Of a stretch of 64,000 nt of DNA, positions 1 to 64,000 are shown one piece after another. Positions within the stretch are counted from its first letter, which is position 1. Every line of letters starts with the position of its first letter. The notes beneath the pieces were generated by a model. That model was not told the origin of the DNA. It worked only from the letters and a program-made list of their open reading frames with translations, and made no database searches. Source of the stretch: Polytrichum commune (Eukaryota > Streptophyta > Polytrichopsida > Polytrichales > Polytrichaceae); contig OX485808.1 in assembly GCA_950295325.1 (NCBI GenBank), positions 17,690,527 to 17,754,526 on the forward strand. The letters are read 5' to 3'. The position numbers and the translations under genes are program-made.

Positions 1-240
1 CATCCATTCAATTCAAAAAAACCCGAAAGATGTCAACATATAACCGGTGATATTGAAAACAGTAGAATCTCCTCTCTGCTTGACATAAATCTTGTCAGGT
101 GGTCAACTGCCTCTTGTGCTTTGGCATTGGCCTGTCGGCCTTCTGTCTCAAAAAAAGAAAGAAAGAAAAGAAAAGAAAACAGTAGAATCTCGATCGATTA
201 TGCCCAAAAATCTCCCCAGGCACTGTTGGAGACACAATAG
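1..240 (-). repeat. Dispersed repeat family R1, partial copy
   Basis: The stretch near 190-225 (GCCCAAAAATCTCCCCAGG) is the reverse complement of a motif that recurs near 25.05, 31.50 and 35.36 kb (GGGAGATTTTTGGGC). The flanking 'ATGTCAACATATAACCGG' also matches the 'CCGGTTACATGTTGACAT' part of those copies. Two partial segments are separated by an A/G-rich insert at about 150-178. No ORF is present. It is probably an old transposon or LTR fragment, of unknown class. Confidence 0.6.
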
Positions 241-960
241 AGTTCTTTCACTAAACTAGGCAGTCCCCGATATGAAGATTCATAGCGAAGGTGAGCATAT
301 TTCATTTACGGACCACGAAGAAAATTCAATCAGAGCCGAGAATTTGGAATTTACACTGTATTAGTAACTTTGACCATAAATTTGGATTCTAGGGTGCAAA
401 CCTTCCTTCAAATTAACCCCACACATCTAAGTTAGTAGAAATGTTTTGTATTGATAGAAATGGCGAAGGAGAGTAGTAGTATATTCTCTCAATAAAGAAA
501 TCGTCATGTAAGTTAGAGAACCCGAATTAACAAGGTGGCTCTCAATCAACCTCGTGGTGACCAACCACATAATAATAGGCGTATGGTATGTAGTACACAC
601 ATGCGTACCTTTCGACTATATTTTGATGTTTACTAATTTAGGGGGGTCTTTGACTTGCACCCAAAAATAAAGTGACATGATGATGAATACTAACACACAG
701 TAGTACCTCCTGCTAGAGACTTTGTCACCCTTTATTATGGAGTTAGAAAAATGGAAATCAACCCTAAAATCGGAGGATTAAGTTAGTTGGAGCCTCTCTC
801 TTTTAACTTGATGTCCATTCAAGTGCCTTTGTATGTTATGTGGCGCTTCGGCTTTATTCGCCGCTAGCTGTGCCAAAAGAGAACCTTATGTGATAATTGA
901 GCCCCGATGACATCACCGTGTTGTTTCTCTTTCCGGTATTTTAAGAGGGAGGGAGGGGGG

Positions 961-1497
961 GAGTTTAACAAGGGTTAAGGTATGTGCCTTAAGTGGTCAC
1001 TTGTGACATTACTCGTGTACTTCTTTATGTCTAGTTTCAGTTGTGAAATTGTTGGGGATCGTGTTGAGAAGTAGATGTTGGCCCACCACTTTTCACACTA
1101 TTAGAGTCAGAGGTGCTGACGGATGGTGTTTGAATTCGCCGGTGTGATCAGCCCCTGAGCTGGTGAGTTGTGTTCGTGGGCTTGGCAGTAGATTTGAGGA
1201 TGAAGACTCCGGATGTCGGTCCTGTAGCAACCGGAGTTTAACAAGGGTTAAGGTATGTGCCTTAAGTGGTCACTTGTGACATTACTCGTGTGCTAATTTA
1301 TGTCCAGTTTCAGTTGTGAAATTGTTGGGGATTGTGTTGAGAAGTAGATGTTGGCCCACCACTTTTCACAGTATTACGATCGGAGATGCTGACGGATGCC
1401 GGTGTGATCAACCCGTGAGCTGGTGAGTTGTGTTCGTGGGCCTGGCAGTAGATTTGAGGATGAAGATTCCGGATGTCGGTCATGTAGCAACCGGATT
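961..1497. repeat. Tandem duplication, 273-bp unit x2
   Basis: The sequence starting GAGTTTAACAAGGGTTAAGG at 961 restarts at 1234 and runs in register to about 1497, where both units reach 'GTAGCAACCGGA'. The second unit lacks about 20 bp after 'GACGGATG'. The two units differ by scattered substitutions, so the duplication is not recent. I see no coding potential in the unit. Confidence 0.85.
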
Positions 1498-4400
1498 GAA
1501 TATGAAAGTTAGGGCAATTGAACACAACTCCTCGGTAGAGTAATGTTGTGCTCCTCTTCATCGGACGACTGTATTTCATAAGGTTGACTTTCATGACATC
1601 TACCAAGGGGGTCAAAGTTCAAAGAAACCCACCTCATGTTGATTGGCTGTTGATTCAATCTCAGTTTTAAGTTCACGAAACTAAATCAAGGTCTTTGACC
1701 CGTATTTAGGGGTTGAGTTGGGTTCAAATAGAAACATGTAGGCTCTGCAATAATAAAATGAACCTTTTCATTGCTCCTCTTCCCCGATTTGTCTCCGCCT
1801 TAGTAGGTGTTGTGAACATTCACCCGATATCATATGGCAAGACTTGTACTATAGAAACGTTGTTGTAGGTGAAATAGTGAACAAAATTTTGTAAAGTTTG
1901 TATGACTAGTTCAAGAGGAAGAGAATCTTTGCTTTGGACTCTTGTATTTGTTACATATCCGTGATGTGAACTTCAAATGACAATACGCATGGGTCACAAT
2001 TGCTAATTGGATGAGACAATCCTCAAGTTGATCCGTAATGAGAACGTGTTTGTGGAGTTGGAAGTGCCCATAGTAGGCCAAAATACTTTTCTCATGGCAT
2101 CCACATCCTGTAGGATATGAAACATGCAATTATGCAAGACAGTTAGCAAATCCAAGCTGGGCATGTAGCTACCCTTTTCTTCGTAAAGTTTGGAACTCGT
2201 GTGGATATCTTATTCACTATCAAAGTGAACAATCTCTTTCCCAACTGTATAGAATATCGAACGCAAAATAGCTAACAAGTTCTGAGCACATAGTTCAATC
2301 TTTTTCACCCCCCCCCCCCCCACACCCACACCCACACACACACTTTGCGTGTGTGTTCTTAGACCCACATCTTACCACACACCCCTCAAACATAGATGTA
2401 TGGTTTAAGACGATCCTACAGACATATGAGCCATGGGCATTTGTCAATGTCACTAAAATTGATCAATCATCACTGGAAAATTTCAAAATTTATCATAGTG
2501 GTAGATTTAAATATTTCTTTCACTGACACACCGAAGATTCATATGCTCGTAGTGTGAACAACTAAATTGCATGGGCCCGCTTGCCTTACATTAATTGTGA
2601 TATATGAAGCCACCTCGTATCGAGCCTTTCCAGGTTAGACTAGACAATAGATTATTGTAAAGAAAACTTGGTGAGCCTGGGTGGACACAAATCATGCCTT
2701 GAGTGGTAGTAGGTGAAGCAATGACCGCCAATCATCATCCCATTAAGACACGTATGCACTCGTTATGAACACAACTATATCAAAGAAAAGGGTGCCCGAG
2801 GAACTCCAATCATTGATATCTTTACATAAACTTACAAGTAGAACCTAGTAAACCAACTTATCAAACTATTGAGTTTATAACTTAGGTAATGAATATGATA
2901 TATATATATATATATAGTTTTGGCACTCTAAATTATGTGAAGTTAAAAACTTTGTAATGAGAAGTCGCGACCGAGGCCCTTTAAATAGCCTTTGACTTGG
3001 TCCAGCCGCAGGCTAAAGTGCGAGTAAATTGTATTAAAATAAAGGCATACGGTCACCGGTGCTTCAATTGAAAGTTGAAATAGTCATGGGTCCCAACAAA
3101 TTTCGGCCTGTCCTCTTGTCCCCTTTCACTTCTCGCTCAGATTCCGTACTCTCATTATGCAATTGGGCCGGCCAAAGCCACCCACGGACCATGTAAACTC
3201 ATCCATCCATCCATCCATCCATCCATACGGATCTTCAAAAGTGCTAATGTGAACGGTGACAATTATTATATACAAACGGACCGTAGTACGCCGTTTATGG
3301 TATTTAGTGTCACTCACTATTCGGAGTTACATGGTGTTATAATTTTTTTATTGTAGATGTAAGTTTTTACCAAGTAAAGATGTCAATGTTCTTTAATGTC
3401 CAAACAACTAACTTTGCCCTTGTTCATTTAATGGCAACTGGATGATGATTTATAGGGTTTAGTGTTATAAATTCTCACAACAATACATGCAATTTTGGTT
3501 GTTTCTCAACTCACATTATTTACGTAGGCAATAGTATGGCAGTGATTTCATTTTAATTGGACCAAGTGCGGTGCACAAGCATAGGCACACCCATCATCAA
3601 TAGTCTTGCATAAAGTATTCCATTTTAGTCTTTTTACCAAAGCCGAGAGCCTTTTGGTATAGTCAATGGTCTCATGTTAATTAAGCCTTTTTAATGTAAT
3701 TTGAAAAAAACAATGCAGTCATCCTTCTAGAATTTCTAATTTTCCTTTATTACTTATTGTTTTAATTACATTGTATGACAATGGTCTTTATCTGGTCTTT
3801 GGCCAAAGTAACCGTGATGTCCATGAATTGTGATAATAGGCCAAACCGCATATGCGGTGTGATAAATCATGGCATTTATTCTATTTTAATTTGGAATTCA
3901 ATTTTGCTCTCGCTCTCTTGCTCCATAGGGTTTTTGGATGTTCATTCCATTTATTATGTCCCGAGACTATTGGCTAATGTGCTCATTTATTATGTCTTTA
4001 CTAGGTTACCACTCTAGCATATTAAAGTGAATACATATCAGTACATCCAATGAGAGCACACCACTTACTAGAATTCCAACCATCAAATCATCTTGCCTTC
4101 TCGGCCTCTTCACAATTAATGGTCTCAAACTGTTGTCCATTCAAGTTGTCAATCTTGCCAATAATCACGTAAAACAACCAGGGAACCCAACTGGCACGAG
4201 ACTATTGTCTCTTGGATTCCAAAGCATTTATCTCCATTTGGTTTAATTGGTTGTCCACACAAACTACATCACTCCAATTCCACAAGACCACAGTCTTTAT
4301 GAAAACAAATTCCTCGTATTCTCCACTCAATCCTTCTCTAATTAGCACTCATGACTTGATGTTCAGATCCTCTAAGTTTCTCTCAACATTACTTGACAAT

Positions 4401-7400
4401 AAGGTCAGACAATTGTTCTCAGTCAATTCTCCCTAGATCTTTGTAATTATTAGGGATTCTCATAATGAGAAGGAATCCATCTTAATTTTTCCTTCATTTG
4501 TTCTTCCATGTGATTTGAACTCTATCAACCCATCTAACAATTGCCTCTCATGTATGAAGCTACGGTGACATCAAAGGTTGATCGACTTGGAGAAAATCCT
4601 CCTCTAGTAGACCATGAATCCCCTTGTGTGCCAAGTACACTCAATGGCCTTTTCCCAACAGATCGAGTCCTAACTATCAATGATTCACTTCACACAATTC
4701 TTATTTTAATCCCTTTGGGCCACAGAACATTGACTTCGTACTTCTCCAAACATACGCAACATTACGTGTAAATCTCTCACAAAAAAAAAAAAAAAAAAAA
4801 AAAAAACCATTGACTCAACCTCCCCGAATAGAAGTCAAATCAACTCACAACATATATAACAAACCATCAACTTGCACATAGAAATTGTTACACAATTTCA
4901 AACAATATCCATTACAAAGTAAAGTTATGAATTGTACACAAAAATAATCAGACAATGGACTATAGAGTCACTTTCCGTCCAACAAAACCACTAGCCTTCG
5001 CCAACTAGGGTGCATTTCATTCACAAAGGATCAATATCTGATTATAATATCATCACAATTGATTTACAAGTCCATTGTTATTCCCTTAAAGGTTCGATGC
5101 ATATAAAATTATAGTCTAAGACCCTTTCTTCATAAATCCATCACCTATATACATCAACAACAAGACGTGCGCTGATTTTTTCATGATGATGACTACTCCT
5201 AACATACCACAATATTCTGCAATCTCCTTTTCTTCATATCTCCTAGTCTATGGCATGGTTCATCACATGCTAATTGAATGCCTTGTTTTAATTAGCCTCT
5301 TTTGACATTGTTTTTTCTAATGAAGGCAAAAAATTAAAGAAAATTGACTCTACAAGATGTCTGAACTTTGATCGAGTGTACATTGGTGTTTCATCATAGA
5401 TTTGCTAATGCAACACACATTTGAGACGTACATATGATCGATGGGAAATGGAGAACATGAGAATTGAACTAAATGATACCCGGTCACCTCAAATAAACTC
5501 ATCCACAAAGAAGGTGAAAACACATCAAAAAATATAATATACTAAATTCATTGTTATTGGTTGGTATACTCTGAAAATGGCATCAAATACCCTAAATTAG
5601 TCTAATGTGATGATGTTGGAATGACTTGATCTTCAACATATAGGGCACTTGTTGTTACTGGAACCCCTTCATCCATGATGGATGAGTTTACATAGACATC
5701 AAAAACCCTAAGCTACCAAGAACATATTGAAACAATATGTAGGTTGAACTTTAATTCTTTATACAATCCAAAATTAACTTCAAACACCAAAATTAGTTGA
5801 GTGGGACGCAAATAGATGCAAGAACCACAACATTTTGCAAATTTGGGTCAAAGCTTCCCATGGACCATGTAACTAATCCATTTGGAAGCAATGTAGTAAG
5901 CAATGGGAGCTATTGCAATAGTGAGTATTCTTTGTCATCCAACAAAAAATGGATTGAAATAGTATGTAGGAGATTACTTCATGAAGGTAGTTTGACACCA
6001 TAAGTAGCTTTGAGGACCCCAATTTGATCTAGTGGGACAAATTTCGATTGAAAAATTACACTTGCCATGAATTGGAATATGCTCCATTTTCCCCCTTTTT
6101 AGACAAATGAAACGCCTCTATTTCATTGCCAAAAAAAACCATCATACAAGGCCATCATTGACTCAAACCATGGAGCATGGCACTTTGACATTGGATGTCA
6201 TCCTCCTAGTGTTATATGTATAGTAGAAGTAACTACTTTCTTCCCAATACTTTATACAAAATGCCGAGCACATCATCATAAATGATGGCTTTGTCAATGT
6301 CATTCAAGGCTTTATCACATGCAATTCTTGCATATTCTAAGATACCTTGCCAAGTCGTTTGTCTAGTTCTTTTTTTATCACTCCAACTCATATTGTTGAA
6401 ATTGAGGTCATTTCTTTCAACCTAGGTGGTCCACAAAGTGATGCCTCCAAATAATTACCAAATATGGGACACTTTTCTAAGTGAAGAGGGGAGTTTCTTC
6501 CCAAATATCCCATGTTGCCAGTCGAGTGGTTTCCACACTCCCTTTTTCCCTGTCGTGCTTTCATGGCGTTGAAAACTCCCATGGCAAAGTCCCAAGCTCT
6601 TCATGCAATCCAACAATCCCAAAATTCATGTGCAATGATTTCCGGGATTTCCGCCAAGCACATTTGGTATGTATCATTCACATCCATAATGATTTTCACT
6701 TGCTGTGTGTTAATTGTTGTTGTCTTATTCCACACTGACCAAATGATAGCCCTTCTTTCTTGCCTGGGGTTATATTCAACACATTTCCCCGCTTAAGTTT
6801 AAGCCTTGGTGGCAGAATGCCATGCCATTTCATTAATTAAAATGGATTTAGGAGGTGGGTTTATAGCTCGAAGCATGTTTTTCTTCCACAATCCAAGGTG
6901 TAGTTGCCAAACTCTTCCCCAATTTTGCATTTGAGCATGTGTGGGTCAACATGTAAGGTATGTTTGCGCTCAATATAGGCATCAAAGTTGACCTTTTCCT
7001 CTCCCCCCCCCCCCCCGGCAGCGGGGTTATATGATGAGTGGGGGCTAGAGCTCCCCGGTTACCATATAAACTTATCCATTCACATCCTGAATATATAGTG
7101 ATCAATTATATGGCAAGTGTGAGCATGTTTCTCAGTCAACCCAAAAAATGTTGTGGAATACTATGTAGGTTGGAGGTTATTTATTTAAGATGATTTGAAA
7201 CTGAGATCAACTTCAAATACCCCAAATTAGTCTCACGGGACACACTTGAGATAGAATAACCATAAAATTATAGGAGACATGTTTTTTAAATGCATGGATG
7301 AGACATATGCTTGCATGCAACGATTCCCTTTTTCCTATTATGTTCTAAAATTCAAATTTTCATATTGAAAAATGATATAACCCCATAGTCAATATCAAAG

Positions 7401-7967
7401 AACTTGAATTAATCTAGTAGAATCCATGGCAAATGAATTAAGCACTAACTCAAGGTGGACACGTATAGTCCTTTCATCCACACGATGGCTTACATCATAT
7501 GATACATACACCAATAATAATACACATATAATACTTGGGTTTAAGTATTTGGGCACGATTCTTAATGCTTTGTTGGTCTAGTTGGTGATTTCAAAGGGGC
7601 TTAAACACATCTTAGTACAAAATATTTGGACACCACATCATTAGAGAAAATTAAGTATATTCTATTTTAATTATACACGAGTCAAAATTGATTGTAAAAT
7701 GTTGAATTATGGGCAAGAATTCTAGGACTTTCACTTTTGCCTAAGGGTCACACTTGGATGTAGTTACCATCTTGCCTACAATTGTTATAGTATGTATGCT
7801 CAAGGTGAATGTTCACAACACCTACTAAAGGGAGGGGAGGACGAAAACGATGATTGCTATTTAAGGCTAAAGCAACTCTTAAATTGGGATTAAAGACCTT
7901 CAATCAGTCTAGCAAGCCAACTAAATCTACATGGGTTTAGTTTCTTCTAGAGTAGAGAAGCCCACAA
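1498..7967. other. Gene-free AT-rich stretch with old repeats and microsatellites
   Basis: I see no supportable gene. It holds a C-run followed by CA-rich sequence (2308-2343), a (CATC)n tract (about 3200-3227), a 26-base A-run (4781-4806) and a C-run near 7004-7017. Fragments of old dispersed families also occur here: 1960-2070 (AATTGCTAATTGGATGAGAC and TTGGAAGTGCCCA) recurs near 23.88 and 32.11 kb, and 5390-5490 resembles the right end of the elements at 35.5 and 37.6 kb. The short ORFs show no recognisable protein. Confidence 0.6.
4781..4806. repeat. Poly-A run (26 nt)
   Basis: An uninterrupted run of A. It could be the tail of a retroposed sequence, but no recognisable SINE, LINE or processed gene precedes it, so I treat it as simple sequence. 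Confidence 0.8.
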
Positions 7968-8511
7968 CCGATCACCACGGGTAGGTCACTTAGTGCATTT
8001 TAAAAACGACGTGCGGCATAATATAGAGAGGATTAAAATCATTTGAAATAAAAATTATAAAGGAATTCCAAATAATGAAGGGGCCATTAAATTGAGACAA
8101 TCCCATTATAAGTAAGTTAGATGGACATAAAATGTGGGCCATTATTATTTTGTAAAATTAATATAGGGGCTGAAGATAAGGATCCTAGAAGGTATGTTTA
8201 GTATGATATGTAAATGGGTTTAGGACTCACGGGGATGGATGATAATTGGGATTTCCGTCTGTCAAAAAATGGATGAAAAAGGAACGGGCCGTCGTTGGGG
8301 TCGTCTTCCCCACATCCGTTTGCATATGGCTAGGGTTTCAATTTGCTTTGCATTTTCGTCCATTTTCATCATGAAGTGCTCACACACTCACCGGATAACC
8401 ATGATAATTGTCTTCAAGCAGGATCTTCATGTGGATCAAGTCTGTTATGCAGAGGATCAGACTGTGGGGTGCATTTTGTCCAACGAAGTAGGATAAGGCT
8501 ATCGTCAACTG

Positions 8512-8937
8512 TAAGATCCACTGCCAAACGAAAAAAGGGGACGTTCAAGTAATGTTAATAAAGCTGGAAATGCTACTAACATATTGAACAGAGTAGATGA
8601 GGGGTCATGGTGGGTGGGCATGGTGCAAGCTATGCGGCATCACAATGGGAAACAATATGGAGTATTGAGGCAGGCAGTTGACCTCCTTGCACGAACAAAG
8701 GAATCAGGGAGGAGAAATCCTAACAATCCTCATATTGAAGTAATGTTGCAATATTATAGAAAACATCATGGCCGTGATAAGTTTAAATATGATCACACAT
8801 ATAGCCAATGGATTGATATAGATTGTGTTATATCTACTGTGACCATGAGCTACAATTCTACAAACGAAGTATACATTCTAGACATGAATGATTCAGAGCA
8901 GCTGTCCAAGTTTGTGACAGACCAAAGTATATAGGAT
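8512..8937 (+). CDS. Unrecognised reading frame inside the hAT element
   Basis: The frame is open from just after a TAA near 8512 to the TAG at 8935-8937, about 140 codons. There is no ATG near its start, so if real it is an internal exon. The encoded segment includes a Trp/basic part (GSWWVGMVQAMRHHNGKQYG) and a more ordinary, mixed-composition C-terminal half. I do not recognise the family. It does not show the TDGA, CIAHRE or C-terminal dimerisation motifs of hAT transposases. It could be captured host sequence in a non-autonomous transposon or a chance ORF. Confidence 0.25.
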
Positions 8938-9245
8938 TTAGTACCAAGCTTGGATCATCTTCGACTGCTTCACACAATGTAAGTATTCAACCTTACAGCA
9001 TGTTAGAGTTTAAAGATTGTCATTTCTTAAGAAATTTTTTATGATTGATGAAATGTTATATTAAATGGGGGTTTAGGTATTTTGGATTCAAGGTTTTTGT
9101 ATGTTCACTGCAATGCATTAAACCCTAAATGCCAAACATTGGATTAAGAAATTATTGCATTTTAGTGGTGAATTATTGCATTTTAGTGATGAATCATTAC
9201 ATTTTAGTGGTGAATTATAACATTTGAGTGAATTTATGAATTATT

Positions 9246-9530
9246 ATGTTCATAAGCACTCACCTTCTAGATCATGCGCTTGATGTCTTTGGCAACTGGG
9301 TGTTGAGTCGTTGCCACGCCCAGCGGGAATGGGATCGCGTAGATCCCACAGATGAGGACTGCGCTAGTTTTATGAAGCATCTTCCCCGTTTGGCCATCAT
9401 CCACAGCTCTGCCAAAGAATTTGTAGGGAGCATAGTGGAATTCGCAGCTTTCCGACTAAACCACTGCCATCCTTCCCGTTTTTTGATGAGTTTGGGTCAG
9501 CATTTTGTAAACCGCATGTTGTGTTTGTGA
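9246..9530 (+). CDS. Unrecognised small ORF inside the hAT element
   Basis: A 94-codon frame with a Cys/His/Trp-rich composition, including DVFGNWVLSRCHAQREWDRV. I do not recognise it. Its GC content is visibly higher than the surrounding AT-rich interior of the transposon (9286-9500), which suggests captured coding sequence. It lies between the 21-bp direct repeats (9157-9232) and the right end of the element. No transposase motif is present. A fragment of a host exon is as likely as a functional gene. Confidence 0.25.
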   Translation: MFISTHLLDHALDVFGNWVLSRCHAQREWDRVDPTDEDCASFMKHLPRLAIIHSSAKEFVGSIVEFAAFRLNHCHPSRFLMSLGQHFVNRMLCL

Positions 9531-10094
9531 ACACACGGATATTTTTCCTCTGTTTCCACCCTTACGTTATTTGTGGTGTACTTGGGGTTATTTTGTACGC
9601 GTTGTAACATTGTGACTCCACCCTAAATCATAAATTCTAAACCCGCTTTACTATGCTCTGTGTTTTTGGTCACTTGCATTGCAATGACCGCTATGGTATT
9701 TGTGTTGCCATCTCCTATGTATTTTCATCATAACAATGTTTGCAATGGTATTACTTTGCTATGGTCTCCTATATGTTTTCTTCATAACTTTGTTTGCAAT
9801 GATATTATTGTTTGCACCCTTCTTTGTTTTCATGCTTTCCCTTAACACTCGTCAATTGCGTTAGGAAGTAGATTAGCTTTTATTACTTAAAAGGAATATA
9901 GAGTACAAAAAATTGCAGTGACTTGGACAATATAAGTAATGAAAGGGTGCAAACAAATGGGCCATTTTTGAAATATAAGTAATTATAGGGAGGCTTTAAT
10001 TCAACCCTTGAAGGTAAATAGCCCCAAAACAAAAAGCCCCCAGCCGCACGTGGTGCACAAAAATGCCTTAGAGTGACCTACCCGTGCCGATCAC

Positions 10095-11340
10095 ATAAGA
10101 GATTTTGCGCCGCACTTGGAGAAGTATAAGGCAATGCGAATTTCTCCCCCACATGATGATAGAAATCAAAAGGATTGTAATCTATTTGGTAATTTTATTC
10201 CTTGAAAATCGAAGTTACTATGATTTTTTAAAGCCAAAAAATTGGCTTTGACACATTACCAATGTATAGAGTAAACCACAACCGCTCGTTTCTAGACAAA
10301 CTCCTCCTCACTTTAGCACTCAAAACCGGGGACATGTGTTCATGACACTATCGATTCCATGTTGATACCATAACCGAAGGTGGACATTGGACACTCCTAA
10401 CCAAGTGGACTTGTAGATTCTACATCTCCACTAAAATATGGTGGGCGAGCAGCCTACATGGAAACTAGAACCCTTCGAAACCATGAAACGTGGAACCTTG
10501 TTTTAACCACCCACTAACAGAAATCACCGAAACCAATCCCAACCTTATCAAAATTATGGCACCATGTACAGTCTCAAGAGGGTCCTAATCGGGAATAGGT
10601 GGCTCTACTCTATATAATATTACCCCCATGGTGGGTGTTAGGAATCCAAACCGGTAGTCCCATGTTGGCATGTTGGATGTTAGCGGCTCTATCATTGTAC
10701 GTTGGCGGTTGATGCATGTTGAATGTTTGATATGTTTCTTCTAGTTTACACTTGACATAGATTCTAATCAATTCTGTGAGGTTTATTTTAGTATAGAGAT
10801 AGTAGTTGAACCTCTTTCTCCAAATTTGGCCAATATGCTAATGCCAAAGATGACAATGTGAGAGACACAACATTATTCATCTGGTGAACAACCGTTTTTG
10901 GGGGGTGAGATTAACTTGCTATATTGTTCACATTCTCTCATTGCATGTAACCATTGTTCTTTGACAATCTAATGGTGAACAATGCACGCTGTAAGAGAAC
11001 TTTCAACTCCTCTATAAGAGAATTAACTTATCAACATTTCACTAACAATCTTTGACTAAATAAGTGTAAAGCCTGGTGTATTGTGAGATATTAGTTTCGA
11101 TCATGGGACCTGCATTTTATGAAAGTCGTATGGAGTGAACGTGTGGGACACATAACAAGACTACTCCCCTCTAAAACATTTTTACCCGATTTAGCGCCTC
11201 TTTGTCTTAGCGTCTGGTGTGCAACGTGTGATCTTGATCTAAGGAGTTTCCAATATTTTCACTTTCAACTTACATGGATGGCACGGATACTTGTGCCCGG
11301 GGGGGGGGGGGGACTTGAAGCCCCCACCTACATGTACAAA
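10095..11340. other. Gene-free stretch
   Basis: I see no gene. Sequence is mostly AT-rich and unique by eye. A 14-base G-run lies at 11299-11312, just left of the minisatellite. The ORF across 11119-11391 runs through that G-run and into the minisatellite and is not credible. Confidence 0.5.
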
Positions 11341-11945
11341 AGCACGATTCCTACATTAGCAAACAGGTGCGACATTTACATTAGCAAGTAGGTGCGGAAT
11401 TTACATTTGCATTAGCAAATAGCTCCAGAATTTACATTTACATTAGCAAGTAGGTGCGGAATTTGCATTGACATTAGCAAGTAGGTGTAGAATTTACATT
11501 TACATTAGAAAGTAGGTGCAGAATGTGCATTTATATTAGCAAGCACATGCAGAATTTACATTTACATTAGCAAATACGTGCAAAATTTGCATTTACATTA
11601 GCAAGTAGGTGCAACATTTACATCAGCAAGTAGGTGCGGCATTTGCATTAGCAAGGAGGTGGGGATTTTGCATTTACATTAGCAAGCACATGCATAAATT
11701 ACATTTACATTAGCAAGTAGGTGTGAAATTTGCATTTACATTAACAAGTAGGTACGGAATTTACATTTACATCAGCAAGTAGGTGCAAAATTTGCATTTA
11801 CATTAGCAAGTAGGTGAGAAATTTACATTTACATTAGCGAGTAGGTGCATGATTTACATTTACATTAGCAAGTAGATGCAGAATTTACATTTACCTTAGC
11901 AAGTAGGTGCAGAATTTACATTTACCTTAGCAAGTAGGTGTGGAA
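11341..11945. repeat. 31-bp minisatellite, about 19 units
   Basis: Repeats of a unit close to GAATTTACATTTACATTAGC followed by AAGTAGGTGCA. Units vary by substitution (AAGTAGGTG versus AAGCACATG) and by loss of one ACATTT block, giving some shorter units. The pattern ends abruptly at GTGGAATTC near 11945. Nothing suggests coding. Confidence 0.9.
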
Positions 11946-12309
11946 TTCACCATGTGCATTCCACAAAAGGCGATGGCCCCACCCGCCCTCCATGGCGGTT
12001 GACGAAGATGACCACATATATATATATTTGTACATGTATATTGGATCCCAAAGTCGGTGACGATGGGATGTATCCCAAAATTCGGCCGAAAAGGTGACGG
12101 CTTCTTTGTCCGCTTGCAAATACGAACTTACCCATTGAATTCTCGTTCCCACTACTCAACTCCAACTTGCTCGGTGGCCAAAAAACACCAACCGCACACA
12201 CACACACACACAACCATAGAGCCACTTATACACCTAGCTAGCCGCATAAGAATACTCCTCGTGCCTAATATGAAGGGATCCTTGAAGGCACTTGCATGCA
12301 CGACGCTAA

Positions 12310-12661
12310 GGGCCGGTTCACACTATGCCCAAGTCGAGAGGAGAAGCGTCACTTTTATGGATCAAACTATGTCGAGAGGAGAAGCTATATTCAGATTTTG
12401 AATATTTTAATGAAAAAAAGTTCGGCCTCTCGACAGAAGTTTGGGTCGAGCATTTTGCTCAACCCAAATTTTGCTCGAGAGGCCGAACTCTTGGCGCCAT
12501 AACTTCCTAAAAGTGTTGCCACCTAGGCTCTTTTGGAGGCGATGTCCGTTGGACTTCGGCCTCTAGTGTGAAGGCCGAGAGGACGGACTTTGGACATTTC
12601 TGCATTTTCATTGGTCCAAACGCTTCTCTTCTCGAAGTTTGGCCATAGTGTGAACCGGCCC
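12310..12661. mobile_element. PIF/Harbinger-like MITE, 352 bp, TAA target site
   Basis: The left end reads GGGCCGGTTCACACTATGCC and the right end is its near-complement, GGCCATAGTGTGAACCGGCC plus C. The inverted match continues through GAGAGGAGAAGCG. The element is flanked by TAA on both sides (12307-12309 and 12662-12664), the 3-bp target of Harbinger/Tourist elements. It interrupts the terminal repeat of the outer element at its own TAA. An internal hairpin (GTTCGGCCTCTCGA / TCGAGAGGCCGAAC) lies at about 12420-12488. A second family member is at 43291-43543. Confidence 0.9.
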
Positions 12662-12810
12662 TAAGTATCATATTTAGTGTCATATGGGATTTTTATTTCA
12701 CTTTAGTAACTGCTCTAATGCCACTTCTTATGATTTAGATCACGAGTGTTGTCATGGATGATTGAGATCCGGATGAAATTCATGCCAATAATTGACATAA
12801 TGTTTGATAT

Positions 12811-13053
12811 GTGAACCTTATGGCGGGACACTGGTGTCCCAAATAAATCGGAGCTTCCTTGATGATTGGGTTTGTGGTTGTCATTGATCGAAAATTAAAA
12901 AAAAGCCAACTTCGAATACCGGAGTGTGTACAGGACGTTGCGATAAGCTCAACGCCGCTTTGAACGCCTCCAACCGACCATATTTGATGTTGACACGGGC
13001 TTTATGCAAGAACCGGTACCGTATGGGACAGTGGTGTCCTGCCATAAGGTTCA
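12811..13053. mobile_element. Short inverted-repeat element nested in the outer MITE
   Basis: The left end (GTGAACCTTATGGCGGGACA, continuing CTGGTGTCCCA) is inverted at the right end (13023-13053, finishing CTGCCATAAGGTTCAT). About 26 of 31 positions match. The interior is more GC-rich than its host and has no ORF. A target-site duplication is not clear (TGATAT on the left, ATTCTA on the right), so the superfamily is open. Confidence 0.8.
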
Positions 13054-13299
13054 TATTCTACATCCTAACAATTATTTAATGAAGTATTGTGATGGGTGAT
13101 TGAAATTTGGATGGAAATCACATAGTAAGAGACGATAATTGCAACATTATAACTCTATGGTGCCCAAGGTTTGTACAAGGAATGACGAATAATATTAGGT
13201 TTCCAATTAGTGTGGAAACTACACATTCGGTATACAATTGGTATCGAGCAAGATGATTAGAATTGGTGACAACAAATACATTATTGTGTAGTGGGGTGG

Positions 13300-16180
13300 T
13301 GTAACTTCATGGGAATCTTTGTGGAACTTTGTGCTCAAATTTATCAAATTCACCACATTGACTCGTTGGAAGATACAAGAGGCTCGGGTCTAAATAATGG
13401 AGTCCAAAATGATCCAAATGACTGGCTTGCAAATGACAATTCCAACCACTTGGAACCCAACAAAATGTGTCTAGTGGAAGACTATCTAACGACACTAATT
13501 ATTGTATGTAGTGTCACTTGCTATTTGAAATTATGCAATGCTTTATCTATTTATTGTATATTTCATACTTTGCCAACATATGTCAAATTGGTTGTTTGGA
13601 CAATATAGACCATTACCAACTTTACCTGGTAAACAAGTACATGATTGGTTCACTACATACGACTGCCATTGGGCCAATGAAAGGGGTAGTCTAAACCCAG
13701 GGGGTGTAATCTTCATTGGCAACCTAAATGATGTGTGTGGGTGACTACGAAGTAACACCCCTATATAAGCAAATTTTAAAGAGAAAAAGCAAATGTATAC
13801 GTACTAACAGTAGTCTAGAGAATGGGCTCATGTATTTGAATTGAGATTTTCTATTTAATGTGATCAATGTCTGCACTACATACACAAATATACATCATGC
13901 AATAAACTAAGCCTTTATCACATACTCACTTGGGGACTACTACCATATGATGATATTGAATGAAAACGTAAATTGGATGAAACTAACACATAAGTTGTCA
14001 TTTTCTTTTTCTCTAAACCTTGGGGCTCCCCTTGGTACATCCACACGTACTCCCAAATTATTCACAACTACTTTAAATGTATTTATTTGAGAAGAAGAAC
14101 ATTGCTCCCTTATGTATACTATGTATGCCAATGCGTGAGATAATACCCCTTCTTATACGCACGTCAATTTGTTCATGGTATGAAGAGTCCACCCCCTAGG
14201 GTTTGAATGTTTTGGCATGTTGTCTGGATTTGATTGGGAAACCCATAATGTTATTGAATACACCATAAGTTTCCAACGTCCTTGTAGGTTTGTCCTAGTC
14301 ATCAATTTATCTCACGTTGCATACATTGAATACCAATGACGTGGGACCTTATTGGGTACAATTATGGTGTCACATGCCATTATTATTTTTGGGGCCAAAG
14401 CGGCAACTTGTTGGGTGTGAATGTGTAGCCTAGTCCCACTTTCATCCATGTGTCCAAGCTTTGCCTTTTGCTCAAAATGGAGTTTCTTTCTTAGTGTGAC
14501 CCCCCGAAACAAGGGGGTTGCTATTTCATGAGCGCCCTGACATGAGCATGCTCGTGTCAAACCCCTTGGTTATAGGGGTTATAGGGTTTTGACCCTCGAT
14601 TATAAGGGCCTAAGGATCTAGGGGCAAAGGTGCCCACCAAAAACAATTTAGAAACCTTGAACAAAAAATATTTATCCATGCAAATTTCAGTTTTCAAAAA
14701 TCATGGGCAGGTCCGAAAAAGTTGGTGATAGGCCTTGCTCATGCTCATGCTCATGCTCATGTCCTAGCTTCACTCATGTAATTGAAAACCAAATGAAGAT
14801 GCTAGTTCTTTATGATGATGTCCAAACAACCAATTTGACATTTTGTTGGAAAAATATAAGATATACGGTAAGTAGATATAGCATTGCGTAATTTCAAATA
14901 GTAAGTGACACTAAAAACAATATTTAGAGTACTTATGAAACTTGTTGAAAGCCGTGGGTGTTGTTTGTGCCCCTCATCGAGCTAACTTTTTCCCAAGGTC
15001 CAAAGAATTGAAGGGCACATATGCAATTGCTTTGTCTTCACATGGCGGGATCCCAAGGTCATGCAGGACCCCGTCTCTCGCACAAAGGTTGTAGCAACGT
15101 CAATATAAGTCCGATTCAATTGAGGAAGGTGGCAAATTGCTCTTGCCGAGAGTTTCAAGGGCAACATTTGAATCAAGGAGTGGTAATTTGAATGGGCAAC
15201 GTGAGACTGTCGATGGACTTGCTCTTCCAATCCTCAAATGCGTGATGTCTGACCAAATCGTGCAGGCGCAAATTCAGCCAACCCAAAAACAAATAATTAC
15301 GTTTCAAGATGGAGTTTGTGTTGTACATGCCACACCTCAAAAATCACCCAGTTTGTATTTTGTTTAAACCAATTCAACGTTTCCTTTATTCACGACTATG
15401 CACCCCTTATCAACAATTTTTCGGGGGCGATTTATCGTCAAACTCCAATGCTACAAATAGAAAACGAAACACCCCATCATTTTTCATCCATTTGAAACCC
15501 AAAAACCTACCCAAAATTTAACAAATTGGACAGAATCGTCAAGTTTGAAATAGAAAATGCGTACTATCATCCATGTGTGGACCTCATCACTTCAATAATT
15601 GCTGCCAATGTGACTACATTGATTATCCCAATTAGTGCGTGCCACTATTCGAAGTAAACACAATGCAATAACGCCTACATTGGGAGTTCGACTTTTGCTC
15701 AATGAAAGTTCAATAGGTTTTTAAGACATTATAGAACATAAATGACCCTACACCCTAAACACCTGGGGGTTAATAAAGCTGGTGTGGCAAAAAGATTGAA
15801 TCCTACATCGTATTTAAGCTTAAAATCTTAGACCTTTATGTGAACCGATTCCTGTACAAAGTCTATTCAAAATCTCCCATTATGGCCACGATCCGATAAA
15901 TCTCTGTGTGACAAAACAAACATTATGGATCCACGACTCTAACTTACTTATTGAAGTCACACACTCTACAATTAATTATTTCGAGTTTGTTCATATGATT
16001 TATGGATGAAAAAGACGTATACTATCTTATAGCTTCATAACATCATATAACTCTTTGGATGCATTCCGTGGGACCATGTATCACATGAGGATGATTCTCC
16101 TTTTATTCCAGGATTTTCCATTTATGAGGAGCACTCAATTATGCATTGTGAACTTTTTGACAAGCATGTGTAAATTATCA
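13300..16180. other. Gene-free stretch
   Basis: No supportable gene. A GCTCAT hexamer repeat (four units plus one base) lies at 14737-14761. The ORFs here are short, overlap on both strands and show no known motif. Confidence 0.5.
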
Positions 16181-16182
16181 TG

Positions 16183-16184
<2 letters not shown>

Positions 16185-16250
<66 letters not shown>
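16185..16250. repeat. (TC)33 microsatellite
   Basis: A perfect dinucleotide tract of 66 bp, placed 17 bp left of a MITE-like inverted-repeat element. It creates an artefactual Leu-Ser repeat ORF. Confidence 0.95.
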
Positions 16251-16253
<3 letters not shown>

Positions 16254-16267
16254 AAGAGTCCATCGCA

Positions 16268-16678
16268 TAAGGTAGGGGTGGCTATTTCCGTCCAAATTTC
16301 AGATGTGCCTAGTTGGGATGCTGAAACTATTTTTTTTATAAATTTTGAGCGCTCCGCAAAGCTGGTGCAAGAGCAACTATGAAAAAATCAAAAATTTCCA
16401 ACATGTTTATGATTTCCTACAAATTTTTAAAGGAAACCTTGTAGAGTGACCAACACTCACACATAGGGTACGTGGTATATCCACATGGTGGATTTCTAAA
16501 ACCGACCACTGGTAGCATTAAACCGACTGTTGGCAGCCAATGAGATGCTGGCAGCGCTGTGAACGGTAAAAACACCTTGATAGGTGCTTTTGTAAACTCA
16601 AGTAAAAGCACCTTAAAAGGTGCTTCCGACATAGGGGTCGACTTTAGGACCCGCACTGAAATTGCCACCCCTACCTTA
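16268..16678. mobile_element. Inverted-repeat element, TAGGGGTGGC ends, 411 bp
   Basis: The left end reads TAAGGTAGGGGTGGCTATTT and the right end GAAATTGCCACCCCTACCTTA. TAGGGGTGGCAA-type ends are common in plant hAT MITEs, but I cannot find a clean 8-bp duplication outside them. The interior has a smaller repeat around AAAGCACCTT/AAGGTGCTTT (about 16570-16625). Confidence 0.7.
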
Positions 16679-17149
16679 GTTGCTTGGTGATGTTATGTTT
16701 GAGTGTGTTCTTGTAGGGATTATGTTTGTTTGATTCCATGTCATGGGTGCAGATTTCCATAATCTAGATAGTCATGTCAAACATGGGTTCGAACCAATGT
16801 TAGGCCCTTGTATACATGAACACATGATAACCAAACATCAAAATCAACAATGGTATCAAACAACATACCCATGGATGTCAAAATTGTAATACTGATCAAG
16901 TATTGATGTTTGGTGGGTATGTCAAAGTGAGGGAATCTTTGTACACCCAAGCTATTAGTTGGGTCAATAGAGTTACTTGTAAAGAAAAGGAGATGAAACC
17001 ACAGGTTGAGTTCCATACCTTGAGTTTACGAGAATCATCACAAAGTCACTCAGGTTTTCGTAATGCTTAAATTACTAGACACAAAGAGTGCTAAAAAATC
17101 AACTTTTATTTATCTTAACCTACTAGGATGGGTGGGCCTAGCTAGCCTT

Positions 17150-17400
17150 GTGTAGGCCAATCCAAGATTTAGGACAATGTTTCCCATTCACACAACCTAT
17201 TTTAATCCAAATATTCTCTCAAAGCTTGAGAGGTGGAAAGAGGAGATCCCAAATGTTTCACCCAACTTTTAAAATAGGCTCCAATGTATGACAAGCTAAC
17301 GAGCTTTTAACAAAAGGTTTTCTCAAAAAAAGATCAAATCTAGAGTCTCATCCCTCTTTGAGGGACTTTATGGACAACTCTAAGGCCATTCTAAATCATA
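17150..17400. repeat. Dispersed repeat R2, copy 1
   Basis: It aligns with 19965-20220. Shared blocks include GTTTCACCCAACTTT, AATAGGCTCC, GAGCTAACGAGC and GAGGG(A/G)CTTTA. No coding capacity is evident. Confidence 0.75.
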
Positions 17401-18324
17401 TTGATCCTATGGGGACTTGACATAGGCAAAGAGTTGTTTGCATGGTATATTTATCCCAATGCTATCAAACACCAAAAATGATGTCAAAACTCTGTACTCT
17501 ATCGGTATAAAATATTTGAATTCCTCGTTATAGATACCTGAATGATATTGAAAAAGATAGTGTTAGTTCAACATTGTTTCGGACATCATAAGTTAAGGTA
17601 TGTGGCCCTCTTTTGGGCGCTTCCAACTACACACAAGAATTATGGTTATTGGACTATATCAATCATTGTCTCATAAGTTAGTAATTAAAATTTATATAAA
17701 TTGTCATTGCAAGTTTTGAAATTGGAGTTGAGATATAGAATTTACAATAAGTCACAAGCAAAAAAAAATTTAAAAAAATCCTTCTTATTAAACAATCACA
17801 TAGACCCTCCCAATGGTGTTCACTATTGCACCTACTGACACCATTTTAGTGCGGGTTCAAATTTAACATGGCCCACATTAATTCTCATTGTGAGTTTGAA
17901 GTGGATATCAAAAAGTTGATGAAAAAGGAAGTTTATTCACACGGTGATAGGGGCCGGTGTCTAGCGGTTAAGGCTTTGTACAAGACCGAGGACTATGAAG
18001 TTGAAGATGACACATGCACATGATTTATGGTGTTAATGAAGGGCTCCCCTTCAAGTTTGCTCAAAATATCCAAACGTGGGTTCCGAGATGGCATGATTTA
18101 AGGCATGTGTGGTCACTTTGCTTAATTAAAAACCTATGTTTGAGGAGCAAGTTGTAACTAAGACCATGCATCAAATAGACACACATTACAATGAGATTGC
18201 ACTCCATGTGATGGCGTTCACTATTGCATCTACTGACACCATGTTCATAAATCACATTTTATATGTTTATGTGTTCGAAACCTTATTATATACATTGTCT
18301 TATGTCAATGAGAAAATCAAAATA

Positions 18325-19160
18325 TACTCGTACTAGACATTGAAGGCCAAAATACAACGTATGTAATTCCAGTCAAGGGCACCCATGCTATATATCTGAC
18401 CTTAAAATTTCAATAACATCAAAGTGTTGAACTTATTCAAGCAATGCACTTGAAGAATAAGTTGATTTCAGATAGGGTCACTTTTGACACGATTAGCTAG
18501 AAATGAAGTACGTAGGTCATACTCATAGTAGACGTTGATGATCAGAATACAATGCATGTGTTTGCATCCAAGGGCACCCATGCGGTGCGTTTGAACTTGA
18601 ATCTCCAATAACTTCAAAGTGTTTAACTTATTCAAATGATGCACTATGAGGATGAATTGGTTTTAGATAGGATTAAAATCATTTGAAATAAAAATTATAA
18701 AGGAATTCCAAATAATGAAGGGGCCATTAAATGTAGACAATCCCATTATAAGTAAGTTAGATGGACATAAAACGTGGGCCATTATTCTTTTGTAAAATTA
18801 ATATAGGGGTTGAAGATAAGGATCCTAGAAGGTATGTTTAGTATGGTATGTAAATGGGTTTAGGACTCACGTGGATGGATGATAATTGGGATTTTCGTCT
18901 GTCTAAAATTACTTAAAAGGAATATAGAGTACAAAAAATTGCAGTGACTTGAACAATATAAGTAATGGAAGGGTGCAAACAAATGGGCCATTTTTGAAAT
19001 TTAAGTAATTATAGGGAGGCTTTAATTCAACCCTTGAAGGTAAATAGCCCCAAAACAAAAAAAAAACCCCAGCCGCACGTGGTGCACAAAAATGCCTTAG
19101 AGTGATCTACCCGTGCACTTCTGACACGATTGGCTAGAAGTGAAAGTCTGTAGCTTGAAT
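18325..19160. repeat. 195-bp tandem repeat interrupted by a hAT derivative
   Basis: Motifs AAGTGTTGAACTTATTCAA (18421) and AAGTGTTTAACTTATTCAAA (18616) mark successive units 195 bp apart. Each carries AAGGGCACCCATGC and (T/G)ACACGATT(A/G)GCTAGAA. The second unit is broken after TTTTAGATAG (18670), and its continuation, CACTTCTGACACGATTGGC, appears at 19116, just after the inserted transposon remnant. Confidence 0.75.
18669..19115. mobile_element. Truncated, internally deleted copy of the 2.1-kb hAT element
   Basis: Positions 18669-18905 match 8029-8265 and positions 18906-19115 match 9876-10086, both at very high identity. The roughly 1.6-kb interior of the larger element is missing. The right terminal repeat (GATCTACCCGTG) is intact, but about 50 bp of the left end is lost, so no duplication can be read. 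Loss of the interior with ends kept is the usual way hAT elements become non-autonomous. Confidence 0.9.
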
Positions 19161-19964
19161 TATGCTTGGAGAGGCCCTGTTTGGGCCTCTTAGACGCTTA
19201 GGGGTTAAGAGTGGGTTTACACTAGGGTAGGGATGGGTCCAACATAGAAATTTTGGGTCCATTAAAACATCGTTGTCTACGATTGGACTCAAGATTGTAC
19301 CAAAGCTTCAAGATGAGTTTCTCAAACTAGAATGATTATTTTACTAAGCAAGGACCACCAAGATTTGATGGGAATGTGATGCCACATTAACAAAACTTCA
19401 TTTTTTCATATCTTGGATATGGACGTGGACCTCATTGTAAACTCCTTGGGTCCAACGACATTGTTCTTGACCAATAAGATCACTTCAATTTGGAATGTCT
19501 TTGGGTTTGAACCGTAGTGTAAAATCATCCTAGGTACTCCCACCCATATGAGAGAAAACTTAAGATATTCTAGCAATGTGTGGCATGTGCAACTTTGTTT
19601 AAGATCAAAAATTGTAGACTCATGTTGTGCTCTAGATTCAATAGGGGACATAACTAGAGGGACAAAGTTGGTCGAGAGGTCGTCAAGTTTTTTTCTTAAA
19701 AAAAAAAGAAACAAAAAAAAACTGACAAGATCTTGACCGTTAAATTGGATGGGTTGTTACAGACATGATAGTAAAGTGGGATGCTCCTTCTTCCTTTGGA
19801 CTTTGGGCTTGGCCTTTGGAGGCTTCACACAATGCCCTGTTGAAGGCTCCAATTCCTATATTTGATTGGCTATGTATTTTCAGCCCATTTCTTTGGATTC
19901 GCAACAAAGTTTGGCCATTCAATCCCACGCCCTCTCGACTTGAAATCCATAGTGTGAAGCAGAC

Positions 19965-20220
19965 TAGCCTTGTATAGGCCGGTCCAGGATTTAGGACATC
20001 GGATTCCATGCGCATACACTATTTCAAATCCTAAAATTCTCTCAGAGTTTGAGAAGTGAAAAAAAAAAGAACATTCTCAAAAGTTTCACCCAACTTTCCA
20101 AATAGGCTCCGATGCATGATGAGCTAACGAGCACTTAATAGAAGGTTTTGTCAAATAAGGATGAAACCCACCCTTGTTGAGGGGCTTTACGGATAAGTTT
20201 ATTGCACTCCTAAACTTCAA
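19965..20220. repeat. Dispersed repeat R2, copy 2
   Basis: Diverged partner of 17150-17400 in the same orientation. It keeps the order GGATTTAGGACA, ATTCTCTCA, TTTCACCCAACTTT, GAGCTAACGAGC. It is old and non-coding. Confidence 0.75.
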
Positions 20221-23200
20221 TATAATTGGAGTTATGCGATGGCTAGCCTTGCGACACCTGGACATCCCCCCTCAATTAAGCATGAAGCCAGTAACTCGGA
20301 GTTTCCTCATATTATACCGACTACTCATGAAGCGACACCTGTATTATTGCTGCCGCCATTGAGCCCAATCGTCTCGAAGTTGAATATCTAGTATGAATTC
20401 GATTGTTGGTAAAGGAACGTGGGTGTTTTTTTGGATCATTTTTTCATGCTCTCCAACTTCTAGCGTTTAGATTTCCACAAAGAAATGTGTGTTGCATTTG
20501 CAAATTCGTGATGAAGCATCAACAAAAATCGGATTTCAAATCATGTCTTCCCTGATTTAGTTGTAGTTAGATAACATGCATGTTTAAGCGATTCCTAATC
20601 TAAACAAATATATAGGTTCTTTCAATTGTGTTTACTATATAGTGTGGAGTAGTTAATGAAATTTGAAGACGTAATTTATTTATATTTTATACATGTGTTT
20701 TTATGGTTCTTGTTCTTTGATCTTCACCTAACCACACCGATGAAATATAGGTGGGTGATTAAAAAAGTAACTGAATAACATTTTGATGTTCATCGCAACT
20801 CTATCAATATATTAATCCGGGGTCTCTACTATTTTAATCGAGCTATGTGCCGGTCATTTGTGATTCTAAGAAGAGAAATTAGATTATTCCATGGTTTTTC
20901 CATGCTTATGTGGATGAAGAGCCATAAATATCCCTAACAATCGTAAAAATTGGATGAGATTGCCAACTTTTGGATGATAATTTGTATAATCATCTACATG
21001 TGGCTTCACTACTTAAATGGTTTTAGCTAATACTCCTCTCTTTGAAACTTGAATAAAAAATCATTGCTACTAATGCTACTTTCACGGGCCAAACAACATT
21101 TGGGGTGTAAAGGGTTCCCAAGTTCCTTTGTTTTCACCTCTAATTTATTGACATAATTTGTGTGCACGAATTCGGAGAGAGTGGGTATTATAATTGTATG
21201 CATACGAGCACACCTCTCATTCATCCAACACAAAAGCCTTGAAATAGCAGTAGCCCATAAGTCACTTCTTCTTTTTCTAGTTGATTTGACACCAGAACTA
21301 GCTCTGAAGACCCCGAATTACCGTACCTTACTCAAGGTCAATCGAGATGTATTGCAACAAACCTATAGGTGTTTATGTGTGTTATATTAGATGGATGAGA
21401 GGCACGCTCGCATACATGCAATAATTCCCTCACTCCCCACGAATCCTTGGCTAGGGATTCGTGATGTCTACTTAAACTCATCCATTACGTGGGTGAAAAC
21501 GTAGCGATCGATGTTGTAGCCTATAAATGGCTATTTGGAGACGATTGGCCCCGGAAATAACATCAGAGACCCCAAAACCAATGTAGTGAAAACTAGCTGG
21601 AATGAATCGACCTTCAACCTTATAGAAGACTTGTTTTTACCAGAGCCCCTTCATCCACAACGGACAAGTTTACATGGGCACCACAACTCCCTTGGCACAT
21701 TGACCGAGTCTAAGCTTAGGGGGTTGCACGGTAAACCACGAGCAAGCCCCCGGGATGCTCTTGTCATGTCCTTCAGATGGGCAACTTTTGGGGAGATTCA
21801 ATTAACTTTTGGGGTGACATGGGACTAGCGAAGACTAAGTACACCCACTAACCCCTTAGGCATTGGATTGGTGGCCTTTTGTCTCATGAAAAGAAAGACC
21901 ATGTACACACGGGTCCCCCATTAGCTCGCTCCCGATGACTAAGGTATGTGGGTGTTATTTGGTTAATTGTTTCATTTTCTCCGTTGTGGAAAAAGGGAAT
22001 TATCGCATTCGAGGATACCTCATCCATCCATTCATCCATCCATCCATGATGAAAGCCATGTTTCTTCTGTAGGTTTAAGGTCGATTCATCTCAAATGACT
22101 TGACCAAGATTGATTCGCATTTCTTTTCAAACAAAAGAAAAAGAAAAAGTTACAGCGAATTCCGATGTCGAATTGAATAAATATGATAAAAAAATTGGGT
22201 TGCTTCATTCATTTCTTCATTGATTTGTTAAAGGGTTGTAATATTGGGTGAATGAGACGAATGCTTGTATGAAATTTCCCCCTCTCACTCTCCCTCAACC
22301 ATTTGGTCACTGTGTCCACACAACAAAACTTGTGGTGCATTAGCAAAAACCGAATTGAAATACATTTTTATCCACGCATGAGAATGGTTTAACCAAGGGT
22401 AAAGAATGAACATGCTATGGTTCTTAGTAAACCGACGGTTTTGATCTTAGTGTTGCACCAAAATCCCCATGAAACATGGAATCTCTTTTGTTTACGAACC
22501 ATGAGGTTTGGTAATGTGTGTGTGTATAAATATATATGTATCTATATGTAGACTATTGGGTTTAGAATAAATCATAAAAATTGGAGGAGGATAGGTCAAT
22601 CTCTTGTTAACAAGTATCTTTTTTTTTGTGTGTTTTTACGCCCACACACACCTAACCACAAATCACTCGAAGATTGGTGCCCAAGTAAGAGAAGTAACCA
22701 AAGAAGGCCCCATTGCTTAGTGGACACTACCAAATTTGTCGGACTCAGCCAACAAGGGCTTCTTGTTAGGATGTGAGTTAGATGGAATCCAACTAACTCA
22801 AAAAGTTGGGCCACATTTGCCACCGGGGACGGGTATCTTGCTCGACTCCAACAATGGCCTGGCTAAGTTTTAATTTGGGTGTGGATTTGCACTAAAGCGT
22901 GTTGGCCTTATGTGATCACTATTCTTAACATGTCACCCACTCAACACTAGGGTGTTGCACCCTAGGTCTGGGAATTTTGGGAACTTCTTTTTTATGTTGG
23001 GCCACCCTTACCAACTAAATAGTACGAGACCTAATTGTGGTTCATTGTGCAAGGATAAATTGGCAATTGGGCTGACACTTATGTTTGAGCTTAATTTTAA
23101 TACAATTAGGGTCACTTTAATGAATGTATTGTAGTATGTTGTTGTCGAATGGGGCCCACGCATGTATGTAGACCACATGCACAGGTTGTTGCCGCTGGCA

Positions 23201-24646
23201 TGTAGCATGATCCTTGAAATCCAAGCAAGTTGAGTATACCTACCGCCTACCCCTTCCCGTTTAGAAAGGGTGAATAGGGGTAGGCTTAGTAATGTTAAGA
23301 ATGATTTATGGAAAGAGTTTGTAGTAAAAAATGGACACCAAAACGACGTTTTGTTACAATCAGATTGGAATTTGCGCTCAAAAATATTAACCATTCTAGG
23401 TTTAATAGTTAACACGATTGGAAGGGCATGTTTGATCATTTAAAGAGGAAGATGACCTTCAAGGCGACCTCCTTGAGTGTTTCCATGTCTATTCTAATCC
23501 TAAACCTCGATGTAACAATCTTCACGGTTTGCAATTACGAAATTAACGAGGCAATTCCGAAGCCGATCTAATGGCCATATCTATGTGCATAGTTGGAGGT
23601 GCCCACAATAGGGTCACATACCTCATACATGTGGGAATTGTGTGTCCACTCTTTCAAATTTGCCACCTAAATCGTGGTTTATGGTAATGTTTATAGTTAA
23701 GAACAAACACCAAAAATATATGTTTTACAATGAAATTGGACTATGCTCAAACAGACTCCACTCTAGGTTCAATTGTCAATAAGTTTGAAGGGGCTATGTA
23801 AGCACTTCAAGAGAAAAAGAAATCTTCACTTTGATCTCCTATAAATTACAATCCACGTGATCCGCAATTGCTAACTGGATAAGATCATTCCCGACCCGAT
23901 CCAACAATCAAACTTGAGTTGGAAGTGCCCACATAAGGGCCACATAAGGTATATGACCCTATTGTGCCCACAATTCCAACTACACAAACATTCCTAATTA
24001 CTGGACCGGTTTAAGAAATCTCTCATCCAATCAACAATTGCAAGTCATTTCAAATCATCACTTCAAATTGTAGGATCGGAGTTGAGATGCAAATATTATA
24101 AGAGGTCAACATGAAGATCCTCTTTCTCATTTCATCGATGATAGAAGCCCTCCCGATTGTGTTAGCAATTGAACCTAGAGTGGTTACTATATCACTATAA
24201 AATGAAGCTTTTCTTATTACACTAAAAAGCCACATAACCTTCCGGTTGTGTTCTAGAATGGTAAAATATACATTTTGTGCACATAATGCAACCTCATCAC
24301 AACCTATGACGTCTTTTGGTGTCCATCCTCTGTTACACACCTTGCCATATACACACACTCAAATATAGGTGTCTAATTAAGGAGAGTGACCGAATAAGAC
24401 CCACATACCTTATACCCACCCACCAACTAGTGCATTAGCGTAACCTTATTCAACCTTCATGTGTTCTTTATGTGGGCCCCGAAATAGCTTCAAAATCATA
24501 TGAGGAGGATAATTCCATTAAGATTCACCGGGACTGGGATTTGGTAACTCCTTGCAACAGCCCGACAACCCCTCTTCTCTAAATTTGGGCGAACCAACCC
24601 ATACACTCGTTCTTTGTTGGATGCCTAAACCCTTGCCTCTAAGGAA
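20221..24646. other. Gene-free stretch with old dispersed repeats
   Basis: No supportable gene. Diverged copies of a dispersed family lie here: 21945-22000 (TATGTGGGTGTTATTTGGTT) matches the elements at 35.5 and 37.6 kb; 23390-23440 (ACCATTCTAGGTTTAATAGT) matches 33.23 kb; 23850-23960 (GCAATTGCTAACTGGATAAG) matches 2.0 and 32.1 kb. A CATC-type tract lies at about 22018-22048. Confidence 0.55.
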
Positions 24647-24949
24647 CTACACTAAATATGATATTTAGTGTTAGATACACTAAATACGAACACTACACTA
24701 AATATCACTAACCCTATGAAAGTAAGTAACATTAAATGTAAACTCAAACACTAAATATCATCTATGGTAATATGTGAAAGTTATATGCACGAATTTAGTG
24801 TTTAGTAGGAAAGAGGTGGCAACAAGGAAGGCGACGGCGGAGCATTTATGTCTAACACTAATTATCAAAGAATTGAAAATTAGTGTTGAGCAGAGTAGGG
24901 TGGTAAAACACTAAATCTAATCAAACACTAAATATCATATTTTGTGTAG
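24647..24949. mobile_element. CTACACTAAA-family element, variant copy (303 bp)
   Basis: The left end reads CTACACTAAATATGATATTT and the right end ATATCATATTTTGTGTAG, an inverted pair. The interior differs from the 380-bp copies and contains several extra ACACTAAAT/ATTTAGTGT motifs, so this is a related subfamily or a rearranged copy. No ORF. Confidence 0.75.
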
Positions 24950-25029
24950 TGTATAGATTGGTTCTCTATATAGAAAATGAACTTTACAACATTGTTCAAT
25001 AATGTTACCACGATCCAAGTTGACTGTAA

Positions 25030-25250
25030 GGCACATAACCAATGATTGGGGAGATTTTTGGGCATAATTGGTTGAGATCTTAGTGTTTGCAAGTCCAACC
25101 GGTTACATGTTGACATCCTTCGGTTTTCCTTTATTAAATTTGGGGTATATTCTACAATCTCCTCTAAAACGATCAGTAATTTTCCTGCACTCTTGAACTT
25201 CAACCGGTTCATGTGTAACTAACTGCCGGTTCTCCCCGATCATAGCACAT
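25030..25250 (+). repeat. Dispersed repeat R1, copy
   Basis: It contains GGGGAGATTTTTGGGCATAA, then GTTACATGTTGACATCCTTC and ACTTGAACTTCAACCGGTTC. This order is shared with 31490-31725 and reversed at 35160-35395. Confidence 0.75.
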
Positions 25251-25489
25251 AACGGTGTAAGTTATAGAACGACGGTCCACATCATTGACACTGACCGTCC
25301 ATAGCTGCACCCAACTGCCAAATTTGGCCAAACACCTGAAAACTTGAAACAATAGTTTATAGAAAACCATGGACATTATGTACTTTGGAAGTGGTTTTCG
25401 CAGACCAAAGCGTCCCTTTGGGAAGATTTGCTTTCAAATATAGAGTGGGTATAGGGCACTGTAGAGATATGCATTGTGGTGCGGATCAG

Positions 25490-25838
25490 CTACACTGACT
25501 GAACATGATTATTTAGTGTCATATGGTATTTTATGTCACCATGGTAATTTTTTCGATGCCACCTCTCATGAATAAGTGAACAAATACTGTCATGGACGAT
25601 GGATGAACCCTACCTTCTCTTGTCACCAACTTGTGACGAAATATGGTCATGGACGATCGAAATTTGCATGACAAATCACTTGGTAAGTGACAGTAATCGC
25701 AACGCTGTGAATCTATAAACCCCCAATTTTTTTTACGAGCAATGACAAGTAAGGTTTTAGGGTTAACATTTTAGTGTTTGCAATTAGTATCGAGCAAGAC
25801 AGTTAGAATCGGTGACACTAAAGATCACATTTAGTGTA
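25490..25838. mobile_element. CTACACTAAA-family MITE (about 349 bp)
   Basis: The ends are CTACACTGACTGAACATGAT and CACATTTAGTGTA. The body matches 41691-42073: GTCACCATGGTAATTTTTT, TACCTTCTCTTGTCACCAA, AAATCACTTGGTAAGTGACA and GAGCAAGACAGTTAGAATCG. It is non-coding. Confidence 0.85.
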
Positions 25839-25849
25839 CCACTACTGTA

Positions 25850-26789
25850 TCCCTGAACCTTGAAGAGAAAGGATCTCCAGTGCATTATTGGAGGGGCAAG
25901 GGAATCTGGTCTTGTCTCATCTCTCTCGCGATCGAACTCGACGAAGAGTAACTTCGAGACCAAACGAGGTTCATGGGTTTAAAAAGCTATTACGGTAGTA
26001 CGTACTCGTGCATGTGTCAGCTTGCGCCTGCTGGGTCGTGTCCATGAGAGCGGTTTGCGCTTTGAGGGTGAAAATTCTGGAGCAAGAGTGACGTTGATGA
26101 TGAACGAGTGGATAAAAGCCTGCACACAGTCTGACGAATATTTCAAGGAGGGAAATAGCAGCAGCAGCAGCAGCACCACCTCCATCACCTCGACTTTGAA
26201 ATTTCTTCCGTTTTTCTTTTCCTTCTTTTGGTTTTGTTTGGTGAACGGCGTGAATTGATCCGTTCCACCCCGCCCAGCCCAACAGTCTGTTTCAGAGGGT
26301 CGAAATCGGCCATGGACCCAGTGGTCACATGAACTATGTTGCAAACGGCAACAGTTGCAGGTGGTGGTGGGAGGGGGAGGAGTAGTCATGGTACTGTGGG
26401 AAGAATATTAATCTTACGTTTCAGTGACGCAAGTGGTCCAGTGCTCGTACTACGCGCGCAAGAAAAGAAAGTTACTGTGCGAGATGGAGAGCTTTATGCA
26501 AAAGGTTCAACAAAGGCCGTCCGAATAATGCGACTTTACTCATTCTTCTACCCAATTATTGCGGTGCGCAATGGCAAGGAGCCTGCTATAATATGTCGTG
26601 TGTGTCAAATGGGTGATGCTACCCCTTTTTTTCTTTTTCTTTTTTTCCTTATTTGCTTTCTTCGTTTTCCATCAGGGGGCATGTATGATTTGCGTACCCA
26701 CATAAAGAACATATTTGCATGTTTCTCGGGAGACGGTAAAGTACGCAGCATTATTTTGATATTTCTGGATTTGTGAGATGCCGATGTTG

Positions 26790-26826
<37 letters not shown>

Positions 26827-29800
26827 CAGTATATGTCTTTTGGAGTTCCACGAGCCAATCTGAAAAGATTTTGGTCAAACTTGGTTGAGATCCGAGTGTT
26901 CCCAATTGCAACTGGTCACATTTTCATATGTTTAAGTATTCTTGATTAATTTAAGAAAAAATTCCATAGATTCTTGTAAAATGATGGGCGATTCGCGTAA
27001 AGTCTTGAACTTGAACTGGTTATTTCTCAAACTCAACCGGCCCATCTGTAACTAGCGGCCGAATCTCCCCATTCATAGCCGGAAACTCAATCTAAAAAAA
27101 GAGTTGTTAAGCTGTGAAATCGTATCATGTGGACTTCCATGTGAGGAAGGAAGAAATTAGCTGCGCACAAATGGAACCTTGTAACAAAGACAAAACCTTT
27201 ATGTGCACTCATCAGAAATTGGTTTGTGAATTTGTCAGTGTGAGAATTTCGGGACTAGAATTCCTGTGTCATTCAGATACCTTTTCATAGAAGTTACTGC
27301 AACTGAATCCTCTGGATTTGTCATGTTTGATCAAAGCAATGAAGGTGGGGTCCAACTGCACTCCAATATATGCGAGGCAAATCAGACAACACCTTTCCAT
27401 TCCAGTAGTCGTAGTAGTCTCATAGACACAATAATATTAATAATAATATCTCAAAAATGCCCATCGAAGAAACACAAAAAGACATCCCAACCAATAGGCG
27501 GCTTTTTGGCGATTCGAATGCCACTCTCTGTTTGCTGTTTTCCAAGTTTGCTCTGTGAGCTGAGAGGGAGCTGATTCTTCGATTTGTGTCCAGTCTTTCA
27601 CAGTCTCAGGTTTGTCGTGGTCGGGGAGGATTGCTTCTGGGTTAAGTAATCTGCATTCAAGGAATTAGCAAGTGCACATCAACCCCGAGTGGGTGACATT
27701 TTGGGCAATTCATTTTTTGGTCCACGTGCATTGATTTGCAAGTTCCATTATCTCGTCATGAATCAAGGTGGTGGGGAATGGAGAATAATGCAATGCCGAG
27801 ATGGTGAATATCCAGATCATCACAACCATTGGGAATACCATACTTCCCATATCTGGTTCACTGTTAGGAGGGTGAAAATCTGGGAGACGGTTGCCATGTG
27901 TTGTAATCACTTTGGTTTGGACCTGACATAATACCACATGGAAATCAAGTTTCGGCACTCCGTGTTAAACCAGGTAACCCCTCTATGGGTAGTTGCCATA
28001 TCTCCCGCTTTTGGATGGTTTTAATGCAGTGAAATGAAGGCACATAATATCGTAGTTTCAACTCGCTTCACTGGCTATACAGTAGAGGTGCCTACTCTGA
28101 TTGGGGCCCCATTGGCAATCTATAGGGTACAGTAATTTTGATCAAGTTGGGATTCAATTTCGATCACGCCGGAACCAATAGTGCCATGACACATGTCCTG
28201 GTTTTGAGTGCTAAAGTGAGAAGGAATGAGTCGTTTAAGTGAGTGGTTATGGTAAATTCTAGACATTGGTGATGTGTTTGGACCAACTTTTGGTTTAAAA
28301 AATTCACAATAATTTCAATTTAAGGAATAAAATTATCGATTTTTTTTTTTTTTTTCAATCCTCCGTATTTCTATCTTCCTACATGGGAAAAATTTGCATT
28401 GCCTTGTACTTCTCTAGACTTGGTGCAAAATCTCTTAAGTATTGGGTTATGGGTGCCTCTTCTCTAGTATGGCTAAACCACATACATGTAAGTGAAATGG
28501 TCTATGAATTCACGGAAAACCCAAAAGGAGAAGTTATCAAAGGAATGCAAGCATACCCCCAAACCAACATAATATACCCAAAAAACCAACGCTATGTACC
28601 TCAGCCATACATTTGAAGACCAAGATCTTTGAGTATAGGACCTACATACTGTTGTTTTTGGGCTCAGTGTTGATTTGGTTATACTTGTACCTTACTCAAG
28701 AAGTGTACAAAATTGAGTCGAACAATCATTAATAAGTCCAATGTAGACGTGGCATTGAAGGTGGTGATTTTCATTTTGGTTATTGTAAAGACCTGTAGAA
28801 TTAACACTCAGATGTAGATGACTCCGAGATGGATTCTCGATCTTACTTTGAAAATGGCCAGCCATGAACTTCTTACAAATCACATGAGGTACTTTCATCT
28901 GCAAATTATAAGAGTTGTAACGCTTGTGGTGGGTGTGCAGAGAGAGGAGGATCCAATATGCTCTGTCACCACATATGGATGGGTTAATTTGCAGAAGGCC
29001 TCATGAAACTGTTATTCTAATGCAGAATGATGCCGGGTTCAAACGGAGTGTTGGACTAGTATCGTCTTTGTTTTTGGGATACCATTCGGATTTCACATTT
29101 ATTGATACCAGTAGGATACGAATACATGACGGTATTTTTGTTCTCAATACTGTTGGGGTCTACATACCATGCAAGAACCTTCACACCTAGGTAAATTCAC
29201 TCTAGTATCAATATGGTGTTGAATGATACTGACCCAAAGAATAGCTCGGATATACAAAGATTCATATTTCTTGACATGCCCGCCAAGAAATATCAAAAAT
29301 TGACTAAATTTATCACAATTCAGATATTCATGGGTAAGGTTCTTAATTACCATTCCTGATGCTGATTTTTGATACTATGCAATCACTGGTCTAACATCGG
29401 GTCAAATGCTCTGAGTGTTGAAAGGTTATTTCTACACTGGATTCGACAAGGTCCTGACCAAGGTGAATCTGAAACATGGGAAATCTCTTCCAAAAACTAA
29501 ATTGTTTCATGTGAAACCATACAGCACCCTCCAGCACTGAACTTACAAATGCGAGTACGTTCAGGTGGTGGTAGCTGTGGGGGTTTCGTTGGGGAAATTT
29601 ATGGGGGACCAGTTACTGGTACTTATTCTTATGATTATTCTTATTAACATTATGGGTCTGGAACATGGCCTCAGTGACTTTGTCCTGTGTCCTTGGCAGT
29701 GGTTTGTAAGCTGATTCAACCTGCACTCTGGCAGTGTACGCCAAGCATGCTTACATTGCAGCAGAAGTCGTGATGGTAGAACGCCATTCTAGTTTCCTGA

Positions 29801-29880
29801 CATTTGAACGGAGGTTGCAGCAGCAGCAGCAATATATGCGTTGTAATTCAAATTGTCAAGGGAGCCTAACACTAGAAAGA
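25850..29880. other. Stretch without a recognised gene
   Basis: Several ORFs of 80-146 codons occur but none shows a known domain. The longest (26336-26776 on +, 25979-26389 on -) contain Gly/Phe- or Lys-rich simple sequence from short repeats. A (TA)n tract is at 26791-26824 and a T-run at 28340-28355. Sequence near 27.5-27.7 kb has an exon-like or leader-like look (GC step, then AT-rich), but I cannot support a gene model. Confidence 0.4.
26860..27090 (+). repeat. Dispersed repeat R1, diverged copy
   Basis: It shares ACTTGGTTGAGATCCGAGTG, CAACTGGTCACATTTTCATA and CTTGAACTTGAACTGGTTAT with the other R1 copies in the same order. It has drifted more than the copy at 31.5 kb. Confidence 0.65.
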
Positions 29881-30116
29881 AAACTTGTCCATTACACCCA
29901 TCCATTGTAACTTGGCCATTGCGACTCGTGGTAAGGAAAAAGCATGAATAAATTCATTCGGTAGTCAACTGAAGGTTTTTAATTATGATTCTTGGACAAT
30001 TGACAACTGAAACCCTCTGGTTGACAACCAAAATGGTTTGTGTTTGCATTTTTCTTACCACGAGTCGCAATGGCCAAGTCGCAACAGACTGTTGTAATGG
30101 ACAAGTTTTTTTTCCC
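29881..30116. repeat. Inverted repeat, about 65-bp arms, 236 bp overall
   Basis: The left arm (29881-29945) contains CTTGGCCATTGCGACTCGTG. The right arm (30043-30116) contains its complement, CACGAGTCGCAATGGCCAAG. Outer parts AACTTGTCCATTACA and TGTAATGGACAAGTT also pair. A second small inverted pair (GTCAACTGAAGGTT / AACCCTCTGGTTGAC) lies in the loop. This is MITE-like, and a transcript would fold into a long hairpin. Confidence 0.85.
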
Positions 30117-30119
30117 CCT

Positions 30120-30965
30120 ACTATAATTGGCCATTGCTTTTGGAGCGGTGAAACAAATTACATCCATAATCAATTTCTCATCCACATGAAGGGGACCCTT
30201 CGAGTGGCTCTCTTGTGCTATCCAACCCACACGAAATGCAGTCCATCCATAACCTCCGCTCTCCATCTATGAGTAGACTAGTTATGTCCCTCATCCAGTT
30301 TGAGTAGATGAAAGTCTCGTTGCTCGTCATCCACTCTCTCTACAAGCATATGAGTCATACGCAATTCACATGTACATCACTGGAGACTTGTCCTATGTAA
30401 TTGGAAAATATGCAAATCTAGGACAATGTTAGATTTGCATTGTTCGTTCATCAATGTGGGACGATTGTGTAGGGCTCGTATGCTAGTAGTGGCTCCACTC
30501 CCCGTTTGTGTAGTTGACAAAGAAGTCAAATTGGCAATCACTTTTTGGAGCGATGAAGCTAATATCATTCATAACCGATTGCTCATCCACGTGGAGGGCA
30601 CTTCATGTAGCTCTTTTGTGCTATTCTATCCTTGCAAAACGCATTTCATACATAATCTCCGCTTTCTGTCCATGAGCAGACCGGTTATGTCCCGATTTTG
30701 GTTTGAGTAGATGGAAGTCTTGTTGGTCGTCATCCACTCTCCTCTCCCTATAGTTGGCAATTGACCAGAGGGAGTCTAATTGGCAATCACATTTGGAGTG
30801 ATGAAGCCAATTGAAACCATTAGCAATTGCTCATCCACATGGACAGGCACTTCCTCAACTCTCCTCTGGTATTCTATCCCTCGCAAAATGCATTTCATTC
30901 ATAACCTTTGGTTTCCGTCCATGAGCATACCGGTTATGTCCCAATTTTGCTTTGAGTAGATGGCT
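30120..30965 (+). repeat. Three tandem copies of an approximately 210-bp repeat
   Basis: Units lie at about 30120-30345, 30530-30740 and 30775-30965. Each contains TTGGCAATCAC-like sequence, 'GGAG(C/T)GATGAA', 'GCTCATCCAC(A/G)TGGA', 'CATAACC(T/G)' and 'GGTTATGTCCC', ending at 'TTTGAGTAGATG'. About 185 bp of other sequence separates unit 1 from unit 2. No coding capacity is apparent. Confidence 0.8.
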
Positions 30966-31489
30966 CTCACCAATTCATTAGCATATCATGGACTAGGTAA
31001 ATCTTGGAGGCCAGTAGACCCAAGTAATGTTGCTAGACATAACCATTTTGATGCCCTTCTCTTTAAACTCTACGATCATGGAGAATGATGGCCAAGATTG
31101 AGGACAGGAGATGGCGAGGGCAATGGTATGGGAAAATTATCCTTGTCCCCTCAGGTGCCAATTCATTATGGATGAAAACACACACAAATTAATCCAAATA
31201 CATGCATAAGCATCCTCAATCTGGTGAATCCATCATCTGGAATATTTGTGTTTTTGGAGAAATTTGGTGAATTCATCCATGAAAATTTGCGACCGAGATT
31301 TTGGTTTTCAAATCTGGTGGATTTTCCCCAGGCCAAAAAGAGTAAAACATGACTAGCTAGGTGCAGCCAGCTCTGGGAGTTCTTGAAGCCACCTTTATCA
31401 GTAGACAGAAACTCATTTATACAATGGACATATTCATGAAGGAGATTTAGATGCTTGGGAAACACCTGTAGAACGACCTGATCAACCCA

Positions 31490-31725
31490 GTGTCTAGGGA
31501 GATTTTTGGGCAAAATCGATCGAGATCCCAGTGTTTCCAAGTCCAACTGGTTACATGTTGACATCCTTCAGGTTTTCTTCATCAATTTGAGGTATATTCT
31601 CTAAATTACTCTGAAGTGATTCATAATTTTTGTGAAGTCTTGAACTTGAACAGGTTATTTTCCAAACCCAACTGGCTCATCTGTATCTATCGGTCGCTTC
31701 TTACCGTTCATTTAATCAAACTCAG
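31490..31725 (+). repeat. Dispersed repeat R1, copy
   Basis: It contains GGGAGATTTTTGGGCAAAAT, GGTTACATGTTGACATCCTT, TTGAGGTATATTCTCTAAAT and TCTTGAACTTGAACAGGTTA, matching the copy at 25.03-25.25 kb in the same order. Confidence 0.75.
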
Positions 31726-32285
31726 TCATTGCAATGAAATCGTGATTCACTCAAGTTCTTTGAATTGTAATTTTCCTGAGGAGCATGTTGCTTCCCTTCT
31801 AGAGCAAGTGCTTTCTCTGAATGCCACAACAAGAGTGGGCTGAATGCGATTACTCTTCTTCACTGGTCACCTAGTTTTGAGTGGTATTTGACAAAGCTTG
31901 TACTCAAGTATGGCACCAAAAAGATGTGTATTACAATGAGATTGGACTATATATGTGCTCAAAATGTAGACATCATTTTAGGTTCATTAGTGAACACAAT
32001 TGGAAGATGTCATCATTCAAAGACATTTTGATTAGAAGTTAATCTTCACATCGGAGTCTTATAACGTTTGCAACTATATGTCGATTTTGAAACTTGATAT
32101 AACAATCTTCTCACAATTGCTAGTTGGATGAGACATGTCCTGAGCCGATCCAAATACCATTATTGTCTGTGAAGTGCCCATAATAGTGCCACAAACCGTA
32201 GGCCATACCACATTGGAGTTGCATGAGATGGTTTTGTTCATTTTCCTCTTTCTGAATATGAAAAAAACTCCACAAGTGGTGCGAA

Positions 32286-32419
32286 CACTAGTAGAGATGT
32301 GGTACTTTCATGACCCAACAATTCGACACGAAGCAACAATAATGACATGAGTCCGTGTCATTTTCATCACTTCGTCTTGAATTGTCATGTCATGAAACTA
32401 CCGCAGTTCTACTAAGTGT
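32286..32419. mobile_element. Small inverted-repeat MITE (134 bp)
   Basis: The left half (CACTAGTAGAGATGTGGTAC then TTTCATGAC, CAATTCGACACGAAG) is inverted in the right half (CTTCGTCTTGAATTG, GTCATGAAACTACCGC, TCTACTAAGTG). Nearly the whole element is two arms around a loop of about 30 bp. No clear target duplication is visible. Confidence 0.7.
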
Positions 32420-34019
32420 AATCATGGTCCTTTTAAGTAGGTAGCATTAATTAGGTTCTTATCCTTGCAGGTACCTGTGGATAGTCAACAACTAAATGCC
32501 TTCATGAGTCGGTTCTGTCACATACCCTTTCCAGTGTTAATTTAGCATTTAATTTTAGCAATTCAATCAGCATTGACTCAAGTCATATGTCATCCAACTA
32601 CAGCTTGCGTCAATCAAGTGTGGAAATGAAAGTAAATACACAACCCCATGTTTGCAGGTAGGCTTTGAGGAATGTGATGGTTTGAAGTGATAGAATCACT
32701 GTGAAACCAGCTTTGATACGTGGATCCAGATGTTTGTGATGAGGCTCTTCGTACTGAAATCTTGAAAACATCAAGTCAGGTGTAGGCTACAGCAGCGATT
32801 CTCCAATTTTTTCAATTGTTGATAAGCCGCAGTGCATGCTTTCTCTCTTGCAATAGAGTTGGAGGAATCACTTAGAATGAGTCAGAATTTCAACAACTTG
32901 AGACAGGTGACCCCAATATGGGTACTTTCCACAGACATTTTTGGCTGTTAGGTTGGATCAGAGGTTTTCTCATCCACTTAGCAATTACAAATCACGAAAT
33001 TTATTATTTCCAGTTTCACCATAAACGGAGTTGATATGCTAAAGTTATGAAAGGTCAAAGCAAATATTCTCTTTCCCTTTCAACAACCATCACATAGAAC
33101 TTCCCAACTGTGTTAATTAACTATTGACCTTAAAGTAGATGTGCTTGATTTGGTTACTTATCTCAATTGGACACCTTGCTTTGAGTGGGTTGTGCGTTTA
33201 AAAAAAATATAAGATTGCATGCTCAATTTATGATAACCATTCTAGGCTCAATACTTAACATAATTGGGGGAGGGGGGATATATGACCATTTAATGAGCAC
33301 GGGAATCTTCATTTTGATAATGAATAAGATATTCATACAAGCTCCAGAATGTGGCTATGGTCTTGATTTGATTTGCTAGACCATTTCGTACTAATTGTGT
33401 CCTTCATATCCTAGGAGAGGTGGGCTGCTAGTTTGAGAAAGCAACCGTTTAAGACCCATCTATCTTATAATGACCAATGCCTATGTTTTGAGCACATAGT
33501 CCAATCTCATTGTAACACATCCGGTAATTATGTCCGTCCTCTAATAAGAACCTTGCCACATGCTTACCAAGAAAACTAGAGGTGTCCAATAAAGAAGAGT
33601 GAGTATTGAAGAACAAGTTGTTAATTATCAACTAACATTTTTGGGCTAGTTTCTACATCACAGTATCTTGCATGCTTATTTCCCAGCTTCATAAACATTA
33701 AATCCTAAACCCCATATAACAAAGTTGACGAAACCTGTTAAATATGCACCTACTATAGAGGTGTTTAAAATGCAAGTGACTAGCATTTAATGTTGGTTGA
33801 GTAATTGATACATATCCTTCGAGGTTTAATATCTTTGCAACACTAACTCACACTACTGGAATCCAATGGATTTAATGTCATATGTGTTTGTCAACTTTGT
33901 GACATTCTTAATTTCCACTGAGAGAAAGTGTCATATTCATGACATTATTGTGCTCAATAAGTTGACATTAACGCAGTTAAAACGCATTAGTGCCAACAAT
34001 CAGTAAACGATTGATTCAA

Positions 34020-34350
34020 CTCATGATTCGATCTTTCAGATCTTGCGACTATAAACAACAGAAAACAGAATATTGAAATTGCCACTGCATGTTTGGTAGG
34101 CATTGGTTCCACGTTGTAGTTTGATGTGATCGAATTGATCACATGAAATCAGTGTTGATGATTCATGAATGCATTCAGACGTTTGTGATGTGGACAGGTT
34201 TCAAAGCCAGGGAACTCCCAGAGTGAGTCAGTTTTTCGCATCCAACCTCTGAAGATGATGCCAAAGTCATGTTACAGCCCTTGTTTAGGTGAAAGATATA
34301 ACTTCATGCACTTTGAAAGATGTGAATCTTTACCTTGTTTTCAAGGAAAT
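34020..34350 (+). repeat. Dispersed repeat R3, copy 1
   Basis: It aligns with 36450-36790, about 2.43 kb to the right. Shared blocks: ATGTTTGGTA(G/T)GCATTG, GTTGTAGTTTGA, CAGTGTTGATGA, GGTTTGTGATG-like, CCAGAGTGAGT, GTGAAAGATA and TCTTTACCTT. Related shorter blocks (GTTTGTGATGAGGCTCTTC) occur at about 32725 and 34745. Confidence 0.7.
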
Positions 34351-35159
34351 ATTGAGATTCAAACATAGAAACGAAATATTAATATTGCAAACCCAAGTTG
34401 GTAGGCGTTACTTCAATGCAATGCACTATGTAGTACACCCTAACCTGGATCATAATATCACCCTGAGTAATGTCACTTCCTCTCTTATATCCCAAACCCT
34501 AGGGAATGAGTGTGCTCAGTTTAAATCTTCTTCCTTGTTTCCTTCTCATATATCACATGTGTTGACATTAAAATAATCCATCAAAGAACTTAAACCACAC
34601 ACTTGCATGCGTCATGTTGCTATCATTATGATTATTGTCATTATTCACATGCACTGTGATTGCCACATGCATGATATTAGGGAGGTTAGAGTGTAGTTTG
34701 ATAATTGAATGAATGTGAAACCAACGGGTGATAAATGGATCCAAAGGTTTGTGATGAGGCTCTTCATATTGAACTCTTGGAAACATTTAGTCATGCAAAG
34801 GCTAAGATAGAGTGGCAGAAAGTAATTGAGATAACAACAATATTCTACACTTCCTGATTAGTCTTTGTTGTGGTGGGAATATGCATTCAACAAAGATTGT
34901 AATTATTGATTCATACAGTGACGCTCGTTCTAAATTCCTCCTCTATTCTTTTGCATGTGTTTCATGTAGTGGTCTTGTTGACATTCTTTCTTGCGAATGA
35001 ACTACCTACACTCCAACCCCCCACCCCACCCCACCCCTCCACTGCTCTTTCCTATCAATTTAAGAGTGAAACACTAGTAGACATGGAATAGCTATAAAAG
35101 GTGTCATACAATCCACTAATTTCAGAAGGGCTACGTTGTTACATGCATTTTGAACAAAT

Positions 35160-35395
35160 GAACGGGGAGAACTGGCCATTAGTTACACATGAACCAGTTG
35201 AATATGATAAACAACTGGTTGAAGTTCAAGACTTCAGAAAATTTACCAATCATTTTAGATGAATTTATGGAAAATACCTCAAATTTGCAAAGTAACAACC
35301 CAAAAGATCACAACATGTAACCAGTCTTGGAAACACTTGGATTTTGACCGATTATGCCCAAAATTTTCCCAGGACACTGATCTTAATAGAAGAAG
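35160..35395 (-). repeat. Dispersed repeat R1, inverted copy
   Basis: It reads TTGAAGTTCAAGACTTCAGA, ACATGTAACCAGTCTTGG and ATGCCCAAAATTTTCCCAGG, the reverse complement of the copies at 25.0 and 31.5 kb. Confidence 0.7.
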
Positions 35396-35502
35396 GTTGC
35401 AGGAATTAGTGACCGAGATGACAAAGGAAGCACACCTTGTCTGTTCAGTCCTTGGTGTTGTAGGAATTTGTATTTGCAGGTGAAATTGACCTTGAATCGA
35501 CA

Positions 35503-35876
35503 TGTATGTGGGTGTTATTTGGTTGCTTTTCTTAATTGCATCCTTATATTTTGATTGGTGTGTGGTTCAGTGAGAATCAAAGAACAAACATCATAATAAC
35601 ACCCATTTAAAAGAGATGGGACTAAGTCTTCAAATCTATTTAACTACTTCACAGTCAATAGAGAACATGATTGGGAGGACCTATGTATTCGGTTAAGGCA
35701 TCAACAAACACGCACTTCCGATAACAATGACGATTCAAGGAAGGTCCAATTATATTCCTAATTTTTGGTGATCCTTCATTGTAGATTTGCAAATGTAACA
35801 AAAGTTTGATTATGTAAATCTAATCGGTAGAAAATGGAAGACATGAAAAACGAACCGAATGACACCCACATACCTT
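35503..35876. mobile_element. Inverted-repeat element, TATGTGGGTGT ends (about 374 bp)
   Basis: The left end reads TATGTGGGTGTTATTTGGTT. The right end is the complement of TATGTGGGTGTCATTCGGTT. The interior shares ATGATTGGGAGGACCTATGT and GTAGAAAATGGAAGACATGA with the element at 37586-37925. Other fragments lie near 5.4 and 21.95 kb. It is non-coding. Confidence 0.7.
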
Positions 35877-36449
35877 AGATGCATGGAGAGAGTAGAGGAA
35901 TTGGCTCCCAAATGTGTTAGATGTTTGAGAAATGGAAGATCGTTGTGTGCACCCATATAAGAGAGACTACAAGAATCACGGTCCCTAACCACTTGTTCTC
36001 TTCCACTGGATGGTATTATGATCTATTGTAACAGTGAATTCCCAATCCATATTCATAGATTTCAACCTATCTAGTGGAAGAAAACCAGTGGTCAGTCACC
36101 GCAATTCTTGAAGTGAGAGCATCAACCTTCTGCAAGAGGACTTCTTTGCATTAGTGCAATCACAAGTTTGCACTTGAGCCACATTGCTGAAGAATTTTCC
36201 CACCTTTATGAACCCAAAACCCCATAGTAGCAGAGTTCACCAAATTTCATCAGATAGAATAATTATATTAAAAGGCCCCAGCGTTGGAGCACACTTCAGC
36301 TCACGATGCATCTCGAAAAAATAAAAAAAGCAAGACAAGACAAGCTTTTTGTGCTAAGTCAGAGTACATATACATATCCTTCATCTAGAAAGCATCTGCT
36401 AGTGCTAACTCGACATTGAGCTAGTAATTCATTCTACATTGATTTAACT

Positions 36450-36790
36450 AAGGATTGAACCTTTTCAGGTCTTACGACCATCAAACATAGAAAACAAAAT
36501 ACTAAACAAAATACTAAATCTTATGTTTGGTATGCATTGATTGGGTGTTGTAGTTTGACGTAATTTAATCAATGTGAACTCAGTGTTGATGACATATGCA
36601 TTTAGAGGGTTTGTGATGTAGAGGGCATTTAGAGGGCAGGAAAACCATCCAGAGTGAGTGGCGACGTCCTCCCTTTAAAACTCCCAAAAATGATATCAAA
36701 GTTCATCTTACAGGCTGGCAACTTTAAGTGAAAGATAACAAACTTATTCAATATTGAAAGAAGTGATTCTTTACCTTCTTTTTCAGGGGA
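36450..36790 (+). repeat. Dispersed repeat R3, copy 2
   Basis: Diverged direct duplicate of 34020-34350, with the same order of shared blocks and several small indels. Confidence 0.7.
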
Positions 36791-37585
36791 ACTACATCCA
36801 AGGTGTTCAACCACTTGTCCAAAAGTTTGTAAAATACAGCAGATTTTTTAGCTCGAGAACAGACAAGCATACTAACACCACACTTCCTTGTGCCACACTT
36901 CAATTTGGGCACAAGGAACAAAGCCATGACAATGTCTCGGCCGGCAGGTGCTTCCAAATCAGCAAAAATATTATAATTTCTGCAATTTTGCTACCCTCCA
37001 AACTGGTGACCATGATCAGATTGACCAAGATTTAGGGTTCAGGAGTTAGGGCTTAGGCTTTAGTATGAATCTTTCCGTGTGAGAGTCCGTAGGTCAGGAT
37101 ATGGTCGCCAGGCTGTGTTTGAAGATATATTCTACTTGTCAATTGAGTGCGTAAGAACAAATCAACACACAACAGCAAACAATTTGGCTATGAACAAAAT
37201 TCGGTAACACCCTCCTGCAGGCTGCATCAGCACGGGTAGGAAACACCTACACAGTCCAATCGACCTGAAATTGAAGCGTGAATTGCAGGGGCAGTTCAAC
37301 AGCCAGGTTGTATCTATCTACCGATCGCGAAATGGAACTTGAAGCAATGTTCCAGAGAAGGTTCATCAGGACTCAACCCTGTCGACTTAAATCCTTGCTT
37401 TGAGAATGTCATCATCATGCTCATGGCTTTAGTTCTTATGTGAGCCCTCAAAAGCAGCTTCAAGAGCTCTTATACATCTGCTTCCCGCAATTCATCAATC
37501 TCACAGCTTGCTCCAAATACTTGCATGAAATTGCCATCCTGTGGATAATCTCTCTCTCTCAAGAAATCACATGGCTAGGTCTAAG

Positions 37586-37925
37586 GAATGCAGGTGTTAT
37601 TATTCACTTACTTTTCCTAATCGGACACCTATATTTGATTGGTGTATGGATCCAAGAACAAGCACCATAAAGACACATGTTGTAAAGAGATTGACTCGTG
37701 TCTTCGAATTACATCAACTCTACAATTGGGAACACAATTGGGAGGACCTATGTATGCACTTTCTGATAATCATATGTGAAATCAGAGGAGGCCTGGTTTT
37801 CAATCTGGTTTTTGATGATGTTTCATCATATATTTTCTAATGGAACGCAGAATTTGAAGACGCGAATGTGATCGACAGCAGATGGAGAACGAGAAAAACT
37901 AACCGAATCACACCCACGTACCTTG
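37586..37925. mobile_element. Second copy of the TATGTGGGTGT-ended element
   Basis: The right end is the complement of CAAGGTACGTGGGTGTGATT, and the left end (GCAGGTGTTATTATTCACTT) is a diverged version of it. The interior shares CACAATTGGGAGGACCTATG with 35.68 kb. No ORF of interest. Confidence 0.65.
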
Positions 37926-40900
37926 TATCACAGCTATTTCTGAGCATGGGTTGCATACTGATAGGCTTATATATATATAGAAGCTGCTGCAACCTTTGAA
38001 GAGTGGGAGAAGCAGGGAGATCCGGGTGCACAAATCAAGACAACCTAAATTATATTACTTACAGGGATTGTCACACGGAATTGCTTGTGTGCTTCTGTGA
38101 AATTGGTTGATAGCTTGAAGTTAGTTAATTGAGCATCTGCTTTTGAAAAGGAAAGTACAGAATGTACTTGACGTCACTAATCATATAACTGCTCTTTCTC
38201 TAGCCCGTGGGAAGAGACAGAAAGAGAGCATTTGGCATCATGTAAGCATGCCCAGAGCCATTATAAAACCGCATTTGCAAATCTTGGTAGCCGAAAAGGA
38301 AGATAGGTAAATCAGGCTTTAAGTGTTAGTACTGGTTGTTCAACTTACACAATGAGAGCATTCCAGCAGCAATCACTGTAAAATGAATCTCTTGATTAGA
38401 ATTGGCTTACAAAGTTTTTTGAACCAAAACTGTATTCTTATCCCATCCCATCCATAAAGTCCATATATACATACACATATATAGGAATCGCAAATCTTCA
38501 ATGGGCACTGATTATGTGTATATGTGTGTGTGTATATATATATATATAAATAGTGTTAGAGACCTCTACAGTCCTTGGTTGCTCAATTTTCGAGGTTGAG
38601 GTTTAGAGCGTCGCCCTCTCTCAAAGATCGATGGGTAATAGGATTTTATAAAGGAAGTAGAGTTTTAAAGGTGGGATGAGCATGCCCAAAAAACCTTGAA
38701 ACATTGATTATTAGAAGCAACGCTTTTTGGTGGTTGTTTGACTACGGATCAGATGTGGTGTTCAATAAAACCAAACAGCTTAGTCCAAGCTCATTTCCTC
38801 AAGTGAGTGAAATGACCCTATGTCAATTTTGGGATAGATTCTCATGGTTTCTCATCCCTTGACCACAAAAAGTTTGGATTGATAGGTTCAACAAATTGTC
38901 TCTGAATCAAATGCTTATGTGGAGGCATTATTGTGAGTGCATGTAAATCGAATGCCATCAGCCCAGAAGCCATTTGGTTCCAATCTTGACTGAAGTTTAT
39001 GATATAGTGTCAAAAATGAATCTGAACTTGGAAAATTATCAAGTAAGTATGTGTTTGATATGATACATTGATTTATATTGGAAAGAGGTCACTTTGTCTA
39101 GCAACATCACATGTGATTTCTTGTCTTTGATTCATTTAAAAAAAAGGAAATTCAATCACATTCAAATGGAAATTCCAGAGCTTTTGGAGATGCTTCAACT
39201 GGCTGCACATTGACAATTAGCACGCAATCCAACAATTCTCTTTGTGTGTTCATTAGAGGGACAAGTTGTCATCCATGGAAAAAACTTAAAAAAGAAAATT
39301 AAACACCCAAGCATAGGTTACCATGCCTATCTTTAAGGCCAAGGCATGTTAGGCTATGGCAATTGCATAGGATAGTGACCAGGGCGACCGGTCACCCCTA
39401 GTTAATTCCCATCATGGATGTCACATCTTGTATGGCACATCATGGGAAATCCCACCCCGGGAGTTTGTTAAATTTGAGAGCACACTCCCACCCATGAAAT
39501 TCAAATTACACATGTAACATTCAGCCGTAATTAGGGTTAGGGTTTAGAGTTGGCGGTTGGGATTAGGATTAAGAAGTATATTAGGGCATGACCAATTAAA
39601 GGTCTATAGGTTATTAGTTATTCATACGGAATGTTATATGTACACGTCAAAACAATCCCTCCCATATGCCATTGTAGCATGCCTCCATCATTACTTCATG
39701 CCAATCATGTGGAACAAAGTGTGTATTGTAACACTTAGTGAAGCACACTTAGAATATCTTGTTTTATCTAGTGTAATGTTCATCATTGTCCTTCTGCATG
39801 TAGAGCCCTCGAAGCTTGAGAAGGCATGGCATTTCAGGTTGTCGGGCGTACCACCAATTGATGAGATCTTCAAACTTCTCAGGTCCTTTGTACCTTATTC
39901 ACGATGAAAGGCTATGAAAGTGAGGTCCTTTGTACCTTTAGCATTTTGAATGCAAGAGCTTCAAGCTCAAACTTTCTTCATAGTTATTCAAGGTAGAGGC
40001 AAAGTAAATGATAGTATACATACTATCGCATTGAGAAGTTGGGCAAGAGAGACTTCCTATTTCTTTAAGCGTGCTATGCATAGAAACCCACATAAGGTGA
40101 GAATAGTCGCATGAGGTGAAGTAAAATAACTCTTGTGAGATATTAATTGTAGAATTACAAAGCAAGTGAATGAGAGTGGAAATTTGAGAGTCTTGTACAA
40201 AATTGAGGAGCCTCACACATGAGAGTGATTACCAATTGGAGTGGGAAAGACTTAGAAGTGAATAAGAAATATTTAGATATACCAAGGTAATTAGTGAGAC
40301 AAAACAAACAACTCAATGATGTTGGTTTGAGAGAGGAGTTGTGATAAAGAGAGTGAGTGTTTATAGCGAAATGATACGTGCAAGGACAAGTGGTATTGGG
40401 CACACTTCTAAGTTGACTTGCTATAAAACAAGGGATATAATTGTTCAACATAAATTCAACTATAATTGATTGCTTGTGTATCGAAGTTATTCTACCTTCA
40501 TTCTCTTTCCATTAAGGATCACTTATTGTACCACATCTAAGTCATAAAAGTAAGTCATCATTTACGTATTGGAAGAATCAAGGATAATAAAAAGTAGTAG
40601 ATACGTAAAGCCAATCATGATGAATTCTTTACTTATATTGGTTTGTATAAATTATACAATGAGATTTCTACGCAATAAGTATTGAGTGGTCTATAAATAT
40701 ACTAACAACTATTGTACTATGATAAAAAAAAATAGATTATAACTATTGCAATTCCATGCAACCACTTTATGTCGTAAATTATCTTTACAAAGAGAGGTTG
40801 ATGAATAGAGAGAGATGATAAATTTCAAGGGCATGATACAAAGATGTCTTCTCAAAAATTGATAAGGAACTTGAGAATTAGCATAGGTATTGTCACACAT

Positions 40901-41340
40901 GTAGAAAGGAGGTATTTTTTTACATGAGAAGAGAGTGTCTAATAACAACTTCACAATTGTTAACACTTAACTTCCCGTGCAACCCAAATCAACTTGATGG
41001 AAGTCTTGGGCAAGCTCCTACAACCAAACATGTCATATTTTTCATCCAACCTAATATTGTGGTATAGCACGTGTGTTTTTTGTGTAGGGCCCACCAAGAC
41101 AATTGGAATAACATGTTTAGTCTTTTACATCACGTTTAATATTCATCATTAAGCTCAATAATAATAGGGCCATGCATTTGGGGGTTAAAGTGATTGCTAC
41201 ATACACCATATTGGGAGGTGACTCTAATAGTGGAATTAACATTGAGAGGATAGATAAAGGGTCAAAGAAGGAAATGATTAGTTTGAGAGACTAAGCAAGC
41301 AAGTGTAAAGGTTAATTATTGAAGGAAAGTCACTAGGAAC
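37926..41340. other. Gene-free stretch
   Basis: No supportable gene. It contains a TG/TA microsatellite (about 38516-38549) and a short telomere-like patch (AATTAGGGTTAGGGTTTAG, about 39530-39548). An ORF at 39557-39907 has no recognisable domain. Confidence 0.5.
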
Positions 41341-41550
41341 TACTTGATTACCGGGTTACTTGGATACTTGGAAAGAAGTTACTTAAGAGGGTAACTTGGA
41401 TACTTGCAAGAGAGATACTCAAAAGGATCACTTGGATACTTGCAAAAGAGTTACTACAAAAGATTACTTAGGTACGTGCAAAGGGTTATTACAAAAGATT
41501 ACTTGGCTACTCAATTACTTGATAACTTGGAGAAATTTTTAAAAATTAAA
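41340..41550. repeat. Irregular minisatellite built on TACTTGG
   Basis: Repeats of roughly 38 bp contain TTACTTGGATACTTG followed by AAAGAG. The TACTTGGAGGAAA motif reappears between and after the two MITEs to the right, so those MITEs inserted into this repeat. Confidence 0.7.
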
Positions 41551-41690
41551 AATTAAATAATAAATACTAAATTGGACGGATTACTTGACTACTCTTAAGT
41601 GGTTTCATAAATGACTACAAAGCTATTTGGAGGAAAATTTAACCAACTACTTGGAAGAAATGAGCATTGGCGACTTTGAGTAGAAAATAA

Positions 41691-42073
41691 CTACACTAAA
41701 ATATGATATTTTGTGTCACATGGTATTTCATGTCACTATGGTAATTTTTTGGAATGACACTTCTTATGGATAAGTTTACAAGTACTTCCATGGATAATGG
41801 ATGAGTTTATCCATTGGCCCAAACCCTACCTTCTCTTGTCACCAATTTGTGATGAAATATTGTCATGCATGATAAAAATTTGGATGAAAAATCACTTGGT
41901 AAGTGATAGTAATTACAACAACTGCAAATCTAACATTTACCCAATTTTTTTACAAAGAATGACAATTAATGTTGGGTTTACATTTAGTGTTGGTGATTTT
42001 ATTGCAGTTTACAATTAGGAATTGAGCAAGACAATTGGAATTGGTGACACTAAATATCATATATTTAGTGTAG
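41691..42073 (+). mobile_element. CTACACTAAA-family MITE, copy in direct orientation
   Basis: Exact outer ends CTACACTAAA and TTTAGTGTAG, 383 bp. The interior matches the copies at 12.3-13.3 and 25.5-25.8 kb. It forms a head-on pair with 42095-42475, separated by 21 bp. Confidence 0.9.
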
Positions 42074-42094
42074 ATACTTGGAGGAAAAAGATAA

Positions 42095-42475
42095 CTACAC
42101 TAAAAATATGATATTTAATATCACCAATTCTAATTATCTTGCTCAATACTAATTGTAAACTGCAGTGTAGTGTCACCAATACTAAATGCTAACCCAACAG
42201 TATTTGTCATTCCTTGTTAATTTTTTGGGGAGATTGTAGATTTATAGTGTTTCGATTACTGTCACTTACCAAGTGATTTTTCATCCAAAATTCTATCACC
42301 CATGGTAACATTTCATCACAAGTTGCTGACAAGAGAAGGGAGGGTTTTAGCCAATGGATGACCTCATCCATCGTCTACGACAATTCTTGTTACTTATTCA
42401 CAAGGAGTCTCATCCAAAAAAGTTACAATAGTGACGTAAAATACTATATGACACTAAATATGATATTTAGTGTAG
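42095..42475 (-). mobile_element. CTACACTAAA-family MITE, inverted copy
   Basis: 381 bp, with the same terminal ten bases at each end as its neighbour. Read on the minus strand it aligns along its whole length with 41691-42073. The two together make an inverted repeat of about 785 bp with a 21-bp loop. Confidence 0.9.
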
Positions 42476-42591
42476 CTACTTGGAGGAAAGAGTTAACAAA
42501 TTTCTTGGAGGGAAAAGATAATTTGTTACTTGCCTACTTGACACTCGAAACTTGGAAACCTAGTGCAATGATGGGCAAAATGACTATTGTA

Positions 42592-43066
42592 GCTCTCTAG
42601 CAACTTGGGCACCTTTATGCCTAATAATTAATTAAAGTGCGAAAGTAAGTTAGGTAGTCCAAAAACAAAAAATCTAAAATTGGGCATATTCAAAAAGTAA
42701 TTTAAAATAAGTTAGACATTCATCCAAGTCATTTCTATAATTCATGGATGGTTTTCCTAATTTCATCTATTGCGGCTACGATTAACCTAAACACTTCCTC
42801 TAACCAACATTCCTTACCCTAAAGTTTGTCTTTTACTTGTATGTCAAGATTTTGCTTGGCAACAGATCTTTAATTTGATGCTAGTGTTGGATTCTAGTGA
42901 ATGTCACTTGCATTATTATGATTTTAAGCACGCTTTGGATGTTTTTTTTTTGTTTTTTTGTTTCTTTCTTTTTTTGGGGGGGGGGGGGGACACTCAACGA
43001 ACTTAATTTTTCAAAAATTTAGGCACCTTTAAAATTAATTATTTTTTGCCCAAGCTGCTAGAGAGC
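42592..43066. mobile_element. TA-flanked MITE (about 475 bp)
   Basis: The left end reads GCTCTCTAGCAACTTGGGC and the right end GCCCAAGCTGCTAGAGAGC, an almost perfect 19-bp inverted pair. Each is bounded by TA (42590-42591 and 43067-43068), as in Tc1/mariner/Stowaway insertions. Subterminal TTAATTAAAG / AAATTAATTA and GGCACCTTT / AAGGTGCC also match inversely. A T-rich tract and a G-run (about 42976-42989) lie inside. Confidence 0.8.
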
Positions 43067-43290
43067 TACGGTACATGAACCTCTAACCTTAAACACTACT
43101 TGGTACTGCCTCGTGGTGGAAGAGGCAACATTCGAAGGAGTCCATTGTGAATTAGAAGAAGTTTAGCAATCGAGAAGAGTAGATTTCTATCACTACACAG
43201 GAGCTCTAAGAAAAGAAAATAAGCAACAATTGTAGCACACGAAGAATTGCAAGATACGAGAAGGGGTTTTGTGATTACAACCAATACTAA

Positions 43291-43543
43291 GGGCCGCTTC
43301 ACACTACGGTGGAGAAGTGCACCGGTCGGTCAAGAACTTTCGCCCAAGACATGGTTGTTTGAGGCGAAGGATGGTATGCCGGAGAAGATGAAAAGACAAT
43401 AAAATAATGCCTTAAGAAGTCTTGACCGGCCATAGTGTAACCACCTATAAGAGAAGTGTATTGGACAACTTCACCGAGAGGAGAAGTCCACCGGACTACT
43501 TCACAAAACCGTCAAAGCCGGCCATAGTAGAATCCTTACCCCC
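43291..43543. mobile_element. Harbinger-like MITE (253 bp), relative of 12310-12661
   Basis: The left end (GGGCCGCTTCACACTACGG) matches the ends at 12310. The right end is a diverged GGCCATAGTAGAATCCTTAC. TAA flanks both sides (43288-43290 and 43544-43546). An internal GGCCATAGTGTAACCACC at about 43429 may be the end of a second, nested or duplicated unit. Confidence 0.75.
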
Positions 43544-43736
43544 TAAATGACCATTGTATTGATTTTTTTAAATATATTGATAAATAAAATAAAATTTATA
43601 TGACAATGTTTTAGAACTTCTTTCATGATAATAATTTATTTGAAAATGTTCCACCTCTATAATACATCCAAATTAAAGTAAATAAGTAGGTAACATTATC
43701 TTCTTATTGATTTTCAAAGAAATAACATGTTGGTAT

Positions 43737-44255
43737 AGTCCAACCTCGTTAATACGACACTCGTTTATACGACACCCTCAATATTACGACACATTTTTAC
43801 GAGACCAAACTTTTTGGTTCAAAACTCCCTCTTTTATACTCGGGGGGGGGGGGGGTAGTCATTGGTTGGAGTAGCAATATACGTGCGAACAAATGATAGG
43901 GTATTTTAAAAACATGGGGGCAAAAATTTATAAATGGACTTAAGAGTAATATAGGGTATCAAAAATGGCACTGGACCTCTTTAAAGTACTATAGGGTATG
44001 GAATAATAGGTAATTTGGAATTATAAGTAATGCAAGCCATTTTTCTATTAACCCAAAGTAGAAATTTACATAATGATAGCATGTGAAAAAAAAAGAATTG
44101 AAAGTAATACCCCCCTATAAAATAGTGGTTGTTCGCACCTATATCCTTAACTTTTTAACACACTGCCCCCCCCCCCCCCCGAGCTTTTATACGACTACAA
44201 CACTCGAGAATGCAACCTATAGAATCTCCGTTTTGTCATATTAAAGAGGTAGTTA
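43737..44255. mobile_element. Possible pogo-like MITE, interrupted
   Basis: The left end (ACCTCGTTAATACGACA) and the complement of the right end (ACCTCTTTAATATGACA) match at most positions. The interior has further TTTATACGACA and ATTACGACA motifs. Such ends resemble plant pogo/Jerky-type elements. A 345-bp element sits inside it. The exact outer boundaries are uncertain. Confidence 0.45.
43839..44183. mobile_element. Poly-G-ended element with 8-bp duplication (345 bp)
   Basis: The element begins CTCGGGGGGG (a long G-run) and ends CCCCCCCGAG (a long C-run), so the inverted ends are CTC plus G-run. It is flanked by CTTTTATA at 43831-43838 and again at 44184-44191. An 8-bp duplication suggests hAT; adding the next C would make 9 bp. 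The subterminal GTGCGAACAA / TTGTTCGCAC-like pair (43882 and 44131) also matches inversely. It is non-coding. Confidence 0.8.
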
Positions 44256-44904
44256 ATGCCATAATTCCTTTCATCTATATAATGTACATCTAAAATACAT
44301 CCATCTTCACTTGGGAACTACTTGGGAACTTCACTTATTGTTGGGAACTTAATGGTAATTAGGGTTACTAGTGTAGAATGGACATGGTTAGGGTGAGAGT
44401 AGCCTCCTGCCTAGTATGTTGCCTTGTACATGGGTGGTATAGTATCACCAGTATCTTGATGCTAAATGTCATGCATCCTAGTTGTCTAGTTTCTTATTAG
44501 AGAACTCTTTATATTTTGGTGTTAATGAAATTATTAGTTTCCAAAGTTAGATGGGAATTTAAATAAGAAGACAGTCAGTGCTCAAAATTGAAGTCTTCAG
44601 TGCCCTTCAAATGGGTTTTGGGACTTCAAAAAATACCTCAAGGAAAACAACCCTTCAAAACATAATCCTCATGTCTAAGTGCTCCCGTCACTTGAAGTGT
44701 TGGATAAATAATACCCTTCAGGTACTGTTCATCATCTGATCAAGTAGTTGTTTAACTCCGGCTGTCTAACTTTGGGCTCCAGATGGGAATTAGTTCAAAA
44801 GCTTGAGAATTCCGATTCCCGAATGATTCAGCTTCCAAGTTCCGGTGGTTTGAACTTTGAAGTTTTCGATTAGTTAGACCAGTCAAGCTTCTGATTCAGT
44901 CTGG

Positions 44905-45115
44905 TGTAGCTTATACTTTCTAAGTTTCTCTCAAACTTCAAAGTTTCGGTGATCTGGGACCACTCAAGCTTCTGATTCAATATGGTGCAGTTTATACAAA
45001 TCCTTTCGGTGCAGCTTATATTTTCGGAAGCTTATACTTTCGATGCAGCTTGATCGATCAGACAGCTTATACTTTGGTGCAACTTATATTTTTGGCAGCT
45101 TATTCTTTCGGAGGG
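44905..45115. repeat. Irregular repeat of GCAGCTTATACTTTCGG
   Basis: At least six imperfect repeats of GTGCAGCTTATACTTTCGG with spacings of about 20-35 bp, next to a duplicated TCAAGCTTCTGATTCA (44884 and 44967). No function can be assigned. Confidence 0.6.
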
Positions 45116-45644
45116 AGTATTCAATCGATCAAGAGTTTTGACGAGGACTCGAGGAGGGAGTATTCGAAGTGGGTGAGTGAGATCAATATATTGCTTATAC
45201 AGATTGTGTGTGTGTGTTGTGGAGGGATCGTATGAAGGATGTATGTTTGAGGTCAAGTTTGTGTGTCAGCCCTAAACCCCCACCCTTATGCGTCGTAGTC
45301 CGCGTGACAGTCTGTTACAAATCTCTCACCGGTTGGCAGTTGGTTTCCCGACAACAATATCTCAAAGCAAAGAATTGAAACAAACACAATTTATTTCTTT
45401 GTGAGACCTCTAAGTACAATCCGAGACCAAGTAAGTTTTGGTCAAAGAAGCTCTACCACCCGACCATAGGAAAGAGAGCTAACAATCAAAAAGCCCCTCT
45501 CTCCTCCCCCAAGCTTCCTCTTATGCCAAAGGCACTACTTTTACTTTCTATCTTTACATATAGTAAAAGTATTCTATTCATAGCTCTATCTTCTAGTTCT
45601 ACTATGAATCTTCTATCTTTGGTTCTTCTCAAACCTTCTTCAAA

Positions 45645-45795
45645 TTGGAACTATCCAACTCAAACTTAGTTTATCCATTCCATCTTCTAGTTGGAACTGT
45701 CTAATTCCAACTAGTTCATCCATTCATTCTTTTAGTTGGAACTGTCTAATTCCAACTAATTCATTTATTCAATCTTCTAGTTGGAACTGTCTAAT
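45645..45795. repeat. 45-bp tandem repeat x3
   Basis: TAGTTGGAACTGTCTAATTC recurs at 45688, 45733 and 45778, each followed by CAACTA(G/A)TTCAT-like sequence, the last copy being diverged. Confidence 0.85.
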
Positions 45796-46099
45796 TACAT
45801 TACACAATCTAAGGCTCACATGTACTTGATTGCCTCCTCTTAGCCTTTAGAACCAAGCCCCCACTGCCCCAACAGCTTGGATATTGAACACACAACTCTT
45901 TATTTCAGGGGGGGGGGGCATTGAGCAAGAGTATTAAGGAATACTTCACCCCCTCTTAGTAATTACCACACCGCTTACAAGTCATTTCCCTACAACAATT
46001 TAACATTCAACTAGCCTAAACAAATCCTAAATGGCATTGAGGCAACACCCTAACACACAATTGGTGGCCCATGCCTATCCTCCCACCTACAAATCACCT

Positions 46100-47860
46100 A
46101 CTCTTCCCCCAATTAGATTCCGAATTAGAGCCCCACCCTTGAATTTCCACCTCCTAGACCAATGCAAGCTAGGCTCCTATTCTCCATTAATTTGGCTCAC
46201 CGCTGGTTGAATTCGGTTCTTTCCCTGTTCGGCTTGGCCATGCCACAATTTCCCGAATTGATGCCTCCTCTGGCACTGCCATGCGGTGATGATCCATTCC
46301 TGATGCTTCGGCCAGCACCAGTAGGCAGGCCCTTAACCCCAACTCCTCACTTACTATCAAATCCCACTCAGCCACCCAGCCTGCCTTACTGAATTCCACC
46401 GAGTTGGCTAGTTGCCGGCAGTGACTTCACTCTCGTCGTTGCAGGCAGACCATGAGCCTCTCAGTCACTACCTGAATTCCAGCTCCCCCTGGCAACTGCA
46501 GTCGCCGAACTGGTTCGGGACCCACTAATTCATTGTGTATGTCTCATCTTTTTGGGGATCAGGGGCCTGAACCCTCGGAATCTCGCTCTCTGTTCTTACT
46601 TATTCAACATTACTTCAACTGGTTAGCAACTTGCACCTTCAATCTCGAAATGCTTCACATTATGAGCTGGAGTTCCCCTTACTTTGCCTCCTGCCACATT
46701 ACCATGTGCTCGCCACCACCTGGTCATCCGCCCAATTTGTGCATACAATCCAATGCTGAGTGATTCTCCTTCATATGCCCTAGCGCTGGATTCCACCTTA
46801 TCAGCGCCTCAACAGGTGAGGTCTGAGGTCGGAATGTGAATGTGCCTCAGATCATTTCGCACCTGCCCTGGTTCTTGCTGGGAGGCAGCCCTCCCTCCTC
46901 TCTCGGCTCATTACTGGCAGCCGCATCTAGATTTTATCACCCTGGGTTCGCCGTCTTGCACCAGGACTAGCTCTCTCAAGCTGGCATTGCGAGACCCCCT
47001 GTCACCCATGTTCGCAACCTCCCTTCCTCCAACAAGCCGAGGCGGCCTCAGTGCTAAGGCCGTTGCCTCATCCTTTCTCCTCCCTCGCCCTTTTTCGGCA
47101 CAGATCCGCCGCTTCCTACGAGCTCCCGCTTCAGGGAGAGAGAGAGAGAGAAAAAAAAACTCTCTCCAAAGCTCAAAACCCCCTCCCTGGATCCTAGAAT
47201 CCAGCTCCTAATCTGAAAATGTGGAGGACCCCCCCCCCCCCCCTCTTTCCTAAAACAACCTACACACCTGCCCTAAACGACCAATTATCATTGGCCTAAA
47301 CCCCTCCAAGCCTAGCATCACTCCAACTTTAACTAAACCACTTCGTTCATTTTTACTATCTTTCTTTTAATAACTCAAGTTCACAATTAATCCAACAATT
47401 CCACTTAACACATAACACACTTAACTAAATCCAAACTCTTGTACTCTTTAACTACTCACACAACACAATTCCTAAGTTTTAATACTTTTAATGGTTAAGA
47501 AGACATGTGGGCACGAAATCGGGCTCACATTGTGCAACTGGGATATATGATAATTTGTTAGGTTTTGGCTTGACATGTGTTCTGAGTACCGTTGCAATCA
47601 ACTCAGTGTTTTCACGCTCGAGCTGCAAATATGCAAAATCCAGAGCCCACTGAAAAATTAATGAGGAACAAAAATTTGATTCACGAACTAAATTTTGATC
47701 GTTGTTCTAGACTAATAAACATTACCAGTCAGCATTTTCACAATTTAATTCACCTAGACTGATATCATGCAGTTTTTTTACCTGGAGATTTTGCTGGCGT
47801 GCTTGTTGCAGTAGAGCTCCATTGCTAGTACTGTATCTCTCTCTTGTGATCACGGTGTTT
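46100..47860. other. C/T-rich, locally GC-rich stretch without a recognised gene
   Basis: 46100-47220 is markedly richer in C and T than its surroundings and gives Pro/Ser/Leu-rich frames on both strands, none with a known domain. A GA tract with an A-run (about 47136-47159) and a C-run (about 47229-47243) follow. It could be a decayed transposon or gene body. The part from 47245 to 47860 is AT-rich and leads into the hAT pseudogene. Confidence 0.4.
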
Positions 47861-47921
47861 GAGTTCTGAGCAGGTGGGTCATGTGCTGGTGAGAAATTTT
47901 TGCAGTGAAAGAGGGTTGATC

Positions 47922-50472
47922 ATGGCGTCCAGTTCACGTAGAGATCCTGGACGTCCACCTCAGGATGCTCGCCAATTAGACTTGAATTTTTGTTTTGGTG
48001 AATCTAGACTGATCAGTACTGAGGACGGAGACTCGAATATGGATGATGCGGTTGATGGTGAACATGGAACACCGGATTCTAGTGAAGTCACTATGCTACA
48101 AAACCCACCCAAGGTTCTCTTACGCAAATTCAACAGCAAGTGGAAGATTGGAGGTCGATGGTTGTACTGGTCAAAGCCTCATGGTGGACCGATCGTTGGA
48201 GTGATGAAGTGTGAAGCGTGTGAGAAATTCAAACTTGGAGGAATAGGTTCACGAACATGGTGCGGGAGCGGGTGTTTAACGCTTCAGCTCTCAGCAGTCA
48301 AACAACATGAGAAGTCCGATGATCACAAGTGGAGTTGTCAACGGTGGCTTGCGAAGCACCATCCATCAAGCAAGGGACATGTGGCGCCCATTGAGTCTGG
48401 CCTCCAAACAATGGTGGACCGTGAGAAAGGAAGAATTCTCGCAGTTATGAAGCTCTTGTATTTTGTTGTCAGCAACGATCAGCCATTACTTGCTTACACG
48501 GGGAGGTCACTTCATTGTCAAGTTGACACCACGTGCGGACAAAGTTTGCTACCCCTATATTACATGCCATATATAATTTTAAAATTTATGATATTTTTTC
48601 TACATATACATAACCATTGATAGTATCTTTTGTATACCTTTTTGGAAATTTTAGTCATCTTTATTTTTTTTAGTAATTGTTTTAGTTCAATTCTGTGTCA
48701 TTCTAGTTAGAAATGGTATGTTTTATGAAAAAAACAAATCATCAAATTTAGTTACCACTTTTAACTATGTCATAGGTACTGTGTATATCTACTCATGAAA
48801 AAAATTTGATAAAATTTTGACCCATTTTGGTGGTGCAGCTTACCAAAAGAAGATATTTTTTGGTCGCACGTGGTGTTCAACTTGACAATGGAGTGATCTA
48901 CCCGTGCTTGCTTACGTTGATCAGTGCAAAATTCACATGCATCTGGCTACTCCCAACATGCCATCTTCTTTTGAGTACTCATCGTATGCAAATCTAACCT
49001 CAACAATGGGGTTCTTGGATGCAATATCTCAGAATTTATATTTGAGCTTTATTGAGGAAGTCAAAAGCAGCCCAGTTTATTCAATATTGATTGATGAGTC
49101 AACTAATCGAACATGTGAACCACATCTTATTGTATATGTTTGCTACTTGACGGGTGTTGGTTTTGGTTCAACGTGTGTGTAGTTCGTAGAACTGATGCCT
49201 CTATCACGAGGAACTGGGGAAGTCATGTTCCAATCCATTAAAAAATTAGTAGAAAGATTTGGGTTCGATCTTCTGAAGCTGGTGGCCATAGCTACAGATG
49301 GAGCGGCGTACATGACTGGTGTGCATCAAAGAATGGTGGCCCAACTTCGAGATCTAGTACCCCATCTGGTTGGAGCACACTGCATAGCTTACCGAGAGGC
49401 TCTAGCTGCGAAGGACGCTAATGACGAATTTCCATGCCTTGGATTCATTGACCAAGTTGCCAATAAAGTGTATGAGTGGTTGGGACAATCGGTGATTCGG
49501 CGAGGCACGTTGGCAAAATTGTTACTTGCATTTCGCGAAGAGACCCGAGTGGTTTTGCAGGTTCATTCCGTATGGTGGCTATCACGCGGCATGGTCATGG
49601 AGAGGATGGTTTTTGTATGCTTGCAATTTTGGAGTCATAGCAAGCTGAAAAACACGCATGATGCACAAATATCACCTCTCTGCAGTTCCAATTCTTCATC
49701 CATCTGTTGGTTGATGTGCTACTTGAGTTGAACATGCTCAATCGGAAATTTCAGTTTGATCTTGTAGATATCACATCCATAGCCTCTACTATCGATGTGA
49801 CAATCAATTTGTTGGGGAGACACTATTTGGATGTGAGTTTGGCACAACAACCAAACATTTGGGAATTTTTTTGCGCAACGTGGTGCCAACTGGAGAGATC
49901 TTGTATGTTGATAGATTTGGTTGTGAGAAAGTGCATACTTTGCACTATGACTCTATGTCCGGGTGTGATGTAGGGGGCTCGTTGGAGGATTGCATCACCC
50001 TTGGTAGACTATACGTCCAAAAGGTTATTGACTCACTAAATGATCGCTTCCCCGACTTGCCCATTTTTTATGCGGCCAGACTTTTCAGCCCAAAACACTA
50101 TCCCATGGATGCATTGGATCGAGGCACTTTAACTAAGCAATGGTTGCACCGGTTGGTGACACATTTCAAGTGGAGCTCTCTGTTCTTGTTGATCAAGCCA
50201 ATGCGGAGTTGCTCGAATTTGTGGAGATGTTATCTTCACCTTGTCAACACCAAAGTATGCATGAAGATTGGGTTTTTTGTGGCCGTGACCGAGAGTTTAA
50301 GATCAATTGGCCAACCCTAATGTTGCTATGGCAAGCCATACTTGTGATCCCTACTAGCGCTGTTGTTTGTAAGCGTGGTTTTTCAAAGCATAATTGGGTT
50401 AAAAGCAAAAGGAGAACATGCCTAAACCTTGACACACTTGAAACATTATATTCGTTAATCGGAGACTTTTGA
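47922..50472 (+). pseudogene. hAT transposase pseudogene (ZNF862/KIAA1586-like), disrupted
   Basis: The ATG at 47922 opens a frame with an N-terminal zinc-finger-like part: CEACEKFKLGG, a Cys-rich loop, then VKQHEKSDDHK. After a MITE insertion (48497-48906) the same protein continues with the RNase H-like core: SILIDESTN, VAIATDGAAYMTGVHQRM and VGAHCIAYREALA. It then reads VHSVWWLSRGMVMERMV, NRKFQFDLVDITSIA and a C-terminal dimerisation segment (LWQAILVIPTSAVVCKRGFS, KHNWVKSKRRTCLNLDTLET). The TDGA, CIAHRE-like and dimerisation motifs are those of hAT transposases. It is dead: an in-frame TAG at 49180-49182, a frame change near 49.6-49.7 kb, another near 49.86 kb and another near 50.14-50.3 kb. 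It ends 372 bp from the tail of the opposite-strand gene. Confidence 0.92.
48497..48906. mobile_element. hAT-type MITE inserted in the transposase gene (410 bp)
   Basis: The left end reads CACGGGGAGGTCACTTCATT and the right end AATGGAGTGATCTACCCGTG. The inverted match extends through GTCAAGTTGA(A)CACCACGTGCG. An exact 8-bp duplication, CTTGCTTA, lies at 48489-48496 and 48907-48914. Deleting the insert and one duplication restores the host reading frame across the junction (QPLLAY then VDQCK). The ends match the family at 7976-10086 and 18669-19115. The interior is AT-rich and non-coding. Confidence 0.95.
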
Positions 50473-50843
50473 AAGTCTCAAAATAAAATATGCCCATAGT
50501 TTGGGATGCCAATATTGTGGGCATACGGAATATTGGGAACATCAAGAACATGACGATTTAAATATTCGCACGTAAAGCATATTCTTATTACTAAAAATAG
50601 AGAATTTGTATTAAAATGAAAAAGTGAGTTCCATGTGGAAAATAACAATCGACTCTAAAAAATAAATGGTTTATGTCATTATAGAGTTTGGGGTGCGCAT
50701 CCCATAAGTAAGGCTCTTATGAATTTGGATGGCACATCCCAAACGTATACCACAATGGAATGTGACAAGTCCACTAAATCTATTAAAAACCAAGTCTACT
50801 AAGCGTCCATGTTTTTCGCCATTAACTCCCACCTATGTTATGT

Positions 50844-53800
50844 TTACACATCTCCATCTTCCGCTTCATATCCATTCTCGGCGTCATTTTCTGCCGCTGC
50901 AATACGTGCCAAGTTGTCTTTGGCAAAATCTATATGTTTTTGGGGGATGGTCATTGTTTCTGTTTTGGAACCTTTACGCGGCTTCCAAGCACAAAGTATA
51001 GTGTCCGTGTTTATCCAAACCGGTGTGTACGCTGAGTCCATTGTCCACTTAAAATTCTTTTTGGTGTCCCAACCTAAATAAGTGCGTAGCACGTTTTGGT
51101 CTTTAGTGCTTGGACGACAATATTCCACCTCAATTTGACGAAAATTGGGGCTAGTTCGAACAAAATTGGGTGAAGACAATGCTTTCACGAACCAAATTGG
51201 CTTGGGATGTTCATCATCCCCTGCTCGTACAAGGACCAAATAACCTTCATGGCAATCAACACCTACACGAAACGACGGTGCCGGTCGATTGCGGGCAGGG
51301 CCAACGTAATGCTCGTCCATTGCGAACTCTTCACGAACGTCTCCATTGCTAAAAGACATGGTGTCTGACTCGACAACCGTTAAACGGCTTTGTGGCCAAA
51401 ATCCTTGTGTTAAAGTTGTACAGGTGTTGCCACCAAGTGTCATTAGGGCCGAGCGAATGCGATCCCAATACGCAATCAAAGGTTCATGAGTATCTCTAAC
51501 ACGTCTAGTGATGTCCTCCTCACACAACTCTTTCCAATATTCAATGAATCCGGATATGCCTTTGATGATTTCCGGCCCATTCCTCATGGGGTCGGGTTTG
51601 CAAGGCTTTGGATCCCCATCCGGAAGCAAACATTTGCCATCATTGTCTTGACGCCATACGAGTATACCATCATCCGAGGCCCCAATTAGGAGATGTGCAC
51701 AAAAGCTTGAATTGCATGGTCGGGAGACCATCATCCCTTATATAGAATCGGAATTGTTGTGCTTTGGTATGCCCCACCAAACGGTCCCCTCCCTTCAACA
51801 TGTATGGCTTGATGAAGGCCTTGAAATCTGGTACTTCCTCAATCAAGTGCGGAATTACTGGCATATGGTCCAAATCCATATACGATTTCATAAGAAGAGG
51901 TATGGTTGGAAAATCTTCTTCATGCAACTTCATGCTCCACCGTCCGAATGATGCATCAATGTCGTCGTGTGTATGTCCCACCATCAAGAAAGACACAAAC
52001 ACCTCCTTGAAGATTCCTTTCGCCACGAGCAATGACCAAAAACAAAATACGTATCGACATTTGTTGTCCTTCACACAATTATCAATTGAACGTGGAAAGA
52101 TGGAGGCAATGGTTTTGCACAAATGGGTTCTCCGGGTGGTTCTGGCAATGACGACATACAAACCTCCTTCCCCGCAAGCACTACCTCATAAAGGGATGTG
52201 GTTCCACAACCATCAAAAAGTGCACGGGAAGAATGTACCGGTGGCTTCTCAAGATCGCGCAAGAGTTTTGCAAATGAACCCACCGTGTGGTTAGCATCCC
52301 CAGGGTAAAAATCCAAACCATAATGGGCATACTTTACGTCCCCATGGCCGTGGGCAATCATACCTGGAAAAAACAAACGATGCGTGACCAAAATAATCAA
52401 ATAACCACTAAACGGATGTATGGAGTTGGACATTTGCCAAACACACCCAAGAAAATTGGATAGACTTTAAACACGTAGTTGTGATTTCATACAAACCTGT
52501 GACAGCTACGGGCAACTTGAAGAGACCATCCGTGGCCTTTATTTTGCGTGCATAACAAGGGTATGCGGTTTTGGCGTGGTCCATTTTATCATGGATGACT
52601 GTTAGAACCTCTGTGGGCCTCATTATGGATAGAGCACAATTCTTATAGTAATCTTGACGGTGTGCCTCTTGATTGTTGACATACTCAATATATTTTTTCT
52701 GGTGTCTGGAATGAGATTCAGTGCCTATGGGGTGGGCGTCTCGAAGACCTTTGTATTTTTCACACGTCGTACACCTTGCGAACTTGTCCCCGGGTCTTTT
52801 CAGAATGTATTCCGCAAACTGCTGGTTTTTAATCACACTCAACTTGGACAAAGAAATGGGCCCACATCCCGCTATGTGACCCACTTCATTGATGTCCGTT
52901 AAGATGTTCTTCCATTTTGTGCCCGTGGGCAACACCATTTGAACAACCTTCTCCCCTGACGACAATGTCCTCGTCTTGTGGGGCATTGCATCAGCCAATG
53001 GCACTATGATGGTGGATAGTGTCGCGGACGCTTGCAGTGTAGCCTCCCTAGGTTTCTTTGTGCCCGAGTTGCCATGAAATCGAGAGCGGCGACCCAACAA
53101 TGAATACTTTCGAAACCTATAAAAGTCAGCCTTGGAGACGGCGTGGATGGTATACCACGCTGTACAACACACATCAACGTTCTCAAGTGTCACCACCTTA
53201 TGCCCATGTGTATCAAGGTGCAAATTTCTGTGGACCTCGAGTTTCTTAGCCGATCTCATACGAAAATCCGCAAGCCACATCTCTTGACGCAGAGACCTAA
53301 TTTTCTCCCGCGGGAAAAATTGGCAACATTTCCTCGCGCAACAATCCTTGCCGGACACTAGACGGATAGATTCGTCCCCCAAAAGCCAATCCCGTCGACG
53401 CTCCTTATCTCCGCGAGGCACACGGTTTGAATCATATCTACGGAGGCCTTTGCGAGGACGTGTTTTGGCCAACAAAGCTAATTGTGTTTGCTTATGCCGC
53501 TGCTCATGATCCCACAAACTCACTTCCTCATGTAGAACTTGACGAAGCGGCCATCGACGCAAGGAAAATCTCCATGTCACTGGGACCTCTAGCAGAAGCA
53601 AAGAGTTCAAGATGCACACGCCAACATCATCGAGACCTAGGGCGTTGGCATCAACACAATCACGGGGATTGGAGTTTCTACATATGCCATCTGCCACGGG
53701 GACACCAACCTCGTTGAGTAGAACGACATCAAGGCCAACCCATTGCTCCCTCCCGAAACCGGCACACAACGGAATGTCATCGTGGTCATCTCCGGAATGC

Positions 53801-53973
53801 AGAGATTGTTCGTGGACTTCCAAAGATTCATGGGAGGATGTATCTACAAACACCCCCCTCACGTTTGGCACACCATTACTATCTGCCGACGGGGAAGACA
53901 CTTCACATTCAGCATCGGATGACGATGCATACGTCGACAACTCCAATGAACTATCACCCACATGCAACGCCAT
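50844..53973 (-). pseudogene. DUF7869-type transposase-like gene, two exons, two frameshifts
   Basis: Start ATG at 53973 (MALHVGDSS). Exon 1 runs to 52497, the intron is 52496-52364 (GTTTGT...TTTTTTCCAG, 133 bp), and the frame resumes as GMIAHGHGD. Visible motifs: a Cys cluster KDCCARKCCQFF (about residues 209-220), CTTC (401-404), IHDKMDHAKT (460-469), QL(D)NCVKDNKCRYV and MVGHTHDDIDASFGRW. This order is typical of a large family found near or within eukaryotic transposable elements. The spaced acidic residues suggest, but do not prove, a DDE-like nuclease. A base is missing near 52081-52086 (CAATTGATAAT where CAATTGGATAAT would keep frame), and a second shift lies near 51680. The C-terminal part (51734-50844) ends in an acidic tail. 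Confidence 0.8.
52364..52496 (-). other. Intron of the DUF7869-type gene
   Basis: On the minus strand the donor is ACAG|GTTTGT and the acceptor TTTTTTCCAG|GTATGA. Splicing gives GTCACAGGTATGATT (VTGMI), keeping the family's typical transition between the two motif blocks. Confidence 0.75.
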
Positions 53974-54189
53974 ACCACCTAGACCAACGACCAGGAAATG
54001 ATCAACCCAACCACCACCGCAATGCATACAAGAGAGGATAGAATATATGTGGAGATACATGGCCCAAAATTGACAAACAAACTTTGGTGCACCATTGGAG
54101 AACCTCACGCACAAAGACGAACGCGCGTCCCAAAAAAACGTTTTAAGCATACGTCTAGGAGCCTCACTAATGTAAACAATACATGGACA

Positions 54190-54640
54190 AAGAGGAGAAC
54201 AATCGTTAGTCGTCCAGGAGGGCCCTGCTGTTCGGACCAGCGCCTGTCCCCATACAACCGACGACGAAATCACAAATCCGAGAACGCCACATGCATTTAC
54301 GAACGCGCGTTCGTGACCTCAGTAACTTCTCCATGTGCATCCGGCGGCCTTCGAGATCCCTCATCTGAGAGCACCCTCAAGAATATCGGTTTTGTAGGTC
54401 AAAGTACCATGTTGACTTAGGAACCTGCGCGATATATTATCACAAGAGAACACTTGTCCATACGTACAAAACTAGTAAATCTGAAGATGATGCCTGAATC
54501 AAGTCCAACAATATTTTGAACACTGAGCACCTTCATATTGTGAATTTGATTATGTTGACTTTTGCTTACCTACCCATTCACGAACGGACGTTCGTAAATG
54601 GGTGCGACCCCGTGTTCACATCCTTCACGGACGAGCGATG
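54190..54640 (+). repeat. Diverged copy of the 3' end of the ParB-like gene
   Basis: This segment is colinear with 63446-63910. Matching blocks: CAGGAGGGCCCTGCTGTTCG / GAGGAGGGACCTGCTGCTCG; TTTTGTAGG followed by CTTAGGAA and TATCAC; and TTCACGAACG...GGGTGCGACCCC. Translated, QEGPAVRTSACPHTTDDEI matches the last residues of the gene, EEGPAARSSAASPPPDDEV. Homology stops abruptly near 54190, about 220 bp upstream of the DUF7869-type start codon. It is a truncated second copy. Confidence 0.8.
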
Positions 54641-55368
54641 AGCATATTTTTCTTGCTATTCTGTGTTCGTATATAACTGCCATACTGATGTGTATAAATG
54701 AAGATGTGTTGCTGGATGCGTAGACAATAATGACATGTATTTACGAACGCACGTTCGTAAATTCCCGATCATCAGGTACCAATAGATACGGGTCAAATAA
54801 GTATGTATGATCCTCGAAGGCATATTTACGAACGCACGTTCGTAAATGACTGTCATGGATTATGTGCATGTGACTAACCATATGAGTAGCTCAATCCAGA
54901 ACATGCTCTCATGTGGGATTTACGAACGCACGTTCGTAAATTACCGACCATCAGGTACCAATAGACACAGGTCAAATATGTATGTATGAACCTCGAAGGC
55001 ATATTTACGAACGCACGTTCGTAAATAAATGCCATGGATGATGTGCATGTGACTATCCATGAGTAGCTCAATCCAAAACATGCTCTCCTGTGGGATTTAC
55101 GAACGCACGTTCGTAAATTACCGACCATCAGGTACCAATAGATACGGGTCAAATATGTATGTATGATCCTCGAAGGCATATTTACGAACGCACGTTCGTA
55201 AATAATTGCCATGGATTATGTGCATGTGACTATCCATGAGTAGCTCAATCCAGAACATGCTCTCATGTGGGATTTACGAACGCACGTTCGTAAATCCTTG
55301 CCATGTACAGGTCCGAATCATTTGTCTAAACCTGAAGCTCCTCATCTTTACGAACGTGCGTTCGTAAA
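54296..55368. repeat. Left cluster of TTACGAACGNNCGTTCGTAA palindromes (10 sites)
   Basis: Full or nearly full sites begin at 54296, 54577, 54740, 54825, 54919, 55004, 55096, 55181, 55273 and 55347; a decayed one is at about 54623-54640. The arms are TTTACGAACG and CGTTCGTAAA. The two central bases vary (CG, GA, CA x7, TG). CA/TG centres are imperfect and CG is self-complementary. Each site retains four to five CpG dinucleotides. Confidence 0.95.
54735..55297. repeat. 177-bp tandem array carrying two palindromes per unit
   Basis: Units start near 54735, 54915, 55092 and 55269 (the last partial). Spacing is 177 bp between the last three and 2-3 bp more for the first. Each has a palindrome, then ACCGACCATCAGGTACCAAT, then a second palindrome 85 bp after the first, then GATTATGTGCATGTGACTA and CATGCTCTCATGTGGG. 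Units are highly similar, and the palindromes are identical (CA centre) in all. Confidence 0.93.
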
Positions 55369-55625
55369 GTTCCGGTATTTACGGCGGTATATGCGGTAGA
55401 TATAGCCTGTACTGTACCTGGGCGGTGTAGGGTTGGCGCACACGAAATGGCTTGAGCGCGTTCAGTGAGGTCTGTAGAGCGCACACTTGCATGTGCCGCT
55501 GAAAAGAGCTTTGTTGTGGGGGGAAGAGCTTTAAGTACTTCACCCCACTGGTTCAAAATCCCTTGGATGCTCTTTAAAAAGCGGATTCCCGCCGCCTTCT
55601 TTGACCTAACAATCTCCCATTCCAT
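55326..55625 (-). CDS. Unrecognised minus-strand ORF spanning a palindrome
   Basis: A 99-codon frame whose first 65 residues (MEWEIVRSKKAAGIRFLKSI and on) have the composition of a real protein. One palindrome at 55347-55368 is translated near its C-terminus. It sits just right of the 177-bp array and is more GC-rich than its surroundings. I do not recognise it, and it may be an exon remnant of a gene carried with the palindromes. Confidence 0.25.
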   Translation of the reverse strand: MEWEIVRSKKAAGIRFLKSIQGILNQWGEVLKALPPTTKLFSAAHASVRSTDLTERAQAISCAPTLHRPGTVQAISTAYTAVNTGTLRTHVRKDEELQV

Positions 55626-55639
55626 CCATGCGGAATTAT

Positions 55640-56926
55640 ATAAATAACACTGTCATGTATGGAACATGCCTTGCATGCACGCCAAAATATTGAAAATATA
55701 TAAATCGGTTGCACACCTTAGTTGTGACCAAGGTCTCATCGAAATATACGTATATACATATATATATCTATATCTATATATACACATAATGTCTAAATAT
55801 GGAGATGGTTAACATTGAATATTTAATGATTTGCGACTAAGGTATGAAGTCCAAGTTAATTGACAATTAATGCCTAATAAAGTTATGAATGTCTAAGTCA
55901 TAGATATATATATATATATAGCTATACACATATACACACACACACACAATGAGGTCAGAGTGGCTAAGAACATGTTGCGGACGCCCCTAAAATTATAGGT
56001 ATCATATGTTTCACATCAAAAAATGACCGTAATATGGTCACCAAGTGCATGAATACAATTAAAAAATCGGGTTAATCCATAATGGCTTGCACTAGGGTAG
56101 ATTGAGGACATTATGAACTAATTATACCTAATAATATATGTAAGTTAGGTCTTCTTTCAAATGGTATCTAGGTGTGAAAATAAGGAATTAAAATGGCATG
56201 AGTAGGAAGGATTAATCAATTTGTAATGCTGCATAGTATGATAGCGTAATGATCATTGAGACTTGAAACCATACTAGCTACCGTAACGTTGAATCATAGT
56301 TACAATTATTATGTGTTTGACATCCTATTGGAAATTGAATTTTCCTCCACTTGTTGTAAGGGTACGGATACACATTGGTTAAATGTTTATTAGATCATTG
56401 GTGATATTTATAGTTGAATGCATTGTTCGATTGTTAGTTTAAGTTGACACATGATTAAATGAGTTGAGGTCCTATTGGAAATAGACTTTTAGGGTTTGGG
56501 GAAATGCACTATTAATTTGGAATGGTGCATACAATAGTATGTACTTACAATTAATATATGTTTTGCATCCTATGAGAAGGATGTGCATCATCATAGCTTA
56601 AAGTGTTGATATAAATTGAAGTCTTAAGACATGCATGTTATTATAATAAGATCGTGGATTGTGTGATGAAATTTTACTCAGAACTATTAAGGTGAAAGAG
56701 GGAATATTTGAAATTTCACTTATCACCTAAACCAAAGTTTTATCTCAAATCTATTAATTTGGAATGTGAAAATGACAATTGGCATCATTATCAATTATTA
56801 TAGTTGTTATGAACGGAATTAAGCATTCTCCATCCAACCAACATTGGTAGATCAATTTGACCTGCCCTCAGACAACAACATGGCCACATATAAGAAAGGT
56901 TGGTAAGATAAAAAGATGCAGGGATG
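55640..56926. other. AT-rich gap without palindromes or genes
   Basis: It holds TATA-rich microsatellites (about 55748-55785 and 55903-55922) and a CA tract (about 55931-55948). No palindrome of the flanking type occurs between 55.37 and 58.57 kb, so this block separates the two clusters. No gene is supportable. Confidence 0.6.
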
Positions 56927-56996
56927 TAGGGTTTAGGGTTTGCGGTTAGGGTTTAGGGTTAGGATTTGGGGGTAGGGTTTAGGGGTTTAGGGTTTG
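56927..56996. repeat. Interstitial telomere-like TTTAGGG repeats
   Basis: Imperfect TTTAGGG/TTAGGG heptamers over 70 bp (TAGGGTTTAGGGTTTGCGG and so on). This is the plant-type telomere motif and the best lineage marker in the window. It is too short and degenerate for a chromosome end. Confidence 0.85.
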
Positions 56997-57582
56997 TGAA
57001 AGTTGTGTATGTGGTATTTGGGTTTAGGTTTTAGATTGTTACTAGGATACATTACACACACAAACAATATTGACTCCTCAAAAACCCTTGTAATTGCACT
57101 AACTTCATTCATCGCAAGCTCGTAGTTGATGCTAGCAAAATAGTTGACCACTCCAGAAATGCATTAGTTCAAGCTAACACCTAATATTGGAACTTGAATT
57201 GACATCCTATCGTATAGCAACTCTCCGCAATCTCATATTATGAATTCCTTTTTGCATGTAATATTTATTTGAGGAACCATCGAATTAATTGAAAGATATC
57301 TAGCTCTTACATAAACTATATTTTAAAACACCATATACATATCTTTGGGGGCGGATTCTACATTGACAACCTAGGAAATGACATGCATTGTTTATTACGA
57401 ATTAACTGAGCATACTTTTCTAAAATATGTTTACAAGGAATCCAAATGTAGAGGTACTAAGGAAATAAAACGAGTAAAATTCATGTATTTGAACTAAGCT
57501 TTTCAAGTTAATGCCCTAAACGCGTCCATTATATATAAATATGTCAAAGCATGAGTATAACATGAAGGGTTCCAATATACAA

Positions 57583-57660
57583 CCATCTCCCATCTCCCAT
57601 CGCATCCCATCCCATCCCTTCCCATCACCTCCCATACCATCCCATCCCATCTCCCTCCCA
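57583..57660. repeat. CATCCC-type tandem repeat
   Basis: Imperfect five- to six-base repeats of CATCCC/CATCTCC. They create a Pro/Ser/His-rich false ORF. GC-rich sequence follows (57660-57790, CCACGTGGCAGGTGTTGGG), which could be a leader or promoter region. Confidence 0.85.
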
Positions 57661-57789
57661 GCCCTAGCCAGTGGAGCTGTGCCACGTGGCAGGTGTTGGG
57701 AAACCCTAGCGGCGCAGCTACCTCCCCGCGCCCCTTCCTCTTCTCCTCATTTGTCATTTCGAGGAGAGGAGGAGCGGAGCGCTTAGAGA

Positions 57790-58110
57790 GCGAAGCTCTT
57801 GCTTTTTTTAGTCTTGAAATTTTAAATTAGCTTTGTTTGCAAGTTTTGAGAGATTTCAGATTGAGAGCTTGTGTGAAAGCTTTTGAGTTTGTGAAAGCTT
57901 TCATTGTGAAAGCTTGTGAGTTTGTAAAAGCTTTCAGTGTGAGAGTTTGTGAGTTTCAAAAGCTTGAGAGCTTGAGTAGGAAAGCTTCAGAGTTTCGGAT
58001 TGAGAGCTTGAGGGTGATCTTTAGAAGCTTGAGAGTTTAAGGAAGCTGCAGAGTTGAAGCTTGAGAGTTTAGGGAAGCTTCAGAAGCTTGAGAGCTACAA
58101 GCTTGTGAGT
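57790..58110. repeat. AAGCTTGAGAG/GAAAGCTTTTGAG minisatellite
   Basis: Degenerate repeats of about 10-24 bp built on GAAAGCTT and GAGAGCTTGTGAG. The frame over it gives repeating KAFEFVKAF-like residues, which is a repeat artefact rather than a domain. A TATA-like TATATAAGC follows at about 58140. It could be a transcription start for the gene to the right, but nothing confirms this. Confidence 0.7.
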
Positions 58111-58511
58111 TTTGTGTACATGGGAGTATACTAGGGTTTGTATATAAGCTGTGAATGCTTGAGGTCTGTATTAGAGAGTTAACTGAGTGTGCATTTGAAA
58201 GGCAATTGAGTGTGCAGTTGTGAGGATTTCTGGAATTTTCAGAAAGAGAAGAAGCAGGATTTGAAGTGTGCAGCAATTCAATGTAATTTCTTATCCTTTC
58301 CAACTCCTCTCACATTCTGAAAATGTTGCTTCTTGAATTCAATTTGTTTTGTTACATGCAATGTGAATTATCACTTTCGTCTTCATGTTTCATTCTCAAT
58401 CTCATTTTGCATCTCAATTGCGTTCTGATTCAAGATTTGCTTCATTCTGACCAAGATCTGCAGACATGGCTGCAAGCATGTTGCTAATAAATGAGACATA
58501 TACATACATAT

Positions 58512-58545
58512 ATATACGTATTCGTATATATACGAATACGTATAT
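58512..58545. repeat. 34-bp perfect palindrome
   Basis: Perfectly self-complementary around 58528/58529. The half-site reads ATATACGTATTCGTATA. It shares the short words ACGAA and TTCGT with the 22-bp palindromes and lies 31 bp left of the first site of the right cluster. Confidence 0.9.
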
Positions 58546-59186
58546 GTACGGACATGGGATCCCAAAACCATCACATTTACGAACGCTCGTTCGTAAATGG
58601 ACATACACTGCATACCGAACCTCCATTTACGAACGTGCGTTCGTAAATACGCACTCCACGTTCATTGGAATGCTCTATATTTACGAACGCACGTTCGTAA
58701 ATATACGCCACATATCACTCAGATGGAACCTTAACTTTAATATGAACCTATCCGAATATCTAAAGAACAAATATAAAATTGCGAACACCAATAAAACAAC
58801 TCACATGTACTTACGAAAACTAAATCAACCAAATGTCCGAAAAGATAGACCAAATGGAAATACTTACGAACGCACGTTCGTAAACAAAATCAAATCTAGA
58901 AAACCTATATCTTTTACGAACGATCGTTCGTAAAAATAACCAAATATATTGCAAATACATTCATGACGAGTAGTCTATTTGATCTTACTATCGTTTACGA
59001 ACGCTCGTTCGTAAACTCAATACTAAAAATTTATATTATCTTGCAACCCCTCATTTACGAACGAACGTTCGTAAATATAATTACATCAATTGCAAAGACG
59101 CATTAACACTGCTTAATATGTGGGATATGCATGTCATTTACGAACGTTCGTTCGTAAAGTCACTAATTATTTATATTCTGTTGCAG

Positions 59187-62100
59187 ATGGCAAGATCAAG
59201 CAGAAGCGCCATTGAGATGTTCGAGGTGAAGGTCGATCGCCTCCCAGAGTCGGTGTTAGACGACAACGGCAACGACAACTATGTCCCCAAGAAAGACTTC
59301 ATGGGGGAGTGGACGGCACTGCCAGAGAAGATCGGGGACGGCCTCTTCTGCATGCGCTTCACCTACGAGCTGGAGACCAGATCGGACCAGCCTGAACAGT
59401 GGGTTCAAATGAAGACGTGGGAGATAGAGTCCATAGAGGCCTAGGGGGAGTATGTAATTCTGGACATGAAGAACAAGAAGGATCATATCAACCTCTTGTT
59501 GCATTTCCAGAAACATACCTTCTCCTACCAATACGCCACTAATAACGTAGTGGAAGATGCCAAACACTTCGACCTGGACGCACTCTTCTCGAAGTATGCC
59601 TTGAGCCCATACTGGACGGCAAGGAAATTGACAGCCCTCGCCTTGAACATCTCGAAGTACAACAGTGTGGTCACCGAGGCCAACAAGAAAAAGAAGAGCC
59701 CCAGGAAACCATCCACATCAGGGGCAGGAGGATCAAGAAGTGCACCCAAGCATGTGCCTTCCGCGAGTAGGTTGACGGAGGGCCCCAGCAGGCACTCCAC
59801 GCCATCCAAGAGGACAAGGGAAGAGATGGAGAAATCGGTAGTCACAGATATCGCAGAGGTGAGCTCGCCGGTATTGATGCCTACCCCCTTGAAAAAGGGC
59901 GAGAACCCAGACGCTGTGAAGGCCACCAGAATCCTTCGAGACTTCAACAACTACTCGAAGGATTGCTGGCCCATGGGACGCCACTTCACATTCAACGTGG
60001 ACTGCTTCAAGTGCGAGAAGTCCCCCAACAAGTGGGTGGTTCGGTCTCGCGAGAGCGGTGGTGTGAAGTGGCAGATCAACAATCTCATGAACAACGTCAA
60101 GTGGGATAGGCAGACCGTCTGCGTCATGCCGAAGGGGCTGACATCCCGTCCGACGGAGAAGGACCGGCCACGGATCCAGAATGGGGAGTTCTGGATCATA
60201 GACGGCCAACACAGCTTGGAGGCGTCCCAGATAATCCTCAAGGACGACAACTTCCAGCACGAGCTGAAGGCAGATTTGCGCTACTGGAAGGCGTTCCTGG
60301 TGTGGTCGGACGACTGGGACAAGCTGCGGAAGATTTCCACCTTCCTCAACTCCGGCAACAAGATCAAGGCATTCGAGGCGTCGTGGGCTGCCAACATAGT
60401 GGCTGCAAGAGACGTCTGGGTCGCCCACGGGTGCCCCCCCAAGGAAAGGGAGAATGCCAAGACCCCGTCTCCCCAATGGAAGGTGAGTTTACGAACGAAC
60501 GTTCGTAAAGTTGGGCGCATTTCTAGTTCTTTTACATTCAAATTTACGAACGTGCGTTCGTATTGTGTGCATCACTGACTTTTGTTTTTCTCTTCAGGCT
60601 TTTTGCGATGCGATGGTGGACAAGTTCTCCTCCATCGATATGAAGTCCACAACAACCAAGTCTGTCCTGGAGCTCAAGGGCGAGCTCCGCCTCATCTGCT
60701 GCAATAGGGACAGTTGGGACTTGTGGACCCAGTTTTTTGATGCACACAGCTCGGGAGATCTTGTCAACCCCGACACCGAGGAAAAGTATAGCGCAGAAAA
60801 GACCGGGGAGGCCCCTCCACTGCTAAGGGAGTTCTTTAGGTCCCTTCAAGGGTTGACGGAGTCCGAGTTGCAGAGGTGCGCGGTGCATCTTCTTGGGAAC
60901 ACAGTGGGTAGAACCATACCCTACCCCAAGATATTTTTGAGGAGGCCAAGGCACAAGCCCGGCACGTATTCCATAAAGGAATGGTGCGACCACCGCAAGA
61001 TGAAGACGGCGGCAATGAGGGAATTGAGCGCCCTCATACCCGAGTACGCCCTCTTCCTGGCCGACGGGGACGTGAGTTGGGCCAGTTGGAAGATGTTGAA
61101 GGTCGAATACAACATCTCGGGAGCCTCAATGCGTTGCCTTGTCAAGGAGCACGCCTCCATTTTGAAGCAGAAGGGGAACAAGAGGACAAAGAAAACCGAG
61201 ACGGATCCCCAGGAGGTGGAGCAATACAAAAGGTTTTTGGCGCGGAAGAGGTTGGCCACATTCGAGGGAGTGACCAGATTTTGTGTGGTGACAGCCGGCG
61301 TAGAGAGAACAACTTTCTCTAAGTGGGACGGCACCATCAGCAGGTCCGAGGTTAGGGAGGACCGATGGGGGTGTCCATTTGCCCTGATCGATTTCAGGGG
61401 GATCCCGGGTACGTCGAGGCAGGGGGGGAAGGACATGCCACTCTACAACCCCTTCATGACTAAGTTCAAGGAGCACAAGTCGCCGGACATGAGGGAGCCT
61501 CACGTTTGGCTGTGGATAGTCGAGCAAGAGAAGCTCTCTGCTGTAGTCGACCTGTACGAGAAGATGATCAAATTCGAGTACAGCATCTTCCACAGCACTT
61601 ACGTGCCCGCCAAGACGGAAGGGATCGTGGCCATCAACGAGGCCAGGGGAAACAAACAGGTGGGGGCGGTCAGCCTCGTCTTCTTGACGTACAACGCGCT
61701 TCGGAATGGGCAAGCCCCTGTCAGGGCGAATACTACGTTCAAGAAGATCTACAGCATCCCCCATCCCCCTCCCAAGGATCTGCTGCAGGAGACCTTGTAC
61801 ACTATCTTCCCGGCGCATGAACTTAGGTTGGAGTTCTACGTTTCCGTGTTGCAAAGCGTGGCAATAAGCGGAGAGACTGTATACAACGTCTGTGGAGGCA
61901 ACAAATTCATGTACGCTGCAATGGTAAGCTCTCCAACTAATATTTACGAACGCTCGTTCGTAAAGTTCACCTCAACTTGTTTGGTTTTCATTAAAACTTG
62001 CATTGTTTCTCGTCGTTGATGTTTACGAACGCACGTTCGTATATTCTAACGTATTTGCTTGGATCTCAGATGCTGGGGCTGGTCGTCAACAGCTTCATTG

Positions 62101-63536
62101 ACGCCATCGACGAGGAGGACTTCCAGGTGCACAGGGCGAAGGCCTCCACGATGGACCTGGAGGACATGTCCCTCCCGAGGACGGACATCAACATGCCCGT
62201 CGACGAGGGCATGCCCGCCATGGAGACGGACGACGACGAGCCCGCGCCCTCCTACAACGTCGAGGCGATCCTCCGATCCTTGGACGTCACGCCTCTGCGA
62301 ATTTTGGGGCCGTCGGGAAACCCATCCAACGTGCAGGGGACTCCGGGTGGATATACGGGGTCGTCCGCGGGGACAACCCAAGATGTCCTCCCCGCGAGAA
62401 TGTCTGGAGCGGAGGCATTCGGCACTCCAGGGGGATGCTCGACATCGGTGTCGCCCAGGCCAGTCGTGGTTCCCAAGATGGAGAACCTCGACCTTCTGGA
62501 CCAACGCTCCCGCCCGTCGTTGGACCACTTCCGCAACACTAGGCGGAAGATGAAGAAGACCCCCTACGTGGAGCTGCCTCCGGGGGCAATCATCGAGGTC
62601 TCCGACGAGGACGAGGGAGATATGGAGATAATGGTCGAGCTGGGGGTCGACTTCGACAAAAACAAGCGGGTCAAAGAGGAGGCCCTCTCCGTCGCCGAGC
62701 TTAACGCCAAGCTCGAGCAGAAGATGAAGGAGGACATGGCGAAGGCTGCTGAGGAGAATGCGAAGAAGATGAAAGCAATTCAGGAGGAGCTAAGGCAATC
62801 CAACGAGAAGACGGGCGCCATCCTCGCCATGCTCAACAAGATGCAGAGCTTCTCAGCGCCCCCCCAGCCGGCTTACCCCTTCCCTGGAGGATACCCATCG
62901 CAATACCCCCCGCAGGGCCAATACCCCCCGCAGGGCCATTTCCCAGGAGGACCATCACACCAATCCGCGCCCCACCCTACGCCTGTTGGGACTCCTCCGC
63001 CCCCAGAGGTTCCCTCGACCACCTCCCACGATGTTGTCGCGGCAGCCATCCAGGAGGACGAGGATTTACGAACGCGCGTTCGTGAATCTTCAGGTCCTCC
63101 AGTCCTCACTCCTCCCCCTTCAAGGGTAGGACTGCCCTCAGACACCGATACGTCGTCTTTCACCGTCGTCCCCAGGGTAGTAGACAGACATGGCAATGAC
63201 TCTGCGCGACACACTGACATGGTCATTGTGGAGGACACGCAGGGGAGCCCCAATGACGCAGCAGGAGAGCAGGGGATGGACGTGGAAGAGACCCCTGCTG
63301 CGTGGATGGAGGATGTCCGGATGGACGCGCTCGACCTGAGCGCGGAGGATGACAGCGTGCTGCGCATCCAGCTGACACAGGCCTCTCAGTCAGCGCGTGA
63401 GGCCGACGCCATGGAAACGGAGGCGGCTGCGGCTGTGGAGGTTACGAACGCGCGTTCGTTAATCGTTGAGGAGGGACCTGCTGCTCGGTCCAGCGCCGCT
63501 TCCCCTCCCCCCGATGACGAGGTAAATCTCCTCTGA
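59187..63536 (+). CDS. Large ParB-like / degenerate methyltransferase protein, three exons
   Basis: Join 59187-60482, 60598-61923 and 62070-63536; all junctions are phase 0, about 1,362 codons. The ATG at 59187 directly follows an acceptor (TTCTGTTGCAG). An in-frame TAG is codon 86 (59442-59444), with homologous-looking frame on both sides; M at 59466 is the next start. Residues about 160-210 are basic and Ser-rich (NKKKKSPRKPS, nuclear-signal-like). Residues 335-347 (EFWIIDGQHSLEA) match the ParB/sulfiredoxin-type motif. In exon 2, LVFLTYN (about 792-798) and, at the exon 2/3 junction, ETVYNVCGGNKFMYAA plus MLGLVVNSFID (about 859-885) resemble motif IV and motif I of beta-class DNA methyltransferases, with DPPY and FGGSGT lost. 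Exon 3 has an acidic stretch, a coiled coil (about 1073-1135), QYPPQG repeats and a disordered tail. GC-rich, unlike its flanks. The ParB call is fairly safe; the methyltransferase call is inference. Confidence 0.75.
60483..60597 (+). other. Intron 1 of the ParB-like gene (115 bp, two palindromes)
   Basis: Donor AAG|GTGAGT and acceptor TTTTTCTCTTCAG|GC, phase 0. One palindrome overlaps the sixth donor base (60488-60509); the other is at 60543-60564. As palindromes they can pair with each other, or fold singly, in the transcript. Confidence 0.85.
61924..62069 (+). other. Intron 2 of the ParB-like gene (146 bp, two palindromes)
   Basis: Donor ATG|GTAAGC and acceptor CTTGGATCTCAG|ATG, phase 0. 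Palindromes lie at 61943-61964 and 62022-62043. As in intron 1, the first is followed by AAAGTT and the second ends CGTAT, so the two introns share a design although the rest differs. Confidence 0.85.
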
Positions 63537-64000
63537 GAATACCATTTTTTACGAACGCTCGTTTGTAACCTCACTAACATCGCGGTGTTTTTCTCTTCAT
63601 CGACACCCCCTGGCTCACGCGAGCCCTCTTCAGCGACCCCCTTAGGGAAGAACAGTTTTGTAGGACACGGCATCATTTTGCCTTAGGAAAATGTGATAGA
63701 CTATCACGTGAGAAATGTAAATATTCAACGGATTAATATATAGACCCATGTTATCTGCATCGCATTTCTTCAAATTCTTTGCCCTCGACCCCTTCTCGTA
63801 TATTGTGGATGTTGATGCGATTATGTTCATTCTTGTGTATCCACCTCATTCACGAACGCTCGTTCGTGAAAGGGTGCGACCCCCTGTCCACCTCCTTCAC
63901 GAACGAGCGCTCGTAAATGTACGTGTAGCCGCGCTCACGAACGAGCGCTCGTAAATGATGCGCACTGCCCCCGCAGCCTTCATTCACGAACGCTCGTTCA
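63537..64000 (+). other. 3' region of the ParB-like gene
   Basis: After the TGA at 63534-63536 come a slightly decayed palindrome (63548-63569, GTTTGT in the right arm), a C/T-rich part (63580-63640), TTTTGTAGG (63656) and four more palindromes from 63849. A donor-like GAG|GTAAAT at 63522 and an acceptor-like CTCTTCAG at 63633 leave open a third intron that would change the last residues. The palindromes continue beyond the window. Confidence 0.6.

Follow-up and report, generated by a model that had tools for sequence, protein, structure and literature searches.

The gene with a ParB-like DGQHS motif that was found in a 64,000-nucleotide stretch of DNA from Polytrichum commune (the window) belongs to a larger unit, a high-copy giant DNA transposon of approximately 16 kb, in which it is the second gene (gene 2, or the DGQH gene), lies on the strand opposite to the putative transposase gene and is not a lone partition gene. 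The element carries arrays of a family-specific palindrome, and gene and sites differ in parallel between the related families of the same genome. The window copy consists of the following features:

50442 to 64000, continuing to position 69245 (L001:5245), no strand: DNA transposon, delimited by blastn against a second copy, terminal inverted repeats (TIRs) and a target site duplication (TSD)
50442 to 50475, plus strand: left TIR region, AACATTATATTCGTTAATCGGAGACTTTT, found inverted at the right end as AACACTATATTCGGTAATTGGAGA
50844 to 54150, minus strand: putative transposase gene region (DUF7869), with open reading frames (ORFs) at 50844-51734 and 52408-54150
54297 to 55367, no strand: palindrome cluster 1, 10 sites, upstream of the transposase
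58577 to 59157, no strand: palindrome cluster 2, 8 sites, upstream of the DGQH gene in a probable 5' intron
59187 to 60482, plus strand: exon 1 of the DGQH (ParB-like) gene, with a TAG at codon 86 in the window copy
60201 to 60215, plus strand: DGQHS motif, read from the sequence
60483 to 60597, plus strand: intron 1, with GT-AG ends, in-frame joining and two palindromes (60489, 60544)
60598 to 61923, plus strand: predicted exon 2, a conserved region of approximately 440 residues
61924 to 62069, plus strand: intron 2, with two palindromes (61944, 62023)
62070 to 63536, plus strand: exon 3, a low-complexity tail, with a stop at 63536 or an in-frame donor at 63522 (exon end 63521)
63066 to 63085, plus strand: first palindrome in coding sequence; coding sites also in F, G and H
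63442 to 63461, plus strand: second palindrome in coding sequence; coding sites also in F and G
63549 to 63954, no strand: four palindromes in intron 3, preceding the FCP1/NIF phosphatase exon

The right end of the window copy lies approximately 5.2 kb beyond the window end, and two copies of the element were 99.5% identical across 16.1 kb. The terminal repeats of the window family are AACACTATATTCG, and 4-bp TSDs were found in all seven copies for which both ends were available (window TTGA, B AGTG, C ATGT, F AGAA, G ATGA, M GTAT, H GGTA). Copies B and C differed at 59 sites, 13 of which were of the CpG type. The window copy itself is damaged, both by the TAG in exon 1 and by an insertion of 2.8 kb that interrupts the phosphatase exon just beyond the window. 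Copies of gene 2 are dispersed over contigs C1 to C7. TIRs with a TSD, a putative transposase gene and dispersed copies, which define a Class II (TIR) DNA transposon, were all found, and they support the selfish element that the earlier note had listed among its options. A target duplication of 4 bp is a feature of the Sola1 superfamily and is present here. The target duplication of Sola2 is also given as 4 bp (PMC3627910), and Sola1 is recorded for Physcomitrella in a review table (PMC9033089).

The ORFs of copy B that are homologous to the window transposase ORFs matched PF25273 (DUF7869) with E-values of 4.6e-19 and 1.5e-14; this profile was not matched when the two window ORFs were scanned by themselves. 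Their context and acidic motifs, judged by eye, suggest that DUF7869 is the transposase. A search of open-access PMC papers found none on DUF7869.

Gene 2 has at least 150 relatives of exon 1 in the genome (150 scored of 924 candidates) and at least 96 of exon 2 (96 scored of 1,166 candidates), and many of the at least 150 related copies retain long open frames. Exon 2 had no Pfam match above the cut-off. The alternative exon 3 donor at 63522 joins in frame to a phosphatase exon (L001:137 on), which begins past the window end after intron 3, and gene 2 would accordingly be joined to an FCP1/NIF-type phosphatase, a prediction drawn from splice signals rather than from RNA. In copy B, the phosphatase matched PF03031 (E 2.9e-16).

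The DGQHS motif was confirmed, and it is this motif that suggests a ParB/sulfiredoxin-like kinship for the gene 2 protein. Searches of Pfam, NCBIfam and PDB with the protein returned nothing above the cut-off. No match to PF02195, the ParB N-terminal domain, was reported with E up to 10, a range in which the HMMER filters drop most matches above 0.1, and the best profile match in this search, GmrSD_N (E 0.046), was below the cut-off. A GxxR box (GERR/GQHR) is typical of the ParB/sulfiredoxin proteins. In the six-row DGQH alignment, GQH and the subsequent Ala are invariant, and the position of the box reads GQHS, GQHT or GQHV with Arg being replaced by S, T or V. Alignment with hhalign against four phage DGQHR groups gave 94-96%, which fell to 0.1-3.5% when the motif was masked; one phage DGQHR group scored 60.7 compared to 42.3-53.9 in 20 motif-keeping shuffles. 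The phage link disappears once the motif is masked and rests on the motif. AlphaFold2 produced no usable model either from the window segment alone (pLDDT 32.5) or with 19 phage DGQHR proteins as added rows (pLDDT 48.3), and neither the profile comparisons nor the structure models confirmed the ParB kinship or a DNA-binding domain in the DGQH region. Viral contigs that were searched with exon 2 and with the DGQH alignment contained no relatives of the protein, and the plasmids that were searched gave one weak unrelated match (E 2). Among the ORFs of copy B that were scanned, there was no DNA methyltransferase match.

The earlier note had also considered a role in partition or as a centromere, on the lines of ParB/parS, which the DGQH motif and a palindrome cluster adjoining the gene would favour. 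Eight scanned ORFs of copy B contained no ParA-like match, no ParB profile was matched and the copies are those of a dispersed transposon; we therefore rejected this reading, which we regard as highly improbable.

The palindromes are real. The window contains 28 matches to TTACGAACGNNCGTTCGTAA (up to three mismatches) compared with a mean of 0.00 in 100 shuffles, none of which reached 28, and one further palindrome is cut by the window end. They fall into a group of 10 and a group of 18 (58577-63954), which agrees with the 10 and approximately 19 copies described earlier. The palindrome is 22 bp long and consists of two 10-bp half-sites with a free 2-bp spacer. In gene 2, the sites occupy mostly the 5' region and the introns, and two lie in the coding sequence.

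Across the genome, there were 2,909 exact copies of this palindrome (P1) and none of the control. The earlier note had tied the sites to the gene that they surround; the sites turned out to be spread genome-wide, and the tie held within the sample for which distances were taken, 86 distinct sites of the 2,909, all on one stretch of contig C1. Of these 86, 60 had a scored DGQH exon at a distance of at most 20 kb, 58 of them at a distance of at most 10 kb, and the remaining 26 were all in one degenerate relative. At two clusters of P2 sites without a scored DGQH match, exon 1 was found where it was predicted in both. For the G-type sites, 62 of the first 100 listed had no scored exon within 10 kb. 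The H- and K-type listings contain lone sites, and some of the arrays are no more than tandem repeats (78 bp in G, 60 bp in K). The CpG observed/expected ratio was 0.91-0.95 in the gene parts and 0.49 in the site-free spacer, which resembles the rest of the window; these values do not clearly indicate an escape from silencing.

Tracing DUF7869 across the genome revealed four further site types, five in all, in elements of 16.6, 17.6 and 25 kb and one that is unbounded. Each of these families combines a homologous DGQH gene with a palindrome of its own, which again has a 2-bp spacer. The gene accompanies its own array, and its homologues in other families accompany other palindromes; the 10-2-10 layout is clear in four of the five types. 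When exact sites were counted in 10 elements or regions, the counts were diagonal, save for two P1 sites in M. With a blind detector, arrays were identified in all three newly cut regions of the gene-bearing families (M, N and O; the part of the DGQH gene with the motif was not matched in O), in none of 70 shuffled sequences and in none of three non-element window blocks. Two DUF7869 loci without a DGQH-gene match, Q and R, had no array, and both look decayed.

Sites recur at matching places between families, the coding sequence included. The exon-3 coding sites of B, F, G and H encode peptides that are unrelated between families; in M, coding sites were not clearly found, the only matches being those with up to four mismatches. 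The half-sites are fixed, and the spacer is variable in the window family and G and less so in M and H. A purely structural role of the arrays, as hairpins, recombination hot spots or small-RNA triggers with no cognate protein, would suit perfect palindromes, which can form hairpins, as well as the tandem repeats in G and K, but fixed half-sites around a variable 2-bp spacer (window family, G) are a mark of dimer binding, and a spacer of 2 bp is common to five different sequences. We consider such a role improbable.

The three closest families differ in their palindrome, have nearly the same TIRs and are least altered in the transposase. Compared to the window family, the identity in M was 78-86% for the transposase, 41% for DGQH exon 1 and 61% for the phosphatase, with one base different per half-site; in G, it was 58-75%, 34% and 43%, respectively, with several bases different. 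Since the divergence is to some degree shared by all of the proteins, this parallel change fails to single out gene 2. The palindromes might instead be transposase binding sites for a transposition complex, with gene 2 as a passenger or helper. In favour of this, internal repeats are bound by many transposases, every bounded family has one cluster upstream of its transposase, and in H a site is located between the two transposase ORFs. This explanation is set against the lack of an exact site within 0.6 kb of either end in the bounded elements listed, the density of sites in the 5' region and introns of gene 2, the near identity of the TIRs in the window family, M and G despite their different palindromes, and the array-free, albeit seemingly decayed, loci Q and R. 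We hold it to be rather unlikely.

The reading that we favour, with belief and doubt in about equal measure, is that each family has a ParB-like protein which, as a dimer, binds the array of that family and governs the expression or silencing of the family's own copies. Gene 2 would encode a large regulator composed of the DGQH region, the conserved region of approximately 440 residues, the low-complexity tail and, by the predicted splicing, the phosphatase, and the 22-bp palindromes would be the cognate sites of its family. A dimer would bind the sites over both promoters and through gene 2 in the copies of its own family and concentrate the phosphatase there, which may act on RNA polymerase II or on silencing or chromatin proteins. 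As a result, the copies of the family might be kept expressed or be autoregulated, and new families might arise via a joint change of protein and sites, like VANC and its motifs in VANDAL. That gene 2 encodes the binder, and what its binding brings about, is what we infer; the transposase or a host factor could instead be the binder, as arrays are also present upstream of the transposase.

The same anatomy would be expected for activation and for an autorepressor with copy-number control, an operator model in which a growing number of copies leads the gene 2 protein to shut down both its own gene and the transposase. RNA polymerase II is a target of FCP1-type phosphatases, and the sites at both promoters and within gene 2 suit such repression. 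However, the related copies number at least 150 and often retain long open frames, which points to effective amplification, and the deep intron and coding sites exceed the needs of an operator; we hold repression to be about as doubtful as binding by the transposase. More tentatively than the binding itself, we suggest a superfamily of giant plant transposons with self/non-self recognition, in which a ParB-like palindrome reader with a polymerase-CTD-type phosphatase would coat its own copies and act on transcription, each family having its own 22-bp address and being born by an address switch. Among the matches listed in a search of open-access PMC papers, none described this way of escaping silencing or controlling copy number.

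The elements resemble bacterial ParB/parS in that clustered palindromes surround a gene whose product has a related motif. They differ from it by their transposon setting and by the absence of a Pfam ParB match and of a GxxR box, and no ParA was found in the eight ORFs scanned. TnpA of En/Spm is a second element protein that binds many subterminal 12-bp repeats and affects methylation and expression. A second element protein with many short sites is likewise proposed here, but the sites of TnpA are subterminal and short, and the proteins are unrelated. Among the matches listed for ParB and transposons in the open-access PMC literature, the one relevant paper was the work on Ectocarpus, in which the accessory protein of Sola1-1_Ec32 is ParB-like with a DNA methyltransferase (PMC12477816). 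Its authors suggest that this protein binds and modifies its own DNA, and they cite similar proteins in green and red algae (PMC12477816). Both are giant DNA transposons with a ParB-like accessory gene opposite to the transposase strand; the protein there carries a methyltransferase and the one here is predicted to carry an FCP1/NIF phosphatase, and target-site arrays are not mentioned in the relevant passages of that paper (PMC12477816).

The closest parallel in function, with no homology claimed, would be VANDAL/VANC of Arabidopsis, in which an accessory anti-silencing protein of a transposon is paired with family-specific motif arrays (PMC5735166). In both cases, short family-specific motifs are arrayed in the non-coding parts, as was found here, motif and protein vary between related families, and a high motif density is unique to the family (PMC5735166). 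The VANC motifs are 8-9 bases long in one orientation compared to the 22-bp palindromes here (PMC5735166), and the transposon type and the proteins, here DUF7869 and DGQH/phosphatase, are different. If our reading is true, five protein-site pairs in one genome would be a natural experiment on the co-change of a DNA-binding protein and its target, the DUF7869 transposons would gain a regulatory protein, and transposon self-recognition would extend beyond the VANDAL elements. Palindrome arrays would then offer a simple handle for finding such elements; at two subfamily loci, the sites alone predicted the place of the exon.

The earlier note had described a DGQHS-motif gene lying among palindromes, and both were borne out. 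At up to three mismatches, the pattern TTACGAACGNNCGTTCGTAA was matched 28 times in the window and 0 times in shuffled sequences. The exons of gene 2, the plus-strand gene that carries the motif, were delimited by GT-AG intron ends and in-frame joining. The features are as follows:

54297-55367: cluster of 10 palindromes upstream of the minus-strand transposase gene (pattern match to TTACGAACGNNCGTTCGTAA)
58577-63954: 18 palindromes around gene 2 (pattern match to TTACGAACGNNCGTTCGTAA)
59187-60482, plus strand: gene 2, exon 1
60201-60215, plus strand: DGQHS motif (window sequence)
60598-61923, plus strand: gene 2, exon 2
62070-63536, plus strand: gene 2, exon 3

Codon 86 in exon 1 of the window copy is a TAG. 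At 63522 there is a GT donor in phase with the AG preceding L001:137, in the DNA past the window end; splicing here would continue exon 3 into the exon of an FCP1/NIF-type phosphatase, which in copy B of the same family matches PF03031 (E 2.9e-16).

The element that carries gene 2 is a DNA transposon. The window copy aligns with copy B over 50442-69245, interrupted by a 2.8-kb insertion, and copies B and C are 99.5% identical across 16.1 kb and diverge abruptly beyond. The element ends are terminal inverted repeats (TIRs), AACACTATATTCG, flanked by 4-bp duplications (TTGA in the window, AGTG in B, ATGT in C and AGAA in the subfamily F), and on the minus strand lies a gene with DUF7869 matches (E 4.6e-19 and 1.5e-14). 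Of 924 genomic candidates for the DGQH exon 150 were scored, giving at least 150 copies at 93-100% identity; for exon 2, where 96 of 1,166 candidates were scored, there are at least 96 copies. Moreover, there are 2,909 exact matches to the window palindrome in the 408-Mb genome and 0 to its reversed pattern. The interpretation in the earlier note was partly right: the selfish element was upheld, and the partition system was not supported, as the copies are dispersed and no ParA-like match was seen in the eight ORFs scanned in copy B. The insertion (window 64464-67297, L001:464-3297) lies inside the phosphatase exon and is probably another transposon because its ends, TGTGAGCCC..AAATC, are inverted relative to each other; similar end letters also occur near window 47520. 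Immediately left of the element, at 47922-49731, there are remnants of a different gene that resembles a transposase and has a PF25431 zinc finger match (E 8.4e-08). Within the window copy, the spacer that is free of sites contains a degenerate TTTAGGG-like (plant telomere-type) repeat run at 56920-56990.

DUF7869 is matched at many genomic loci (1,491 candidates, 150 of them scored). Regions G, H, K, M, N, O, Q and R were taken from this list, H together with a second copy that served to set its boundary; D and F came from the window-palindrome and exon-2 lists. A palindrome array was present at six of the eight DUF7869 loci checked, Q and R being without one. Subfamily F (transposase 91-96% and exon 1 88% identical to the window family) retains the window palindrome. 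The M element (17.6 kb; transposase 78-86%, DGQH exon 41%, phosphatase 61% identical) has TACGGACGnnCGTCCGTA in 12 copies, which differs from the window palindrome by one base per half-site. In the G element (16.6 kb; transposase 58-75%, DGQH exon 1 34%, phosphatase 43% identical), the window-type palindrome is absent and TTGGGTCGnnCGACCCAA is found in 37 copies. The H element (25 kb; transposase 33-53%, phosphatase 36% identical; TIR ATGGGGATATTAAC) has CACGGGTGnnCACCCGTG in 16 copies and an exon 1 with an HGQHT motif (26% identity across 141 residues, E 4.7e-8). Its further copy, O, has the H palindrome and an exon 1 match spanning residues 36-393, the motif part being unmatched. In K and its second copy, N, the transposase is distant and a GGTGAGGCAnnTGCCTCACC array with a 60-bp period adjoins an ORF having VDGQH, the continuation of which in N matches the DGQH region of G (E 3.5e-5). 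The flanking duplications are ATGA in G, GTAT in M and GGTA in H. Exact genome-wide counts were 9,731 for the G type, 1,310 for M, 819 for H and 155 for K, with 0 for each control.

Exact counts of the five site types in ten elements or regions fell on the diagonal; only M departed from it, with two sites of the window type. Repeated palindromes, searched for blind, turned up in all three newly cut regions (M, N and O), in none of 70 block-shuffled sequences and in none of three non-element window blocks. Q and R (18 kb each) had no array, no DGQH-gene match at E 1e-3 and no listed ORF with the motif; they are weak negatives for the array-gene link because their transposases look decayed and R has an exon-2-like ORF by eye. 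ORFs resembling exon 2 by eye lie at L151 5484-7851, opposite a decayed DUF7869 transposase and without a palindrome array.

The genome check that the earlier note had proposed, for co-occurrence of palindrome and gene, was positive for most of the window-type sites listed: among the 86 distinct sites in the first 100 matches of the 2,909, all from one stretch of contig C1, a scored exon is at most 10 kb away for 58 and at most 20 kb away for 60, and the remaining 26 all belong to the degenerate relative D (L008, C1:639500-649499). In the 10 kb cut, D shows 33 sites of the window type, a single TIR and part of a phosphatase, with no DGQH exon match, and may be a non-autonomous element that retains the array. 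Many of its palindromes have CC/GG spacers and follow one another in 33- and 93-bp steps. For the G type, 38 of the 100 sites listed had a scored exon of their own type at a distance of 10 kb or less. In two of five other G-type clusters the exon position was predicted from the site layout, and the exon was found there in both (73-87% protein identity to G); the remaining three clusters hold 19 sites. Small G-type clusters at C1:438280-478027, partly in ~32-bp steps and with no scored DGQH gene close by, are possibly short non-autonomous elements. The H-type and K-type listings contain lone sites.

Exact sites number 25 in the window copy, 23 in B, 22 in F, 12 in M, 37 in G and 16 in H, none being within 0.6 kb of an element end. 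The half-sites are fixed. Spacers of 2 bp separate them, of which 7 to 9 forms occur in the window family and 9 in G, but just 2 in M and 3 in H. In copy B the 16-bp core is matched at 31 distinct places at up to two mismatches: 10 upstream of the transposase, 9 upstream of gene 2, 2, 2 and 5 in introns 1, 2 and 3, 2 in the exon 3 coding sequence and 1 in the last ORF; an additional three-mismatch match is close to the transposase start. Intron 1 has an identical position in B and G, its first site lying ~10 bases or less from the donor. The exon 3 coding sites encode EDLRTRVRES and EVTNARSLIV or DITNARSLTK in B and F, HMFGSSDPNS and AGFGSADPNP in G, and VPHGCSPVGE in H; in M, the only matches, at up to four mismatches, are possible coding sites. 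What recurs is the DNA pattern, not the peptide. Across the window family, M and G, the TIRs are nearly unchanged while the palindrome differs, and divergence is lowest in the transposase, higher in the phosphatase and highest in exon 1. The recurring coding sites and this co-change fit an element protein that reads its own DNA, with the gene 2 product as a candidate binder; the strength of the case lies in gene and site changing together across families of one genome.

The DGQH region can be called ParB-like by its motif only, because the profile matches were below cut-off, the similarity was lost on masking and AlphaFold2 gave no usable model of the region. No library profile exceeded its cut-off (top Pfam match GmrSD_N, E 0.046), and a comparison with PHROGs gave nothing under E 0.09. 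GQH and one Ala are invariant in the aligned rows, as in phage DGQHR proteins; the Arg that follows GQH in those proteins is absent from the rows. Masking the motif lowered the hhalign probabilities against four DGQHR groups from 94-96% to 0.1-3.5%; for one group, the unshuffled region scored 60.7, higher than any of 20 motif-keeping shuffles (42.3-53.9).

No description of such a system was found among the matches listed from the open-access PMC literature. The accessory protein of the Ectocarpus Sola1 element is reported to combine a ParB-like domain with a DNA methyltransferase on the opposite strand from the transposase, and similar algal cases are cited there (PMC12477816); VANC proteins are reported to bind arrayed family-specific motifs and relieve silencing (PMC5735166). 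The present element shares features with both systems and differs from them in its phosphatase, its DUF7869 transposase and its palindromes of fixed geometry.
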